Assembly (NCBI RefSeq): GCF_006974145.1
Contig: NZ_CP039456.1
Location: 2,014,001 to 2,078,000 of the forward strand
DNA length: 64,000 nucleotides
Reading direction: 5' to 3'
DNA from: Changchengzhania lutea
Lineage (GTDB): Bacteria; Bacteroidota; Bacteroidia; Flavobacteriales; Flavobacteriaceae
Shown here one piece after another: positions 1 to 64,000 of the stretch (position 1 is its first letter; every line of letters begins with the position of its first letter). Below the pieces are notes generated by a model. That model did not search any database and had not been told where the DNA came from. It saw only the letters and a list, made by a program, of their open reading frames with translations. Position numbers and translations under genes: made by a program.

Positions 1-939
1 TCCTTTACTTGTTATAAAATCGTGAGGCTTGGTTTCTGGGATGTTCGCTTCTAATATCAAGTTTCTGATATCTTCTTTTTCACTTTTTACCCGACCGCCT
101 AAAATATATCGAAAACCTTCTTCTTCAAGTTTCTCAATGTTCTTTTTTGAAAGTAAGGCAGCATCTGCAACGACTATGGGTTTTGCTATCGCGTAGCGTT
201 TACATATCTGTTCAATGGCAGGTACCAGTGTTTTAGTCTCAGCTGTATTACCTTCAAAAACTTGATAAGCAATCGGGTAACCGTTCGTACTCACCAAAAG
301 ACCAATCATGATTTGAGGGTGCTGGTGTTTACCGTCTTTGGAATACCCTATCTTTCTTAACTGATCTTCTTTGTCTGTTTCAAAGTACAATGTGGTCATG
401 TCGTAGAATACTAGACCGATCTGATTGTTCAATATTTTCTTGGTGTAGTTAAATGTGATGCCCTGTATTATATTGATGACAGGTTCAGTAAGCTTGTCCA
501 TGTACCTATAAATTGCATGCACTCCCACATCAACCTTTGCATGTCGATGCAGGTACTCTACAGTACGCAACTTGCTACCGGGCATGACAAGGCGGCTGAT
601 GACAAGTGCTTTTAGATACTCTGTATCCTTAAGAGAACTTTCATAGCCCACAGTGTTGAACAACGAACCGAAAACCAAATCCGGTCCTATCAACTGGATA
701 TTTTCATTGTATAAAGAGGAAACAAATGCATCAATTGTAAGATCTTCCGATTCAATGAATAATGAAGGTTGTTGGCTTAGCTTGTCTATCTCAAAATTAG
801 CAATCCGTTTAAGCAAATCTACCTCTTGGGATGTCCGTCCGACTCCAACAGTTTGCAATATCTTATTTCTTCTCCCCTCTTTTTTAAGAATCTGAATACT
901 AAACGAGCCACTTTTATTCTTTTTCTGACGTACAAACAT
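1..939 (-). CDS. IS1634-family (IS4-like) DDE transposase, 3' part missing at the window edge
   Basis: N-terminal part of the transposase that is complete at 42628-44148. By eye the translations are identical across the shared part. The start is taken at the ATG at 939 (MFVRQKKNKSG), which matches the family's usual N-terminus. An in-frame ATG at 1002 would add 21 residues that do not look like family sequence. The visible part includes the first catalytic Asp region (FYDMTTLYFETD) and the second (VVADAALL). The reading frame is open at position 1, so the gene probably continues intact outside the window. Confidence 0.88.
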   Translation of the reverse strand, partial: MFVRQKKNKSGSFSIQILKKEGRRNKILQTVGVGRTSQEVDLLKRIANFEIDKLSQQPSLFIESEDLTIDAFVSSLYNENIQLIGPDLVFGSLFNTVGYESSLKDTEYLKALVISRLVMPGSKLRTVEYLHRHAKVDVGVHAIYRYMDKLTEPVINIIQGITFNYTKKILNNQIGLVFYDMTTLYFETDKEDQLRKIGYSKDGKHQHPQIMIGLLVSTNGYPIAYQVFEGNTAETKTLVPAIEQICKRYAIAKPIVVADAALLSKKNIEKLEEEGFRYILGGRVKSEKEDIRNLILEANIPETKPHDFITSKG

Positions 940-1054
940 GTCATAAATATACACATTTGAACGGGCGAGGCACCCATAACAATCATTTGAAAATTGTAAC
1001 ATAACTCATTGTTAGATAGTTACAACTTATTAATTTGGATGGTCACAAAACAGG
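1..1054 (-). mobile_element. IS1634-family insertion sequence, left-end part (runs off the window)
   Basis: Reverse complement of positions 42513-43566. The outer end at 1054 carries the 13-bp terminal repeat CCTGTTTTGTGAC (read on the minus strand), the same as at 42513. The right end of this copy lies beyond position 1. The flank at 1055 is the downstream region of the receptor gene at 1146-4112. The copy lies in inverted orientation to the complete copy at 42513-44176. Confidence 0.92.
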
Positions 1055-1210
1055 AAACCTTATTATATACTCGCTGAAGTTTAACTATTTTTTAACTTAT
1101 TGATGAAATTTATTTTAAATAACTGACAATCAATGTGTTATATTTCTAAAATTTATAAGTAATATTTGAATAGAAGAATGTGCCATTGGTACCCATTTGT
1201 ACAGAATCCC
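1055..1210. repeat. 156-bp duplication, copy 1 (native 3' end of a receptor gene)
   Basis: This block holds the last codons and downstream region of the receptor at 1146-4112. Its reverse complement recurs at 44177-44332. Here it abuts the left end of an IS1634-type copy; there it abuts the right end of the other copy. I saw no mismatch on reading the two copies against each other. Confidence 0.9.
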
Positions 1211-4112
1211 AATAACCACCGCTATCTGTCCAATCATTTTGCTGAGCGGTTGGGTATATGTTAAAAAGATTATTGGCACCAAGCCTAAATGCCATTTTAT
1301 TGGTAAAGGCATAACCAATATTTATATCTGTAGTTAATTTAGAATTGTATATATCTGTAGCTTTATTTAACCTGTCTGCTTCATTGATGTATTCTGAAGT
1401 AGGATCTTCAACAGCGATAGCCTGATAGATTTGCCAATCTATTAATCTTACTTTACTAAAACTGGTAAGCGTTAGGTTTGTATTAAATTTTTTGTTTGAG
1501 TAGTTAAAATTTAAATTAAACTTACTTTTTGGAGCAGATGCCAATAAGAAATATTGGTCGCGGATGCCAAAAAAGGTGTCTTCCTCTAAAGTTCTGTTTT
1601 TTATTTTATCAATAGTCATTCTATTAATATTTCCTGCAAAAGACATTAAAAAACAATGGTCTTCAATATTCTTTTTCCATGTTAGTATTATGTCCAGACC
1701 CAATGTGCTTGTGTTTACACCATTAGCAAAAAACTGAACATCGTTTACATTCAAATCAAGATTAGAAGCATCAAAGTTTCCTGTTAAAATAATTCTATCT
1801 TTAATATTCACATAGTAGGCATCTACTGTTGCTTTAAAATTGCCCATTTTTGCTGTAAAACCAAAGCTTCCGTTAATCGCTTTTTCTTCTATTAACTCAC
1901 CTATCCCAAAACTTCTGGTAATGGAGCTATCGTTTAGTTCTAATAAAGATTCTGATGGTTCACTACCAATAAAATTGGTGAATTTTAAATTATAGTAAAT
2001 TTGGGCTAAAGAAGGCGCTCTAAATCCTGAGCTAAAAGAACTACGCAAATTAAAGCTGTTGCTAACCTTATATCTAGACGATAGTTTAATATTAAATGTA
2101 TTACCAAAATCACTGTATTTTTCATATCTCCCAGCAACACCAAACATAAATTTGTTAGTAAAATCAAATTCTGTATCTACATATAATGCTAAGTTTGATC
2201 TGGTTTGGTCTACTTCATTTTCAGGCGCATATCCAGGGAATCCTTGAGATCCTCTTGGGCGCGAAAAACCATTGAGCATGACTATATCACTTGATGGTGT
2301 ATTTTGATTGACAACGTTCCCGTTAATGTCATAAGCAGCATAAGACCCTGTTTCTCCTGCAAAAATTTTATAATTTTCTATTCTATATTCTGTTCCAAAT
2401 GCGATATTCATGCCATTAAAAATACCTTTATAAAACCTCGCAAAACCTGCACTAGTGGTGTTTTGATTTAACACATGCCCTCCTGCATCAAAATTTGTAG
2501 ACGACTTAGATAGTAAAGTTGCATTTAATGTTTCTTTGATAAAATAGTGAAAATTATTATTGCCGAATGTGTTATTTATATCTAACTGCCAGCCATTAAA
2601 CTTGGTTTTAAAACCTGCAGAAATGGAGTTGTCTTTAATTTTGGCTGTTATTAGCGGATTGAATCCATTGGGATAAATTTCAAGTACATTTCTAGGGCTA
2701 TCTGCTGGTCTTGTAAAGGCGTAAGATTCAGAATCCCTGAAGCTATAGCCGCCAAAAGCGTAGAAATTTGAATTGTTATTTATAGGGATTTCGGTATTTA
2801 TAAAAACACTATATTCATTCAATCCTGCCTCACCATATTTCTCTCTAAAATTGGCTCCAGGTCTCAACGTTTTATCTTTTGATAAATATTCTGTAGTTAG
2901 GTTTATAAATCCTTTTTCAAAAATTTTAATACCATAATTACCCGATAGTTTCATGGTATTACCATCGGTTCCAGATGTAGGATTTGTAAAGTCTCCTTTT
3001 GCATTTGCATTATGAAATCCGTAGGTTATGTTTCCGTTAAATGTATCCACTGCATTTTTTAGAACAATGTTTATGACACCTGCAATTGCATCGGATCCAT
3101 ATTGAGCAGACGCCCCATCACGAAGCACTTCAATTTTTTCTATAGCTGATGCTGGTATAGCGTTTAAATCTGTGCCAGAGTTTCCTCTTCCCCGTGTTCC
3201 ATATAAATTAATTAAAGACGATTGATGTCTCCTTTTTCCGTTAATTAAAATTAAAGTTTGGTCTGGCCCCAAACCTCTTAATGTGGCTGGAACAACATGA
3301 TCTGCGCCATCTGCACCAGATTGTTTTGAAGCATTAAAGGAAGGAATGACAAATTGAAGTATTTGGTTAATTTCTATTTGCCCCGTTCTGTTAGTTGCCT
3401 CTTCTAATTGAACAACATCTATGGCTGAAGGTGTATCTAATACTGATCTGTTTACATTTCTTGAACCAACTATTTGAACTTCGCTTAAAGGTTCCCCAGA
3501 ATCTAATGTTATGGTTATATTATTTCCATTTTGGAGACCCATAACTTTGGTCGTATAACCAATATAACTTATAGTAACGAATAGGTTTTTGAATGAATTT
3601 ACAGGCAATGTAAAATCTCCATTTATGTCTGTTGTTGTTCCATTAAGAGAGCCTTTTTCAATAATGTTAGCATCAGCTAGCGGGTTATTAAAAATATCAA
3701 CAACTTTACCTTTTATTACAAATTGGGATTTAACATTGGAATTGGAGATTGTGGCTATAGTCTCATTTAATCGTTTTTTTGCAATTTCCAATGTGGCCTT
3801 CCCTTGTTCGCTATCATTATAGATTACGTAGTAATTATTGCCTAAATTATCAAAAAGCAATTTGGTTTCAACTCTTAAATAATCAATTATAAGTTGTAAA
3901 TCTGAATTGTTTAATTGATTTGCATTTATATCAATATTATTAAGCAAATCAACATCATAAGTAAAAAACACCTGATGTTCTTCACTTAATTTAGATAAAA
4001 ATTGGGTTAATTTTATTTTTTGATTTTCAGTATTCTGTGCATTTAAACCAAGACTATAACTTATAACCAAGACAAAAATCAAGATTACTTTTGAAGATCT
4101 ATACGAATACAT
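1146..4112 (-). CDS. TonB-dependent outer-membrane receptor with STN signalling domain (FecA-type)
   Basis: 988 residues. A signal peptide covers about 1-25. An STN (secretin/TonB short N-terminal) domain covers about 30-100, a carboxypeptidase-regulatory-like beta-sandwich about 130-210, a plug about 215-350 (LRGLGPDQTLILINGKRR, LRDGASAQYGSDAIAGVINI), then a beta-barrel ending in the aromatic NITYKF. The STN domain, absent from the other receptors here, is the part that signals to a FecR-type anti-sigma factor. It directly follows fecR (17-bp gap) and the sigma gene, forming a classic cell-surface signalling trio. The substrate is not known; family members import siderophores, sugars or peptides. 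No SusD partner is adjacent. The last 22 codons are duplicated at 44177. Confidence 0.93.
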   Translation of the reverse strand: MYSYRSSKVILIFVLVISYSLGLNAQNTENQKIKLTQFLSKLSEEHQVFFTYDVDLLNNIDINANQLNNSDLQLIIDYLRVETKLLFDNLGNNYYVIYNDSEQGKATLEIAKKRLNETIATISNSNVKSQFVIKGKVVDIFNNPLADANIIEKGSLNGTTTDINGDFTLPVNSFKNLFVTISYIGYTTKVMGLQNGNNITITLDSGEPLSEVQIVGSRNVNRSVLDTPSAIDVVQLEEATNRTGQIEINQILQFVIPSFNASKQSGADGADHVVPATLRGLGPDQTLILINGKRRHQSSLINLYGTRGRGNSGTDLNAIPASAIEKIEVLRDGASAQYGSDAIAGVINIVLKNAVDTFNGNITYGFHNANAKGDFTNPTSGTDGNTMKLSGNYGIKIFEKGFINLTTEYLSKDKTLRPGANFREKYGEAGLNEYSVFINTEIPINNNSNFYAFGGYSFRDSESYAFTRPADSPRNVLEIYPNGFNPLITAKIKDNSISAGFKTKFNGWQLDINNTFGNNNFHYFIKETLNATLLSKSSTNFDAGGHVLNQNTTSAGFARFYKGIFNGMNIAFGTEYRIENYKIFAGETGSYAAYDINGNVVNQNTPSSDIVMLNGFSRPRGSQGFPGYAPENEVDQTRSNLALYVDTEFDFTNKFMFGVAGRYEKYSDFGNTFNIKLSSRYKVSNSFNLRSSFSSGFRAPSLAQIYYNLKFTNFIGSEPSESLLELNDSSITRSFGIGELIEEKAINGSFGFTAKMGNFKATVDAYYVNIKDRIILTGNFDASNLDLNVNDVQFFANGVNTSTLGLDIILTWKKNIEDHCFLMSFAGNINRMTIDKIKNRTLEEDTFFGIRDQYFLLASAPKSKFNLNFNYSNKKFNTNLTLTSFSKVRLIDWQIYQAIAVEDPTSEYINEADRLNKATDIYNSKLTTDINIGYAFTNKMAFRLGANNLFNIYPTAQQNDWTDSGGYWDSVQMGTNGTFFYSNITYKF

Positions 4113-4129
4113 TTTATGTAAATTAGAAT

Positions 4130-5125
4130 CTAATTTTTGTGAATGTATAACTTATTATTTTGGTTTATAATAGTTACTTGTGCAGATTTTTCAATTGTTT
4201 TAATGCAAATTTCCAGATTTTGAGTAGGTACTGCACCGGTTATTAATATGTTTTTACTGGCATTATCTTCAAAAACAGCATGAACACCATATGTATCTTC
4301 AATTTTACGCATAGCAGAAGCTAAGGTTGAGCGATCGAAAATCAAAGACCCATTTTTCCATGATGTTTGTAATTCTGGTCTAAGAATTCTTTTTTCTTCA
4401 ATAATTTTATCCGTTTTATAGGAGTACGAAACTAAATCTCCTGGAACCATTTTCTTTTGTATCCCATTATTTAATTTTAGAGCTATTTTTCCTTCTTCCA
4501 AAAATACTTGGGTTCTTGTATTGCGGTTATTAACATTGAATGATGTGCCATAAACTTTAACCTTTAAATCATCTGTTATAACTAAAAACTTAGCCTGTGT
4601 TGATGGCTTTTTTTCAACATTAAAAAAGGCTTCTCCTTCTAAAACCACCTTTCTAACATCATCATTATTATAAGATAGCACAGAATTTGAGTTTAATTTA
4701 ACTTGAGTTCCATCGGGTAGACTGATATCGAGTATTTCACCATAAGCGGTTTTATGGATAAATGTTGTAGGTTTATTGGTAAAATAATAGGCAGAAATGG
4801 CAATAAACAATAGTATAGTAGCTGCAATGCTTTGAAACTTTATTTTTTTATAAAACGGAATCTTATAAACGTTTTTTTCGGGAGTAATCCTTTTTTCAAA
4901 TTTTTCCCACGCATCTAGTGTCTTCTGTTCAGAAATAAAAACCTTATTAAACTTAACGCCAATAAGAATATCTTTTGCATCAAGCACGAGTTGCTTTTTA
5001 TCTGGATGCTCTAAAAGCCAATTATTCCAAAAATCAACATCGGCCATTTGTTTTTTATGTACCCAATTAACAAACGATGCATCGTTTACCAAATCTTCTG
5101 TTGTTGTGTATGTTCTATTTTTCAT
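4130..5125 (-). CDS. FecR-type anti-sigma factor
   Basis: 331 residues. The N-terminal cytoplasmic part (about 1-90) should bind the sigma factor. One membrane segment lies at about 95-112 (IAATILLFIAISAYYF). It is followed by a periplasmic FecR domain (about 120-215, containing LPDGTQVKLNSNSVLSY) and a C-terminal domain of the DUF4974 type (about 255-331), which resembles STN folds and is where the receptor's STN domain is expected to dock. It lies between the sigma factor (95-bp gap) and the receptor (17-bp gap) on the same strand. Confidence 0.93.
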   Translation of the reverse strand: MKNRTYTTTEDLVNDASFVNWVHKKQMADVDFWNNWLLEHPDKKQLVLDAKDILIGVKFNKVFISEQKTLDAWEKFEKRITPEKNVYKIPFYKKIKFQSIAATILLFIAISAYYFTNKPTTFIHKTAYGEILDISLPDGTQVKLNSNSVLSYNNDDVRKVVLEGEAFFNVEKKPSTQAKFLVITDDLKVKVYGTSFNVNNRNTRTQVFLEEGKIALKLNNGIQKKMVPGDLVSYSYKTDKIIEEKRILRPELQTSWKNGSLIFDRSTLASAMRKIEDTYGVHAVFEDNASKNILITGAVPTQNLEICIKTIEKSAQVTIINQNNKLYIHKN

Positions 5126-5220
5126 AAACCGAATTACTATTCAGTAATTTTCTTTGCTTTACTTATTATAAGAGTCTTTTGCAAATTATATACTCGCTTT
5201 TATAAGTATATATTTATAAT

Positions 5221-5796
5221 TTATATAATATCTTTTAACAAGGTATTAAGTGATACATCTTGACGTAATTTTTTAATGCCCTTGTGTATCAAATTTATAA
5301 CACTTTGGTAATTTATTCCTAAAACTTTAGCTATGTCGTTAGCATTTAAATCGCTATAATATTTTAAGTACAACACTTCTTTTTGCCTATTGGGTAATTC
5401 GTTTAAAAGCTTCGCTAGGTTTTCTTCCTTTAAAGCGTCAATTTCTTGTTGAATAATAACATCTTCAGCAGAAAAGTTGATATCAATAAAAAAGTTTTCC
5501 TTTTCATCATAGTTAACGGTTTTCGAGGCCTTTTTAATTTCACGAAATAAACTTCTTCTAAATGACACATACAAATATGGTTTTATTGAATCTAAGTCGG
5601 CTAAATTTTCTCTATGTTCATAAACGTATAGAAAGAACTCCTGCAAGCAATCTTCTGTTAATTGCTCATTATAATTGGAAAGTTTTAAGCCATAATTATG
5701 CAAAAGCGGATAATAAACCTTAAACAGCGTAGAGAATGCTTTTAAGTCACCACTTTTAAGCGATGCCCACAAATCATAATCAAGCAAGTTTTTCAT
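5221..5796 (-). CDS. ECF RNA polymerase sigma factor (FecI-like)
   Basis: 191 residues from the chosen ATG at 5796 (MKNLLDYDLW). A longer frame starts at 5844, but its extra 16 residues do not resemble the family. Region sigma-2 covers about 15-85 (LTEDCLQEFFLYVYEHRENL). Region sigma-4 is the C-terminal helix-turn-helix (LPNRQKEVLYLKYYSDLNAN, then LGINYQSVINLIHKGIKKLR). It is first in the trio with FecR and the STN receptor. By analogy with FecI it should direct transcription of the receptor gene when the receptor is occupied. Confidence 0.92.
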   Translation of the reverse strand: MKNLLDYDLWASLKSGDLKAFSTLFKVYYPLLHNYGLKLSNYNEQLTEDCLQEFFLYVYEHRENLADLDSIKPYLYVSFRRSLFREIKKASKTVNYDEKENFFIDINFSAEDVIIQQEIDALKEENLAKLLNELPNRQKEVLYLKYYSDLNANDIAKVLGINYQSVINLIHKGIKKLRQDVSLNTLLKDII

Positions 5797-5910
5797 AATA
5801 TCAACAATCAAATTAGCCCGTAAAGTTAACTTCAGCTTTGACAAATATATATTATTTTTTAAACACCTTGGAAATGTAGTTCCTACTTATTTAAAACAGG
5901 GAAATAGCTA

Positions 5911-6072
5911 ATACCATTTCCGACTTAAAATTACTCACTAAAATTTGCCCTTTTTCACCTATGCTTCAAAATAAAACTTAATCGTAGCTATGGCTATGCT
6001 TGCGTTTTCTTTTTCGCCTAGGCAAAAAATTGCTGTGTTTTATTTGAGTAATTCTAAATCAGAACTGGTATA
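5911..6072. repeat. MITE-like element with 27-bp imperfect terminal inverted repeats
   Basis: The arm at 5911-5937 (begins ATACCATTTC) pairs with the reverse complement of 6045-6072 (begins ATACCAGTTC). I count 23 of 27 matches. The interior has no ORF and holds smaller palindromic patches (tagctatggctatgct). It sits between the sigma gene and the terminator of the next receptor. It looks like a dispersed non-coding element; mobility is inferred from the inverted-repeat layout only. Confidence 0.6.
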
Positions 6073-6121
6073 ATAGATTTCTTAATACAAACTACTATCT
6101 TTACACTTCAATTTTACAACC

Positions 6122-6157
6122 ATATATAGAAGTTATAATTGTGGTGAATTAAGAGCC
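6122..6157 (+). pseudogene. Relic of the aspS 5' end
   Basis: Matches the first 36 bases of aspS (9527-9562) at 33 positions. It would read IYRSYNCGELRA against [12 protein letters not shown], but the start codon is ATA and the frame stops six codons after the match. Together with the true aspS start it brackets the receptor gene at 6225-9188 as a direct repeat. Confidence 0.8.
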
Positions 6158-6173
6158 TTTTGGATTAATAAAT

Positions 6174-6207
6174 AAAAAAATCTCAACAGTTGTTGAGATT
6201 TTTTTAT
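6174..6207. terminator. Bidirectional intrinsic terminator
   Basis: Stem TCTCAACA / TGTTGAGA (6181-6188 and 6191-6198), with an A-run before and a T-run after. It serves the receptor gene that ends at 6225 on the minus strand. Confidence 0.85.
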
Positions 6208-6224
6208 TTATTAAAGTATTCTTA

Positions 6225-9188
6225 CTATTTTAATTTAAAACTTAATCTAGCAAAAAGGAAACGCCCGCCAACGCCAAACTGTTGAGAACGTCTTGACCAA
6301 TCAAAACGCCCACTGCTTCGGTTAGCTTCAATAGCTCTATCTGGATAAACATCCAATAGATTATTTGCTCCAATAGTTAATGTTAAACTTTCAGAAGCTT
6401 TATAGCCAAAAGATAAATCGGTTACTAATTTAGATCCGAAAACCTGCTGATTAGCTATGCTAGTTGTGGCTTCAGAAACTTCACCAAACCAAACATTTCT
6501 TAAAAACACATTCCATTTACCTGTAGATAAGTTGTTAGTTAAATTCACTTTAGTTCTTGGTACAGCTTCTTCAAGGTAAATTCTACTATCTTCTGGAAAA
6601 TAGGTCCCCACTAATCCTGCATCCTCTAAAACCTTAGAAGCTTTAATAGCTCCAACTTGTTTTGTTTTAGAGAACGTTCCTGATAAGTCTGATTTCAATC
6701 TTGCATTTGTTCCCATATTCGCAGTATGAGTTAATACAATATCCAATCCTTTAGATTCCGTATCAATAGCATTTGCAAAAAATGATGCTGCTGATGCATT
6801 AGCTTGAGAAAGCAAATTTGCTAATTCTTGATTAGCTGCATCAATTGGATCTCCATTAGAGTCACGTTGTGGAGCAAATTGACCTGTATAAACCACTCTG
6901 TCATCAATACTTACAAAATACCCATCAACTGTTAAAGTTAAATTTGCATCGGGCAATTTCGCCGTAAACCCTAAGCTGATACTTCTTGAAGTTTCTTCCT
7001 TTAACTTCGGAATTCCTAAAAGCTTTGCTGCTCTACTGTCATTTGAAAACGTACCGACCTCAACCGGGATACCGTCTTGAAATATGGTAGAAGTGGAATT
7101 AAAATTTAATTGATGTAATGAGGGCGCTCTAAAACCTGTATTTAAAGCCGCTCTTATATTAACATTTTCACTAGCTTTTAATCTGGTCGCCAATTTAAAA
7201 TTAATGGTCGATCCGAAATCTGAATAGTTTTCAAAACGCGTTGCAAAACTCATTAAAAATGTTTCGGAGAAATCAGCTTCTAAATCAACATAACCAGCTA
7301 TACTACTTCTATCTCTTGACAATTCATTAGCTGGACTAAATCCAGGAAATACTTGAGAGCCTCCTGGACGTGCTCTTCCAAAAAAGTCTCTAGCTGGATC
7401 TTGAGAAGGCAATGTAATTAACTCTCCTGCTTGAGTATATTGTCCATAAGATGCTTCTTCACCTGCTACAATTTGATAATTTTCTAAACGGTATTCTGCT
7501 CCAAAAGCTACATTTAAACCACTAAAAGTATCATCAAAAAATTGATTAACATCTAAGTTTACTGTATTTTGACTAAAGTTAAAACCACCCGCATCAAAAG
7601 TAGTTGGTGATGCATTTTGGCGTGATGCATTAAATGTATTTCCTATGGTATATAAAAACCCATTTTTACCCCAAGAATTACTTAAATCAATATTCCAATC
7701 ACTTATCTTTCCTTTAATACCAACGGCGAGCGATTTATCTGTAATTGTTGAATTGATTTCAGGTAAAAACCCATTGATGTATGCCGGTGTATAGGTTCTG
7801 CTTTGGTTTGGTAATCTATAAAATCCAGCCGAATTTCCTTTTCTAGAACTCATTCCTGCAAAAGAATATAACTCTGTTCCTGCATCATCTAATGGTAAAG
7901 ACATATTTGCAAAAAAGCGACCTCCTCTAACTTGAGACTGACCAACGCGCATATTATAATCACTTCTTTGTTGTCCTCTAGCTAAAAGTTCTGCTGTGGT
8001 ATTGTCTATTGGAGTTACTCCTGTTGGAACTCCACTACTATTTAGTGTTAATCGTGTTAGAATACCTGCAACCGAATTTGCTCCATCAGAAATACCTATT
8101 AAATCTTCCTTTGTTGCCCCAGGACTTATTCCTAATCCAGCAGCATTTCCATACTGAATAACATCAGATAAATCATCATCTAACAAATCAGACAAATTAT
8201 AACCATCTGCTGCTGCAAATCTTTCAATGGTGTTATACAAATTAAAAACATCACCTTCCCATTCTTTCATTCTACTGTAATCTTCACGATAATCAAAATC
8301 ACCAGTAAAATTGATGTAACCACCTTTATCACCTAAAGCTACGCCATAATTCGCACTAATATTTACCGTTTCTCCATCAACACCTCCAGTTTGATCATTC
8401 GCGTTTTTTGCAAAATTCGCACCAGTAGTCATATTTAAAGTCAGTTCATTAACACTTGTATTTAATACTATATTAATTACACCCGCAATAGCATCTGATC
8501 CGTATTGTGCCGCAGCACCATCTCTCATCACTTCTAATCTTTGTATGGCTCCTGATGGAATAGCATTTAAATCTGTACCAACACTACCTCTACCAAATGT
8601 TCCATTTACATTGACCAAAGATGAATTGTGTCTTCTTTTTCCGTTAATTAAAACCAATACTTGATCTGGCCCTAAACCTCTCAAGGAAGCAGGATCTATA
8701 TGATCCGTTCCATCTGAAATAGTTTGTGTGTTTGATGTGAACGAAGGTGCTACGAAATTTAAAATTTGATTTAAATTTACTTGAGGCCCTGCTGATGTGA
8801 GTTCAGATATATCAATAACATCTACTGGTACCGGCGTATCTACTGCTGTTCTACTTGGGTTTCTCGAACCAATAAGTACCACCTCATCTAATGCAACACC
8901 AGATTTCATTGTAACATTCAATATATTTCCAGTAACTTTTAATTCTTGTGTATCATAGCCAACATAGGAAAAAACAAGTATATCTCCATTATTGGCATCA
9001 ATTAAATAGTTCCCGTCAAAATCTGTCGTGGTTCCTGTTGTAGTTCCTTTAACTACAACTGAAACACCAGGTATAGGGCCTGAAGTGTCGTCAAGAACAG
9101 TTCCTTTTACTTCTTGCGCATCCATTGAATTTAATGATGCTAAGAGCATAAAAATCATAAAAAGCTTAAATGTTAGTAATTTGTACAT
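6225..9188 (-). CDS. TonB-dependent outer-membrane receptor (no STN domain)
   Basis: 987 residues. Signal peptide about 1-24, carboxypeptidase-regulatory-like domain about 27-110 (GTTTGTTTDFDGNYLI), plug about 115-245 (SLRGLGPDQVLVLINGKRR, MRDGAAAQYGSDAIAGVINI), then a barrel to the C-terminus. It is clearly paralogous to the receptors at 1146 and 44390, which share the same plug motifs. It is monocistronic, divergent from aspS, and ends at the terminator at 6174. It lies between the aspS relic and true aspS, which suggests it was inserted there. The ligand is unknown, and no lipoprotein partner is adjacent. Confidence 0.92.
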   Translation of the reverse strand: MYKLLTFKLFMIFMLLASLNSMDAQEVKGTVLDDTSGPIPGVSVVVKGTTTGTTTDFDGNYLIDANNGDILVFSYVGYDTQELKVTGNILNVTMKSGVALDEVVLIGSRNPSRTAVDTPVPVDVIDISELTSAGPQVNLNQILNFVAPSFTSNTQTISDGTDHIDPASLRGLGPDQVLVLINGKRRHNSSLVNVNGTFGRGSVGTDLNAIPSGAIQRLEVMRDGAAAQYGSDAIAGVINIVLNTSVNELTLNMTTGANFAKNANDQTGGVDGETVNISANYGVALGDKGGYINFTGDFDYREDYSRMKEWEGDVFNLYNTIERFAAADGYNLSDLLDDDLSDVIQYGNAAGLGISPGATKEDLIGISDGANSVAGILTRLTLNSSGVPTGVTPIDNTTAELLARGQQRSDYNMRVGQSQVRGGRFFANMSLPLDDAGTELYSFAGMSSRKGNSAGFYRLPNQSRTYTPAYINGFLPEINSTITDKSLAVGIKGKISDWNIDLSNSWGKNGFLYTIGNTFNASRQNASPTTFDAGGFNFSQNTVNLDVNQFFDDTFSGLNVAFGAEYRLENYQIVAGEEASYGQYTQAGELITLPSQDPARDFFGRARPGGSQVFPGFSPANELSRDRSSIAGYVDLEADFSETFLMSFATRFENYSDFGSTINFKLATRLKASENVNIRAALNTGFRAPSLHQLNFNSTSTIFQDGIPVEVGTFSNDSRAAKLLGIPKLKEETSRSISLGFTAKLPDANLTLTVDGYFVSIDDRVVYTGQFAPQRDSNGDPIDAANQELANLLSQANASAASFFANAIDTESKGLDIVLTHTANMGTNARLKSDLSGTFSKTKQVGAIKASKVLEDAGLVGTYFPEDSRIYLEEAVPRTKVNLTNNLSTGKWNVFLRNVWFGEVSEATTSIANQQVFGSKLVTDLSFGYKASESLTLTIGANNLLDVYPDRAIEANRSSGRFDWSRRSQQFGVGGRFLFARLSFKLK

Positions 9189-9479
9189 AATTTATTTTTT
9201 GAGTTAGTTATAGCTAAGATATACATATTATACACCAAAACTATGCGTGCATAATATTATTTTTCAAAGAAAGTGTTTATTTTTTGCGTTATTAATAAAA
9301 TTTTTCTTAAAATATAATAATTAAGCTATTTATCTAATTTGTTCATAATAACCATTGAGATTAGATTAAAATACATGAGTAAAAATTATATTTTTCTACA
9401 CCTATTAAAACTCAAAAAAAACAAAATATCGTTTCCTCTTTTATGACAATAGATACTGAGTAAAAAAGACACGAAAAAA

Positions 9480-9509
9480 TTTGAACTCCATTCTATTTCA
9501 CTAAATTTG
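9480..9509 (+). promoter_or_regulatory. aspS promoter (TTTG-N18-TAAATTTG)
   Basis: TTTG at 9480-9483 and TAAATTTG at 9502-9509 are separated by 18 bp. This is an exact match to the Bacteroidetes housekeeping consensus (TTTG, 17-23 bp, TAnnTTTG). The aspS ATG is 17 nt downstream of the -7 element. The remainder of the 338-bp gap (9189-9479) is AT-rich; I saw no other confident site in it. Confidence 0.82.
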
Positions 9510-9526
9510 CACATTAAAATTTTTCT

Positions 9527-11281
9527 ATGTACAGAAGTCATAATTGTGGTGAATTAAGAGCCACAAATATAAATGAAGAAGTAACCCTAGCGGGCTGGGT
9601 TCAAAAATCGCGGGATAAAGGATTTATTGTTTGGGTAGATTTACGCGATAGATACGGCATAACACAGCTCGTGTTTGACGAAGAGCGCACTCCAAAAATT
9701 ATGATGGAGCAAGCGCAGAAACTAGGACGTGAATTTGTGATTCAAATAACAGGTACTGTTATTGAGCGCGCTTCAAAAAACCCAAATATGTCTACAGGCG
9801 ATATTGAGATTTTGGTTTCCAAGCTGAGCATTTTAAATGAATCGTTATTACCACCTTTTACTATTGAAGATAAAACAGATGGCGGTGAAGACATTAGAAT
9901 GAAATACCGTTATCTGGATATTCGCCGAAACCCTGTAAAGGACAATTTGATATTTAGGCATAAGGTGACTCAAGAAGTCCGTAACTATTTATCAAAAGAA
10001 GGATTTATTGAGGTTGAAACACCTTATTTAATTAAATCAACTCCAGAAGGTGCACGAGATTTTGTGGTGCCATCACGCATGAATGAAGGTCAGTTTTATG
10101 CCCTTCCCCAATCGCCTCAAACCTTTAAGCAATTGCTTATGATTGGTGGTATGGATAAGTATTTTCAAATTGTAAAATGCTTTCGCGATGAAGATTTGCG
10201 TGCCGATAGACAACCCGAATTCACACAGATAGACTGTGAAATGGCCTTTATTGAACAGGAAGATATTTTAAATGCTTTTGAAGGATTGACGCGGCATTTA
10301 CTTAAAGAAGTGAATGGTGTTGACATTGAAAAATTTCCACGCATGCTGTATGATGACGCCATGCGCCTCTATGGAAATGACAAACCAGACATTCGTTTTG
10401 GAATGGAGTTCTGCCCCCTAACCCCCAAAGGGGAGGATTTTGGTTTCTCTGTTTTTGATGATGCCGAATTAGTTGTTGGTATTTCTGTGAAAGGTTGTGC
10501 CAATTACACAAGAAAACAGATTGACGAATTAGTAAACTGGGTTAAAAGACCGCAAATAGGAGCCACTGGATTAATTTGGATAAAACACTCTGAAGATGGC
10601 ACTTTAACATCTTCAGTCAATAAGTTTTTTGATGAAGATTATTTAAACCATTTTTCAAATAAAATGAAAGCTGAAGCTGGTGATTTAATGTTAGTTTTAG
10701 CTGGCAACACCGATAAAGTGCGTACACAGTTAAGTGCTTTACGGATGGAATTGGCCGATCGTTTAGGTCTAAGAAATCCTAAAGAGTTTGCACCCCTTTG
10801 GGTCATGGATTTCCCATTATTGGAATGGGATGAAGACACAGAACGCTACCACGCCATGCACCATCCATTTACATCCCCTAAACCAGGACAATTAGAATTA
10901 TTGAAAACAAATCCAGGAGACGTAAAAGCCAATGCTTACGATTTGGTATTGAATGGCAATGAAATTGGCGGAGGTTCTATTAGAATTCACGATAAGGAAA
11001 CCCAAGCTTTAATGTTTGATTATTTAGGCTTTACTCCAGAAGAAGCCAAAGCGCAATTTGGTTTTTTAATGGATGCTTTTCAATATGGCGCACCGCCGCA
11101 CGGTGGTCTAGCCTTTGGGTTGGATAGGTTAGTTGCCATTTTAGGCGGCCAAGAAACCATTAGAGATTTTATTGCGTTTCCTAAAAATAACAATGGTCGC
11201 GATGTAATGATAGACGCACCAGCACCTATTGATGATAAACAATTAGAAGAATTAAGTTTGAAACTTAATTTAAAATCATAA
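9527..11281 (+). CDS. aspS: Aspartyl-tRNA synthetase
   Basis: 584 residues, the usual bacterial length. It charges tRNA-Asp with aspartate in the cytoplasm. An OB-fold anticodon-binding domain (about 1-105) opens with [20 protein letters not shown]. The class II catalytic core has motif 2 around [18 protein letters not shown], a GAD insertion domain, and motif 3 near [14 protein letters not shown]. The start is fixed by the promoter and by [10 protein letters not shown]. At about residues 297-304 a coded CPLTPKGE corresponds to a C-rich/G-rich palindromic repeat at 10413-10435 (see findings). Confidence 0.97.
10413..10435. repeat. C-rich/G-rich palindromic repeat inside aspS
   Basis: Reads GCCCCCTAACCCCCAAAGGG and then GAG, in a gene that is otherwise AT-rich. 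The CCCC / GGGG arms can form a stem. It is in frame and encodes PLTPKG in the insertion domain of the synthetase. It resembles short palindromic repeats scattered through Bacteroidetes genomes; that identification is from memory. Confidence 0.5.
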
Positions 11282-11286
11282 ACAAA

Positions 11287-11315
11287 TAAAATCCTGCAAA
11301 GCGCAGGATTTTTTA
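11287..11315 (+). terminator. aspS terminator
   Basis: Stem ATCCTGC / GCAGGAT (11291-11309) followed by a T-run, just after the aspS stop codon. Confidence 0.88.
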
Positions 11316-11328
11316 TTAGTTTTATAAC

Positions 11329-13116
11329 ATGCGCATAACCTATAAAAGCTTACTCAGAAAGTTTTTAATCTGGAAATATAAACATATTTCTGAGCGTCAA
11401 TTTGTGTATTTACTAAGTATCCTTGTTGGGTTTTTGGCAGGTTTAGGAACAGTATTACTTAAAAATCTAACCCATTATATCAAACTGCTTTTCGAATTGG
11501 ATTTGTTTAATAACTATCAAAATTCACTTTACTTTATTTTTCCTATTATTGGATTGCTCTTGGTGTTCATTATCAAAAAAATATGGCTCAAAAAACATAT
11601 TGGCCACGGCATCTCATCAACACTTTATGCCATTTCAAAACTTAACGGCATCATTCCCAGGTATAATATTTTCGCAGCCTTAATAACCGCGCCTTTAACC
11701 GTGGGCTTTGGAGGATCTGTGGGTTTACAAGGCCCTGCTGTAAGTGTAGGATCTGCATTAGGCTCAAATGCCGCGCGTTTGTTTCATATGAATACTAAAA
11801 CACGCATGCTTTTAATTGGCTGTGCAGCAGCGGCGGCCATGTCCTCTATGTTTAAAGCGCCCATTGCAGCCATCATTTTTGCTGTAGAGATATTTAGTCT
11901 AGATATCGCATTTGCTTCATTAGTACCTTTGCTATTGGCATCCGTTTCGGCAGTTATTACCTCTTATTTTTTCCTAGGGACAGATGTGTTACTTCGGTTT
12001 GAACTGGTAGATAAATTTGAAATCAACGACATTCTATTTTATATTATTTTGGGTATCGTAACGGGGCTGGCATCGGTATATTTTTCTAAAGTGTTTTTTG
12101 CCATCACCAACTTTTTTAAACAATTTGAAAGCAGATTAATACGCCTTCTCATTGGAGCTTTAGCCATTGGCACCATGCTATATTTTATACCACCACTTTA
12201 CGGTGAAGGCTATGGTATTATGAACAATTTATTGAAAGGAGACCATTTGGAAGCAATTGGTGTGACCCCATTTAAATTAGATTTAACCAATATATGGATT
12301 GTTATTGGGCTTCTTTTAGGCATAGCTATCTTTAAAGCTATAGCCATGACGACGACCTTCGGTGCAGGTGGTGTAGGTGGTGTGTTTATTCCAACCCTAG
12401 TCATGGGAAGCGCTCTAGGAAATGCTTTTGCTAAAATAATTAATAATATAGGTCTAGATTTTAATGTTTCTGAATCTAATTTCACACTCATAGGAATGAC
12501 TGGTCTAATGGCTGGCGTACTGCATGCGCCACTTACGGCGATATTCCTTATTGCTGAAATTACTGGTGGTTACGAATTATTTGTACCATTAATGATTGTT
12601 TCTGCAATATCGTTTACCATTACTAAATATTACATCTCGCATTCTATCTATACCTTGAAATTGGCCGAACGCGGAGAACTCATGACACATGATAAAGACC
12701 AAAATGTGCTGATGGTGTTAGATATTAATAAAGTGATAGAACGTAATTTTATTGTACTTAAACCCGATATGAAATTGCGTGCCATTTTAAAAAATGCCGT
12801 CGCCAAATCATCAAGAAACCATTTTCCAGTGGTGAATGATAATCATGAATTTTTAGGCGTTATCCGATTGGATGATATTAGGCACATTATGTTTGACACC
12901 GAACTTTATGATACTGTTGATGCTGCTAGCCTTATGCATGCAGATGCTGGTATTATTGATTATGACCACGATTCGATGCATATCATCATGGAGAAATTTA
13001 AAAGCAGTGGCGCTTGGAATTTACCTGTTATTAAAGGTGGTAAATATTATGGCTACATTTCAAAATCTAAATTGCTCACCGCCTACAGGCAACAACTTAT
13101 TAATTTTACAAAATAG
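11329..13116 (+). CDS. ClC-family chloride channel/transporter with C-terminal CBS pair
   Basis: 595 residues. The membrane part (about 20-430) shows the ClC signature segments GGSVGLQGPAVS, FKAPIAAIIFAVEIF and GAGGVGGVFIPTLVMG. Two CBS domains follow (about 455-590: NHFPVVNDNHEFLGVIRLDD, then AWNLPVIKGGKYYGYIS), which usually bind nucleotides and gate the channel. The position of the gating glutamate (GxEGP in most antiporters) is glutamine (CAA), and the internal proton glutamate position is isoleucine, so coupled proton exchange is doubtful. It starts shortly after the aspS terminator and is followed 24 bp later by a small membrane gene. Confidence 0.93.
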   Translation: MRITYKSLLRKFLIWKYKHISERQFVYLLSILVGFLAGLGTVLLKNLTHYIKLLFELDLFNNYQNSLYFIFPIIGLLLVFIIKKIWLKKHIGHGISSTLYAISKLNGIIPRYNIFAALITAPLTVGFGGSVGLQGPAVSVGSALGSNAARLFHMNTKTRMLLIGCAAAAAMSSMFKAPIAAIIFAVEIFSLDIAFASLVPLLLASVSAVITSYFFLGTDVLLRFELVDKFEINDILFYIILGIVTGLASVYFSKVFFAITNFFKQFESRLIRLLIGALAIGTMLYFIPPLYGEGYGIMNNLLKGDHLEAIGVTPFKLDLTNIWIVIGLLLGIAIFKAIAMTTTFGAGGVGGVFIPTLVMGSALGNAFAKIINNIGLDFNVSESNFTLIGMTGLMAGVLHAPLTAIFLIAEITGGYELFVPLMIVSAISFTITKYYISHSIYTLKLAERGELMTHDKDQNVLMVLDINKVIERNFIVLKPDMKLRAILKNAVAKSSRNHFPVVNDNHEFLGVIRLDDIRHIMFDTELYDTVDAASLMHADAGIIDYDHDSMHIIMEKFKSSGAWNLPVIKGGKYYGYISKSKLLTAYRQQLINFTK

Positions 13117-13140
13117 ATTTAAAAAACGCATTTAAGAATT

Positions 13141-13377
13141 ATGAAATATCTTATTCTAGTAATAACTATTGCTGCACTCGCAAGTATTATTATAGGGTTT
13201 ACAATACGTCTTGATTATTCCGAAAAGCTTATTGGTTTTGGCGTATTGGGATTGTTTTTGATCGTATTTCCGCTATTCTCTTACCACCGCTGGAAAGGTA
13301 AAAACCCCAAAGATTATATACTTAGCAAAGAAAATCTAGATAAAATGCGCGACAATCAAAAGCGAAAAAAAACATAA
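13141..13377 (+). CDS. Small two-helix membrane protein, unknown function
   Basis: 78 residues. Two hydrophobic helices (about 2-22 and 32-48) are joined by RLDYSEK, followed by a strongly basic tail (YHRWKGKNPKDY ... NQKRKKT). It sits 24 bp after the ClC gene and is probably co-transcribed with it. No function is recognised. Confidence 0.75.
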   Translation: MKYLILVITIAALASIIIGFTIRLDYSEKLIGFGVLGLFLIVFPLFSYHRWKGKNPKDYILSKENLDKMRDNQKRKKT

Positions 13378-13439
13378 TCCATATTTGAGCATTACTTACC
13401 CGATAGACATCTGGAAATAGGTTCGCTTTAAATTCTGTA

Positions 13440-13889
13440 TTAATTTAAATTTCGTCTTTCAATAAAAAATCGCTTTAATAAGGCTGTGGCTTCCTCTGCC
13501 AAAATTCCACCAGTAATAATTGTTTTAGGATGTAATTTAGTGTTTAAATGAATGCATCCGCGCTCCTTATCGCGAGCGCCATAAACGATTTTAGGAATCT
13601 GACTCCAGTATAGTGCGCCAGCACACATTTGGCAAGGCTCTAGGGTGACATACAAAGTGCAATTTAAAAGATACTTACCACCCAAAAAATTACTCGCAGC
13701 AGTAATAGCTTGCATTTCTGCGTGGGCTGTAACATCTGTTAAGGTTTCGGTTAAATTGTGGCATCTAGCAATAATTCTGTTTTCAACTACAATTATAGCC
13801 CCTACAGGAATTTCGCCTTTTTCAAAAGCAACCTCAGCTTCCTGAAGTGCTTTTTTCATAAAATACCTATCATCAAAAGGTTCAATCAT
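13440..13889 (-). CDS. tadA: tRNA-specific adenosine deaminase
   Basis: 149 residues. A zinc-dependent deaminase that converts A34 to inosine in tRNA-Arg. The catalytic HAEMQAI (zinc His and proton-shuttle Glu) and PCQMC (two zinc Cys) motifs are intact. The length is normal. It is divergent from dxs, with both promoters in 42 bp. The -7 element leaves only about 5 nt before the start, so the mRNA is nearly leaderless. Confidence 0.93.
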   Translation of the reverse strand: MIEPFDDRYFMKKALQEAEVAFEKGEIPVGAIIVVENRIIARCHNLTETLTDVTAHAEMQAITAASNFLGGKYLLNCTLYVTLEPCQMCAGALYWSQIPKIVYGARDKERGCIHLNTKLHPKTIITGGILAEEATALLKRFFIERRNLN

Positions 13890-13894
13890 AACAA

Positions 13895-13924
13895 CAAAAA
13901 TACAATTTCAAAATATTACATTTG
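13895..13924. promoter_or_regulatory. Divergent -7 promoter elements for tadA and dxs
   Basis: The minus strand has TATTTTTG at 13902-13895, 5 nt before the tadA ATG. The plus strand has TACATTTG at 13917-13924, 7 nt before the dxs ATG. Both match TAnnTTTG. Clear -33 TTTG boxes at the right spacing are not evident. Both transcripts should be nearly leaderless. Confidence 0.6.
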
Positions 13925-13931
13925 TAAATTA

Positions 13932-15692
13932 ATGAGCAATCTTTTAAATACCATAAACTCACCCAAAGAACTCCGTCTTTTAAACCAAAAAGACTTACCT
14001 CAGCTTGCACAAGAATTACGAGAATTCATCATAAATATTGTGGCCACTAAAGAAGGGCATTTAGGCGCTAGCTTAGGTGTTGTAGAATTAACCATTGCAC
14101 TGCATTATGTATTTAACACACCTAAAGACGAACTGATTTGGGATGTTGGTCATCAGGCTTACGGGCATAAAATTTTAACCGAAAGACGAAATAAATTTCA
14201 CACCAATCGGCAACTTGGTGGGTTAAGCGGATTCCCAAAACGTAGCGAAAGTAACTATGATGCCTTTGGTGTTGGACACGCTTCAACTTCTATTTCGGCT
14301 GCATTGGGTATGGCTATTGCATCAAAACTAAAAGGTGATTTTGAAAAACACCATATCGCAGTAATTGGAGATGCTAGTATTGCTAGCGGTATGGCTTTTG
14401 AAGGGTTGAATCACGCTGGTGTTACTGACGCTAATTTATTAGTGATTTTAAATGATAATGCTATTGGCATAGACCCAAGTGTTGGGGCTTTAAAAATGTA
14501 TTTAACTAATGTAAAGAATGGCACTCAAAAGCGAAATAACATTATCAAAGCTTTAAATTTTGATTATTCTGGACCTATTGATGGACATGATATTGATAAA
14601 ATTATTTCTGAATTAAAAAGACTAAAAAAAGTAAAAGGCCCTAAGTTTTTACACGTCATAACTACCAAAGGGAAAGGTTTAAAACAAGCCGAAACCGACC
14701 AAGTTAAATATCATGCACCTGGGAAATTTGATGCTAAAACTGGGAATCTTTATCCTAAACCCATAACTAATGAAGCCCCCAAATATCAAGATGTTTTTGG
14801 GCTTACCATTGTAGAGCTCGCTAAAGAAAATGAGAACATTGTAGGTATTACACCCGCTATGCCCACAGGGAGCTCTCTAAAATATATGATGGCGGAAATT
14901 CCAGAACGTGCTTTTGATGTAGGGATTGCTGAACAGCACGCCGTAACATTGGCAGCAGGTATGGCAACACAAGGGTTAATTCCGTTTTGCAATATTTACT
15001 CCACGTTTTTACAACGGGCTTACGATCAAATAATTCATGATGTAGCAATTCAAAAACTACCTGTTGTTCTTTGTTTAGACCGTGCTGGTTTAGTTGGAGA
15101 AGATGGTGCAACGCATCATGGGGTTTTTGATTTATCATTTTTAAGATGCATCCCGAACCTCATCATTTTTGCACCCAGAAACGAAATAGAGTTACGCAAT
15201 ATTATGTACACCGCTCAACTTGGGCTGGAATTACCTATTGCTATTCGGTATCCACGTGGTCGCGGTATAACTGTTAATTGGAAACAAGCGTTTTCTAAAA
15301 TTGAAATAGGAAAGGGTGTTCAGCTTAAAAAAGGTGGTAATTTAGCCATTTTAAGCATTGGGAGTATTGCTAAAAATGTTTCAGAAGCTATCTTAAACTT
15401 AGATGTTTCTCATTATGATATGCGTTTTGTAAAACCTCTTGACGAAAAACTACTTCATAGTATCTTTAAACAGTATAATACAATTATTACTATTGAAGAT
15501 AACGCTGTAAAAGGTGGTTTTGGAAGTGCAGTTTTGGAATTTGCATCTGCAAATAATTATAAAAATGACATTACCCTTCTAGGGATTCCTGATTCTTTTA
15601 TTGAGCATGGTACGGTTGATGAATTACAATACTCCCTTAATATAGATACTGAGAGTTTAAAAAATTATATCACATTAAAACTCCAGATTTGA
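13932..15692 (+). CDS. dxs: 1-deoxy-D-xylulose-5-phosphate synthase
   Basis: 586 residues. It condenses pyruvate and glyceraldehyde 3-phosphate with thiamine diphosphate, the first step of the MEP isoprenoid pathway. The ThDP/Mg motif GDASIASGMAFEGLNHAG, the early EGHLGASLGVVELTIALHYV and the transketolase-like central domain (DVGIAEQHAVTLAAGMA) are present. An open frame reaches back to 13758, but the first 58 codons overlap tadA and are not Dxs-like. The ATG at 13932 fits the promoter. Its last 28 bp overlap the convergent lipoprotein gene. Confidence 0.95.
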   Translation: MSNLLNTINSPKELRLLNQKDLPQLAQELREFIINIVATKEGHLGASLGVVELTIALHYVFNTPKDELIWDVGHQAYGHKILTERRNKFHTNRQLGGLSGFPKRSESNYDAFGVGHASTSISAALGMAIASKLKGDFEKHHIAVIGDASIASGMAFEGLNHAGVTDANLLVILNDNAIGIDPSVGALKMYLTNVKNGTQKRNNIIKALNFDYSGPIDGHDIDKIISELKRLKKVKGPKFLHVITTKGKGLKQAETDQVKYHAPGKFDAKTGNLYPKPITNEAPKYQDVFGLTIVELAKENENIVGITPAMPTGSSLKYMMAEIPERAFDVGIAEQHAVTLAAGMATQGLIPFCNIYSTFLQRAYDQIIHDVAIQKLPVVLCLDRAGLVGEDGATHHGVFDLSFLRCIPNLIIFAPRNEIELRNIMYTAQLGLELPIAIRYPRGRGITVNWKQAFSKIEIGKGVQLKKGGNLAILSIGSIAKNVSEAILNLDVSHYDMRFVKPLDEKLLHSIFKQYNTIITIEDNAVKGGFGSAVLEFASANNYKNDITLLGIPDSFIEHGTVDELQYSLNIDTESLKNYITLKLQI

Positions 15693-16378
15693 CCAATAGT
15701 TTTTGCTCCAAAATTATCTAAGGTATTAATCTTCCAATAATAAGTTTTCCCAGACTCTACAATAACATCCGAAGTTTCAGCAGTTAAATCAGACGATACC
15801 AATGGAGGATCGGTTGCTTCTCCAAAAAACAATTCATAAGTCAATATGTCTTCTGTATTTGTATCAGCGCCTTTCCAATTTAAACTTATTGTACCAGCAC
15901 TTATAGTACTATTTATATCTGGACTAATAATTTCGGCAGTAAACGGCGCATAGTTTGACGCTCCAATTCCCTCAGTATAAAATGCAAAAACAGAACTGGA
16001 CTCTCCAATATTATCCTTAAGATCCTCAGGAGTTATTCTCCAGTAATATGCTACACCATTTTCTAAAGTAATATTTATTGTTGTTCCAGAAACCACGCGA
16101 TCTTCAACAAGATCTGTTAAGCTTCTATTTTTTGCAATTGTAATTTTATACTTTACAACATCATTTTCAGGATCTACGGATTGACTCCAATTAAACGCAA
16201 TTAGGTTATCAATACACAATAAATTTTCAGAAGGATAAATTAAATCCACTTTAGAGGGCGCCATATTTACAGGATCAACAATTTCTTCTTTTGGAGGATT
16301 ATCATCGCCTCCGCTACAAGCAAAGAAAAATACTAATGTTGTAATTACAAATATAAATGTTTGAAATTTCCTTTTCAT
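15665..16378 (-). CDS. Lipoprotein with two fibronectin-III-like repeats
   Basis: 237 residues. A lipoprotein signal peptide ends in FFFACSGG, with the lipidated Cys near residue 21. Two similar beta-sandwich repeats follow (about 40-135 and 145-237), each ending in a YYWRI or YYWKI motif typical of Fn3-like modules. The 3' end overlaps dxs by 28 bp in convergent orientation. It lies 34 bp downstream of the large secreted protein at 16413, on the same strand, so co-transcription is likely. Function unknown; an envelope-attached binding protein is plausible. Confidence 0.8.
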   Translation of the reverse strand: MKRKFQTFIFVITTLVFFFACSGGDDNPPKEEIVDPVNMAPSKVDLIYPSENLLCIDNLIAFNWSQSVDPENDVVKYKITIAKNRSLTDLVEDRVVSGTTINITLENGVAYYWRITPEDLKDNIGESSSVFAFYTEGIGASNYAPFTAEIISPDINSTISAGTISLNWKGADTNTEDILTYELFFGEATDPPLVSSDLTAETSDVIVESGKTYYWKINTLDNFGAKTIGQIWSFNVI

Positions 16379-16412
16379 CTTAAACCATATTAGGCTATAA
16401 AAAATAGCATTA

Positions 16413-19400
16413 TTATTTTTTAAATACTTTAAATACTAAGGGTTTATCAATATTAACCTTTACAAAATACACACCCTTGCTTAAAGCCTCAAAAGGAATA
16501 TTTACAAAAGTTGATGCTCCTTTATCTACAACTCGATCATATAATAACTGTCCGCTTAAATTGTATATTTGAACAGGTATTTGATTTTGATTTATTGAAG
16601 GAAGAGTCACTCTTAAAACATCAACAACAGGATTAGGGCTTGCAGTAAATTTGTCAAAATTATTACTGTCAATTACTTTTGAAATTTTTCCTTCGCAGGC
16701 TTTAGAAGATGATATTTCCAAAACTCCAGACTGTGACGTTTGTATTTCAAATGATTTTTCACTTGTTGTTCTTATAATCTCTCCATTGAAAGTGATATCA
16801 AATGGAGGCGTTCCTTTGTTTATAGTGATAAATGTAGTAGTATCAGAATCTGTGTTAGCTCTATTATCAAAATCAACATCTATTACAGCTGCGGGTGCTA
16901 TATTAATCTCAAAGCATTGTTCAAATGTTGTGTTTTCAACGGATACGCAAACCAAATATGAACCAGCAACTAAATTTTCAAATGTTACAGTGGCGTCAAA
17001 ACCTTCACTTAAACTTATCCCTTCACCATTTAATATTGCATTATAAGTGATATACGTTTCCTTTGTTGTTATAATAATTTTTCCATTCTCTGAACCCTCA
17101 CAAGTTTCTGAAACTATTTCTAAAGAAATATTATCGGGGTTTTCATAACTGGTATCGCACGCATCTCCAACACCATTTCCATTAGTGTCTTGCTGATCTG
17201 AATTCGCAGTTGTTAAACAATTATCCTCAATATCAATTACACCATCGTCATCTACATCTTGACAGCCATCTCCAATACCATTTCCATCAGTATCTATTTG
17301 ATCTATATTAGAATTTTCCGGACAATTATCATTAACATCCAAAATAGTATCATTATCTGAATCTTGACAAACATCTCCAATACCGTTTGCATCTACATCC
17401 GCCTGATCTGCATTGGCAACTTGAGGGCAATTATCAACTTCATTAAGTATTCCATCGCCATCAATATCTTCATCAGGAACTAATTCAAAAGCTCCCGAAA
17501 ATACGCCTCTACCATAAGTTGATGCAAAAACCATATTATCATCTCTTACATCCATATCTGTAACTTTTACATTACTCATTCCGTTGTAAGCCTGATTCCA
17601 TTCTGGTGAAGCTGTTGAGAAATTAGTTGTAAACCAAACCCCAAGATCTGTTCCTATAATAACCTCATTATAATTTAATGGGTTTTGTAAAATTGTATTT
17701 ACTGGTAAATCTGGTAAATCACCTTCTTTGTTTTGCCAACTTGCACCGCCATCGTTTGTATACCAAATATTAACAACCCCATAATTATGCATGGTAACAA
17801 ATATTTCGTTTTCATTGGCTCCAAATTCAACATCCGATACACTTCCAACAAAACTTGATCCACTTATGTTTGTCCAGACAGGGTTATCGCCATCAGCATT
17901 TTCTACTTTAAGAAGATCTCCTAAAACAGTCCCTATATATAGTTTTGTAGATCTTGATGTATAAGGAGAAACCCTGAATGCTGTTGGTCTTGATGTAAGC
18001 AAAGCATCTGTTAAATCTGTCTTTACAATAGTAGCTTGAGATTTAATTCCTGAATATCTTTTAATTAAACTATTGCCTGCAGAAGAATAATTTGAATATA
18101 GTATATCTAGATGAGAATCTAAGCCCTGAGGATTTATAAAAGACCCATTAGAATCTTCTTCATCGTTTATTATAATATACTCTCCTTCTATATAATCATA
18201 TAAAACAACAAATGTGTTATAAAATACATTTGCAACAAAATAAGCATCACTACCATCTTGATCAAAAAAGCTATATCCTCCGTCTCCGCCAACAACCTCT
18301 AGAGAATTATCCGGCGCATTTACAATTGCATCTTGAAATATCTGAGTCCCATTATCTTGAGCTCCAGCTATAAAATAATCGCCTTCAAATACACTTTCCG
18401 GTCCAACTCCAATGCTATAAAACTGTGCAGTTATAAAACCGTTATTACGGTCACTAATTGTAGAACCAGCGTTACTTGAATAATAAATTCCCCCATCATT
18501 AGCGAAAAGCACTTTACTATTGTCATTGTTTCCATAGGCAACCCTATGCTGATCTGCATGAACTAAGGGTTCACTTAGATCTGCTAAGTTGTTATTATTA
18601 GACCATTTTGATATCTGATTCCAAGAATCTCCTCCATTTGTGGATTTAAATAAATCAATACCGCCAGTATAAACAACATTATCATCTACAGGGTCTACAG
18701 ATATTGTTAAATTATAAAACGCTTGATTCCTTGTAAAATCATTAGTAGGGATACCTGTATCAGCATCATTTGGCAAAGCCAGACTTATTGTAGAGGCAAA
18801 TCCATCATCAGTTCGCTCTAATATAATGGGTGCATTGTCCGATCCTTCGGCTAAAACATACAATTTTTGAGCATCGCTTCTAGATGAAGATATTTGTGTT
18901 CTAACACCATTATCTATTTGATAACTATTTGTAAAAACATCACCGTCAACAGAGGACAAAACTGCTCCTCCTCCATCACCAAATAGTACACTATTGGTAG
19001 TAGCAACCCAAATTTTATTATCTATTCCTATCTCAATATCATTTGGGCAATGTTTATTGCCATTTGAAGTTAATGGAAGTGAAACTTCAACCCAATTTGT
19101 GCCACCATCAACAGATTTATACAATCCAAATTCTAATCCTCCTAATGAGGTAAATATATTGGCTTCACTATAAAAAGAATCTCCAGCAGCAACATAAATT
19201 TCTGAAACTCCAGCGTTATTTCTAACCACTACATCGTTAATATGTTGTATTCCAGGAACAAGCAACCCATTAAAAACGCCTGCTCTTGGGTTTAAAGAAA
19301 CATTAACTATTTCTGTACTTAATGTGTTTTCAATGGCATCCCCATTTGCTTTAGAAATAAAAACTGAAGGTATTGTAATTGAAGCATCATCACCTGACAT

Positions 19401-20411
19401 GTTTACAAGGTTACCAGTAGTATTATCAGTCACTATTACTGCTATGGCTCCAGCATCCTGTGCATTTTTTACCTTTAGCGTAAAATTACAATCCCCTCTT
19501 CTTATTAATGCTATTTTACCAGCCATTTCAGAACTATTAGTAAAAGCTTCACATCCTAAAGTTGGAGATGCTGTCCCGTCGTTTGCTAATACTACATCGG
19601 CAGTGATAACCGAATTTATTATCGTCCCAAAACTTGTTGTGCGTTGATAAGATATGTCTCCAGTTATAGATACTGGTGAATTTATTGTTATAATACTAGT
19701 AGATGTTTGTACGGAACTATCTCCGCTTGCACCTCCAAAGATTTTTACCCATGTTTCTCCGCTATCTTCAGATTTCCATAATCCATCTCCGTTAACATCG
19801 CCACCAACATAAGATTCCCCTGTTCCCATATAAAAAATATTAGAATCATTACGATCATACGTTAAAGATGAAACGGCTAAATTTTCAGGAATTGCTACTC
19901 TTTCCCATTGAGAATTTGCACTAGATATATTAGAATTTTTCCATAAACCACCACTTATACCGCCTGCAAAAACTATCTGGTTGGTAGCATCATTGGGGTC
20001 AAACATAACAGCTCTAGATCTACCACCTACATTGTTTGGCCCTCTTTCAACCCAAGAATTTTCAGCCTTTTCGCCAGGTACAACCTTACCAAAAGCTCCA
20101 TTTTTTAAACCTCTTTGGTTTAATAGTTCTTTCTGAATCTTGCGTAAATTTTCTGTTGTTGGTCTGCCCAAAGCTGGGTTCATTGTTAGCTCCCATCGCT
20201 CCTCAAAATACTTGTTTGGAGGCAGCCCGTTATTTTTTCTTTCCTCTTTTGTATACTCAAGTGTTTCTTTGAATGGACTATTATTCAAAAAGTCTTCATG
20301 CTTTTTTTTTAAATCGCTTATTTGATTTTCTGGCGCTTCTTGTTTATTAAATAAGAAAACAAGCATTCCTAAAAATAAAACACCTATTAGTAGAAGTATT
20401 ATTCTTTTCAT
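16413..20411 (-). CDS. Large secreted beta-propeller protein with PA domain, TSP3 repeats and T9SS sorting domain
   Basis: 1332 residues. The N-terminal signal or anchor is about 1-21. Sortilin/BNR-type beta-propeller repeats follow (DGLWKSEDSGETWVKIFGG, STNGGDSWNQIS, TNDGGASWQNKEGDLP). They are interrupted at about 255-375 by a protease-associated (PA) domain (LIRRGDCNFTLKVKNAQDAG). Calcium-binding thrombospondin type 3 repeats come next (DGILNEVDNCPQVANADQAD and two more). The last 75 or so residues form a type IX secretion sorting domain (SPNPVVDVLRV ... GVYFVKV). It is exported across the outer membrane and probably surface-attached. A catalytic activity cannot be assigned; related propellers occur in peptidases and glycosidases. 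Confidence 0.88.
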   Translation of the reverse strand: MKRIILLLIGVLFLGMLVFLFNKQEAPENQISDLKKKHEDFLNNSPFKETLEYTKEERKNNGLPPNKYFEERWELTMNPALGRPTTENLRKIQKELLNQRGLKNGAFGKVVPGEKAENSWVERGPNNVGGRSRAVMFDPNDATNQIVFAGGISGGLWKNSNISSANSQWERVAIPENLAVSSLTYDRNDSNIFYMGTGESYVGGDVNGDGLWKSEDSGETWVKIFGGASGDSSVQTSTSIITINSPVSITGDISYQRTTSFGTIINSVITADVVLANDGTASPTLGCEAFTNSSEMAGKIALIRRGDCNFTLKVKNAQDAGAIAVIVTDNTTGNLVNMSGDDASITIPSVFISKANGDAIENTLSTEIVNVSLNPRAGVFNGLLVPGIQHINDVVVRNNAGVSEIYVAAGDSFYSEANIFTSLGGLEFGLYKSVDGGTNWVEVSLPLTSNGNKHCPNDIEIGIDNKIWVATTNSVLFGDGGGAVLSSVDGDVFTNSYQIDNGVRTQISSSRSDAQKLYVLAEGSDNAPIILERTDDGFASTISLALPNDADTGIPTNDFTRNQAFYNLTISVDPVDDNVVYTGGIDLFKSTNGGDSWNQISKWSNNNNLADLSEPLVHADQHRVAYGNNDNSKVLFANDGGIYYSSNAGSTISDRNNGFITAQFYSIGVGPESVFEGDYFIAGAQDNGTQIFQDAIVNAPDNSLEVVGGDGGYSFFDQDGSDAYFVANVFYNTFVVLYDYIEGEYIIINDEEDSNGSFINPQGLDSHLDILYSNYSSAGNSLIKRYSGIKSQATIVKTDLTDALLTSRPTAFRVSPYTSRSTKLYIGTVLGDLLKVENADGDNPVWTNISGSSFVGSVSDVEFGANENEIFVTMHNYGVVNIWYTNDGGASWQNKEGDLPDLPVNTILQNPLNYNEVIIGTDLGVWFTTNFSTASPEWNQAYNGMSNVKVTDMDVRDDNMVFASTYGRGVFSGAFELVPDEDIDGDGILNEVDNCPQVANADQADVDANGIGDVCQDSDNDTILDVNDNCPENSNIDQIDTDGNGIGDGCQDVDDDGVIDIEDNCLTTANSDQQDTNGNGVGDACDTSYENPDNISLEIVSETCEGSENGKIIITTKETYITYNAILNGEGISLSEGFDATVTFENLVAGSYLVCVSVENTTFEQCFEINIAPAAVIDVDFDNRANTDSDTTTFITINKGTPPFDITFNGEIIRTTSEKSFEIQTSQSGVLEISSSKACEGKISKVIDSNNFDKFTASPNPVVDVLRVTLPSINQNQIPVQIYNLSGQLLYDRVVDKGASTFVNIPFEALSKGVYFVKVNIDKPLVFKVFKK

Positions 20412-20464
20412 TCCAATTTTTTAACAAATATACATTTTTAGTATTGATATACATTTTTAGTATT

Positions 20465-21375
20465 GAACTCATTTAAAGTCTTTGAAAATAAAAAAGGGCT
20501 GTATAAATTTGCGTTGCGAAACATAAAAAACACAACCCTATGTACCAAGTACCGAGCAAAGATATGATAGAAATGGAAATAGTCCCATATTTACCAATAG
20601 GAAAGCGGGACCCAAAGCCAAAAGCCCCATTGGCCGAGATCGTAAACTGTATTTTGTATAAGTTAAAGACGGGCGTTCAATGGGAATTCTTGCCAATAAA
20701 CAGTTTGTTTGGGCAATCTGCCCTAAATTATCAATCTGTATTCCACCATTATCGCAAATGGTGCAGGTCAGGGGCTTGGAAATCTTGTTGGATCCACTTA
20801 TTGTCTTCCCACAAATCAAAACTTGACCTGTCCAGTGGCGACTTGGATGGCAGCCATACCCCGGCATTAAAAGGAGGGGAACAGGTTGGCTATCAGGGTA
20901 GAAAAAGGCGCAGGACCACAAATGCCCTGTACCTTACCTAAAGATAGGGCTTGCCATTGGCCATGTCCGAGCCTGTTTCGGGCATCCACAATGACCTGTT
21001 TGATATAGAGGTACAGTTTGAAGGGGGTTATTGGAACATTGGAAGAAGCAGGAATCAATGTGGATGGGTTATTTATAAATGCAGATGCAGGATTTGGTTG
21101 CCAAAAACTTAGGGATAAATGCGGGGCTAAAGGAATCATGGCCAATTTGGCAGAAAACAAACGGAACGGAAATAGCGAAAACGATTATTATTTTGACGGG
21201 AGATTATATAAAGAACGATATAGTGTGGAGCGCACCAATACTTGGATGGACAGCTTTCGCTCTTTGTTGAACAGGTTCGACACAACTATAGCCAGTTGGA
21301 AAGGCTTTAACTTTTTAGCCCTTATAGTAATTGCCCTGAAAAAATTCTATCCCAATAAAAACTTTAAATAAGTTC
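20465..21375 (+). mobile_element. Degenerate IS5-family element
   Basis: Imperfect terminal repeats GAACTCATTTAAAGT (20465-20479) and its inverted counterpart at 21361-21375 (one mismatch) enclose a broken transposase gene. It is related to, but clearly diverged from, the intact element at 41286-42212. A 19-bp tandem duplication (atatacatttttagtattg) precedes the left end at about 20428-20465. Confidence 0.8.
20540..21371 (+). pseudogene. IS5-family transposase, disrupted by stop codons and a frameshift
   Basis: The first part reads MYQVPSKDMIEMEIVPYLP to NALYLT and then stops at 20939. The same frame continues LAMSEPVSG, then an extra G near 21020 shifts the frame. The rest (EEAGINVDGLFINADAGFG to the end) continues in another frame to 21371. 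All conserved blocks of the intact transposase at 41372 are present in order (LDGSHTPA, INADAGF, ERTNTWMDSFRSLLNRFDTT). The gene is dead as it stands. Confidence 0.88.
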
Positions 21376-21449
21376 ATTAAAAAAATACTACCAATCTATA
21401 ACATCCCTTACATTTTATAACGATAAATAGAGTTTACTTTCATATTGAA

Positions 21450-22793
21450 TTAAAAATTAATCCCCTTTATTTTCTTATAATCTAAAATGGCTTTACTATC
21501 CGACAACAAGGACACATAGTAGCACACACTAGATAAACGTTCATACAAACTGGATTGACTCACATCGATTGATTTAGGCAATACTTTTAAAATAAGCTTG
21601 TCATAATTTGAAGCCCTATTGTGAAAGCAATTATTAATGGCATTGGTATAGGTTTTTAATAAGGTATTTATAACACCGTATCCCGCAATTTCTTTATCCA
21701 CCACCTCAGCAGATTGATAAATATTTTCAACACTAATTTTTATAATGTCTTTAATCTGTGCTTCATATTTGCTTTTATCGAGTAACGACGAATCAAAATC
21801 ACCACTTAAAATAGCCTCTTCATACGTCATAAAAAGATTTACAGCCTCATCAATTAACGTCCCGATGGCTAGCGCTCTTAAATAACTTACGCGGTCTTCT
21901 TTACTTTTTAGAGCGTAATAATTTTCAGTTTTAATTCGATCTCGCACAAGATTGATTAAGTATTCTAATGCAAATTCTTCTTGAATAAGCCCTAAATTTA
22001 TACCATCTTCAAAATCAATAATGGTATAGCAAATATCATCTGCAGCCTCTACCAAATAAGCCAAAGGGTGTCTTGAATAACTGATATCTGTTTTGCTGCG
22101 ATTCACTAAACCCAACTCCATGGCCACATCTTGAAATGCCTCTTTATCACTTTGGAAAAAACCGTATTTCTTATCTGCTATATGAGTTGTGGGCTTTTTA
22201 GGAAGCGACTCTTTGGGGTATTTTGTAAAAGCACCCAGTGTGGCGTAGCTTAAACGAAGACCGCCTCTTCTACCCGCCCTACTTTCGGTTAAAATTTTAA
22301 AGCCATTTGCATTGCCTTCAAAATCACACAAATCTTGAAACTCTTTGTCGCTTAGTTCGCTTTTGTATTTAACGCCTTCACCTGTTTTAAAAAATTCACC
22401 TATGGCCTTTTCACCGGAATGTCCAAAAGGCGGATTGCCGATATCATGCGCTAAGGCAGCCGCAGCTACAATGGCACCAAAATCATTTGGCTGATAGCCA
22501 TGAATATTTTGTAAGTGCGGATGTTTTTCTAACAATTTTTTACCTACGCGCCTTCCTAGTGAACGCGCAACCACGCTGACCTCCAAACTATGTGTGAGCC
22601 TGGTGTGTACAAAGTCTGTTTCAGATAAGGGAATCACTTGCGTTTTGTCTTGCAAGCTTCTAAATTCGGAAGAAAAGATAACGCGATCATAGTCCACTTC
22701 AAAACCCAATCTGGTTTCATCTTGTTCTTTTCTTAACCTTTTATTAGTATCGCCAAAGCGCTTTAAGGATAGTAGTTGTTCCCAGTTCATCAT
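21450..22793 (-). CDS. dgt: Deoxyguanosinetriphosphate triphosphohydrolase
   Basis: 447 residues. It hydrolyses dGTP to deoxyguanosine and triphosphate. HD-domain metal motifs are HTRLTHSLEV and AHDIGNPPFGHSGE, with the downstream Asp in EAADDICYTIIDFEDG. Two ATGs are adjacent at 22793 and 22790; either may be used. It is divergent from the phosphate block, 184 bp away, and its own promoter was not identified. Confidence 0.92.
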   Translation of the reverse strand: MMNWEQLLSLKRFGDTNKRLRKEQDETRLGFEVDYDRVIFSSEFRSLQDKTQVIPLSETDFVHTRLTHSLEVSVVARSLGRRVGKKLLEKHPHLQNIHGYQPNDFGAIVAAAALAHDIGNPPFGHSGEKAIGEFFKTGEGVKYKSELSDKEFQDLCDFEGNANGFKILTESRAGRRGGLRLSYATLGAFTKYPKESLPKKPTTHIADKKYGFFQSDKEAFQDVAMELGLVNRSKTDISYSRHPLAYLVEAADDICYTIIDFEDGINLGLIQEEFALEYLINLVRDRIKTENYYALKSKEDRVSYLRALAIGTLIDEAVNLFMTYEEAILSGDFDSSLLDKSKYEAQIKDIIKISVENIYQSAEVVDKEIAGYGVINTLLKTYTNAINNCFHNRASNYDKLILKVLPKSIDVSQSSLYERLSSVCYYVSLLSDSKAILDYKKIKGINF

Positions 22794-22874
22794 ATAAATT
22801 TAAGCGACGACAAGATACTTAAATTCGTTAAAAGACCTGTGGTTAAAACAGCTTCTTCGAATTAATTTTTTTGA

Positions 22875-22951
22875 TAACATTAAGGTAACCTTTTAATCAC
22901 GGTTGTTTAATATTTAGGTAACCTTCTGGTTATAATTAAGATTTTTATTTG
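22875..22951 (+). promoter_or_regulatory. Pho-box-like array and promoter of the small receptor-domain gene
   Basis: Six half-sites start exactly 11 bp apart: TAAC 22875, TAAC 22886, TCAC 22897, TAAT 22908, TAAC 22919, TTAT 22930. A -7 element TTTATTTG ends at 22951. Half-sites lie at -21, -32 and -43 from its final G. Eleven-bp direct repeats are typical of PhoB/OmpR-type response regulators; assignment to PhoB rests on the phosphate genes nearby. Confidence 0.75.
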
Positions 22952-22977
22952 CATAAGCATTAATTATGATTATTTGA

Positions 22978-23364
22978 ATGAAACAAATTCTATTCATATT
23001 GGCCGTTTTAGCATCAGCATTTTCTTTTGCTCAGCAGCAGCATTCAATTAATGGTAGGCTACTGGATCTTGAATCTGATAATTCCGTATTAGTTTATGCC
23101 AAAGTAGTAATTGAAGAAACGGGAGATGAAACCCTATCTGATGACAAGGGATTCTTCCAATTCGAAAATTTAAAAGCGGGCACCTACAACTTAATCTGTA
23201 GCTTTGTTGGTTACGAGTCTAAAACATTGCAAGTCACATTAGCTTCTAATAAAACAGCACATATTGAACAGTTTTTAGGAGCAAGCACGCTCTCATTAGA
23301 TGACCTCATGTTAACCATGGCAAGTGCAGATAAATCAGAAAATCCGGTTAGTTCAAATAACTAG
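22978..23364 (+). CDS. Stand-alone secreted carboxypeptidase-regulatory-like domain protein
   Basis: 128 residues. Signal peptide about 1-18, then a single beta-sandwich domain (SINGRLLDLESDN ... LICSFVGYESKTLQV) like the N-terminal domain of the receptor encoded next at 23656, ending in a short tail without a plug or barrel. It has its own 11-bp half-site promoter and terminator, so it looks like an independent gene rather than debris. It may be an extracted or duplicated receptor N-domain with a role in the periplasm; that is inference. Confidence 0.75.
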   Translation: MKQILFILAVLASAFSFAQQQHSINGRLLDLESDNSVLVYAKVVIEETGDETLSDDKGFFQFENLKAGTYNLICSFVGYESKTLQVTLASNKTAHIEQFLGASTLSLDDLMLTMASADKSENPVSSNN

Positions 23365-23382
23365 CATCATAAAATTATAGAT

Positions 23383-23425
23383 AAAAAATCGCCGTTCCCT
23401 TAAATTAAGGGAACGGCGATTTTTT
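23383..23425. terminator. Strong bidirectional terminator
   Basis: An 18-19-bp perfect stem, AAAAATCGCCGTTCCCTT with its complement around loop AAATT, follows the gene at 22978. Confidence 0.93.
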
Positions 23426-23555
23426 ATGCAACAACCATTCCTAGATACTGAATAATTAAGCGAATGCTTTTTCATTTTCATTACTACAGCGCTAAAAAGA
23501 TTCCTTTTCAATGGTGCTCCAATGTTAATTAATTGTAATCACCTCACATTTCAAG

Positions 23556-23643
23556 CAACGTTAAGGTAACCTTTAGCTAACGCTTTTATTACGGTTCGTT
23601 AATCTTAACATAACACCTTATTTCCAAAGTGATGGTTTCTTTG
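23556..23643 (+). promoter_or_regulatory. Pho-box-like array and promoter of the 23656 receptor
   Basis: Half-sites at 11-bp steps: CAAC 23556, TAAC 23567, TAAC 23578, TTAC 23589, TAAT 23600, TAAC 23611. A -7 element TTTCTTTG ends at 23643. The last good half-site is 32 bp before that G, in phase with the other arrays, although the -21 site (23622) is weak. The rest of 23426-23555 holds nothing I recognise. Confidence 0.72.
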
Positions 23644-23655
23644 CCATAGGAAATT

Positions 23656-26511
23656 ATGAGAAAATCGATGAAGAAATTTATACTATTATTTATACTGTTA
23701 GCAACTACTGTTACTTACGCTCAGAACAGGGATTCTATAATAGGACAGTTAACAGATAAAGAATATAACAACGAACCATTAGCCTTTGCGAACGTATTGG
23801 TAAAAGGGACGACTACAGGAACAACATCTGATATTGATGGTTTTTATAGATTTGATAATCTAGAACCCGGAAATGTGATTCTGAGTTTTAGTTTTGTGGG
23901 CTATGAAACACAGGAAATACCTGTTCAAGTTATAGCAGGAAAAGAAACAGAGCTTAATGTTATTATGAATGCCAGTGCTGCCTCATTGGATGAAGTCGTC
24001 ATTACAACAACCACCAAAAGAGAAAGTGAAACAGCTTTATTACTAGAACAGAAAAAAGCAGTTGAGATCAAACAAAGTATAGGTGCCGAAGAATTATCTA
24101 GAAAAGGCATTAGTGATGCCGCAGGCGCTGTTGCAAAAATTTCGGGGGTTTCAAAACAGGAAGGATCAAGCAACGTCTATGTTCGAGGTTTGGGCGATCG
24201 GTATCTAAATACAACCATGAATGGTTTATCCTTACCTTCAAACGATGTCAATAAGAAAAATATTGATTTGGATTTATTTGCCTCTGATGTTATTGAGAAT
24301 GTCTCCATTAGTAAAGCATATGCATCTAGATTTTATGGTGATTTTGCTGCGGGCAATGTCGATATTTCTTCTAAGGATTATAATGGTAATGGTTTTCTTG
24401 ATGTTTCTGTTGGCTCTGAGATTAACACCAACGCCATTGGCAAAGATTTTGTTAGAAGCGAAGGCACAGGATACTTCGGCTTCTATAATAGATATGCCCA
24501 TAATCCTTTCGCGGTAATATTGTCTCATGGGTTTGACCCTGTTGATGTAGGCACGCCTATAAACACAAGTTTTGGTGGTGCTTTTGGGAAATCTTTTCAT
24601 TTCGAAAATGGGTCCAAATTAAGTTTTTATGCTACGGGAGCTTTCGGAAATGATTTTCAATACAGAAAAGGGTCAAATGTAGATTATACCAATGTTGAGA
24701 AAAAAGCTTTTGAAGAAGCTGAAGAGTTTGAATATGGCACGACCACAACTGCTATGGCGTCCATCAATTATAAAATAGATAACTCCAATACTATTAAATT
24801 CAATTCTTTATTCGTGAATAGTTCTTCCGATAAAATTGGATATTTCGGTATAGATGGCAAAGGAAGAAATAGAGATGCTATTTTAAATACGGATGAAGGT
24901 TTTTATCAGCAAAACATTCAATTCAACCAGAATCTTATTTATGTCAACCAACTTATGGGCACCCATAAATTTGAAAAACTAGAAGTTGAATGGGGCGTTG
25001 GTCACAACTTTGTGAATGCACATGAACCTGACAGAAAGCGATTAAGTTTTGAAAATTACCAATTTGCATTGGATAATGACCCTAACACCAATCCTGTATT
25101 TTATAGTAATGTCGATTTTGATAACCAACGTTACTTTCAGAATATACAAGATGAAGAGTTAAATGGCCGCTTAAACTTAGCTTACCACCCTTCAGAAACC
25201 ATAAAGGTGAATGTAGGCTACAATGGCCGTAATAAAGAACGTAGATTTGACAATATTAGATACGGTTATGACATTGTTGATAATAGCGGCGTTACTAATG
25301 TGAACACGCTTGATAATATCTTCACTTTAGAAAACCTAAACCTTACTAGCAATGAAGGTGTTTATGAAATAAAAGTCATTAAACCTACACCAACCTTAAG
25401 CAACACGAACAGACCCGGTGTACCAGAAAACACATATAATGGCACATTAGATATATATGCTGGCTATCTAAATGCTGAAATTACAGTGGCCGATAAATGG
25501 CTTTTTGTACCAGGACTTAGAGTAGAGTCTTTTGACCAATATATTGAGTACGACGTCATTAATTTAGGGGTTAATGGTAAAAACAATGTAAGTGCATCAG
25601 CCGTGGTTTACTTACCTAGTTTAAGTGTTAAATATGCTTTGAATGATGATCAAAATCTGCGTTTTTCAGCCAGTAAAACAATCTCTCTACCAGAATTTAA
25701 AGAAGTGGCACCTTTTGTTTACGAAAGCGTGTCGCAACGTATTGGCGGGAATCCAGATTTATTAGGGCAGAAACAAGGCTTTAACTATACCAATGTAAAA
25801 GATGTGTCCTATTCTAAAATTCTAAATCTCGATTTAAAATATGAATGGTTTGTAACCAAATCTGAAATCATTTCCTTAGGAGCATTCTACAAACAGATTG
25901 AAGACCCTGTTAACCAAGTAGTCGCTTTTGATGCCACAGGAACACAACGGTTTTTCAGAACAGGAGAAAAGGCACAGATTCTTGGTGTAGAAGCAGAAAT
26001 ACGTAAAAATATCATTACGAATGAAAATAATGATGCAGAACTTTCAGTTGGACTGAACGCTACATACATGCATACAGAGCAAGATTTGTATTCAGATATC
26101 GTAGGGAGCAATTTTAATGTGAGTTTTGTAGAAGATAAGCAAGAACTGCAAGGCGCTTCTCCTTTTATAATGAATGCAGATATTAACTATTCGCCAAAAT
26201 CATTTCAAAATTATGAGCCAATTGCCACATTAGCATTCTCTTATTTTTCCGATAGAATTGATGCTTTAGGTTCGGGTCAATTAGGCAACGTAATTGAAAA
26301 GGGTATTCCAACATTAGATTTTATTCTTAAAAACAAAATAGGTGCGTATTTCGAAATTAATCTATCCGCAAAAAATATTTTAGATCCAACAATCAAATTT
26401 GTTAGGAACACCACAGAAGGTAAAATTGTTGTGACCTCTCCTAACGGAAAAGATGTTTCAAATTACAAAAAAGGAATGAATCTAGGATTACAACTAAAAT
26501 ACAGTTTTTAA
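23656..26511 (+). CDS. TonB-dependent receptor, probably phosphate-regulated
   Basis: 951 residues. Signal peptide about 1-23, carboxypeptidase-regulatory-like domain about 27-110, plug about 115-250 (SNVYVRGLGDRYLNTTMNGL), then a barrel ending LGLQLKYSF. It differs from the other three receptors: it lacks their LRGLGPDQ ... LINGKRR plug and belongs to another subfamily. It is followed 48 bp later by a beta-helix lipoprotein, most likely its surface partner. The promoter carries the 11-bp half-site array. The location next to phosphate porin and PiT genes suggests uptake of a phosphorus compound, not proven. The ATG at 23668 is an alternative start. Confidence 0.9.
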   Translation: MRKSMKKFILLFILLATTVTYAQNRDSIIGQLTDKEYNNEPLAFANVLVKGTTTGTTSDIDGFYRFDNLEPGNVILSFSFVGYETQEIPVQVIAGKETELNVIMNASAASLDEVVITTTTKRESETALLLEQKKAVEIKQSIGAEELSRKGISDAAGAVAKISGVSKQEGSSNVYVRGLGDRYLNTTMNGLSLPSNDVNKKNIDLDLFASDVIENVSISKAYASRFYGDFAAGNVDISSKDYNGNGFLDVSVGSEINTNAIGKDFVRSEGTGYFGFYNRYAHNPFAVILSHGFDPVDVGTPINTSFGGAFGKSFHFENGSKLSFYATGAFGNDFQYRKGSNVDYTNVEKKAFEEAEEFEYGTTTTAMASINYKIDNSNTIKFNSLFVNSSSDKIGYFGIDGKGRNRDAILNTDEGFYQQNIQFNQNLIYVNQLMGTHKFEKLEVEWGVGHNFVNAHEPDRKRLSFENYQFALDNDPNTNPVFYSNVDFDNQRYFQNIQDEELNGRLNLAYHPSETIKVNVGYNGRNKERRFDNIRYGYDIVDNSGVTNVNTLDNIFTLENLNLTSNEGVYEIKVIKPTPTLSNTNRPGVPENTYNGTLDIYAGYLNAEITVADKWLFVPGLRVESFDQYIEYDVINLGVNGKNNVSASAVVYLPSLSVKYALNDDQNLRFSASKTISLPEFKEVAPFVYESVSQRIGGNPDLLGQKQGFNYTNVKDVSYSKILNLDLKYEWFVTKSEIISLGAFYKQIEDPVNQVVAFDATGTQRFFRTGEKAQILGVEAEIRKNIITNENNDAELSVGLNATYMHTEQDLYSDIVGSNFNVSFVEDKQELQGASPFIMNADINYSPKSFQNYEPIATLAFSYFSDRIDALGSGQLGNVIEKGIPTLDFILKNKIGAYFEINLSAKNILDPTIKFVRNTTEGKIVVTSPNGKDVSNYKKGMNLGLQLKYSF

Positions 26512-26559
26512 AAACACTTTTAACCAATAAAATATAAACAAACATTAAACTTAGAAACG

Positions 26560-27762
26560 ATGAAAAATAATTTATTATTAGGATTAGCAATTACAATATT
26601 GCTTTTTAACTCCTGCGCTTCAGATGATACTGCCGATATCTATATCACAGATAACAGCGTTATTAACAACAACGGTGGCGGTGGTAGTACTGATGAAGAC
26701 ATTCCAATTAGTGCAGCAGAATACGCTTCAGATTTAGTTCTAGATGCCAATAAAACCTACACCATAAGTGGCCCGGTAATTATGGCCGATGGTGCCAATT
26801 TAATTATTGGTGAAGGGGTTACCATTAAAGCGGTTACCACTGGAGCCGACGTATATATTGCTATCTCTCAAGGTGCTAGAATTATTGCCAATGGTACTGC
26901 TACCAACCCAATTGTGATGACTTCTGGATCTGCAAATCCATCAGCTGGTGACTGGGGCGGTTTAATAATTTTAGGAAAAGCCCCAATTAACTCAGTAACT
27001 GGTAGTGCAACCTCGACTTCTGAAATTGGTAGCTTGCCTTACGGCGGAACTGAAACCGCAGACAGCTCAGGAATTATTCGTTACGTACGCGTAGAGTATT
27101 CTGGAGGTGCTGCAGATGGATCTTCAGAAAATAACGGATTTTCATTTTACGGTGTAGGTGCAGGTACGACGGTAGACTATATTCAAGCTTATGAAGGTGC
27201 AGACGATGGGATCGAGTTTTTTGGTGGTAGCGTCGCGGTAAATCATGCTGTGGTAATTAATTGTCAAGATGATTCCATTGATTGGACTGAAGGCTTTTCA
27301 GGCTCGGTTACCAATGCCTATGTAAAACATGGTGCAGATCATGATAAAGGGTTTGAGTGTGATGGATATAATACAGATATTGGAAATTTATCCAGTCCTA
27401 AATTTTGGTCTAAACCTACGGTGAAAGATGTTACTATTATTGGTTTAGGTTCAGGAACTGGTAGCGAAGCTATTAGATTAAGAGCAGGCACTCAAGGATT
27501 GTTTGATAATATTTTAATTGAAGGTTTTGAAGAAGGCTTTGATCTTGATGGTGATGCTGGAGCAGGTAGCGATAACCCAACAGGAACCGGTGTTTTAAAT
27601 GGAGATTTGGATGTCACCAACGTCACGTTTACCGATGTTACCACAAAATTTAAAAATGATACCGGAGAAACTTTTGTAGAAGTAGATTTTATTGCCGGAA
27701 TTGGTCTTGGCACAGGGACAGACTATGCCACTTGGGGAGCAAGCTGGACCGTAGGAAACTAA
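26560..27762 (+). CDS. Outer-membrane lipoprotein with predicted beta-helix fold
   Basis: 400 residues. Signal peptide with lipobox LLFNSCAS (lipidated Cys near residue 19) and a Gly/Asn-rich linker (NNNGGGGSTDED). A repetitive beta-rich body follows (ADGANLIIGEGVTIKAV, GDWGGLIILGKAPIN, YIQAYEGADDGIEFFGGSV, NCQDDSIDWTEGFSG), typical of right-handed parallel beta-helix proteins. It lies 48 bp after the receptor without an intervening terminator, so they form an operon. A substrate-capturing partner of the receptor is the most likely role. No catalytic motif is obvious. Confidence 0.82.
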   Translation: MKNNLLLGLAITILLFNSCASDDTADIYITDNSVINNNGGGGSTDEDIPISAAEYASDLVLDANKTYTISGPVIMADGANLIIGEGVTIKAVTTGADVYIAISQGARIIANGTATNPIVMTSGSANPSAGDWGGLIILGKAPINSVTGSATSTSEIGSLPYGGTETADSSGIIRYVRVEYSGGAADGSSENNGFSFYGVGAGTTVDYIQAYEGADDGIEFFGGSVAVNHAVVINCQDDSIDWTEGFSGSVTNAYVKHGADHDKGFECDGYNTDIGNLSSPKFWSKPTVKDVTIIGLGSGTGSEAIRLRAGTQGLFDNILIEGFEEGFDLDGDAGAGSDNPTGTGVLNGDLDVTNVTFTDVTTKFKNDTGETFVEVDFIAGIGLGTGTDYATWGASWTVGN

Positions 27763-27784
27763 TAATCTATAACCTATTATAATC

Positions 27785-27815
27785 AAAAAAGCATCCTAAA
27801 TTAGGATGCTTTTTA
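27785..27815. terminator. Shared convergent terminator
   Basis: Stem AAAAAAGCATCCTA / TAGGATGCTTTTT lies between the convergent genes ending at 27762 and 27832. Confidence 0.9.
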
Positions 27816-27831
27816 TGAATTTTTATTTCTT

Positions 27832-28146
27832 TTATAGTGAAGCTACATGCTTTGTGTAATCAACTTCTTTTAAAGCTCCATCTATTAAATAAATCCACTT
27901 GCCGACTTTTTTTCCATTATCATAATTTGCAGAAACGATTTTTTCACCTTCTGTATTAAAGCTTAACCACGCACCCTGTAATTTACCATCTACCGTGTAA
28001 GACCCTGTTTGGCTTACAACACCATTGTCATGATAATAAACAACATCAATTAAGTTTGTGTCTTTATTAAGTTTTAAATCTCTCTTTTGTTGAGCAAAAG
28101 AGACCACAGTAATTAAAAAGGCAAAAAGTAAAAATAACTTCTTCAT
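27832..28146 (-). CDS. Small secreted MORN/YwqK-like repeat protein
   Basis: 104 residues. Signal peptide about 1-18, then MORN-like repeats (VVYYHDNGVVSQTGSYTVDG, GAWLSFNTEGEKIVSANYDNG, VGKWIYLIDGALKEVDY). Such repeats occur in proteins often labelled antitoxin YwqK, without a proven function here. It lies inside the phosphate block on the opposite strand. An array of 11-bp half-sites is found 44-80 bp upstream of its start. Confidence 0.8.
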   Translation of the reverse strand: MKKLFLLFAFLITVVSFAQQKRDLKLNKDTNLIDVVYYHDNGVVSQTGSYTVDGKLQGAWLSFNTEGEKIVSANYDNGKKVGKWIYLIDGALKEVDYTKHVASL

Positions 28147-28189
28147 AATTATGGGGGTTTAACATTATACTATAAATATACAAATTACA

Positions 28190-28226
28190 TAACATTAAAG
28201 CAACTATTACGTAACACTAAATTAAC
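28190..28226. promoter_or_regulatory. Array of four 11-bp half-sites between divergent genes
   Basis: TAAC 28190, CAAC 28201, TAAC 28212, TAAC 28223, all plus-strand sense. The nearest plus-strand TTTG ends at 28242, 19 bp after the last half-site, so it is out of phase with the other promoters. The array may instead act on the minus-strand gene at 27832. Confidence 0.6.
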
Positions 28227-28297
28227 ATTAAATTGATATTTGTCTGATTTTCAATATTTTGATATAAAAATATAACATGGCATTATTAATAAATAAT

Positions 28298-28341
28298 TAA
28301 TATTAAGATGACATTCAGATGACCTTAAATCTTGATATTTG
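28298..28341 (+). promoter_or_regulatory. Orphan Pho-box-like promoter
   Basis: TAAT 28298, TGAC 28309, TGAC 28320, then a -7 element GATATTTG ending at 28341. Spacings to the final G are 43, 32 and 21 bp, exactly as before the PiT gene, whose -7 element is also GATATTTGC. No protein gene follows before the terminator at 28421. Confidence 0.72.
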
Positions 28342-28347
28342 CTTTGT

Positions 28348-28450
28348 CTTAAGACAAAACAATTAGTATTTCATATAATCTATTAGTTTTTGTCGACTAC
28401 ATTATCATGATTTCTAATGGGACTGCCTTAGGCCAAGGCAGTCTTTTTTT
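28348..28450 (+). ncRNA. Candidate phosphate-regulated small RNA
   Basis: About 100 nt from a predicted start about 7 nt after the -7 element to a strong intrinsic terminator. A 5' region can pair GACAAAA (near 28352) with TTTTGTC (near 28388-28394). The only ATG frame is 16 codons at 28407 and runs into the terminator. It lies between the array at 28190 and the next Pho-like promoter at 28462, so it is a separate unit from the porin gene. Predicted from promoter and terminator only; the target is unknown. Confidence 0.55.
28421..28450 (+). terminator. Terminator of the candidate small RNA
   Basis: Stem GACTGCCTT / AAGGCAGTC around loop AGGCC (28421-28443), followed by seven T. It precedes the porin gene by about 75 bp and terminates nothing annotated except the candidate RNA. 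Confidence 0.9.
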
Positions 28451-28461
28451 GTTTTAATATT

Positions 28462-28505
28462 TAACAATTAGGAAACATTCGGTTAACATTTCTGTTAGTT
28501 CTTTG
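28462..28505 (+). promoter_or_regulatory. Pho-box-like promoter of the porin gene
   Basis: TAAC 28462, AAAC 28473, TAAC 28484, followed by TTTG 28502-28505. Spacings to the G are 43, 32 and 21 bp. The TTG at 28503, which opens the longer frame, is part of this -7 element and so cannot be the start codon. Confidence 0.75.
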
Positions 28506-28523
28506 CATCGACAAAAACTAATA

Positions 28524-29732
28524 ATGAAAATGAGACTTAAACTTTCATTGGTACTTGCCCTGAGTACTTTACTTACTATTCATGCACAAGAAATCAGTGA
28601 CACTTCATTTGGAAAAGGCTTGATTAATTTTGTAGCCAAAGACAGTTCATTCAGTATAAAATTTGCACCCCGTTTTCAAGTACGCTCTATTTCATCTTGG
28701 GATCATAATGACAGTTCATATGAAAGTCCTGAACACAACTTTATTGTAAGACGGGCACGCTTAAAATTTGACGGCTTTGCATACAGTCCTAAATTGAGAT
28801 ACAAATTAGAATTAGGCTTATCCAATAGGGATATTTCTGGTGCCAACCAATTTAACCGTAATGCGCCAAGGTATATCTTGGATGCGGTTATTATGTGGAA
28901 TTTCGCCAAGAATTTTGAACTGTGGGCAGGTCAGACAAAATTACCAGGTAATGTGGAGCGTGTCGTATCTTCTGCAAACCTGCAATTAATAGATCGCTCC
29001 CTATTAAATAGTGGCTTTAATATTGATCGTGACCTTGGTATACAGTTACGTCATAAAACAAAAATAAGTGGTAACTTTTTAATGCGAGAAAAAATTGCCA
29101 TTTCTCAAGGTGAGGGCCGCAATGTTACCGAAGGTAATGAAGGTGGTTTACAATATACAGCCCGTTTGGAATTTCTACCTTTTGGAACATTCCAATCAAA
29201 AGGGGATTATAGTCAATCGGATTTAAAAAGAGAAGCGACCCCAAAGTTAATGTTAGGATTTACTTATGATTTGAATGAAGATGCTGTTAAAGAACGTAGT
29301 GTTTTAGGCGATTATATGTTTAAAAGTGATGGTTCACTATACCAAACTGATATTACCACCATATTCGCAGACGCCATGTTTAAGTACAATGGGTTTTCTT
29401 TTATGGGCGAATACGCGAAACGAACTGCAGACAACCCAATAGCTACAGATGTTGATGGTGTTACCCCTACTGATGATATTGTTTTAATAGGAAGCGCCTT
29501 AAACCTACAGGCTGGATATTTATTTCCAAGTAATTATGAAATTGCAGGCCGTTTTACTACCGTAGACTATGAAACAGTTACGAATACATTGCCTTCAAAA
29601 CAATATACCTTAGGTGCTTCAAAATACATCGTCGGGCATAAACTGAAAGTACAAAGCGACCTGAGTTATACAACATTAGATGGTAATGAAGACAATATCA
29701 CATTTAGACTTGGTTTTGATATTCATTTTTAA
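28524..29732 (+). CDS. Phosphate-selective porin (OprO/OprP family)
   Basis: 402 residues from ATG 28524 (MKMRLKLSLVLAL); MRLKL at 28530 is also possible. Signal peptide about 1-22 ending IHAQ. The beta-barrel sequence has the family hallmarks FIVRRARLKFDGFAYSPKLR and WAGQTKLPGNVERV, and it ends FRLGFDIHF with the terminal aromatic. It should form an anion-selective trimeric channel for phosphate across the outer membrane. It sits directly before a PiT transporter, and both promoters carry in-phase 11-bp half-sites. Confidence 0.9.
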   Translation: MKMRLKLSLVLALSTLLTIHAQEISDTSFGKGLINFVAKDSSFSIKFAPRFQVRSISSWDHNDSSYESPEHNFIVRRARLKFDGFAYSPKLRYKLELGLSNRDISGANQFNRNAPRYILDAVIMWNFAKNFELWAGQTKLPGNVERVVSSANLQLIDRSLLNSGFNIDRDLGIQLRHKTKISGNFLMREKIAISQGEGRNVTEGNEGGLQYTARLEFLPFGTFQSKGDYSQSDLKREATPKLMLGFTYDLNEDAVKERSVLGDYMFKSDGSLYQTDITTIFADAMFKYNGFSFMGEYAKRTADNPIATDVDGVTPTDDIVLIGSALNLQAGYLFPSNYEIAGRFTTVDYETVTNTLPSKQYTLGASKYIVGHKLKVQSDLSYTTLDGNEDNITFRLGFDIHF

Positions 29733-29741
29733 TTTAAAAAA

Positions 29742-29785
29742 TAACAATTCGGTAACACGTTAATTATAAAAACTCATGATATTTG
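29742..29785 (+). promoter_or_regulatory. Pho-box-like promoter of the PiT gene
   Basis: TAAC 29742, TAAC 29753, TTAT 29764, then GATATTTG ending 29785. Spacings are 43, 32 and 21 bp. The transcript should start near 29792, which places the ATG at 29776 upstream of the RNA and supports the start at 29809. Confidence 0.75.
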
Positions 29786-29808
29786 CAAACATTTTACAAT
29801 TAAACCCT

Positions 29809-32106
29809 ATGGATAATATTTACTTATTTATGTTGATTGCCATTACAATTCTAGCAGTTGTAGATATTGTAGTTGGCGTTAGCAATGATGCTATTAATTT
29901 TTTGAACTCTGCGATTGGTTCTAAGGTGATTTCTTTAAGAACCATTATGATTGTTGCGAGTATAGGAATATTCATAGGAGCAGTGTTTTCAAGCGGAATG
30001 ATGGAAGTGGCTAGAAAAGGAATATTTATGCCTGCTCAATTTGAGTTTTCTGAAATTATGCTCATTTTCATGGCTGTAATGATAACAGACATCTTATTAT
30101 TAGATTTTTTCAACACACTTGGCCTTCCAACATCTACTACGGTTTCTATAGTATTCAACTTATTGGGTGCAGCTGTAGTCATGTCTTTAATCAAAATAAG
30201 CGCCTCAGAGACTGAAACATTTGCCGAATTAGGAAACTACATAAATACAGAAACAGCACTAACCATTATCAGTGGCATATTGCTATCTGTCTTAATTGCG
30301 TTTACCGTTGGTGCATTTGTACAATGGGTATCACGTCTTCTTTTTACATTCAACTACGAAAAACGTATTAAGAGCTTTGGAACAATTTTTGGAGGTGTTG
30401 CCTTAACAGCTATTACCTATTTTATTTTCTTAAAGGGATTAAAAGGAACACCTTACTATAATGAACTTAAAGGTTTATTAGAAGGTAACGAAATCTTTAT
30501 TATACTTGGAAGTTTTGTTTTCTGGACATTGTTCTCTTATTTATTCGAGTTAATCACTAAGAAATCAGTATTACTTTTTGTTATCGGGGTTGGAACTTTT
30601 GGATTAGCATTAGCTTTCTCTGGAAACGACTTAGTTAACTTTATAGGTGTACCTATGGCTGCGTATCATTCATATGAAGCGTATATTGCTGGAGGCATGG
30701 ATGCTACAATGTCTATGGCCGTATTACAAAAAAAAGTCCCCGCAGAACCATTATTATTATTCATCGCTGGAGGTATCATGGTTTTAACTTTATGGTTTTC
30801 AAAAAAAGCTAAATCTGTTGCAGAAACAGAGATTAGTTTATCTAGACAAGGTGAAACACATGAAAAATTTGAGCCAAACAGACTCTCTAGAAGTGTTGTT
30901 AAAGGGACAACTCAACTTTCCAGTTACTTTAGCGTAATAATACCTCAATCTGTGCAAGACAGTATTAGCAAAAGTTTTAACAAGCCAGAAATCTTATTGT
31001 CAAAAGACCAAAGTATTGATGCACCTGCATTCGACATGATTCGAGCCTCGGTTAACCTAATGGTCGCTGGCGTATTAATAGCCATTGCTACATCAATGAA
31101 ATTACCTTTATCTACTACTTATGTTACTTTCATGGTGGCCATGGGAACATCTTTAGCAGATCGAGCTTGGGGAAGAGAAAGTGCTGTGTATCGCGTAGCC
31201 GGAGTATTAAACGTTATTGGAGGGTGGTTTGGAACCGCTATTGGAGCCTTTGTAGCATCTGGGATTGTGGTGTTTTTGATTAACTGGAATCCAAAAGTTA
31301 TGACGCCAATATTGTTGCTTTTAACCGTTATATTATTATACAGAAATTACAAATCCCATAAGAATAAATCGAACAAAACTTTAGAAGAAGATAGCTTAAT
31401 TAAAGCCGAAAGCAGTTCTGTACAAGGTGTTATTCATGAAAGCGCCGCCAATATTGCCAACGTTGTTAAACGTGGAAACAAAATTTACACGAACGCCATT
31501 AATGGTCTCGCTAAACAAGATTTAGACCTACTTAAGAAAAATAAAAAACAAATTATCAAACTCTCACAAGAAGTTGAAGGTTTGCGTGATAATATATTCT
31601 ATTTTATTAAAAATTTAGATGAATCTAGTGTTGGTGCAAGTAATTTCTATATTAATATTTTAGGATATTTACAGGATATGACACAGTCTTTAGAGTACAT
31701 TTCTAAGGTGAGCCATAAGCATGTAAACAATAATCATAAGAAATTAAAATTTAGTCAAATTAAAGAATTAAAAGAAATTGATGAGTCTCTTGATAAATTG
31801 TTTAACGATACTAAAGATGCTTTTAGTTCACGCTCCTTTGAACAAATAGGAAATATTTTAAATAGTAAAGAAGAAGTTTTTAAAATTCTTTCTGAAAAAA
31901 TTCAAAAGCAAGTTGAACGGACACGCTCGGAAGAATCTAGTCCAAAAAATACCACTTTGTATTTTGGAATACTATTAGAAACTAAAGACTTATTGAAAGG
32001 CACAATGAATCTTCTTGAAGAATATCATGATGCTCATGATGCCAACGTACCAATAGCAACCATACCTGTTGTAGATGCGGTTGTTGAAAAGGATAATATT
32101 CTATAA
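29809..32106 (+). CDS. PiT-family inorganic phosphate transporter fused to a PhoU-like domain
   Basis: 765 residues from ATG 29809 (MDNIYLFMLIAIT). The PiT membrane domain has two family repeats (GVSNDAINFLNSAIGSK with FFNTLGLPTSTTVSIVFNLL, and later MKLPLSTTYVTFMVAMGTSL). It is interrupted by a central segment and followed at about 545-765 by a helical PhoU/DUF47-like region (NANVVKRGNK-type helices; LYFGILLETKDLLKGTMNLL). It moves phosphate across the inner membrane with a cation. The appended PhoU-like part may sense or gate transport. It forms a pair with the porin upstream and ends at a terminator. Confidence 0.92.
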   Translation: MDNIYLFMLIAITILAVVDIVVGVSNDAINFLNSAIGSKVISLRTIMIVASIGIFIGAVFSSGMMEVARKGIFMPAQFEFSEIMLIFMAVMITDILLLDFFNTLGLPTSTTVSIVFNLLGAAVVMSLIKISASETETFAELGNYINTETALTIISGILLSVLIAFTVGAFVQWVSRLLFTFNYEKRIKSFGTIFGGVALTAITYFIFLKGLKGTPYYNELKGLLEGNEIFIILGSFVFWTLFSYLFELITKKSVLLFVIGVGTFGLALAFSGNDLVNFIGVPMAAYHSYEAYIAGGMDATMSMAVLQKKVPAEPLLLFIAGGIMVLTLWFSKKAKSVAETEISLSRQGETHEKFEPNRLSRSVVKGTTQLSSYFSVIIPQSVQDSISKSFNKPEILLSKDQSIDAPAFDMIRASVNLMVAGVLIAIATSMKLPLSTTYVTFMVAMGTSLADRAWGRESAVYRVAGVLNVIGGWFGTAIGAFVASGIVVFLINWNPKVMTPILLLLTVILLYRNYKSHKNKSNKTLEEDSLIKAESSSVQGVIHESAANIANVVKRGNKIYTNAINGLAKQDLDLLKKNKKQIIKLSQEVEGLRDNIFYFIKNLDESSVGASNFYINILGYLQDMTQSLEYISKVSHKHVNNNHKKLKFSQIKELKEIDESLDKLFNDTKDAFSSRSFEQIGNILNSKEEVFKILSEKIQKQVERTRSEESSPKNTTLYFGILLETKDLLKGTMNLLEEYHDAHDANVPIATIPVVDAVVEKDNIL

Positions 32107-32128
32107 AAGAAACCTAAATAAATAGACT

Positions 32129-32157
32129 AAAAACACCTCTTTCAAGGTGTTTTTTTG
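32129..32157 (+). terminator. PiT gene terminator
   Basis: Stem AAAACACCT / AGGTGTTTT around CTTTCA, followed by a T-run. Confidence 0.88.
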
Positions 32158-32361
32158 TTCGTGCTATATTTTATATACTCTATTATTTTATTTTTTCGAA
32201 AAACTTTTACAAACAACTATTTTATAAAGACTTTTTCTAAGATGTGTGGACATTATTGAAACCGTTTAACTTCGGATATCAGAATTGCAAAAAAATAAAC
32301 TGTAAACATCTTTTTAATGATTTGTTACGTAAATGTTTTAAACCTAAAGACAAACATTATT

Positions 32362-33192
32362 ATGAAGAAAATTTCAGTTTTAATAGTACTAGTTGTAATT
32401 ACCCTGTCATGCGTTTCAAAGAAAAAATACATTGCTTTGGAGCAAGAGAACGGAGAGATTAGAAGCGAATTACAAAAAACAAGAGTTGAAAAAGAAGATT
32501 TAGAAGCTAAATTTGACAAAATTCAAGCTCGTGTTGAAGCATACAACAGTAAGATTATGTCTCTTAAACAAGAGAACGACTCTAAATTAGAAGTGGTTGA
32601 AAACGTCGCTGTTATGTCTAATGACACAAAAGAAAAGATGAGAGAAACTTTAAAAAATGTTGATGCAGCAAAATTAAGCGAGGCAAAAACATTAAAAGAC
32701 TCTATGAATCTTGCGGTGGCTTACAATCTTGAAAAAACGATAAGCGAAAGTAACATGAATGAAGATGATGACTTTGCTGTTAATATTAATGAAACTGTCG
32801 TGATGATATCTATTGCGGACAATATGCTTTTTAATAGCGGAAGCTACAGATTAAGCTCTAAAGCTGATAATGTATTACAAAAATTAGCTGATGTCATTAA
32901 CTCTGAACCAAGTTTAGATGTTATGGTTGAAGGTCACACCGATTCAAGAACCATAAATACAGTTAATATGTCTGATAACTGGGATTTGAGTGTTTTGAGA
33001 GCGACATCTGTGGTGCGTAAACTACAGGAAAAATATAATGTAGCACCAGAAAAAATGATTGCTGCGGGTAGAAGTAGCTACCAGCCGCTTGCAGAAAACG
33101 ACTCTAGGGAAAATATGGCAAAAAACAGAAGAACACGTATTATCATTCTTCCAAATATTGACAAATTCTTCGCTTTAATGGCTAATGACTAA
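32362..33192 (+). CDS. OmpA-family lipoprotein
   Basis: 276 residues from ATG 32362 (MKKISVLIVLVVITLSC). A longer frame from 32317 adds 15 residues before a normal signal peptide and is rejected. The lipobox is ITLSC. A coiled coil covers about 25-90 (LEQENGEIRSELQKTRVEKE). A C-terminal OmpA peptidoglycan-binding domain covers about 150-270 (VMVEGHTDSRTINTVN, NWDLSVLRATSVVRKL, GRSSYQPLAEND, NRRTRIIILP). It tethers the outer membrane to peptidoglycan. The stop codon lies inside a heptamer repeat. The 255-bp gap before it holds the PiT terminator and no other site I recognise. Confidence 0.92.
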   Translation: MKKISVLIVLVVITLSCVSKKKYIALEQENGEIRSELQKTRVEKEDLEAKFDKIQARVEAYNSKIMSLKQENDSKLEVVENVAVMSNDTKEKMRETLKNVDAAKLSEAKTLKDSMNLAVAYNLEKTISESNMNEDDDFAVNINETVVMISIADNMLFNSGSYRLSSKADNVLQKLADVINSEPSLDVMVEGHTDSRTINTVNMSDNWDLSVLRATSVVRKLQEKYNVAPEKMIAAGRSSYQPLAENDSRENMAKNRRTRIIILPNIDKFFALMAND

Positions 33193-33209
33193 TGACTAAT
33201 GACTAATAT
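33182..33209. repeat. Heptamer tandem repeat (CTAATGA) across a stop codon
   Basis: Three exact CTAATGA units and a fourth, CTAATAT, at 33182-33209. The OmpA-like gene's stop codon (33190-33192) is the second unit's TAA. The same heptamer, degenerate, brackets the four-helix-bundle gene at 51604-51981. Confidence 0.9.
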
Positions 33210-33232
33210 TTAAAAAGTCATATAATAAATTA

Positions 33233-33261
33233 AAAAAGCACCTCATCCGAGGTGCTTTTTT
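33233..33261. terminator. Shared convergent terminator
   Basis: Stem AAAAAAGCACCTC / GAGGTGCTTTTTT with loop ATCC, between the OmpA-like gene and the minus-strand Na/Pi symporter, whose stop codon it touches. Confidence 0.92.
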
Positions 33262-35026
33262 ATTGATTACCGTTTTCATCCAATAAAGAATCCATTCTAC
33301 CATAAAGTAATTCGGCAACATCAATAAGTTTCTTAATCATATCGTTTACGTTGGTATAATCATTAAACAATGATGAAGCCATTTCTGCGGTAATTAAATT
33401 TTTTCTGATTAATTTATCTATCGATTTATTGCTATGTCTCGCATTCGCTTTTGCTTCCTTCTTTAATTGGTTTAATTGTAAAGCATATTTTTCGGTATCA
33501 TTCTCAGTTCTAAACAAATATATAATTCTTAAAACCTTTGTTATTTTTTTTCTATAGCTATCATATTCATCCTGTAAATGTTCATTTTCCAAATGTAAAA
33601 CATGGGATATGTTTTTATTCAATTCTCTAGAGTCCTTAATAATTTCCACCATTTTTCTGTTGGCAATTTTTATATCTGTTATGGCTTTTATTTGTTTACT
33701 ATTCAGTCTTAATGTGCTTTGAGCTATGGAAGCATATCTTATTATTTCTCCATAAATTGTTTTCACCTTTTTATAATATAGCCCTTCAATATCGGTTTCA
33801 AAATCTGTTTTAGATTTCTCAATGACATGCTTAAGCTTCTCACCAGATTTTATGTCTTCTCTATGAATGTTTAAGGAATGAGCTACAATTTCGAATACAC
33901 TTTTCTTAAATAAATATTTAGATTCTTTAAATAACGCTGAAATCGCAGAAGCTGGAAACTCTAATACGGCTTGATTTAAATATTTAGGTTCATCGATATC
34001 TTTATATATTTTTTCCTTAAAGAAACGGAGTAAAAAGCGTTCTAATTTTTTAATAAAAGGAAGCATTAAAATAACTCCTAATACATTAAATATAGTATGA
34101 AACAGTGCCAGTTTCAATGTGTAATTATCAGTCGCTATTTGAAATACTTCTGATAAAATATTAACTAATCGCGCCAACGGAAATATTAAGAACATAGCCA
34201 CCATACCCGTTATAATATTAAAGATAAAATGCGCAGTAGCCAGTCTTTTACCGGCACTATTGGAGCCTAAAGCCCCTAAAACGGCCGTAATGGTGGTGCC
34301 AATGTTTGCCCCAATTGCCAATGCCAGTGCATTTTCATATTCAATTTGGCCTGCGGCTAATGCGGTTAAAATCAATGCTAGGGTGGCACTACTGGATTGT
34401 AAAATTGTGGTAATGATTATTCCAACCCCTGTATAAATAACAACGCCCAAAAACCCTGAAACGGCATATTGGGACAAATCAATGTATTCTTTAAAAACAT
34501 CAAAACCTTCCTTCATATAATGAATACCGAGAAAGAAAAACCCCAATCCAGCTAAAACATTTCCCATGCCTTTAAGCGACATCCTTTTTTGAAAGGAAAA
34601 AATAATTCCAAAAACAAGCATGGGCATTGCCAAAACAGAGATTTTTATTTTAAGACCAAACCCTGCAACTAGCCAAGCCGTAGCAGTGGTGCCTATATTT
34701 GCTCCGAAGATTAAGCCCAACCCGCCTTGTAAGGAAATCAATCCAGCACTTATAAACGATATTGTAATAACTGAAACTAGCGAACTCGACTGTATGAATG
34801 CTGTTGTAACTGCTCCTGCTGTAATGCTTTTATAAAGCTTATTTGTCGCGTTTTTTAAAATGTTTTCTAAAGGACCTTTAGTAAAAACCCTAAATCCTTC
34901 TTCTAGCATAATCATGCCAAAGAGTAGAATAGCAACCCCAGCAGAAATTGTTTTAAAATTTGGATTTAGATAAAGTAAAATCCCTAAAACAATTAAAAAT
35001 CCGTAGAAAAAAGACTTTTTAACCAT
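33260..35026 (-). CDS. Na/Pi cotransporter (NptA-like) with C-terminal PhoU-like domain
   Basis: 588 residues. The membrane part (about 1-350) has two inverted-repeat halves, each with QSSS and a following GANIGTT (QSSSLVSVITISF with GLIFGANIGTTATAWL; QSSSATLALILTAL with LAIGANIGTTITAVLGALG), the signature of sodium/phosphate symporters. A long helical PhoU-like region follows (about 360-588). It is a second phosphate-import route near the PiT gene, but the 11-bp half-site array was not found upstream of it. Confidence 0.92.
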   Translation of the reverse strand: MVKKSFFYGFLIVLGILLYLNPNFKTISAGVAILLFGMIMLEEGFRVFTKGPLENILKNATNKLYKSITAGAVTTAFIQSSSLVSVITISFISAGLISLQGGLGLIFGANIGTTATAWLVAGFGLKIKISVLAMPMLVFGIIFSFQKRMSLKGMGNVLAGLGFFFLGIHYMKEGFDVFKEYIDLSQYAVSGFLGVVIYTGVGIIITTILQSSSATLALILTALAAGQIEYENALALAIGANIGTTITAVLGALGSNSAGKRLATAHFIFNIITGMVAMFLIFPLARLVNILSEVFQIATDNYTLKLALFHTIFNVLGVILMLPFIKKLERFLLRFFKEKIYKDIDEPKYLNQAVLEFPASAISALFKESKYLFKKSVFEIVAHSLNIHREDIKSGEKLKHVIEKSKTDFETDIEGLYYKKVKTIYGEIIRYASIAQSTLRLNSKQIKAITDIKIANRKMVEIIKDSRELNKNISHVLHLENEHLQDEYDSYRKKITKVLRIIYLFRTENDTEKYALQLNQLKKEAKANARHSNKSIDKLIRKNLITAEMASSLFNDYTNVNDMIKKLIDVAELLYGRMDSLLDENGNQ

Positions 35027-35110
35027 AAAAGATGAATTAAATAGATTATGAAGATAAAAAAACTATAGGGTGTTTAAAAACTAAATAAAATAATCCGAAT
35101 GTTTTTAAAT

Positions 35111-35139
35111 AAAAAAAGCACCTCTTTCGAGGTGCTTTT
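35111..35139 (-). terminator. nrdA terminator
   Basis: Stem GCACCTC / GAGGTGC with loop TTTC, and a T-run on the minus strand, 20 bp after the nrdA stop codon. Nearly the same stem as the terminator at 33233. Confidence 0.9.
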
Positions 35140-35159
35140 CATGATATAACACTTAAATA

Positions 35160-37637
35160 TTAAGAACCACACATTAAACAGTCGTCCCCTTCTGCTTCTT
35201 TAGCTTGAGCTATAAGTGCTTTCATTTCTTCAGCACTCATGGGCTCTATTTCTGGAGCTTGCTGTTGTGCAAACTTAGCCGCATTTTTGGCCGCCATTTG
35301 TTGTTTCTGTTCTTGTGGCCCGACTTGATTCACAACCGCTACCACTTCGACAGATGGCTCCTCTTTTTTGGTGGTTTGCAAGGTGAATTTAATGGCATCA
35401 ACGGCACTCTTGGTACGCAAGTAGTACATACCTGTTTTTAAGCCACTTTTCCAAGCGTAGAAATGCATCGAGGTTAATTTTGCCATCGTAGCACCCTCTA
35501 AAAACAGATTTAGCGATTGTGACTGATCTATAAAATATCCTCGCTGACGTGACATATCTATAATATCTTTCATACTCAGCTCCCATACGGTTTTATAAAG
35601 CTCTTTAATGTCTTGGGGAATGGTATCGATACCTTGTACAGAACCATTGGCTCTCATAATATCTTGCTTTAAACTATCGTTCCATAAGCCGAGTTCTACT
35701 AAGTCTTCTAATAAATGCTTGTTCACGACAATAAACTCGCCAGATAATACACGACGGGTGTAAATGTTAGAGGTGTATGGTTCAAAACACTCATTATTCC
35801 CTAATATTTGCGAGGTTGAAGCCGTAGGCATCGGTGCTACCAACAATGAGTTACGCACCCCGTGTTTAAGGACTTGCTTACGCAATTTCCCCCAATCCCA
35901 ATTTCCACTTAAATCTTCATCTTTTAAACCCCAAAGATTATGCTGGAATTTCCCTTCACTTATTGGAGAACCTTGATAAGTTTGGTAAGGTCCGTCGGCT
36001 TTAGCTTCCTCCATACTAGCTGTTACAGCTGCATAATAAAGTGTTTCAAAAATATCTTGATTGAGTTTCTTAGCTTGATCACTTGTAAATGGCAGTCGCA
36101 ATTGAATAAAAGCATCTGCTAAGCCCTGCACTCCTAAGCCAATAGGTCTATGGCGCATGTTCGAGTTCTCTGCTTCTATTACCGGATAGTAATTTCTATC
36201 AATAACACGGTTTAAGTTTTTTGTAACGCGCTTGGTAATGCGAAACAATTCCTTGTGATCAAACTCCCCGTTTTTAATAAACATGGGTAAGGCGATGGAC
36301 GCTAAATTACAAACCGCCACCTCATCTGGAGAGGTGTATTCTAAAATCTCTGTACATAGATTAGAAGAACGGATGGTGCCTAAATTTTGTTGGTTAGATT
36401 TGCGATTGGCCGCATCTTTATACAACATATAAGGCGTACCCGTTTCAATTTGAGATTCTATTATTTTCTCCCAAAGCTCACGTGCTTGAATGGTTTTACG
36501 GCCCTTCCCTTCAGCTTCATATCTCAAATATAATTCTTCAAAGGCTTCGCTATGGACTTCATCCATTCCTGGACATTCGTTAGGACACATTAAAGTCCAT
36601 TCTCCATTTTCTTCAACACGTCTCATAAATAAATCTGAAATCCACATCGCATAAAATAAATCGCGTGCGCGCATTTCTTCTTTACCGTGGTTTTTCTTTA
36701 GGTCTAAGAAATCAAAAATATCGGCATGCCAGGTTTCAATATAAATCGCAAAGCTTCCTTTTCGCTTTCCGCCACCTTGATCTACGTAACGAGCGGTATC
36801 ATTGAAAACCTGAAGCATGGGCACAATCCCATTCGACGTCCCGTTAGTTCCCGAAATATAACTTCCCGTGGCGCGTATGTTGTGAATAGCCAACCCAATA
36901 CCTCCTGCAGACTGGGATATTTTTGCTGTTTGCTTAAGGGTATCATAAATACCTTCAATACTGTCATCTTTCATGGTTAAGAGAAAACAGGACGACATTT
37001 GCGGCTTTGGTGTACCAGAATTAAATAGTGTTGGTGTGGCGTGCGTAAAATATTTTTTGGACATTAATTCGTAAGTCTCAATAGCAGCATCTAAGTCATT
37101 TAAATGAATTCCTATTGAAACACGCATTAACATATGTTGCGGGCGTTCAGCAATTTCGCCGTTTAACTTTAAAAGGTAAGACCGTTCTAAAGTTTTAAAA
37201 CCGAAATAGTCATACCCAAAATCACGGTTATAGATAATGGTTGAGTCTAAACGTTCTTTATTGGCCATAATGACCTCATAGACATCATCCGCTAAAAGTG
37301 GTGCATCCTTTCCTGTTCTTGGGTTCACATATTTATGCAAACCCTCCATCACGTCACTGAACGTTTTTTTGGTGTTTTTATGCAGATTAGAAACGGAAAT
37401 ACGAGCCGCTAAACGTGCATAATCAGGATGTGCAGTCGTCATAGTTGCAGCAATTTCTGCTGCAAGATTATCAAGTTCACTAGTGGTTACGCCATCATAA
37501 AGACCTTCTATAACACGCATGGCCACTTTTAATGGATCCACCAATTCGTTAAGTCCGTAACACAATTTACGAACCCTTGCGGTGATCTTGTCAAACATGA
37601 TTTGTTCTTTCCTACCGTCTCTTTTTACTACATACAT
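35160..37637 (-). CDS. nrdA: Ribonucleoside-diphosphate reductase, alpha subunit
   Basis: 825 residues from ATG 37637 ([20 protein letters not shown]); the frame extends upstream to 37670 without support. It reduces ribonucleotides for DNA synthesis. An N-terminal ATP-cone (about 1-90), the catalytic barrel with Cys residues ([23 protein letters not shown]), and a long Gln/Ala/Glu-rich linker are followed by the C-terminal redox pair in CLMCGS, which shuttles electrons from thioredoxin. It follows nrdB on the same strand after 205 bp. Confidence 0.96.
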
Positions 37638-37809
37638 ACTGATAATTGTTTTTTTTATTTTCTGACACACCTTCAGAAAAATGGGTTAATAGCTGTTCTA
37701 AAATTCTGAACTGGTGCCACCTAGCTCAAGCTTAGTTATAATTGGTTAATAATTAATAAAAGCATTAAATTATTCCCGATTACTGAGGGAAACCTATGTG
37801 AATCGGGGT

Positions 37810-37829
37810 ATCAAAAGTTTCCTTTTGAT
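37810..37829. other. Hairpin between nrdB and nrdA
   Basis: A perfect 8-bp stem ATCAAAAG / CTTTTGAT with loop TTTC, adjoining a second inverted repeat, CCCGATT near 37773 with AATCGGG at 37801. It has no T-run on the minus strand, so it is not a classical terminator. It could affect the nrdB/nrdA transcript ratio. Confidence 0.55.
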
Positions 37830-37842
37830 GGATTGATTTTAT

Positions 37843-38823
37843 TTAAAAATCGGCATCAAACTTGAATTTGTCCTTTTCTTCTTCTTTGTTAAGCACGCCT
37901 GCTTTTTGATATTCAGATACGCGTTTTTCGAAGAAATTGGTTTTTCCTTGTAACGAAATCATGTCCATAAAATCGAAAGGATTCGTTGAGTTGTAAACTT
38001 TATCACAACCAAATTCACCTAATAATCTATCCGTTACAAACTCTAAATATTGTGTCATTAATTTAGCATTCATTCCAATCAAACTTGCTGGAAGTGATTC
38101 TGTAATAAATGACCGTTCAATATCTAAGGCATTGGTTAAAATCTGAGTGATTCTTTCTTTTGGCACTTTATTTACAATATGATTTTCATGTAAATGCACA
38201 GCAAAATCGCAATGCAAGCCTTCGTCTCTTGAAATAAGTTCGTTAGAGAAGGTTAAACCAGGTAATAATCCTCGTTTTTTAAGCCAAAATATAGAGCAAA
38301 AACTACCTGAAAAGAAGATGCCTTCAACTGCTGCAAATGCAATTAAACGTTCTGCAAAACTTGGTGAATCTATCCATTTAAGTGCCCAATCTGCTTTTTC
38401 CTTAATAGCTGGAAATACTTCAATAGCATTAAACAAGGCGTCTTTTTCTTTATCGTCCTTTACGTAAGTATCAATTAATAATGAATACACTTCAGAATGA
38501 ATGTTTTCCATCATAATTTGAAACCCATAAAAGAACTTAGCCTCTGAGTATTGTACTTCAGATACAAAATTTTCAGCTAAATTTTCATTTACGATACCAT
38601 CACTAGCCGCAAAAAATGCCAAAACGTGTTTAATAAAATAACGTTCGTCGTCATTTAATTTATTGTTCCAATCGTTAAGATCTTGATGTAAATCAATTTC
38701 TTCAGCAGTCCAAATACTAGCCTCTTGCTTTTTATACCATTCCCAAATATCATGATGTTGTATTGGAAAAATAACAAAACGATCTTTGTTTTCTTGTAAA
38801 ATGGGTTCAATAGCCTGTGACAT
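37843..38823 (-). CDS. nrdB: Ribonucleoside-diphosphate reductase, beta subunit
   Basis: 326 residues. It carries the di-iron tyrosyl radical for NrdA. The carboxylate/His ligand set is visible: [11 protein letters not shown], the [13 protein letters not shown] helix, [12 protein letters not shown] (Glu-x-x-His and the radical Tyr), then [15 protein letters not shown]. The length is normal. It is upstream of nrdA on the same strand. A promoter was not assigned with confidence; the 264 bp upstream (38824-39087) are AT-rich without a clear NrdR box. Confidence 0.95.
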
Positions 38824-39087
38824 GGTGACTTGGAGTTTTAAATGAATATTAGACGAAAAATTCTTTCGATTTGGGTTAACAAAGATTCAAAAAAGCACTT
38901 GAAAAAGAAAGGCATAGTTATAAACATTGTCAACAAGTTTTTAACAAATCTTAACATTTTCAAAGTTTTCCTCTTGAATTTGATGAATTCTTAAATAATT
39001 GATAATCAGTAAATTGTAATAACAAAAATCGTGGCAGACACTATAAAATAAGGATTTTCATTTTTAGTGAAAACAAAAAAATGTGCT

Positions 39088-39190
39088 CATATGAAACGAG
39101 CATGCTAAAAACTTTATCACCCAATGGAATGATTAATAGCGAACAGCATGTGTCCTATAAAAAACAGTACATATAAACACATGAAATTGT
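39088..39190 (+). repeat. 103-bp block homologous to the dehydrogenase upstream region
   Basis: Resembles 47310-47412 from CATATGAAAC through ...TAAACACATGAAATT, roughly three-quarters identical by eye. The ATG at the end opens a frame that stops after three codons (ATG AAA TTG TAA), whereas at 47403 it starts a dehydrogenase. It is a decayed copy of that gene's 5' region or a shared regulatory block. Confidence 0.65.
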
Positions 39191-39205
39191 AAAAAATAAG
39201 CGGTT

Positions 39206-39766
39206 TTAAGAATTTGCCACCTTTTCCAATTCCATGTACCAATCTTCACCAAACTTTCTAATTAAAGCCTCTTTTACGAATTTATAGATAGGAATTTGCA
39301 GTTCTTTGCCCAAAGCGCAAGCATCATCACAAATTTCCCATTGGTGGTAATTTACTGCAGAAAATTCGCTGTAATCTTTCACCCTAACGGGATATAAATG
39401 ACAGGAGAGTGGTTTTTTCCAATCTATTTCGCCCTGGTTATAAGCTTCTTCAATACCACATAGCGCTATCTGTTTTTCATCGAAAATAACATAAGCACAA
39501 TCGGCACCATTTATTAGTGGCGTTTCTAACTCGCCATCATCAGACGTGGTGTAGGCGCCTTGAGCTTCAATAGCAGCTATACCTGCTTTTCGTAAAAAGG
39601 GTTTCACCTTGGAGTAAATAGCCTCTAGAATCTTTGCTTCATCTTTTTCTAAGGGCGCCCCAGCGTCGCCATCAACGCAGCAAGCGCCTTTGCATGCCGA
39701 TAGATTACACATGAAATCCTTTTTAATAATATCTTCGGATACAATCGTTTTTCCTATTTGAAACAT
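39206..39766 (-). CDS. DUF3109-family cysteine-rich protein
   Basis: 186 residues from ATG 39766 (MFQIGKTIVSEDI). The upstream ATG at 39808 would precede the -7 promoter element and is rejected. Conserved Cys groups CNLSACKGACC, ADCAYVIF, SCHLYPVRV and CDDACALG suggest a metal-binding fold like the YkgJ-type zinc/iron-chelating proteins. Function is unknown. It is divergent from the MarC gene. Confidence 0.88.
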   Translation of the reverse strand: MFQIGKTIVSEDIIKKDFMCNLSACKGACCVDGDAGAPLEKDEAKILEAIYSKVKPFLRKAGIAAIEAQGAYTTSDDGELETPLINGADCAYVIFDEKQIALCGIEEAYNQGEIDWKKPLSCHLYPVRVKDYSEFSAVNYHQWEICDDACALGKELQIPIYKFVKEALIRKFGEDWYMELEKVANS

Positions 39767-39795
39767 AACACTGACATGGACTGATACATATCTTG

Positions 39796-39857
39796 CAAAA
39801 ATAGACAAACTTTAGGGTTCTATAATGACGATAATATCTGATAATCATCTACTTTTG
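39796..39857. promoter_or_regulatory. Divergent -7 elements
   Basis: TATTTTTG on the minus strand (39803-39796) for the DUF3109 gene, and TACTTTTG on the plus strand (39850-39857) for the marC-like gene. Both match TAnnTTTG. No clear -33 boxes. Confidence 0.55.
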
Positions 39858-39880
39858 CCGAAAATTTAAACAACAAACGT

Positions 39881-40468
39881 ATGCAATTGAATCTCAAGGA
39901 AATATTTACCGCTTTCATGGTACTATTCGCGGTTATTGATATTGTAGGTAACATTCCTATTATTATCGATTTAAGAAAAAAAGTGGGACATATTCAAAGT
40001 GGAAAAGCCTCAGTAATTGCAGGCGCTATTTTAATAGTTTTCTTGTTTTTAGGAAAGAGTATATTAAATCTTATTGGTATAGACGTGAATTCTTTTGCCG
40101 TGGCAGGTTCTTTTATATTGTTTTTTATTGCTTTAGAAATGATTTTAGGGATCACCTTATATAAGCAGGAAGAAAGCACAGCTATGACAGCCTCTGTGTT
40201 TCCTTTAGCATTTCCTCTTATAGCAGGTCCTGGTAGTTTAACGACCTTACTTTCGCTAAGAGCGGAATTTAGAACCGAAAACATTATAGTCGCCGTTATT
40301 TTGAATGTTGTTATTATTTTTATAGTTTTAAAAACATCGGGCAAAATTGAACGCTTTCTAGGAGCGAATGGTATTAACATTATTAGAAAAGTGTTTGGTG
40401 TGGTGCTACTTGCCATTGCTGTTAAGTTATTTGCGCATAACATTAAAGCCTTATTTGAAATTATTTAA
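39881..40468 (+). CDS. MarC-family integral membrane protein
   Basis: 195 residues with about six membrane helices. Family hallmarks: FAVIDIVGNIPIII near the N-terminus and FPLAFPLIAGPGSLTTLL in the middle. MarC proteins were once linked to antibiotic resistance but have no firmly established function. It is followed 9 bp later by a small membrane gene and then a flavoprotein, probably one operon. Confidence 0.9.
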   Translation: MQLNLKEIFTAFMVLFAVIDIVGNIPIIIDLRKKVGHIQSGKASVIAGAILIVFLFLGKSILNLIGIDVNSFAVAGSFILFFIALEMILGITLYKQEESTAMTASVFPLAFPLIAGPGSLTTLLSLRAEFRTENIIVAVILNVVIIFIVLKTSGKIERFLGANGINIIRKVFGVVLLAIAVKLFAHNIKALFEII

Positions 40469-40477
40469 ATTTGTTTT

Positions 40478-40681
40478 ATGAAAATTTTAACCACCTTATT
40501 AAGCCTTGTTGCCATTGGATTAATCATTTTCAATTTGACCCAAATTGATTATAACGCACCGTTTGAAGGCGCTAGTATTGTCGCCCTTATCACCATACTC
40601 GCGTCATTGTGTGTCGTCGTGATGATGCTTATTTTGAGAACATCCAAACGTATCGAGCAAAAAGTAAAAGAGCAGCGCTAA
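40478..40681 (+). CDS. Small two-helix membrane protein, unknown function
   Basis: 67 residues: helix about 4-20, short loop (DYNAPFEG), helix about 33-52, basic tail (RTSKRIEQKVKEQR). Its stop codon overlaps the next start as TAATG, suggesting translational coupling to the flavoprotein. Confidence 0.75.
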   Translation: MKILTTLLSLVAIGLIIFNLTQIDYNAPFEGASIVALITILASLCVVVMMLILRTSKRIEQKVKEQR

Positions 40682-41286
40682 TGTATGATGCCTTAATTAT
40701 AGGCGGTGGTGCCGCAGGCTTATCGTGCGCTTTGGTATTGGGTTCTGCTAAGCATAAACCTTTTGCCGCCACGAAGCGTATTGGCATCATCACGCATCAA
40801 AAAACATCCCATTTACAAAATGCATTATTTAATAATGTGCTTGGGTTAGATCCTGGAACTACGGGTGTTTCTATTTTAGAGAGCGGCAAAAAGCAATTGT
40901 CCGACTTATACCCTCACGTTGCTCAAATAGAAAAAGAAAAGGTTTTAGAAATTTCCAAAGCCAATTTTGACTTTAATATTAGAACGAACAAAAGCAGTTA
41001 TCAATCTAAAATTGTAGTGATTGCGGTTGGCTACACCAATTTAATAACTATTAGCGGATTAGAAGAGTATATTGAAGACCACCCAAGAGCAGCCATTGAA
41101 AAAAAACGGATTTGGTTGAAAAACACCGATCACCTCATTGAACCCAATCTTTATGTGGCTGGCACTTTAGCAGGATGGCGCAGTCAGTTTGCTATGGCTT
41201 CTGGGAGTGGTACGCATGTAGCAACTGATATTCTAACGCTGTGGAATAGTGGGAAGGATGTTAAGGTGCATGATAAGTTTATATAG
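40681..41286 (+). CDS. Thioredoxin-reductase-like FAD/NAD(P) oxidoreductase, short form
   Basis: 201 residues. The N-terminal FAD-binding Rossmann motif is DALIIGGGAAGLSCAL and the C-terminal FAD motif is NLYVAGTLAGWRSQFAMASGSGTHVA. It lacks the NADPH domain and CxxC of true thioredoxin reductase (about 310 residues), so the redox partner is unknown. The start at 40681 overlaps the previous stop codon (TAATG). An IS5-type element abuts its stop codon directly. Confidence 0.85.
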   Translation: MYDALIIGGGAAGLSCALVLGSAKHKPFAATKRIGIITHQKTSHLQNALFNNVLGLDPGTTGVSILESGKKQLSDLYPHVAQIEKEKVLEISKANFDFNIRTNKSSYQSKIVVIAVGYTNLITISGLEEYIEDHPRAAIEKKRIWLKNTDHLIEPNLYVAGTLAGWRSQFAMASGSGTHVATDILTLWNSGKDVKVHDKFI

Positions 41287-42212
41287 AAGTGATTTAAACT
41301 TTTTAAAGCCATCAAAAAAGGGTTGCCGATATTTGCGTTACCATACGTAAAATATCAAAAAGCAACCCATTATGTACACAGTACTTGACAAAGATACGAT
41401 AGAAATGGAAATTATTCCACACATACCATTGCCAAAACGGGGATTTCCCCCAACAGTCCCTTTGGTTGAGATTGTCAATGCCATTCTCTACAAACTCAAG
41501 ACAGGCGTGCAATGGCACCAATTGCCCACGCAGGTATTTTTTAAGAAAAAGCCATTATGTTGGGAATCCGTCTATTACCATTACCGAAAATGGAGCGTCA
41601 ACGGAGTTTGGAAGACCTGTTGGATAGGCATACTGGACAAGCACAGATCAGAGCTGGACCTTTCCAGTGTGGATCTGGACGGAAGCCATACGCCGGCGAT
41701 TAGAGGAGGGGAACAAGCGGAATATCAAGGAAGAAAGAAGCGAAAAACCACTAATGCGCTCTATTTGAGCGATAGGCAAGGGTTGCCCATTGCAATGTCC
41801 GAGCCTTTAGCGGGCAACCATAATGACCTTTACGATATTGAGGTGCAATTTGAAGTGGTTACCGGAACACTGGAACAGGCCGGTATTTCCGTAGAAGGCC
41901 TGTTTCTCAATGCCGATGCGGGATTCGATTCAAAAGATTTTAGAAAATCCTGTGATGCCAAAGAAATCAATGCCAATATATGTTTTAACAAGCGTAACGG
42001 AAATGCAGATAGGGACGAATATTTTGACCAAGACCTATACGGCCAAAGGTATGCCATAGAACGGACAAATGCTTGGATGGACAGCTTTCGATCACTGCTC
42101 AATAGGTTTGATACGACGGTAGCTAGCTGGTTGGGATTTAACTATTTGTCATTCATTGTCATAGCTCTAAAAAAATTTAAAAAGAAAAAAATAGAAAAGT
42201 TTAAATGACTTC
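41286..42212 (+). mobile_element. Intact IS5-family insertion sequence
   Basis: About 927 bp. The terminal inverted repeats at 41286-41303 and 42195-42212 pair over 18 bp with one mismatch (GAAGTGATTTAAACTTTT against its partner with C at the sixth base). It encloses one transposase gene. It sits directly after the oxidoreductase stop codon. It is related to the dead copy at 20465-21375, with similar end sequences. Confidence 0.85.
41372..42208 (+). CDS. IS5-family DDE transposase
   Basis: 278 residues, uninterrupted. N-terminal domain (VEIVNAILYKLKTGVQWHQL), then the DDE core: first Asp in VDLDGSHTPA, second in LFLNADAGFDSK, and the Glu region in YAIERTNAWMDSFRSLLNRF. Its frame runs almost to the right terminal repeat. 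It appears functional, unlike the copy at 20540. Confidence 0.93.
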   Translation: MYTVLDKDTIEMEIIPHIPLPKRGFPPTVPLVEIVNAILYKLKTGVQWHQLPTQVFFKKKPLCWESVYYHYRKWSVNGVWKTCWIGILDKHRSELDLSSVDLDGSHTPAIRGGEQAEYQGRKKRKTTNALYLSDRQGLPIAMSEPLAGNHNDLYDIEVQFEVVTGTLEQAGISVEGLFLNADAGFDSKDFRKSCDAKEINANICFNKRNGNADRDEYFDQDLYGQRYAIERTNAWMDSFRSLLNRFDTTVASWLGFNYLSFIVIALKKFKKKKIEKFK

Positions 42213-42297
42213 ATAATGATTTTTTGAACATAAAGAACAGGCAAAAAAAACTTACCAAGAGCTACTTGCATATATTTAGGGTTTCCTCAGAAACTCA

Positions 42298-42512
42298 GAA
42301 TTGAAAATTATTCAATTCTGCAAATTTAACCAAGTTGGTTATGAATATGATGTTGGCTATCCATGAGAATGAAGTATCACTTAGTTTTGCTTTGATATCA
42401 TTAAGTCCATAGCCTTGCTTGGCTTGTCCGAACTTACCCTCTATATGGTTCCGCTCATTGAATTCATCGCGCCTTTTTTTCTTTTGGTAGGCTGTGAGCT
42501 CTGCTTTTTTCC
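42298..42512 (-). pseudogene. C-terminal remnant of a second IS5-like transposase, cut by the IS1634-type element
   Basis: The minus strand reads AYQKKKRRDEFNERNHIEGK, then FGQAKQGYGLNDIKAKL and FITNLVKFAE. This is the C-terminal DDE segment (Glu in NHIEGKFG) of a transposase unlike the one at 41372. Its 5' part is missing: at 42513 the sequence becomes IS1634-type. The rest may lie beyond the window next to the other IS copy. Confidence 0.8.
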
Positions 42513-44176
42513 CCTGTTTTGTGACCATCCAAATTAATAAGTTGTAACTATCTAACAATGAGTTATGTTACAATTTTCAAATGATTGTTATGGGTGCCTC
42601 GCCCGTTCAAATGTGTATATTTATGACATGTTTGTACGTCAGAAAAAGAATAAAAGTGGCTCGTTTAGTATTCAGATTCTTAAAAAAGAGGGGAGAAGAA
42701 ATAAGATATTGCAAACTGTTGGAGTCGGACGGACATCCCAAGAGGTAGATTTGCTTAAACGGATTGCTAATTTTGAGATAGACAAGCTAAGCCAACAACC
42801 TTCATTATTCATTGAATCGGAAGATCTTACAATTGATGCATTTGTTTCCTCTTTATACAATGAAAATATCCAGTTGATAGGACCGGATTTGGTTTTCGGT
42901 TCGTTGTTCAACACTGTGGGCTATGAAAGTTCTCTTAGGGATACAGAGTATCTAAAAGCACTTGTCATCAGCCGCCTTGTCATGCCCGGTAGCAAGTTGC
43001 GTACTGTAGAGTACCTGCATCGACATGCAAAGGTTGATGTGGGAGTGCATGCAATTTATAGGTACATGGACAAGCTTACTGAACCTGTCATCAATATAAT
43101 ACAGGGCATCACATTTAACTACACCAAGAAAATATTGAACAATCAGATCGGTCTAGTATTCTACGACATGACCACATTGTACTTTGAAACAGACAAAGAA
43201 GATCAGTTAAGAAAGATAGGGTATTCCAAAGACGGTAAACACCAGCACCCTCAAATCATGATTGGTCTTTTGGTGAGTACGAACGGTTACCCGATTGCTT
43301 ATCAAGTTTTTGAAGGTAATACAGCTGAGACTAAAACACTGGTACCTGCCATTGAACAGATATGTAAACGCTACGCGATAGCAAAACCCATAGTCGTTGC
43401 AGATGCTGCCTTACTTTCAAAAAAGAACATTGAGAAACTTGAAGAAGAAGGTTTTCGATATATTTTAGGCGGTCGGGTAAAAAGTGAAAAAGAAGATATC
43501 AGAAACTTGATATTAGAAGCGAACATCCCAGAAACCAAGCCTCACGATTTTATAACAAGTAAAGGACGCTTAGTAGTCTCATTCAGCACCAAACGGCAGC
43601 GAAAAGATGAGTTTAATAGGAAACGAGGTCTAACAAAACTGAAGAAGAAGGTAGCCACGGGAAAGCTAACAAAGGAAAGTATCAATAACCGGGGCTACAA
43701 TAAGTATCTCAAACTAGAAGGGGACACAAAGGTTGAAATTGATTATGATAGATATAAAGCGGATAGTAAATGGGATGGGCTGAAAGGATACAACACCAAC
43801 ACGGACTTAGACCCTAAAGAAGTAATAAAGGCTTATGCTAATTTATGGACTGTGGAAAAAGCATTTAGAATATCGAAATCAGACCTACGGGCAAGACCAA
43901 TATATCACAGAAAAAATGGTCGTATAAAGGCCCACATATGCATATGCTTCATGGCTTACACACTATACAAGGAACTTGAAAGAAGACTATGTCTAAATAA
44001 AACAGGCATCTCTATCGAAAAAGCAATTTTAGAAATCAACGATATACAACAATTAACCTATGCACTTCCACGGTCAAAGGAAGTCAAATCTAAACTGCTA
44101 CAACTATCTGAAAGCAAAACTAAGATTCTTGAAATTATGAAATTTTGATCTTGGGTGCCTCAAGTCACAAAACAGG
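42513..44176 (+). mobile_element. Complete IS1634-family insertion sequence
   Basis: 1664 bp with 13-bp perfect terminal repeats, CCTGTTTTGTGAC at 42513 and GTCACAAAACAGG ending at 44176. The left flank is the IS5-like remnant. The right flank is a 156-bp copy of a receptor gene 3' end. The inverted partner is at 1-1054. Confidence 0.92.
42628..44148 (+). CDS. IS1634-family (IS4-like) DDE transposase
   Basis: 506 residues from ATG 42628 (MFVRQKKNKSGSFSIQILKK). The earlier ATG at 42565 is unlikely. Catalytic regions: first Asp in FYDMTTLYFETD, second in IVVADAALLSKK, and the Glu in LWTVEKAFRISKSDLRARPI. IS1634 and IS1549 relatives are known for unusually long target duplications, which fits the flanking 156-bp repeat. 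The gene is intact. Confidence 0.93.
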   Translation: MFVRQKKNKSGSFSIQILKKEGRRNKILQTVGVGRTSQEVDLLKRIANFEIDKLSQQPSLFIESEDLTIDAFVSSLYNENIQLIGPDLVFGSLFNTVGYESSLRDTEYLKALVISRLVMPGSKLRTVEYLHRHAKVDVGVHAIYRYMDKLTEPVINIIQGITFNYTKKILNNQIGLVFYDMTTLYFETDKEDQLRKIGYSKDGKHQHPQIMIGLLVSTNGYPIAYQVFEGNTAETKTLVPAIEQICKRYAIAKPIVVADAALLSKKNIEKLEEEGFRYILGGRVKSEKEDIRNLILEANIPETKPHDFITSKGRLVVSFSTKRQRKDEFNRKRGLTKLKKKVATGKLTKESINNRGYNKYLKLEGDTKVEIDYDRYKADSKWDGLKGYNTNTDLDPKEVIKAYANLWTVEKAFRISKSDLRARPIYHRKNGRIKAHICICFMAYTLYKELERRLCLNKTGISIEKAILEINDIQQLTYALPRSKEVKSKLLQLSESKTKILEIMKF

Positions 44177-44332
44177 GGGATTCTGTACAAATGGGTACCA
44201 ATGGCACATTCTTCTATTCAAATATTACTTATAAATTTTAGAAATATAACACATTGATTGTCAGTTATTTAAAATAAATTTCATCAATAAGTTAAAAAAT
44301 AGTTAAACTTCAGCGAGTATATAATAAGGTTT
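44177..44332. repeat. 156-bp duplication, copy 2 (orphan receptor 3' end)
   Basis: Contains the last 22 codons (DSVQMGTNGTFFYSNITYKF), stop codon and downstream region of the receptor at 1146-4112, in the opposite orientation to that gene. The IS right end precedes it directly, and unique sequence leading to the next receptor gene starts at 44333. Confidence 0.92.
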
Positions 44333-44389
44333 GTGTGCTTATACCCTATATAAGTACCTAATACTTTATTAATAACTAACAACTCATTT

Positions 44390-47194
44390 ATGAAAAACAC
44401 AATTCTTTTATTTTTATTAATTTTTAGTGTCTCATTTACTTTTGCACAACAAAATGTAACAGGAAAGATTACCGACCAAAATGGTATAGGTATTCCTGGT
44501 GTAAATGTTATAGAAAAAGGCACAACTAATGGCACAACGACTGATTTTGATGGAAATTACACCATTACAGCAGACAGCAATGGCACTTTGGTATATAGTT
44601 ATGTAGGCTATACTACCAAAGAAGAATCTGTAAACGGAAGAGCCCAAATTAATGTGACTTTATCTGACGGTGAGGCGCTAGATGAAGTTATTTTAGTAGG
44701 ATCACGTACTGCTCCAAGAAGTAATGTAGATTCCCCACTTCCAGTTGATGTTGTTGGTGTTAAGGAATTAACATCTACAGGTCAAATTTCTTTCGACAAA
44801 GCTTTACAGTATAGAATACCATCATTTAACACGGTACAAACACCAGTAAATGATGCAACATCTTTATTAGATCCTTATGAAATTAGAAATATGGGACCGA
44901 GTAGAACTTTAATCCTTATTAATGGAAAACGTAAAAACTTAAGTGCTTTATTGTACACACAAACCTCTCCAGGTCGTGGTGAAACAGGTGCTGATATTTC
45001 TGCCATTCCAACGGATGCTATCAAGCGTGTAGAGATACTTCGTGATGGTGCTTCTGCACAATATGGCTCTGATGCCATTGCTGGGGTTATGAATATTGTT
45101 CTTAAAGACAATGCAAACCTTGGTTCAGCAACTCTTAGAACAGGTATGACTTCTGAAGGCGATGGTGAAATGTTTGGTTTAAGTGTGAACAATGGTTCTG
45201 TTATTGGAGATGATAATGGATTTATTAACTATACCATAGACTTTTCAAAAGTAAATCTAGCAAACAGACCAGGTACGGTTGATGCTGCTGGTGAAGCTGG
45301 AGATTTTGATGCTAATATAGCTGATGTTCAAGAATTCTTATCACGTAATCCGGATGCTAATAATATTAATGGTTCACCAGAAACAGCTTCTTCTAAGTTC
45401 TTAATAAATGGAGGATACGATTTAAGTGATAATACAGAAATGTACTTTAATGCGGCTTATGTTTATAAAAAAGTAAACAGTTTTGCGAACTATAGAACAC
45501 CTTATTGGAGAACAGTAGATGCTTTTCCTTATTTAGCAGATTTCTTTCCTGGAGACAACCCTAATACCGCAGGCGGATATGATGGTTATGTGCCAACATT
45601 TGAAGGTTTATTAAACGATTATAACGGTACTGTTGGTATTAAAACAAAAATTAACGACTGGAATGTTGATTTAAGTTATACTACAGGTGGAAATACACAA
45701 ACATATACGGTAAGTCAATCGCATAACAGAAATGAAGTGTTTTCCCCTTCTACCTGGATAGATTCTAATAATAACGGAACTGTAGATGATGGAGAAATTT
45801 CAGAAGGATCTCCATTATACCAAGCTAACAGTCAGCAATCATTCGATCCAGGAGGAACTAAATTTACTCACAATGTAGGTAACATTGATATCTCAAGAAT
45901 ACTTTCTGATAAAGTAAGTATTGGTTTTGGTGCTGAGTTCAGAAACGAAACCTTTGAAGTTATTGAAGGTGAATTAGCTTCTTATGACGGAGGTGGTGCC
46001 GATTCTTTTGCAGGTAACAGTCCAGAAAATTCAGGAAAATTTAACCGTTACAATATTGGTGGTTACTTTTCTTTAGATTTTGATGTAAGTGATGCTTTTT
46101 TAGTGAGCGGAACCATCAGAACTGAAAACTATTCAGATTTTGGTAACACGTTTGTATATAAATTAAGTTCTCGTTTAAAATTAAATGATAAACTGACTGC
46201 TAGAGCGTCTGTTTCTACAGGATTTAGAGCACCAACGTTACATCAAATCTATACTCAAAAAGCGCAATATAGCTTTGTACCTGGCCAGGGTATTCAAGTG
46301 GGTGGTTTAATTAATAATGTGTCTACGCAAGCTAAACTTTTAGGTATTCCAGAATTGGATGCTGAAACGTCTAATAACTTTACTATTGGTTTAGGGGGAA
46401 AATTAACGAATACTTTAAGTTTCACAGTAGATTACTATAACATATCGGTAAAAGACCGTATTGTTTTAGGATCTGAAATTGGAGGAACTGAATTTGATGA
46501 CGATGGTAACAATATAGGTACAACAGCTCTTGATGATATTTTAAGAGATAACAACTTAAGTGATGTGAGTTTCTTTTCTAATGCTATAGATACCAGAACT
46601 TCTGGTCTTGATGTGGTAATTAGCCAGAAAAATATCACGATTGGAAGCGGAGAATTGGATTTAAATTTATCTGGTAACTATACCATTCAAAACGAAAGAG
46701 ATGGAGCTGTAAAAGACATTCCTTTAGTTGCGGATTCTGGACAATCTGTTGTTAATGCGACGCAAGAAGCTTTATTCTTTACGTCTAGACCTGAAACAAA
46801 ATGGATTTTAGGTGCTAATTACGATATTGGTAAATTCGGTTTCAATTTAAACAACACCTACTTTGGAAAAACGACTTTCAAACAACAAGGCATGAGTACT
46901 GATTTAAGAACAGAATTCACGCCTAAAATTGTAACCGATTTAGGTATTAACTTTAATGCTACAGAGAAATTGACATTATCATTAAACGTCAATAACTTAT
47001 TAAATGTATTACCAGAATGGAGTTTTAAAGCTGAGAATGGCGCAGGATCTGCTCTATTGGCAGACGCTGCTCAAGTTAAAAATCAATCTAACCTAATAAC
47101 GTTTAACCAACGTTATTCGCAAATGACTTATGACGGTTATCATTTTAGCCAATTAGGGACAATGTTTAACCTGTCGTTAAACTACAGGTTCTAA
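44390..47194 (+). CDS. TonB-dependent outer-membrane receptor (no STN domain)
   Basis: 934 residues. Signal peptide about 1-19, carboxypeptidase-regulatory-like domain about 22-100, plug about 105-235 (NMGPSRTLILINGKRKN, LRDGASAQYGSDAIAGVMNI), and a barrel ending LSLNYRF. It is a paralogue of the receptors at 1146 and 6225. Before the inferred inversion it probably lay directly downstream of the receptor at 1146, in the same orientation. Substrate unknown. A dehydrogenase gene follows after a terminator. Confidence 0.92.
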   Translation: MKNTILLFLLIFSVSFTFAQQNVTGKITDQNGIGIPGVNVIEKGTTNGTTTDFDGNYTITADSNGTLVYSYVGYTTKEESVNGRAQINVTLSDGEALDEVILVGSRTAPRSNVDSPLPVDVVGVKELTSTGQISFDKALQYRIPSFNTVQTPVNDATSLLDPYEIRNMGPSRTLILINGKRKNLSALLYTQTSPGRGETGADISAIPTDAIKRVEILRDGASAQYGSDAIAGVMNIVLKDNANLGSATLRTGMTSEGDGEMFGLSVNNGSVIGDDNGFINYTIDFSKVNLANRPGTVDAAGEAGDFDANIADVQEFLSRNPDANNINGSPETASSKFLINGGYDLSDNTEMYFNAAYVYKKVNSFANYRTPYWRTVDAFPYLADFFPGDNPNTAGGYDGYVPTFEGLLNDYNGTVGIKTKINDWNVDLSYTTGGNTQTYTVSQSHNRNEVFSPSTWIDSNNNGTVDDGEISEGSPLYQANSQQSFDPGGTKFTHNVGNIDISRILSDKVSIGFGAEFRNETFEVIEGELASYDGGGADSFAGNSPENSGKFNRYNIGGYFSLDFDVSDAFLVSGTIRTENYSDFGNTFVYKLSSRLKLNDKLTARASVSTGFRAPTLHQIYTQKAQYSFVPGQGIQVGGLINNVSTQAKLLGIPELDAETSNNFTIGLGGKLTNTLSFTVDYYNISVKDRIVLGSEIGGTEFDDDGNNIGTTALDDILRDNNLSDVSFFSNAIDTRTSGLDVVISQKNITIGSGELDLNLSGNYTIQNERDGAVKDIPLVADSGQSVVNATQEALFFTSRPETKWILGANYDIGKFGFNLNNTYFGKTTFKQQGMSTDLRTEFTPKIVTDLGINFNATEKLTLSLNVNNLLNVLPEWSFKAENGAGSALLADAAQVKNQSNLITFNQRYSQMTYDGYHFSQLGTMFNLSLNYRF

Positions 47195-47220
47195 TTTGAA
47201 CGGTTTATTTTGAATTATAT

Positions 47221-47254
47221 AAAAGCTGCTCTGTTTTAAACAGGGTAGCTTTTA
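47221..47254 (+). terminator. Terminator of the 44390 receptor gene
   Basis: Imperfect stem AAAAGCTGCTCTGTTT with its complement around TA, ending in a T-run. Confidence 0.82.
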
Positions 47255-47309
47255 TCATTTAAATAGGTTGTAATAATTCGGTTATTATTAAATTGCTAGA
47301 AATTAAACG

Positions 47310-47412
47310 CATATGAAACATCCATAACTAAAACTTGATACCCAAGTGAAATGATTAAATGGATGTCACATGTGACCAATAAAAAACAATAAACATAAAC
47401 ACATGAAATTAT
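47310..47412 (+). promoter_or_regulatory. Conserved upstream block of the dehydrogenase gene
   Basis: Same length as, and similar in sequence to, 39088-39190, including AATGATTAA and a CATGTG core. A regulator-binding region is possible; no standard -7 element is evident in it. Confidence 0.5.
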
Positions 47413-48023
47413 TGATTATTGGAGGTAACGGTACTATTGGAGGTAACGGTACTATTGGAAATAAGGTCACGTCTCATTTTGCGAAAAACAATGAGGTTCT
47501 TGTTGCTGGAAGAACTGCTGGAGACGTTCAAGTAGATATAACTGACAGCAACTCTATAAAAGCCATGTTTGAAAAAACAGTTCCGGTAGATGCTGTTGTT
47601 TGTATTGCAGGAGAAGCCAAATGGGCACCGTTTAATGACCTTACAGAAGACGATTATTACATAGGGTTAAAAAGCAAACTCATGGGGCAAGTCAATCTCG
47701 TTCGAATTGGACAACATTATTTGAACCCAAACGGGTCTATAACCTTATCAACAGGAATATTAGCAGACGACCCAGTTGTTAAAACCACTAGTGCGGCCAT
47801 GGTTAATGGAGGAATACATAGTTTTGTGCAAGCGGCAGCACTTGAAATTCCTTCTGGTATGAGATTGAATGTGGTGTCTTTAGGAATGGTGGAAGATGCT
47901 TATGAAAACTATAAGGATTATTTTCCGGGTCATAACCCTGTTCCAATGAAAAAGGTTGTCAATGCATATGTTAGGAGTGTGGAAGGAAAAACAAATGGCA
48001 GTATCATTAGGTATTATGAGTAA
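47403..48023 (+). CDS. Short-chain dehydrogenase with duplicated nucleotide-binding loop
   Basis: 206 residues, NAD(P)-dependent SDR-type Rossmann protein. The glycine-rich loop is duplicated: LLIIGGNGTIGGNGTIGNKV, where relatives read IIGGNGTIGNKV. Downstream are D-V-D positions (GDVQVDITD), AVVCIAGEA, and a Ser with SLGMV near the end. The typical YxxxK is replaced by AAMVNGGIHSFVQAAALE, as in the short atypical SDR group without the Tyr. Substrate unknown. It shares a terminator with the convergent efflux pump gene. Confidence 0.85.
   Translation: MKLLIIGGNGTIGGNGTIGNKVTSHFAKNNEVLVAGRTAGDVQVDITDSNSIKAMFEKTVPVDAVVCIAGEAKWAPFNDLTEDDYYIGLKSKLMGQVNLVRIGQHYLNPNGSITLSTGILADDPVVKTTSAAMVNGGIHSFVQAAALEIPSGMRLNVVSLGMVEDAYENYKDYFPGHNPVPMKKVVNAYVRSVEGKTNGSIIRYYE
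47421..47456. repeat. 18-bp perfect tandem duplication in the dehydrogenase gene
   Basis: GGAGGTAACGGTACTATT occurs twice in succession (47421-47438, 47439-47456), adding six residues inside the Rossmann glycine loop without shifting the frame. Confidence 0.95.
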
Positions 48024-48041
48024 ATGGCTAAAAAATATAAT

Positions 48042-48073
48042 AAAGAAGCCTCAACATCTGTTGAGGCTTCTTT
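48042..48073. terminator. Shared convergent terminator
   Basis: Stem AAAGAAGCCTCAACA / TGTTGAGGCTTCTTT with loop TC, between the dehydrogenase and the RND pump. Confidence 0.92.
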
Positions 48074-48095
48074 CACTACTAACCAAACTAACCTA

Positions 48096-51000
48096 CTATG
48101 ATGCTTCATTAAGAAGCACTTCCTTTTCACGCGATTTACCTATAAAACGCATTTTGAGTTTCGTAATTAAATAAAATAATATGGGGACGACAATAAGCGT
48201 TAAAAAAGTTGCGATGAGCAGACCGTAAATCACAGTCCACGCTAATGGACCCCAAAAGATCACATTATCACCACCCATATAAATATTAGCATCAAATTCG
48301 CTAAATAATGTAAAGAAATTAATATTTAAACCTGTTGCTAGAGGGATTAACCCTAAAATTGTCGTGATAGCTGTTAAAAGTACAGGGCGTAAACGGGCTT
48401 TTCCGCCTTTAATAATGGCTTCCAATAAATCGTTGTCTTCTAAATACTCATCATCATCCAAATTGCGTTCCACCTTTTTTCTGTCTATTAATAACTGCGT
48501 GTAATCCAGCAAAACCACACCATTGTTTACTACAATTCCTGCTAAGGATATAATGCCCATCATGGTCATCATAATAACGAAGGAACTGCCCGTAATCACA
48601 ATACCACCAAACACACCAATTAAACTTAAAAAGATAGCTATCATGATAATGGCGGGTTTAGATACCGAGTTAAATTGGAAGATTAATATAAAAAATATTA
48701 AACCCAAACCTGTAAAAAATGCACCCATCAAGAATGTCATTTGTTTGGCTTGCTCTTCAATCTGTCCCGTATAATCAATACTCACGGCTTCTGGTTTATC
48801 AGAAAAACCCTGCATTTCGTTTTGTATTTGGGAAACAATAGCTCCTGCATCGGTAAATCCTGGTGCTAATGCTGAATATAAAAGTACGACACGTTTGGTG
48901 TCCTGGTGCTTGATGGCACTAAAACCGGATGAATTGTTTTGTTTCACAACGGTAGATACGGGCACTTCTTTTATTTGACCTGAAGCCATATCCCTAAAGG
49001 TTATTCTCTGATTGAAAATGGCACTAGTATTATATCTGTTTGCTTCATTAAAACGCACATAAATATCATAGTCTTCACCATCTTCTTTATAAACCCCAGC
49101 TTTAGCCCCAAAAATGGCATTCCGTAATTGCTGTCCTACCTGTCCTGAAGTTACGCCCAATTCACCAGCTTTTTTTCTGTCCACTTCAACTTGCATGGAT
49201 GGTTTTGATTTGTTAACGTCAACCTTCAATTCATCAATCCCTTGAATATTTTTCGAATTGATGAAATCCTTCATTTTTTCGGCAGTTGCAATCAATTCAG
49301 AATAGTCTTCACCTTCCAATTCAATATTGATGGGGTATCCTGCAGGTGGGCCAACAGCATCCTTTTCTACAGAAATAGCAACACCCGGATAAATATCTTT
49401 TAAATCTTCCTGAACCTTTTTAAGCAATACATTACTATCGGCACCATCCCTAAACTTATATTCGCGCATAGTAGCCGTTATTTTGGCACGATGTGGCATT
49501 TCTGCAGCAGAACCGCCATCAGTTTGAGGATTGCCTGCGCCTTCACCAACTTGAGATACGGCACTTTCGGTTAAAAAGTTAAAATCACCATTTTTATAAG
49601 CATCGTCATTTATAATTTTATAAACACGCTTTTCAATAGCTTCTGTAATGGCATTGGTTTTTTTAATGTCTGTGCCTTCTGGATATTCTATATAAACGAT
49701 GATCTGATTGGGTGTATTGTCTGGAAAGAACTCGACTTTAGTACGTTGACTTCCAACAGAAGCGCCAAAACCGATAAATGCTACAATAAGTAATATAAAA
49801 GTACCAACTGTTATGAAGATTGGTTTCCTTTTGTTCAAAGCACTCCTCAGCGATTTTTCATAGGCGTTTTCCCATTTTGGCAAAACATTATTTTGAAATC
49901 CGTTGGACCATTTTCTTAGAAACAGTCTATATATCCAAAGGAGAAAAACGGTAACTATCATTAATGAGCCCAAGCCTCTGTAGCTACCTCCAAAAACAAG
50001 AATAAGCAAACCAATACCGCCCATGATTACGGAAATTTTAATGATTTGTTTTAGTGGCATGTTCTTATCTTCCGTAGTCATAAATTGGGATACCAATACC
50101 GAGTTGAAAAAGATAGCCACAAATAATGAGGAACCTAAAACAACGGATAGTGTGATTGGAAAATAGATCATGAATTGTCCCATAACACCTGGCCATAAGC
50201 CTAGCGGAATAAATGCCGCTACAGTTGTTGCTGTAGAAATGATGATAGGAAATGCAATTTCACCAATTCCTTTTTTTGCAGCTTGTACGCGTGTCATGCC
50301 TTCATCTTCCATTAAACGGTACACATTCTCAACGACAACGATACCGTTATCTACTAACATACCAAGCCCCATAATGAGTCCGAAAAGAATCATGGTATTC
50401 ATGGTATAGCCCAAGAGATTCAAAATCATGAGTGACATGAACATAGACATGGGAATGGCAAAACCTACAAATAACGCATTCTTAAATCCTAAGAAAAACA
50501 TCAATACCGTGACCACGAGAATGATTCCAAATATGATGTTGTTTACCAAATCGTCCACTTGACCAATGGTTTTTGAAGATTGATCATTAGCAATGCTTAC
50601 TTTTAAATCTGGAGGGAATGTATTCGCAATAGCATCATCTACAATTACTTGAATCTGTTCTGCCGCTGCTACCATGTTTTTACCAGCACGCTTTTTAACG
50701 TCTAGCATCACAACAGGCTCCCCAAATTCTCTAGCATACGTTGTTCTGTCTTCATCTTTAAAAGACACTTTAGCAATATCACGAAGGTAAATGGCGTTAT
50801 TGTTTTCCGATTTCACTACAAAATCTTCAAGATCCTTTGGGTCTTCAATTTCACCAATAACACGAATAGTTCGTCGTTGACCACTAGAAATTAAATTACC
50901 AGCGGACATGGTCATGTTTTCTCTGCTAATGGTATTGATAACATCATCAAAACTAACCTGGGCGGCCATCATTTTGTAGATGTCTACCGCCACTTCAACT

Positions 51001-51590
51001 TCTTTTTCCTGAGCACCACGAATATCAACTTGCTTGATTTCTTGCAGGCTTTCAATTTTATCTTCAAGATATTCACCGTATTCTTTCAACTTATCAACGG
51101 GGTAATCTCCAGAGATATTAATGTTCAAGATCGGGATCTCTTCAGACATACTTAAGTCGAAAATATTTGGCTCTACTTTTGCGCCATTAAAGGTTGGCCA
51201 ATCTTCACCAGAGGTTTCAGAATCTACTTCATCTTTAACTTTCTGCTTTGCAGCTTCTACTGAAATATTTTCGTCAAATTCAACCACAACAATAGAATAG
51301 TCTTCTTGCGATGTTGAGGTAATTTCAACCACATTACTAACGGTTTTTAGCTTGTCTTCAATGGGGTCTGTGATAAGCTTTTCAATATCTTCTGCTGTGT
51401 TTCCTGGATAAACAGAACTAATATAAATTTTAGTTTCTTTTATTTCCGGAAAGCTTTCACGAGGCATACTAAAATAGGCGCTTGCGCCGAGAAATAGGAT
51501 AAGTGTGATGAGCACATACATGGTGGTTTTGTTATTAATAGCCCATGATGATAATACAAACTCCTTATCTACCTTTTTTTTATCAGTCAT
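48096..51590 (-). CDS. RND-family efflux pump, inner-membrane subunit (AcrB-like)
   Basis: 1164 residues with the RND plan: TM1 near 25-42, large periplasmic loop, six helices (about 345-560), second loop, final helices (about 980-1130). The first loop begins PRESFPEIKETKIYISSVYPG. TM4 carries GMLVDNGIVVVENVYRLMEDEG, typical of proton-relay RND pumps. It exports drugs or metabolites via the MFP and TolC encoded upstream. Its ATG (51588-51590) lies inside the heptamer array that follows the four-helix-bundle gene. Confidence 0.93.
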   Translation of the reverse strand: MTDKKKVDKEFVLSSWAINNKTTMYVLITLILFLGASAYFSMPRESFPEIKETKIYISSVYPGNTAEDIEKLITDPIEDKLKTVSNVVEITSTSQEDYSIVVVEFDENISVEAAKQKVKDEVDSETSGEDWPTFNGAKVEPNIFDLSMSEEIPILNINISGDYPVDKLKEYGEYLEDKIESLQEIKQVDIRGAQEKEVEVAVDIYKMMAAQVSFDDVINTISRENMTMSAGNLISSGQRRTIRVIGEIEDPKDLEDFVVKSENNNAIYLRDIAKVSFKDEDRTTYAREFGEPVVMLDVKKRAGKNMVAAAEQIQVIVDDAIANTFPPDLKVSIANDQSSKTIGQVDDLVNNIIFGIILVVTVLMFFLGFKNALFVGFAIPMSMFMSLMILNLLGYTMNTMILFGLIMGLGMLVDNGIVVVENVYRLMEDEGMTRVQAAKKGIGEIAFPIIISTATTVAAFIPLGLWPGVMGQFMIYFPITLSVVLGSSLFVAIFFNSVLVSQFMTTEDKNMPLKQIIKISVIMGGIGLLILVFGGSYRGLGSLMIVTVFLLWIYRLFLRKWSNGFQNNVLPKWENAYEKSLRSALNKRKPIFITVGTFILLIVAFIGFGASVGSQRTKVEFFPDNTPNQIIVYIEYPEGTDIKKTNAITEAIEKRVYKIINDDAYKNGDFNFLTESAVSQVGEGAGNPQTDGGSAAEMPHRAKITATMREYKFRDGADSNVLLKKVQEDLKDIYPGVAISVEKDAVGPPAGYPINIELEGEDYSELIATAEKMKDFINSKNIQGIDELKVDVNKSKPSMQVEVDRKKAGELGVTSGQVGQQLRNAIFGAKAGVYKEDGEDYDIYVRFNEANRYNTSAIFNQRITFRDMASGQIKEVPVSTVVKQNNSSGFSAIKHQDTKRVVLLYSALAPGFTDAGAIVSQIQNEMQGFSDKPEAVSIDYTGQIEEQAKQMTFLMGAFFTGLGLIFFILIFQFNSVSKPAIIMIAIFLSLIGVFGGIVITGSSFVIMMTMMGIISLAGIVVNNGVVLLDYTQLLIDRKKVERNLDDDEYLEDNDLLEAIIKGGKARLRPVLLTAITTILGLIPLATGLNINFFTLFSEFDANIYMGGDNVIFWGPLAWTVIYGLLIATFLTLIVVPILFYLITKLKMRFIGKSREKEVLLNEAS

Positions 51591-51622
51591 TAGTTATTAG
51601 TCTTTAGTTGTTAGTGTTATTA
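51581..51622. repeat. Degenerate heptamer array, pump side of the four-helix gene
   Basis: Plus-strand units TATCAGT, CATTAGT, TATTAGT, CTTTAGT, TGTTAGT (51581-51615) and a weak sixth to 51622. It covers the stop codon of the four-helix gene and the start codon of the pump gene. It is the reverse complement of the array type at 51998-52025. Confidence 0.8.
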
Positions 51623-51981
51623 GACTTCAAATATTTTTGAAGACTTGATGTCATTTTAGACAACTCTTCAAGTAATAATCGGTTATTATAATCATCTTCA
51701 TCACTTAAGTAATTTAATCTTTTGGCAATAGTTGAACAAACGACACATTCTTTTATAGAGCCATTGGAAATATTTAAAAACCTGTTGAACTGAGCGTTGC
51801 TATCTCCAGAACCTTCCGCAATATTTAGTGCAATAGAAATTGATGCTCTTCTAAACTGGGAACTTAAAGCGTAATCTTCATTTTTAGGGAAATTTTCTGT
51901 CGCCTTATATGTAATGTCAACAAAATCTAGTGCTTTTTGATAAACTTTTAAATCTTCGAAGTTGAATTTAATCTCTTTCAT
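51604..51981 (-). CDS. Four-helix-bundle protein (S23 / intervening-sequence protein family)
   Basis: 125 residues. Begins FEDLKVYQKALDFVDITYKA, then LSSQFRRASISIALNIAEGS and FNISNGSIKECVV-type helices, the signature of the four-helix-bundle family first met in 23S rRNA intervening sequences (related to Avd of retroelements). It sits inside an efflux operon between the adaptor and pump genes, where such a protein has no expected role. It is bracketed by inverted heptamer arrays. Probably a passenger of a small mobile unit; binding of nucleic acid is possible. Confidence 0.9.
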   Translation of the reverse strand: MKEIKFNFEDLKVYQKALDFVDITYKATENFPKNEDYALSSQFRRASISIALNIAEGSGDSNAQFNRFLNISNGSIKECVVCSTIAKRLNYLSDEDDYNNRLLLEELSKMTSSLQKYLKSNNTNN

Positions 51982-51997
51982 AATTGTAAATTGTTAC

Positions 51998-52025
51998 GAA
52001 CTAATGTCTAAAAACTATTGACTAA
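51998..52025. repeat. Degenerate heptamer array, adaptor side of the four-helix gene
   Basis: Plus-strand units GAACTAA, TGTCTAA, AAACTAT, TGACTAA (51998-52025). It provides the last codons and stop of the adaptor gene (ISQ-stop) and lies 16 bp upstream of the four-helix start codon. Confidence 0.78.
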
Positions 52026-53184
52026 TTAAGATCTTAATGGTTTGACCCTCTTTTACACTACGGGCACCTTCATTAATAATTTCGTTACCGTTATCTAATC
52101 CAGAAACAACTTCTATATAATCGCCTTTTGTTTTCCCTGTTTCTATAATGACACGTTTTGCTTTGGCGATGTCACCATCTTTATCTGTAATGGTGTAAAC
52201 ATATTGTTCGCCTTCAGCATTTTCAGAAATGATGCTCTGTGGAATTAATATGGCTTTATCATTGGTGTAATCGTTTATTTTTAATTTCGCTGTCAAGTTT
52301 GGTTTGATAGTCTCATTCTTATTATCGACATCTACTTGTATTTTAAAAGTTCTGTTTGCAGGGTTAATAAAACTTCCAGCTTGGCGTACTTTGGCATCGA
52401 CTTCTTTTCCTAAAACAGGAAACTCAACTTTAACATCTTTACCCTCGGTAATTTCAGAAATATAGAGTTCTGGCACGTCCGTTTCTATATACATATCCTG
52501 AAGATTTACCAATCTGAAAAGTTGCGATTGCCCCGGAACAACTACGGTACCTTGATCTGCAATAATAGCATCAACAGTTCCAGAAAACGGTGCTCTTACA
52601 ACTGTTTTTGATACTTGCTGTTGTAATTGATTAATAGCTTGTTGCTGTGCTTCATAGTTGGCTTTGGCTTGTAAATATTGAATCTCACTCCCAATTTTCT
52701 GATTCCAAAGACGCTTTTGTCTTTCATAGGTTGTTTTTGCTAATGCAGTCTGTATGTTTAATTGTGCTACTTGTTGGCTTAATCCGCCATCATCAATTTT
52801 TGCTAGAATTTGACCCTTGTTTACTTTTTGCCCTTCCTTCACATAAATTCGTGTCAACAACCCTGAAAACTCAGGAGAAATAACAATATTCTGTTTGGTA
52901 CTAACACTTCCTTGAAGTTCTACAAAATGCGTAAATACGTCTTCCTTGGCTGTAAAGGTTGTGATTAATGGGATACGCTCTTGAGGATCTAAGCTTTTAA
53001 TTTTGGCTTCTAAAAGTTTTAACTCTGCGGCGAGTGCTTGCTCTTTAGCGTCTAGTTCTATTTTTTTGGTTCTTATCTTTTCTAAGTCGTTAGTTTCAAT
53101 AATATCTTCAACAGATTTATTTTTGTCGCCACTACATGAGCTTAAGATTAGGGATGCTATTACTAGGGTAATTATATTTTTCAT
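52015..53184 (-). CDS. RND efflux periplasmic adaptor (membrane fusion protein)
   Basis: 389 residues. Lipoprotein signal with LILSSCSGD (lipidated Cys near 17). A long coiled coil (about 35-65 and 140-190) and the biotinyl-lipoyl-like motif GLLTRIYVKEGQKVNKGQIL with VVRAPFSGTVDAIIADQGTVV are followed by a beta-barrel and C-terminal domain. It bridges the RND pump and the TolC-like channel. Its C-terminal codons overlap the heptamer array. Confidence 0.93.
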   Translation of the reverse strand: MKNIITLVIASLILSSCSGDKNKSVEDIIETNDLEKIRTKKIELDAKEQALAAELKLLEAKIKSLDPQERIPLITTFTAKEDVFTHFVELQGSVSTKQNIVISPEFSGLLTRIYVKEGQKVNKGQILAKIDDGGLSQQVAQLNIQTALAKTTYERQKRLWNQKIGSEIQYLQAKANYEAQQQAINQLQQQVSKTVVRAPFSGTVDAIIADQGTVVVPGQSQLFRLVNLQDMYIETDVPELYISEITEGKDVKVEFPVLGKEVDAKVRQAGSFINPANRTFKIQVDVDNKNETIKPNLTAKLKINDYTNDKAILIPQSIISENAEGEQYVYTITDKDGDIAKAKRVIIETGKTKGDYIEVVSGLDNGNEIINEGARSVKEGQTIKILISQ

Positions 53185-53186
53185 TA

Positions 53187-54602
53187 TTATTGGTTGTTTA
53201 GTGTTTGATTTAATGCCGTTTCTAAGGCGGCTTTATTATTGATGACATCCAACATCGCTTGTAGAAATTCTTGCTGTGCTGTATATAATTGAATTTGAGC
53301 TTGTCTTAAGTCAAAACTTGAAGCAATACCTTCAAAGAACTTGGTTTGATTTTTTTGCTCAATACGTTCGGCTAAATTTAAATTTCGTTTTTTGTTTTCG
53401 TAATCTTCAATTGAGAATTGATAATCGCTTTTAGCAGTGGCTATTTCCAGTTTAATGCGCTGTTCGGTTTCGGTTAAATCATCTTTAGCTTTTTCGAGAT
53501 TGATACTGGCACGTTGTGTAGATGCACTTCGCATGCCCGAACTGAAAATGGGAATATTCATTGTTACGCCAATTAATGAAGACCCAAACCATTTCTGATT
53601 TTTTTTTAAGAAATTAAAATCGTCACTATTACCGTTATACCCGGCATTTACAAATGCACTTAGGTTTGGTAATGCTTTACTTTTTTCTAGTTTGAGTAAT
53701 AACGCTTTTGCTGTTTTATCATTTTCTGCAATGAGGTAATCTATAGTGTTTTCTACCATAAACGGACTATTCATGATGCCTAAATCTATATTTTGAGCCG
53801 TCAAGGTTTCTAAATTATCATATAAGTTCACTTCTGTATTAATGTCAATACCTAAAACCATATTTAACATTTGATAGGCTACTTTTTTTAATCGGGTGGT
53901 ATTGTTCAGAGTGCTTTCTATACTGGAAAGTGTTATTTTTAATTGCTCAACACTTTCTTCTTCCTCTAAACCATTTTCATAAATTCTGGTAATCTCATTG
54001 AGGTTTTTTTGAAGAGCTGCTCTGTTTCGGTCTAAAATATTGACACTCTCTCTAGTTAAAAGTACATTGCCGTAGGCATTTATTGCAGATTTCCTGACCT
54101 CTAAATCTGTTTTTATCTTTGCATTTTTAGAGATTTCTAAAAACACTTTGGCAGATTGCAGTCCTACAATATAAGAGCCATCAAAAATTAATTGACTTAA
54201 AGTAACAAACGCATTCATGGTTTGTTTGGTCCCAAAGCGTACGGGGATAAAGCCGTCAGCAGAATTTACATCAAAGTTATTTTGATTGGCATCAAAATAA
54301 TCATTCACAACGTCTATAATACTTTGAGTATTATCAAAAGCAGAGGCAGGTAATAATGATACTTGTTGTTTTAACCAATTTTGATAGTCTATATTTCCGT
54401 TAATTTGTGGTAAACCGGTGGCTATGGTTTCCCATTTTTGCTTATAGGCTGCATCCACATCTCTTGTTGCGTTTTTGGCGGTACGGTTATTTATTAATGC
54501 AAAATCTATAGCCTCTTGTAAAGTTAAATTTTGCAAGTCTTGTTGCGAAAACAAGACGAAAGAGCATAATAAACTAAAGGTTAAAATTAGTTTGTTCTTC
54601 AT
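53187..54602 (-). CDS. TolC-family outer-membrane efflux protein
   Basis: 471 residues. Signal peptide about 1-19. Two repeats of the TolC fold with long alpha-helical hairpins (LTLQEAIDFALINNRTAKNA; RTAVNAYG-like segment KSAINAYGNVLLTRESVNIL; IASSFDLRQAQIQLYTAQQE). It forms the exit duct of the pump. It is 2 bp from the adaptor gene and 3 bp from the TetR gene, in one operon. Confidence 0.92.
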   Translation of the reverse strand: MKNKLILTFSLLCSFVLFSQQDLQNLTLQEAIDFALINNRTAKNATRDVDAAYKQKWETIATGLPQINGNIDYQNWLKQQVSLLPASAFDNTQSIIDVVNDYFDANQNNFDVNSADGFIPVRFGTKQTMNAFVTLSQLIFDGSYIVGLQSAKVFLEISKNAKIKTDLEVRKSAINAYGNVLLTRESVNILDRNRAALQKNLNEITRIYENGLEEEESVEQLKITLSSIESTLNNTTRLKKVAYQMLNMVLGIDINTEVNLYDNLETLTAQNIDLGIMNSPFMVENTIDYLIAENDKTAKALLLKLEKSKALPNLSAFVNAGYNGNSDDFNFLKKNQKWFGSSLIGVTMNIPIFSSGMRSASTQRASINLEKAKDDLTETEQRIKLEIATAKSDYQFSIEDYENKKRNLNLAERIEQKNQTKFFEGIASSFDLRQAQIQLYTAQQEFLQAMLDVINNKAALETALNQTLNNQ

Positions 54603-54605
54603 TAT

Positions 54606-55211
54606 TTATGATTGATTTGATGTTATAAAATTATTCATTATTTTAAAGCCCTTTTCTGTGACAATGGCTCTGAGGTGATATTCTAAATAGCTTTCCATTA
54701 AATAGTCCATGGTGTAGGTTTCTGTTGGGAAAAACATATTGTCTTTTATGCCTGTCATACCCGTAAAGTACATTCTTGAAATAAAATCAACATCTATGGT
54801 ATCCCTGAAAACCCCTGTATCTACACCATGTTGTAAGCTTTCTTGTACCGAGTCGTGCATCTTTTCAAATTGTTTGAATTTTAATGCCTTGTGAATTTGC
54901 GGATAGTACTTTTTTAACTGATAATGTGGGGAGGCTTTTTCATTATTTAAATGATGCATAACGAACATTTTAATGGCATATAATTCTTCAATGGGATTGT
55001 TTGAGCTACCACAAATAGTATCAATGCCGTCACATATAGTATCAAATAAATGGAATGTCACGGCTTCCACCAATTTAGTTTTATTAGCAAAATGTACATA
55101 AATGGTTTTTTTAGAAATGCCCATCTCTTGTGCAATATCATCCATAGTGACACTTTTAAAACCTAGTGTCAAAAATAATTCAGCTGCTTTATATATAATT
55201 TTTTCTCTCAT
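54606..55211 (-). CDS. TetR-family repressor of the efflux operon
   Basis: 201 residues from ATG 55211 (MREKIIYKAAELFLTLGFKS); the longer frame to 55250 runs through the promoter and operator and is rejected. The helix-turn-helix is MDDIAQEMGISKKTIYVHFA. The C-terminal ligand domain is variable, as usual. It is the first gene of the operon, so it most likely represses itself and the pump and is released by a pump substrate. Confidence 0.92.
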   Translation of the reverse strand: MREKIIYKAAELFLTLGFKSVTMDDIAQEMGISKKTIYVHFANKTKLVEAVTFHLFDTICDGIDTICGSSNNPIEELYAIKMFVMHHLNNEKASPHYQLKKYYPQIHKALKFKQFEKMHDSVQESLQHGVDTGVFRDTIDVDFISRMYFTGMTGIKDNMFFPTETYTMDYLMESYLEYHLRAIVTEKGFKIMNNFITSNQS

Positions 55212-55220
55212 AATCCGGCG

Positions 55221-55261
55221 CGAAAGTACGTATGGAAACTTTAAAAACAAAAAAAGTTTCC
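55221..55261 (-). promoter_or_regulatory. Promoter and palindromic operator of the TetR efflux operon
   Basis: The minus strand reads TTTG (55251-55248), 19 bp, TACTTTCG (55228-55221), one base off the consensus. A perfect inverted repeat GGAAACTTT / AAAGTTTCC (55234-55242 and 55253-55261, 10-bp spacer) overlaps the -33 box and the spacer, which is the expected place for a repressor site. Confidence 0.82.
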
Positions 55262-55324
55262 AAGGTTTTACAATTATTTAACATTAATTGTAAATTCGTG
55301 TCTTTTTAATACCTTGAATTACTT

Positions 55325-55332
55325 TATTTTTG
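55325..55332 (+). promoter_or_regulatory. -7 element of the polyprenyl synthase gene
   Basis: TATTTTTG matches TAnnTTTG and ends 4 nt before the ATG at 55337, so the mRNA is predicted to be leaderless or nearly so. No clear -33 TTTG. Confidence 0.6.
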
Positions 55333-55336
55333 TCCA

Positions 55337-56311
55337 ATGCTTTCAATAGAGAATTATCGTAAACAATTTGTTGCGTATTTAGATAAATATTCAACTGTTA
55401 AAGAACCAGAAAATCTTTATTTACCAATTCAATATATTTTAAAATTGGGAGGGAAACGATTACGTCCCGTCTTGACTTTGATGACTGCCGAAGTGTTTAA
55501 TTCAGACTATAAAATTGCATTAAATGCCGCATTAAGTATTGAGGTATTTCATAATTTTTCGTTGGTGCATGACGATATTATGGACGCAGCGCCTTTGCGT
55601 CGTGGGCAGGAAACCGTGCATGAGAAATGGGATGTTAACGCTGGAATTCTTTCAGGTGATGCCATGCTTATTATGGCGTATCAGTTGTTTGAAACTTATG
55701 ATTCTGCTACCTTTCAACAGCTTGCTAAATTGTTTAGTAAAACCGCTTTAGAAGTTTGTGAAGGGCAACAGTACGATGTTGATTTTGAAACTAGAGATGA
55801 TGTTAGGGTAGAAGAGTACTTAAAAATGATTGAGTACAAAACGGCTGTATTGGTTGGTGCTGCTATGAAAATGGGCGCAATTGTAGCAGGTGCTTCTGAA
55901 GATGATCAACGTAATATTTATGAGTTTGGTAAAAATTTAGGCATCGCTTTCCAATTGCAAGATGATTATTTAGATGCGTTTGGAGATCCTGAAACCTTCG
56001 GAAAACAAGTTGGTGGCGATATTATTGAAAATAAAAAAACCTACTTATACCTGAAAGCTTTAGAGTTTGGTTCTGAAAATGAGACTTCTCAACTTTTACA
56101 TTTGTTCAGTTTGAATACCAATCAGGTTGAGGATAAAATTCAAACAACTAAGAAAATCTTTGTTAATTCTGGTTCTGCTGAAGCCACCAAAACGGCCATA
56201 GCGCACTATACCATGATGGCTTTTTCTGTATTAGAATCGTTGAATATTTCAACAGATAAAAAGGCGCTTCTTAAAAATTTCGGCGAAAGCCTAATGAATA
56301 GAACGGTGTAA
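55337..56311 (+). CDS. Polyprenyl (trans-isoprenyl) diphosphate synthase
   Basis: 324 residues. It extends allylic diphosphates with IPP, probably to the octaprenyl or heptaprenyl chain of menaquinone. The first Asp-rich motif is SLVHDDIMDAAPLRRG, the second FQLQDDYLDAFGD, and the substrate Lys/Arg motif GGKRLRPVLTL is intact. The stop codon overlaps the next ATG (TAATG), indicating a coupled pair. It uses the product pathway begun by dxs in this window. Confidence 0.94.
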   Translation: MLSIENYRKQFVAYLDKYSTVKEPENLYLPIQYILKLGGKRLRPVLTLMTAEVFNSDYKIALNAALSIEVFHNFSLVHDDIMDAAPLRRGQETVHEKWDVNAGILSGDAMLIMAYQLFETYDSATFQQLAKLFSKTALEVCEGQQYDVDFETRDDVRVEEYLKMIEYKTAVLVGAAMKMGAIVAGASEDDQRNIYEFGKNLGIAFQLQDDYLDAFGDPETFGKQVGGDIIENKKTYLYLKALEFGSENETSQLLHLFSLNTNQVEDKIQTTKKIFVNSGSAEATKTAIAHYTMMAFSVLESLNISTDKKALLKNFGESLMNRTV

Positions 56312-56658
56312 TGGAATGGCCTGTGAATTTTGACGATGTTATTGAAAAAGCAAATCAATTAGATTTATATAAAAAGCTTGTCAATCAGTTAAACAAGGAC
56401 TTGCTTTTGGCTAATATAGACTTGGCTTTTCATGAGAATATTTTGCCGACTAGTTTAAAGATGATGCTTCACGAAACCATTTTTAAATTGCTTCAAGATA
56501 AGTTTATGGATTATCTCAACTTGCTCTATATTATTGATGTTTCGGAAGAAGAGGTAAAAGCTTTGGATGGTAGTGATACATTAAAACTTTCAGAAGAAGT
56601 ATCTTTTTTGATTTTAAGGCGGGAATGGCAGAAAGTGTGGTTTAGAAATCTTTACTGA
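56311..56658 (+). CDS. Conserved small protein coupled to polyprenyl synthase, unknown function
   Basis: 115 residues, no signal peptide or membrane segment. Predominantly helical (IEKANQLDLYKKLVNQLNKD, LKMMLHETIFKLLQDKFMDY) and acidic. It starts in the stop codon of the synthase gene. No domain recognised. Confidence 0.8.
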   Translation: MEWPVNFDDVIEKANQLDLYKKLVNQLNKDLLLANIDLAFHENILPTSLKMMLHETIFKLLQDKFMDYLNLLYIIDVSEEEVKALDGSDTLKLSEEVSFLILRREWQKVWFRNLY

Positions 56659-56660
56659 AA

Positions 56661-56690
56661 TTTAAATAGGATAAATTTGTCCTATTTAAA
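56661..56690 (+). promoter_or_regulatory. Palindromic operator with embedded -7 element before the Rrf2 gene
   Basis: A perfect inverted repeat TTTAAATAGGA / TCCTATTTAAA (56661-56671 and 56680-56690). The 8-bp centre is TAAATTTG, an exact -7 element, with a TTTA 17 bp upstream as a weak -33 box. A bound regulator would block the promoter directly. Confidence 0.78.
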
Positions 56691-56726
56691 AATTCTTTAT
56701 ATTTTTGTCTAAAATAAAGGAACTAA

Positions 56727-57161
56727 ATGTTTTCAAAAGCTTGTGAATATGGTATTAAAGCTGCAATTTTTATTGCTATAAATTCTTTTGAAAATAAGCG
56801 TGTGAGCCCAAAAGCTATAGCTAAAGAAATTAATTCACCCGAAGCGTTTACTGCTAAAATATTACAAGATTTAGTTAGGCATAACATAGTTTATTCTATT
56901 AAAGGGGCTTATGGCGGGTTTGAATTAGATAAAAAAAATATCGGCTCTATTAAAATATCGCAAATTGTTAAGGCCATTGATGGGGATAAAATTTACAATG
57001 GCTGTGGATTAGGCTTAGAGATTTGTGATGAAAATCACCCATGTCCAGTACACGATAAATTTAAAATTGTAAGAGATCAACTAAAACATATGTTAGAAAA
57101 CACAAGTCTTGAAGAATTGGCACTTAATATTAAATCGGGTTCTTCGTTTTTGAAAGTTTAA
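56727..57161 (+). CDS. Rrf2-family regulator, NsrR/IscR-like with Cys triad
   Basis: 144 residues. The winged helix is at about 1-65 (SPEAFTAKILQDLVRHNIVY). The cluster-binding loop NGCGLGLEICDENHPC supplies three spaced Cys as in the [Fe-S] proteins NsrR and IscR. It lies upstream of scdA and the nitric-oxide genes, with matching palindromes before both. The likely role is a nitric-oxide or iron-sulfur sensor that represses itself and scdA; the signal is inferred. Confidence 0.9.
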   Translation: MFSKACEYGIKAAIFIAINSFENKRVSPKAIAKEINSPEAFTAKILQDLVRHNIVYSIKGAYGGFELDKKNIGSIKISQIVKAIDGDKIYNGCGLGLEICDENHPCPVHDKFKIVRDQLKHMLENTSLEELALNIKSGSSFLKV

Positions 57162-57176
57162 AAAAATTTGAATATA

Positions 57177-57199
57177 AATAGGATAAAATTATCCGAAAT
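57177..57199 (+). promoter_or_regulatory. Second Rrf2-type operator, before scdA
   Basis: Palindromic core GGATAAAATTATCC (57181-57194) inside AATA...GAAAT. It shares AATAGGATAAA with the operator at 56661. It lies 11-33 bp before the scdA start. Confidence 0.72.
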
Positions 57200-57209
57200 A
57201 AATAACATT

Positions 57210-57941
57210 ATGGAAGTATTAAATAAAGATTTAGAAAAACAAATCGGACAATTTGTTGCAGACGATTTTAGAACTGCAGCGGTATTTAGTAAATATGGCA
57301 TCGATTTTTGCTGTAAAGGCGATAGAACCGTGAAAGAAGTTTGCAATAAAAATGAAATAGAAGTTAATACGCTTTTAGATGAATTACATAACGTTTTAAA
57401 CTCTAAAACAGATCAATCTATCGATTATAAATCCTGGCCATTGGATTTATTGGTAGAATATATCGAAAAGAAGCACCACCGCTATGTGGAAGAAAAAATA
57501 CCTGTACTACGTCAGTTTTTAAATAAATTATGTAGTGTACATGGTGAAAGACATCCAGAATTGTTTAAAATTAATGAACTCTTTACAGCATCAGCAGGAG
57601 AATTAGCAGCACATATGAAAAAAGAGGAGTTGGTTCTTTTTCCAGTCATAAAAAAAATGGTGAATGCGAAATTAGAAAATGGCGCTATACAATCGCCACA
57701 GTTTGGCACGGTTGAAAACCCAATAGCCATGATGATGCAAGAGCACGATAATGAAGGCGAACGTTTTAGACAAATTGCCGAACTTAGTAATAATTACAAT
57801 CCACCAGCAGATGGCTGCAATACCTATCAGGTAACTTATGCTATGTTGGATGAATTTGAAAAAGATTTGCATTTGCACATTCATTTAGAAAATAATATTT
57901 TATTTCCTGAAGCTGTTAAGCTAGAACAACAATTTGGTTAA
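57210..57941 (+). CDS. scdA: Di-iron iron-sulfur cluster repair protein (RIC/YtfE/ScdA)
   Basis: 243 residues from ATG 57210 (MEVLNKDLEKQIGQFVADDF); an earlier ATG at 57168 would read through the operator. The N-terminal ScdA-N domain has YGIDFCCKGDRTV. The hemerythrin-like di-iron ligands follow: KHHRY, VHGERHPEL, AHMKKEELVLFP, QEHDNEG and HIHLENNILFPEA. It repairs iron-sulfur clusters after nitric-oxide or oxidative damage. It directly follows the Rrf2 gene and shares its operator type. Confidence 0.94.
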   Translation: MEVLNKDLEKQIGQFVADDFRTAAVFSKYGIDFCCKGDRTVKEVCNKNEIEVNTLLDELHNVLNSKTDQSIDYKSWPLDLLVEYIEKKHHRYVEEKIPVLRQFLNKLCSVHGERHPELFKINELFTASAGELAAHMKKEELVLFPVIKKMVNAKLENGAIQSPQFGTVENPIAMMMQEHDNEGERFRQIAELSNNYNPPADGCNTYQVTYAMLDEFEKDLHLHIHLENNILFPEAVKLEQQFG

Positions 57942-57958
57942 TTTTGGTTGGTAACCTT

Positions 57959-58001
57959 AAACTCCGGGATGTTTATTAATTAAATGTTCTGGAGTTTTTT
58001 T
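57959..58001 (+). terminator. scdA terminator
   Basis: Arms AAACTCC / GGAGTTT with a partially paired AT-rich middle and a T-run. Confidence 0.7.
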
Positions 58002-58031
58002 ATTCTTATATTATGAGCCTAAAAGTTTCAT

Positions 58032-59222
58032 ATGCCTAAACTAAAGGTTATTATATGTTTAGTGAATTTTTTAATTGCTGCCCTAATGGGTTTAGCATTA
58101 CGATATGGTTCTTTAGACTCTTTAGGAATTAATTATAGGTATTTAACCCATGCACATTCGCATGTTGCTATGTTGGGTTGGGTATATTTAATGTTATATA
58201 CTTTTTTAGTGCATCATTTTGTTCCCAATAAAAAACCTATATATAGTCGTTTATTTTGGATAACCGAGTTTGCTGTACTTGGTATGATGCTAAGCTTCCC
58301 GTTTCAAGGTTATGCCGTAGTTTCTATTTCGTTTTCTACATTACACATTTTTTGTAGCTATTACATTATATACCTAGTCTGGAAACATCATAAAACCGAA
58401 TCAACGGTAACTCATTACTTATTACGAACCTCACTTCTATTTATGCTCTTATCTACCATAGGTGTTTGGTGTTTAGGACCAGCAGTTTCTTTGCTTGGGC
58501 AAGCTTCGGCATTTTATCAAATAGCGATACAGTTCTTTTTGCATTTTCAGTTTAACGGCTGGTTTTTAATAGCCGTCATTGCTATATTTTTTCATGTATT
58601 ACAACTCAAAGATTCAAAACAATTTAGGCTGTTTTTTGTTCTTTTAGTCATATCAACGGTGTTAACATTGGCTTTGCCAATATCTTGGTTTGCACCGCAC
58701 ATCGCTTTATATTGGATTAATGGACTAGGCGTTTTTATTCAACTTTTAACATTGATCGTATTTTTAAGGCTTATAAAGCCTTACCAGTTATTTCTCTTAA
58801 AAAACAATGCGAAACTTACTATTTACATGTACGTTTTTGCAATTTCTAGTTTGATTATAAAAATAGGGATACAATTATTGTCGCTTATTCCCGAAGTATC
58901 AGAAGTTGCTTATCAACATCGAAATCTTATCATTGGTTTTATTCATTTGCTTATGTTGGGCGTAATCACAGGATTTTTATTTGGTTTCATTTTGCAGAAC
59001 AAGTGGGTTACTTTTAATGCGTGGTTAAATTTTGGAATCTATACCTTTGTTTTAGGTTTTGCTTTAACAGAATTGTTCTTAATCCTTCAAGGCAGTATGT
59101 TTTACTTTAATAAGGGAATGCTGCCAAACTATTATCTTTTTCTGTTTCTTTCTAGCGTGTTTTTGCCATTAGGAATAGGAAGTATTATCATTAATATTTT
59201 AAAAACCAAAACCGATGGATAA
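58032..59222 (+). CDS. Twelve-helix membrane protein resembling haem-copper oxidase subunit I / NnrS
   Basis: 396 residues with about twelve hydrophobic helices. Helix 2 holds THAHSHVAMLGW, like the haem-ligand helix of haem-copper oxidases. Helix 6 has FFLHFQFNGWFL. Helix 10 has HRNLIIGFIHLLMLG. The His-His pair expected in helix 7 for the binuclear centre is absent, so it is probably not a normal oxidase or NO reductase. It lies between scdA and a hemerythrin gene (overlapping it by 8 bp) in a nitric-oxide gene cluster. Haem binding is likely; the activity is unknown. Confidence 0.7.
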   Translation: MPKLKVIICLVNFLIAALMGLALRYGSLDSLGINYRYLTHAHSHVAMLGWVYLMLYTFLVHHFVPNKKPIYSRLFWITEFAVLGMMLSFPFQGYAVVSISFSTLHIFCSYYIIYLVWKHHKTESTVTHYLLRTSLLFMLLSTIGVWCLGPAVSLLGQASAFYQIAIQFFLHFQFNGWFLIAVIAIFFHVLQLKDSKQFRLFFVLLVISTVLTLALPISWFAPHIALYWINGLGVFIQLLTLIVFLRLIKPYQLFLLKNNAKLTIYMYVFAISSLIIKIGIQLLSLIPEVSEVAYQHRNLIIGFIHLLMLGVITGFLFGFILQNKWVTFNAWLNFGIYTFVLGFALTELFLILQGSMFYFNKGMLPNYYLFLFLSSVFLPLGIGSIIINILKTKTDG

Positions 59223-59676
59223 TAAACCACAGAAACGACATAAAGCATTGCAACCACTAAGTAGAGAACATCATCATGGATTACTTTTATCATGGAAAAT
59301 AAGATCTGGATTTAGTAAAAATATTGAACCAAAGCGGATAAAAATTTATGCCGATTGGTTTTTTGAAAATCATTTGATTCCTCATTTTGAAATGGAAGAA
59401 AATCATATTTTCACTATTTTAAATGAAGGCAATGATTTTATTAAAAGAGCCTTGGCAGACCATAGGCGTTTAAAACGTTTGTTTACAGAATCGGGCGATG
59501 AGACTAAAGCCTTAAGCAAAATTGAAGAGGAATTGGATAAGCATATTCGTTTTGAAGAACGCGTGCTGTTTCCTGAAATCCAAAAAGCAGCAACCAAAGA
59601 ACAATTAGCTTTAATTGAAGACATACATCAAGAAGATGATTTTATCGATAAAGTTGATGATGAGTTTTGGCGATAG
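59215..59676 (+). CDS. Hemerythrin-domain protein
   Basis: 153 residues, cytoplasmic. The His/Glu ligands of a hemerythrin four-helix bundle are in order: REHHHGLLL, PHFEMEENHIF, DHRRLKRLF, DKHIRFEERVLFPEI. Such proteins bind O2 or NO at a di-iron site. It overlaps the upstream gene by 8 bp, so they are translated together. Confidence 0.88.
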   Translation: MDNKPQKRHKALQPLSREHHHGLLLSWKIRSGFSKNIEPKRIKIYADWFFENHLIPHFEMEENHIFTILNEGNDFIKRALADHRRLKRLFTESGDETKALSKIEEELDKHIRFEERVLFPEIQKAATKEQLALIEDIHQEDDFIDKVDDEFWR

Positions 59677-59775
59677 GTTTTTTACGTTTTATGTTTAAAT
59701 AGTTACCAAGCTGAGCTTGACTAATAACCAAATTGGACTGAGTTGAATTTCAATGATATATGATTAATATGGTCT

Positions 59776-59888
59776 CCTGCAAGGTCTTGTTTTAACCTTG
59801 TAGGTGTTAAAACGAAACAACGAAACAACAAAACAACAAAACAACAAAACAACAAAACAAACCTACAAGGTTTTTAAAATCTTGCAGG
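59776..59888. repeat. Palindromic element with an 8-bp microsatellite in the loop
   Basis: The outer arms CCTGCAAG / CTTGCAGG (59776-59783, 59881-59888) and inner arms ACCTTGTAGGT with its complement frame six tandem 8-bp units (two AACGAAAC, then four AACAAAAC, 59811-59858). It fills most of the gap between convergent genes and could act as a bidirectional terminator. It resembles dispersed repeats of flavobacterial genomes (recognised from memory). Confidence 0.72.
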
Positions 59889-59891
59889 TTC

Positions 59892-60125
59892 TTAGGCTAC
59901 CAATAGCCCAATACCAAACAGGAAAATAAATACAATAATTAGTGTTTTCCAAAAAGAATGTGCTTTTTTTATTTCCATAAATTGAAACGCAATTCCCAAA
60001 AACTTGAATACTGCCAGTATTAAAATCATCACTACAATATAGGCTCCTTCAAGTTTAGAAATAAGTGCAGAAACGATTGTAAGCACTATTAAAATAATCC
60101 AAGTTATGGTTGCTGCTTTTTTCAT
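59892..60125 (-). CDS. Cytochrome c oxidase subunit IV-like protein (NorF-like)
   Basis: 77 residues with three membrane helices (TITWIILIVLTIVSALI, YIVVMILILAVFKFLGIAF, LIIVFIFLFGIGLLV) and the FQFMEIKKAHSFWK loop typical of prokaryotic COX4/NorF proteins. Last gene of the norQ-D-E-F order on the minus strand, 96 bp after norE. Confidence 0.78.
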   Translation of the reverse strand: MKKAATITWIILIVLTIVSALISKLEGAYIVVMILILAVFKFLGIAFQFMEIKKAHSFWKTLIIVFIFLFGIGLLVA

Positions 60126-60221
60126 CTATTTAAAAATCTAAAATTAACTGTTGTTCCATGTTTTAATTATTTAAGAGGGTATGGGTCTTTTTTTGCCAAA
60201 TGCCCATTATGGGCTTTCATA

Positions 60222-60803
60222 TTAAAAAAGTAAATAGATAATAGGAAAAAGTAAAATCCATATTAAATCGCACATATGCCAAAATGCAGCACTGGCCTCT
60301 ATATCTTCGATTTTAGTGCTCGCCTTTTTATTTTTTACCCCGAAGTAAACAGAGGTTAGAATCACCAAACCAACAAGTACATGAATCACATGAAATAGGG
60401 TTAGCATCCAATAAAACGTGAAAAAGGTGTTATAGCCCATATAAAGACCTTCACTAAGTTTTTCATAATATTCAAAACCCTTTAAGCATAAAAACAACAT
60501 CCCAAAAAACATGGTTATAAGCAAAAACTTTTTAAATCGTTCGGTATGGTCGTTTTTTAGTTCGGCTACTGAAATTGCCATAAAAAATCCACTGGTTAAC
60601 AAAAACACTGTGTTTACCATACCATAGGTCACATTTAATTTTAAACTTGAAGTATGAAATAGTTTTGGTTCTTGATTTCCGTAAAACACCATGGCTATTA
60701 AAGCGGCACCAAAAGTGAATAGTTCTAAAAAAATGATAATCCAAATTAAAATACCACCTGGAGGATAATAAATATTCTTATGGTTTATCAACGTATTATC
60801 CAT
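60222..60803 (-). CDS. norE: Cytochrome c oxidase subunit III-like protein (NorE-like)
   Basis: 193 residues with five membrane helices and subunit III hallmarks: PPGGILIWIIIFLELFTFGAAL at the start, FTFYWMLTLFHVIHVLVGLV and AAFWHMCDLIWILLFPIIYL at the end. It is short, as is usual for NorE. It is 11 bp downstream of norD. It assists a nitric-oxide reductase that is not encoded in this window. Confidence 0.82.
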   Translation of the reverse strand: MDNTLINHKNIYYPPGGILIWIIIFLELFTFGAALIAMVFYGNQEPKLFHTSSLKLNVTYGMVNTVFLLTSGFFMAISVAELKNDHTERFKKFLLITMFFGMLFLCLKGFEYYEKLSEGLYMGYNTFFTFYWMLTLFHVIHVLVGLVILTSVYFGVKNKKASTKIEDIEASAAFWHMCDLIWILLFPIIYLLF

Positions 60804-60814
60804 TGTGGTATTTA

Positions 60815-62590
60815 TTAAGACTGATGTTTTATTTTTTCATACAATTTGACCAAAGATTGTAACAGTGCTACTGGCGTGGTAAGAATTTGGTAATGGTTTT
60901 GCCCGAACATTTGAGGCAGGTAATATTTAGCGTTGGCTTCAATGGCCAATGCGTAAGAATTTATCTGGCGCTCGTTTAATTCACGGAGGGCTTGCTTTAC
61001 ATCGTTGATACCGTATTTACCTTCGTATTTATCGTAATCGTTTGGTTTCCCGTCGGATATTAAAATCACCCATTTATTTTTAGTGTCGCGCTTGTCCAAT
61101 AAGACTCCCGAATGGCGTAAGGCAGCGCCAATACGTGTATATCCACTTGGCTCTATAGCTCCTATTCTATACTTGGCCGTGTTCCAATTGTCGTCAAAAC
61201 CTTTAAGTGTTAAATAGCTAGAATGATTTCGTGTTTTGGAATAAAAGCAATCGATAGAAAAGTCGATATTAAATTCCTCTAAAATTTCACCAAATAAAAT
61301 AGACACCTGCTTTTCTACATCAATTACTCTATTTCCAGCCGCATAACCATCGCTTGAGAGGCTAATATCCAACAACAATAATATGGATAAATCTTTCTCC
61401 TTTTTTCGTTTTGAGAGGTATATTTTTTCTGAAGGTGTATGGCCTGATTTTATATCTATAAACAAATCGGTAATGGCATCGATATCAAACTCATCGCCTT
61501 GTGTTTGTCTACGTTGTTGCTGATATTTATTGTTAACGGTGCTCAACATTTTACGCAGTCCGACTAAGGTTGAGCGGTTATCATTTAGTGTTTTTTTATA
61601 ATAAGGCACATCCGATTTTAACTGTGTTTTCGGATAAACCTTGCAAAAGTCTTCTTTGTAAGAGCGATTGGTGTAATTCCACTCGTCGTATTTTATAAAA
61701 CTGCCATTACTTTCGCTTTCTGCACTTTCTGCAATGGTCGTATTTTCAGTGAAGTCTGCTTGATATACAGAATGTGCTGTATCATCCACCCGAACGGTAT
61801 GTTTCATTTTTACCTCATCCAACGCGTTGGAATGATTATCCAGTTCGTCGTCACCATCCATATCCCTAAAATTTCCGCCAAATTCTTCGGCCGTTTCCAC
61901 TTTTTCAAATTGGTGTTGTAACACAGCATCATCCAATTGTTTTTGGTCTATTTGTACAGAAATAATTTCTTCAACAGCTTTCGATTTTATAATCGTTTTG
62001 GGCAGCTCTTGGTTGGCTTGTTTTACCTTATCCGTAAAATTCCTCAGTTGTTTTTCTGAATCGTTATATGGCGTATTACGCATCCACTTACCATAAATAA
62101 AACTGTAATCCGGAGCTTGTTTTTCAGTAGCCTTCTCTCTATAAAATAAAATGAATTTTTGATGATAGATTTCCGTAATGGGAAATTGAGCAAACAGTGA
62201 AGCTAATACCTCAGCTGAAGTAGCTTTTGACTGTTGCTGAGATTCTATAGGGTCGTGTTCCTTATCATCGTTCCAGTTTAAATCCAAATTCTTTTGAACA
62301 GATAAATACAAAACCCTAAATAGATAAAATGAAATGTTCTCCTCTACGGTTTGAAAATCTGAAAACCTTGATGGCAAGAAAAAGTTGTTGTTTCTATAAC
62401 CACCCTCTCGCTCTGCTTCAAAAATTTCAATGGATTCTCCAGTAATAGCACGTGCAAAAATGGTTAATCGGGATTTTACCTCACTTAAATTTACGGTGTG
62501 TTTGAGTGCTGCTTCTTTTCTTTTTTTTTCTTTTTTAAAAAAGAAAGCAAATTTGGTAAATATATATTCGTCTGGTTCGAACTCGAACAT
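60815..62590 (-). CDS. norD: NorD-like nitric-oxide reductase activation protein (VWA domain)
   Basis: 591 residues, soluble. The C-terminal von Willebrand A domain (about 395-590) has a complete MIDAS: DISLS, SGYTRIG and ISDGKPND. The N-terminal two thirds are divergent, as is usual for NorD. It works with the MoxR/NorQ-type ATPase encoded upstream to insert metal into NO reductase. It forms an operon with norQ (90 bp upstream) and norE (11 bp downstream). Confidence 0.9.
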   Translation of the reverse strand: MFEFEPDEYIFTKFAFFFKKEKKRKEAALKHTVNLSEVKSRLTIFARAITGESIEIFEAEREGGYRNNNFFLPSRFSDFQTVEENISFYLFRVLYLSVQKNLDLNWNDDKEHDPIESQQQSKATSAEVLASLFAQFPITEIYHQKFILFYREKATEKQAPDYSFIYGKWMRNTPYNDSEKQLRNFTDKVKQANQELPKTIIKSKAVEEIISVQIDQKQLDDAVLQHQFEKVETAEEFGGNFRDMDGDDELDNHSNALDEVKMKHTVRVDDTAHSVYQADFTENTTIAESAESESNGSFIKYDEWNYTNRSYKEDFCKVYPKTQLKSDVPYYKKTLNDNRSTLVGLRKMLSTVNNKYQQQRRQTQGDEFDIDAITDLFIDIKSGHTPSEKIYLSKRKKEKDLSILLLLDISLSSDGYAAGNRVIDVEKQVSILFGEILEEFNIDFSIDCFYSKTRNHSSYLTLKGFDDNWNTAKYRIGAIEPSGYTRIGAALRHSGVLLDKRDTKNKWVILISDGKPNDYDKYEGKYGINDVKQALRELNERQINSYALAIEANAKYYLPQMFGQNHYQILTTPVALLQSLVKLYEKIKHQS

Positions 62591-62602
62591 CTTTTTTAGT
62601 TT

Positions 62603-62674
62603 TCAGTCGCAGTCTCAGTCGCAGTCTCAGTCGCAGTTTGCATTGCTGGAAACTGTGACTGAGACTGGAAACTG
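62603..62674. repeat. 12-bp tandem repeat leading into a hairpin between norQ and norD
   Basis: Three units of TCAGTCGCAGTC (62603-62638, last base of the third is T). The third unit begins an inverted repeat TCAGTCGCAGTTT / AAACTGTGACTGA (62627-62639 and 62650-62662), and a further partial GAGACTGGAAACTGA follows. It lies in the transcribed intergenic space of the norQ-norD operon. Confidence 0.88.
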
Positions 62675-62680
62675 ATTTTT

Positions 62681-63454
62681 TTATATCATTAAGTCACTTA
62701 AATCTTTAAGTGCTTGTATCACCTCTAAATCATCAGTCAAAGGTTCAATCACGGCCACATGTACCGCCAAACGCTTTGGTAGCCCTACATGAATTAATTT
62801 TGCGGCATCTACCAATAATCTGGTAGAAACAGTTTCAGTTAAGCCTAACTCTGTTAGGTTTCTGATTTTTGTAGCAATATTCACCAATTTTTTGGCAATT
62901 CCTGATTCGATTCCTGTTTCGAAAACTAAAATTTGTGCTTCGATTTTCGGTTCTGGATATGCGAAGGAAACGGACACAAAACGCTGCCTAGTTGATGGTT
63001 TTAATTCTTTAAATCCGCGTTGATATCCTGGGTTGAAAGACGCGACCAACATAAAGTTGTCATGCGCTTTTATGGTTTCGCCTAATTTATCTATAAACAA
63101 TTCGCGTCTGTGGTCTGTTAACGAGTGAATTGCCACAATAACATCCGGTCTGGCCTCTGCAATTTCGTCGAGATACAAAATACTCCCTTCTTTAACAGCG
63201 GTGGTTAAAGGGCCATCCAACCAAATTGTTTCAGCACCTTTAATAATAAACCGGCCAATTAAATCTGTAGATGAGGTTTCCTCATGACAAGAAATGGTAA
63301 TCAATTTCGTGCTCAGTTTATGAGCCATGTGCTCTATAAACCGAGATTTACCCGTGCCTGTAGGTCCTTTTAATAAAAAAGGAAGTTTACATTTATAGCC
63401 ATATTCAAAAACATCAACTTCTTTCCCAATGGCTTGATAATACGGTGTATTCAT
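62681..63454 (-). CDS. norQ: NorQ/CbbQ-type AAA+ ATPase
   Basis: 257 residues. Walker A GPTGTGKS (about 29-36), Walker B ILYLDEIAEA, sensor region VASFNPGYQRG, and arginine finger near PSTRQRFVSVSF. A MoxR-type chaperone that, with NorD, activates nitric-oxide reductase. First gene of the minus-strand nor order. The start MNTPYYQAIGKEVDVFEYG fits the family. Confidence 0.93.
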   Translation of the reverse strand: MNTPYYQAIGKEVDVFEYGYKCKLPFLLKGPTGTGKSRFIEHMAHKLSTKLITISCHEETSSTDLIGRFIIKGAETIWLDGPLTTAVKEGSILYLDEIAEARPDVIVAIHSLTDHRRELFIDKLGETIKAHDNFMLVASFNPGYQRGFKELKPSTRQRFVSVSFAYPEPKIEAQILVFETGIESGIAKKLVNIATKIRNLTELGLTETVSTRLLVDAAKLIHVGLPKRLAVHVAVIEPLTDDLEVIQALKDLSDLMI

Positions 63455-63487
63455 TTTATTTTTTGTTTATAAATAATCATTGTTCCC

Positions 63488-63560
63488 TGTTAAAAGAATC
63501 AAGACCGCTACGCTGTTAAAAGATAGATTCAAGACTTGATTTTAACTAACTGTAAATCAA
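63488..63560. repeat. Imperfect direct repeats and an inverted repeat upstream of norQ
   Basis: CTGTTAAAAGA followed by TCAAGAC occurs twice (from about 63488 and 63513). After it, TTGATTT / AAATCAA (63536-63542, 63554-63560; 11-bp spacer) forms an inverted repeat. The rest of the 304-bp gap (63455-63758) shows only the terminator at 63713. Confidence 0.5.
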
Positions 63561-63712
63561 TTTATAATAGATTTGTAGTTTAAGAAAGCCTATGTTTTTC
63601 ACCTTTTCTTATAGCAAGGGGTACATCTCAAAAAAATCTTTTAACCCATGCCTTATATATAGTTCGGACGGTTTTACAAATTTTAACCGGACACTATTGA
63701 TAAAAAGCCAGA

Positions 63713-63742
63713 GCTACAAACTCTAAACATTAACTCTGGTTT
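63713..63742 (-). terminator. Probable porin gene terminator
   Basis: Arms GCCAGAG / CTCTGGT with a 20-nt loop, and a T-run on the minus strand, 17 bp after the porin stop codon. The loop is long, so confidence is moderate. Confidence 0.5.
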
Positions 63743-63758
63743 AATAACTAATAAATCT

Positions 63759-64000
63759 TTATTGCACGGTATGAGTAAACAAACGAGGTTTGAAAGTAAC
63801 CATCACCCATGCCCATGAGTTATTTTCATCTTTGTCACCGCCTTTTAAAATTTCCATAGTGTTTGTTGCAAACATTTTTGAATATCCTGCATTTAGGTTA
63901 ATGTCTTTAACAATTTTATAGCCGATTGTTAAATCTATTTCAGTTCCTAAATTATCATCCATTTTATATGGGCCATCAAATACACCGGCTCCGGCCGAAA
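63759..64000 (-). CDS. C-terminus of an outer-membrane porin (alginate-export-like), partial
   Basis: The frame is open to the window edge; about 80 residues are visible. Barrel-like strands are present (LGTEIDLTIGYKIVKDINLN, AGYSKMFATNTMEI), ending SWAWVMVTFKPRLF plus a short tail. The late WAWVM.TFKPR.F segment is characteristic of Bacteroidetes porins annotated as alginate export family. It lies upstream of norQ with the same orientation; any link to nitric oxide is unproven. Confidence 0.7.
   Translation of the reverse strand, partial: SAGAGVFDGPYKMDDNLGTEIDLTIGYKIVKDINLNAGYSKMFATNTMEILKGGDKDENNSWAWVMVTFKPRLFTHTVQ

Follow-up and report, generated by a model that had tools for sequence, protein, structure and literature searches.

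An RNA gene of about 105 nt that lies 5' of the phosphate porin gene in many marine flavobacteria very probably encodes a real regulatory RNA, one that tunes the amount of porin. We describe it from a window of 64,000 nucleotides, bases 2014001-2078000 of the single-contig, 4.13-Mb genome of Changchengzhania lutea, and all coordinates below are those of the window. A small RNA gene at 28346-28450, which a sequence-only reading of the same DNA had predicted, is strongly supported because the RNA is conserved in 206 of 397 genomes of the family, its terminator is kept by compensatory base pairs, and it covaries with its target. We think it likely that the product is a trans-acting sRNA of the phosphate regulon that blocks translation of the porin mRNA, a reading built on sequence evidence: a conserved RNA, its pairing, compensatory evolution, and persistence of the pairing when the two genes lie apart. 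The complementarity of the RNA body to the porin 5' end, the target, and the mechanism formed no part of the sequence-only reading and are added here.

An sRNA gene with its own promoter and terminator

The promoter of the sRNA carries tandem 11-bp half-sites, TAATATT, TGACATT, and TGACCTT (28298-28324, plus strand), a motif common to porin promoters, followed by the -7 element TGATATTTGC (28333-28342, plus strand). The -7 consensus of Bacteroidota is TAnnTTTG. Counted from the G of TTTG at 28341, the half-sites TAAT, TGAC, and TGAC fall at -43, -32, and -21, exactly where they had been placed before. The promoter of the downstream PiT gene (29742-29786, plus strand) had been given the same geometry, and this stands in part: its -7 element at 29777-29786 is identical to that of the sRNA, and two half-sites of the TAAC kind sit at the same offsets, but the third (TTAT) is weak.

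Past the sRNA promoter the DNA is free of protein genes, as had been claimed, with no ORF of 60 aa or more within 28298-28450. The predicted fold of the 110-nt body reaches -28.0 kcal/mol, compared with -16.0 ± 2.8 in shuffles (z -4.3), and this score together with the covariance models R1 and R2 described below places the sRNA gene at 28346-28450 on the plus strand. Its transcript would start a few nucleotides past the -7 element and end at the T run. A 5' hairpin, UUUGUC-UUAA-GACAAA (28343-28358, plus strand), is predicted by folding, the first bases of which may precede the transcript start, and GUCUUAAGAC from this hairpin is found again in many homologues, not in all. Then come the pairing region UAUUAGUUUUUGUCGA (28381-28396, plus strand; core 28386-28394), in which UUUUGUC is predicted to be about 90% unpaired in an apical loop, and an intrinsic terminator (28419-28450, plus strand), whose hairpin of 11 pairs at 28419-28445 and T run bear out the strong terminator proposed earlier. 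Terminator-like sites in the surrounding 10-kb region number 11, against 5.3 ± 2.1 in shuffles. The porin does have a promoter of its own downstream, again as proposed, which sequence and motif scan place at 28474-28506 on the plus strand (tandem box AACATTCGGTTAACATT, 28474-28490; TTCTTTGC, 28499-28506).

The left-hand neighbour of the sRNA region is a 104-aa ORF on the minus strand (27832-28146). To the right, both on the plus strand and both identified by Pfam, are the phosphate-selective porin (Porin_O_P, PF07396; 28524-29732), whose nearest counterparts in named records come from Flavobacteriaceae such as Winogradskyella, Psychroserpens, Olleya, and Lacinutrix, and a PiT-type phosphate transporter (PHO4, PF01384; 29809-32106). 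The start of the PiT gene was chosen from the ORF list and is likely the ATG at 29809, the next in frame, since the listed ORF start (29776) precedes the end of the -7 element; its leader, inspected by eye, contains no sRNA target site.

Several further boxes occur in the window. At 28213-28229, between the 104-aa ORF and the sRNA, there is another tandem box (AACACTAAATTAACATT) and then TGATATTTG; by eye the box is seen again in several relatives and the same-strand -7 element does not recur. A AACATTAAGGTAACCTT box stands at 22876-22892, 5' of a 128-aa ORF, and repeats like it occupy 23540-23625, 5' of a TonB receptor (23656-26511). This receptor and a 400-aa protein (26560-27762) have a gene order resembling the phosphate-induced receptor-lipoprotein pair of F. 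johnsoniae.

A conserved RNA family in Flavobacteriaceae

When 60 relatives were searched, giving 30 porin loci with our own included, the core was upstream of the porin in 19. All 19 of these have GACAAAAA in the porin leader, and among the other 11 a degraded form is present in locus L007 only. The first covariance model, R1, was built from these 19 homologues, and the 206 family genomes that it matches (E ≤ 0.01) include 182 of the 330 of good quality. Our own genome has a single R1 match, to which a wider model, R2, adds two weak ones (E 0.018 and 0.047). Run unfiltered on 27 loci thought to be free of the RNA, R1 gave weak matches only, the best at E 0.0027 (L023). A search of 296 genomes of the order gave 12 with a match at E ≤ 1e-4, of which 8 belong to the family; of the 4 outside it two were inspected, L382, a real copy with the altered core in a 64% complete bin, and L384, which lacks the core and has a terminator-like hairpin. 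Rfam 15 yields no match at the gathering score over the whole window, and for 28200-28560 three matches at chance level (E 1-4.8).

A lack of conservation among close relatives that share this gene order had been named as a refutation of the small RNA; the check was run, and the RNA is conserved there. In these close relatives conservation extends past the core to much of the body; among homologues at large indels in the body are frequent, and no ORF is conserved. A wider alignment of 80 copies has an invariant GUUUU-N-GUC, and 8 of its 12 consensus pairs have pair-keeping changes on both sides, all within the terminator stem.

The sRNA core is complementary to the start of the porin mRNA

Read in reverse complement, the core GUUUUUGUC (28386-28394) gives GACAAAAAC, a word found at 28510-28518, where the mRNA of the neighbouring porin gene begins. 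In the window the complementarity extends to 16 consecutive pairs, 28381-28396 with 28508-28523, and reaches the last base before the start codon, so that the target site in the porin 5' leader is TCGACAAAAACTAATA (28508-28523, plus strand), the first one or two bases of which may precede the transcript start. Binding to the leader is predicted at -28.7 kcal/mol, compared with -15.0 ± 2.8 in 1000 shuffled leaders (best -26.1). By raw duplex energy over the 41 ORF starts of the window the porin ranks second (-28.7) and the TonB receptor first (-31.3). The receptor appears to pair with the terminator stem, and we judged this unlikely because that stem is itself paired.

Complementarity to the translation start region of the porin is conserved. 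We scanned 147 loci for sRNA-leader pairs; model matches were taken from those listed, down to near E 1e-7, with G126 (at a contig end) left out. Two had no core and 10 no accepted site (4 with a variant porin leader, 6 with no porin in the DNA examined), leaving 135 pairs, some of which share one genome (e.g., L111 and L112). Within these pairs, drawn from the matches listed, 116 are GUUUUUGUC/GACAAAAAC, 11 have a G-U at the last position, 6 have one extra A, and 2 are GUUUUAGUC/GACUAAAAU. The site begins 4 nt past the TTTG-like element in 111 pairs, 5 nt in 23, and 6 nt in 1, and its GAC lies a median of 21 nt from the start codon (5-95% 17-25, range 14-72; n = 129 measured). Conservation of the core and the spacing is partly by construction, since the search pattern accepted a GACAAAA-like core only if it followed a TTTG-like word at no more than 12 nt; the flanks are free of this. 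A conserved UUUCA may pair with the start codon or equally be part of a stem. At L111 (G163) a second unit of sRNA and porin leader is followed by a truncated porin reading frame.

We propose that the sRNA, transcribed with a promoter and a terminator to itself, would hold UUUUGUC in an apical loop and bind through its pairing region to the porin mRNA over its first 12-16 nt. The porin leader is predicted to be only about 20-30 nt long. Because the duplex would extend to or near the start codon, ribosome loading would be stopped and less porin would be made. Repression is the most likely outcome, the direction following from the position of the site. The same sRNA and the same pairing might instead activate or protect the porin mRNA, the 5' end being capped against decay in a coherent loop. 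A site 4-6 nt past the TTTG-like element in all 135 pairs, that is, at the extreme 5' end of the mRNA, would suit such protection, and a box common to both promoters would suit a cooperating pair. We regard protection as unlikely, however, because a duplex this close to the start codon occupies the usual place to block initiation, and because GibS of Bacteroides pairs at the start and its deletion raises the neighbouring operon (PMC7366714).

Co-occurrence and separation of the RNA and the porin

Across the 397 genomes, with cut-offs of E ≤ 1e-5 for the RNA and E ≤ 1e-100 for the porin, both are present in 154, the RNA only in 12, the porin only in 47, and neither in 184 (Fisher p 1.6e-51, relatedness ignored). 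In at least 7 of the 12 RNA-only genomes the site does follow downstream, ahead of a porin-like gene that is either more divergent or a different one (L047, L062, L072, L118, L138, L152, L155). Inspection of 26 of the 47 porin-only genomes found that in 4 the porin does have an RNA beside it, divergent in sequence and matched by the leader; the other 22 porin genes have no adjacent RNA, and 18 of them lack both the core and an intact site (a few are degraded), the remaining 4, with G124 among them, keeping the site. Three more porin-only loci, L007, L019, and L023, have no core, with a degraded site in L007. A named set of 80 loci, partly overlapping with the family genomes and so not independent of them, gave 79 that could be assessed: core and site occur together in 69, the core alone in 1 (with a degraded leader match), the site alone in 5, and neither in 4. 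One of the site-only loci, L334, has a core 3.2 kb upstream, and L296, L316, L318, and L328 have the site alone. Genomes G360 and G418 likewise have the leader site and no RNA match at E ≤ 0.05, and G314 (84% complete) has the site and weak RNA matches only, the better one without the core.

The opposite arrangement is found in G144, G130, and G014, which keep the RNA with an intact core and have no exact TTTG-plus-site leader anywhere in the genome, so another target may exist; at these loci (L044, L083, L136) the PiT gene directly follows the sRNA and no porin adjoins. A genuine sRNA that binds the porin leader might still act mainly on other mRNAs, in which case the leader would be a minor target or a sponge. 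This explanation overlaps with the one we prefer, and the conservation of much of the body beyond the core in close relatives would also fit it. We nevertheless hold it improbable, given that GACAAAAACTAA is not enriched in our own genome (10 sites vs. 7 for the reversed control), that the one other promoter-like match, considered as a second target near 609 kb, is coding in three genomes, and that the porin genes without adjacent RNA mostly (18 of 22) lack an intact site as well.

It is very improbable that the complementary segments belong to one cis-acting leader, produced by read-through from upstream and folding around the terminator to control the porin. In the 135 pairs both segments are on the same strand at a distance of 108-213 nt and could fold together, but a promoter-like element belonging to the porin itself immediately precedes the site and a strong terminator stands in between. 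In G101, G124, G324, and G381 the RNA is found 2.8-3.1 kb upstream of the porin with the pairing kept, which points to a separate RNA and not a leader; within the 1.5 kb that adjoin the RNA most of the longer ORFs run on the opposite strand, with a same-strand frame of 132 codons in G381 as well. In addition, three genomes keep the RNA without an adjoining porin.

Compensatory changes in the two partners

The flanks of the core vary together in sRNA and leader, with paired variants such as AAAG/CUUU, CUUUG/CAAAG, UCAG/CUGA, and UUACAG/CUGUAA. Over 71 distinct pairs, 229 of 284 flank cells are Watson-Crick, a count reached by none of 5000 shuffles of partners (mean 200.3, max 216). In 18 rows the sRNA flank is unusual, and there duplex energy averages -25.3 with the cognate leader and -17.1 with non-cognate ones, and 0 of 5000 permutations are as low; depending on the number of positions, between 0 and 2 of 5000 shuffles did as well as the observed subsets of unusual flanks. 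On a porin tree of 127 tips, where the counts come from parsimony on a fast tree and are rough, some changes perhaps being reversals, flank positions 1-4 have 30 sRNA changes and 61 leader changes. Twelve of these coincide on the same branch, vs. 2.0 expected if independent, and 10 are fully compensatory; position 5 adds 5 more same-branch changes (1.55 expected), 2 of them compensatory. The core has itself changed with its partner in two genomes of one genus, G173 and G355, and in the 64% complete G654, which is assigned to another family; in all three GUUUUAGUC faces the leader GACUAAAAU before a different porin-like gene.

At L211 (G145:C107) the porin-side sRNA copy is apparently part-overwritten by an inverted porin promoter and leader, and an intact sRNA lies on another contig. 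Such apparent conversion of the local copy by the leader means that some of the paired changes could have arisen through template switching at inverted repeats. An explanation without any RNA pairing would make the two copies half-sites to which a protein binds in the DNA, or inverted repeats that template switching keeps similar. It could draw on this gene-conversion-like leader copy in G145 but is scarcely credible, since the terminator is conserved by compensatory changes that DNA sites would not need, the single-base changes seen in the leader core still allow G-U pairing where the sRNA core has stayed the same (11 pairs, GACAAAAAU; by eye also in L050, L080, L113, and L134), and bulged and distant pairings persist.

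A tandem box shared with the porin promoter

A pair motif trained on porin promoters (TTAACATT pairs) fits best at spacing 11 upstream of the RNA, with a mean of 5.33 over 134 regions; it scores -0.73 at spacing 12 and -2.6 to -3.5 at the rest of 8 to 14, and shuffled upstream regions score -5.70 at spacing 11. Above the 95th percentile of their own shuffles are 72% of the 134 regions, and the box of our own genome, at 4.3, is near the mean. Porin boxes average 19.5 vs. 5.3 for sRNA boxes, a comparison that favours the porin because the matrix was trained on porin promoters. A genome-wide scan for the box found no enrichment (28 sites vs. 29 in the control). Because the tandem box of the sRNA resembles that of the porin promoter, one tandem-repeat-binding regulator is probably common to both, and a PhoB-like regulator acting on the 11-bp repeats probably controls sRNA and porin together.

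Phosphate starvation is the signal that we infer for the sRNA, from the Porin_O_P, PHO4, and Na/Pi genes (Porin_O_P, PHO4, and Na_Pi_cotrans by Pfam around the locus), from the 11-bp direct-repeat box at its promoter, a feature of Pho regulons, and from a PhoB/PhoR-like pair. The PhoB-like regulator of our own genome is the best of 31 at 217.6 bits, under the 296.2 cut-off, and by eye a PhoR-like kinase gene comes right after it. By analogy with other bacteria, we take tandem 11-bp repeats to be PhoB sites in Flavobacteriaceae. PstS-type PF12849 has no match in our own genome (13 of 14 control genomes were positive), which makes its promoter unusable as that of an independent Pho gene, and the PiT and Na/Pi transporters may thus be the main phosphate importers.

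In F. johnsoniae a TonB receptor, a secreted lipoprotein, and an OprP-family porin (pf07396) adjoin phoBR, and the receptor and lipoprotein rise strongly at low phosphate (PMC8115612). The OprP row in that paper reads -1.3 with 0.245, which, taken as fold change and p, means that the porin is not induced (PMC8115612). Such non-induction would fit a brake on the porin, should that species carry the sRNA, and is only suggestive.

If sRNA and porin share an activator, then a simultaneous brake on the porin seems wasteful unless thresholds or timing differ. One tentative possibility is a family-wide incoherent feed-forward loop that works as a band-pass switch, with a PhoB-like regulator acting on a near-consensus porin box and a weaker sRNA box. 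Mild phosphate limitation would then open the porin, and severe starvation would add the sRNA, shutting the porin as high-affinity scavenging takes over.

Relation to known sRNAs and significance

The enterobacterial sRNAs MicF, MicC, OmrA/OmrB, and RybB act in trans, pair with the 5' region of porin or outer-membrane mRNAs to block translation, and use Hfq. The sRNA proposed here differs from the MicF class in that its gene adjoins the target and shares its promoter box, and in that Hfq (PF17209) has no match at E ≤ 0.001 in our own complete genome (5 of 14 control genomes were positive). GibS of Bacteroides thetaiotaomicron is an intergenic sRNA of about 145 nt that pairs around start codons, its deletion raises the adjacent operon, and there is no obvious Hfq or ProQ homologue (PMC7366714). 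The porin sRNA is like it in being an intergenic RNA of Bacteroidota with an adjacent operon, pairing at the start codon, and no obvious Hfq. N-acetylglucosamine is the signal for GibS, whose seed is open at the 5' end and whose targets are metabolic, whereas the porin sRNA would have an internal apical-loop seed and a phosphate porin as target and forms a family in Flavobacteriaceae. Rfp18 of Flavobacterium psychrophilum, one of a set numbered Rfp1-89, shares with it a flavobacterial origin and a strong predicted fold; the effects reported for Rfp18 concern metalloproteases, and the word porin is absent from the main text (PMC9723704).

A search of the open-access literature and Rfam 15, with most subscription papers, preprints, and supplements outside its scope, found no prior report of the RNA. 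We take it to be a new family within a known class of RNA, its comparison with GibS for homology being through Rfam, should GibS be included there.

To our knowledge, few Bacteroidota sRNAs have a target supported by evolution. Here an sRNA is known together with its target, its pairing site, its seed loop, and many natural compensatory variants, and it spans roughly half of the sampled family, whose members are common in the sea. It offers a test of how an sRNA acts without Hfq and of why a phosphate porin would be held back within its own regulon. If the band-pass switch is true, the family would possess an incoherent feed-forward loop that works without Hfq, with promoter and pairing site fused at the first nucleotides of the mRNA.
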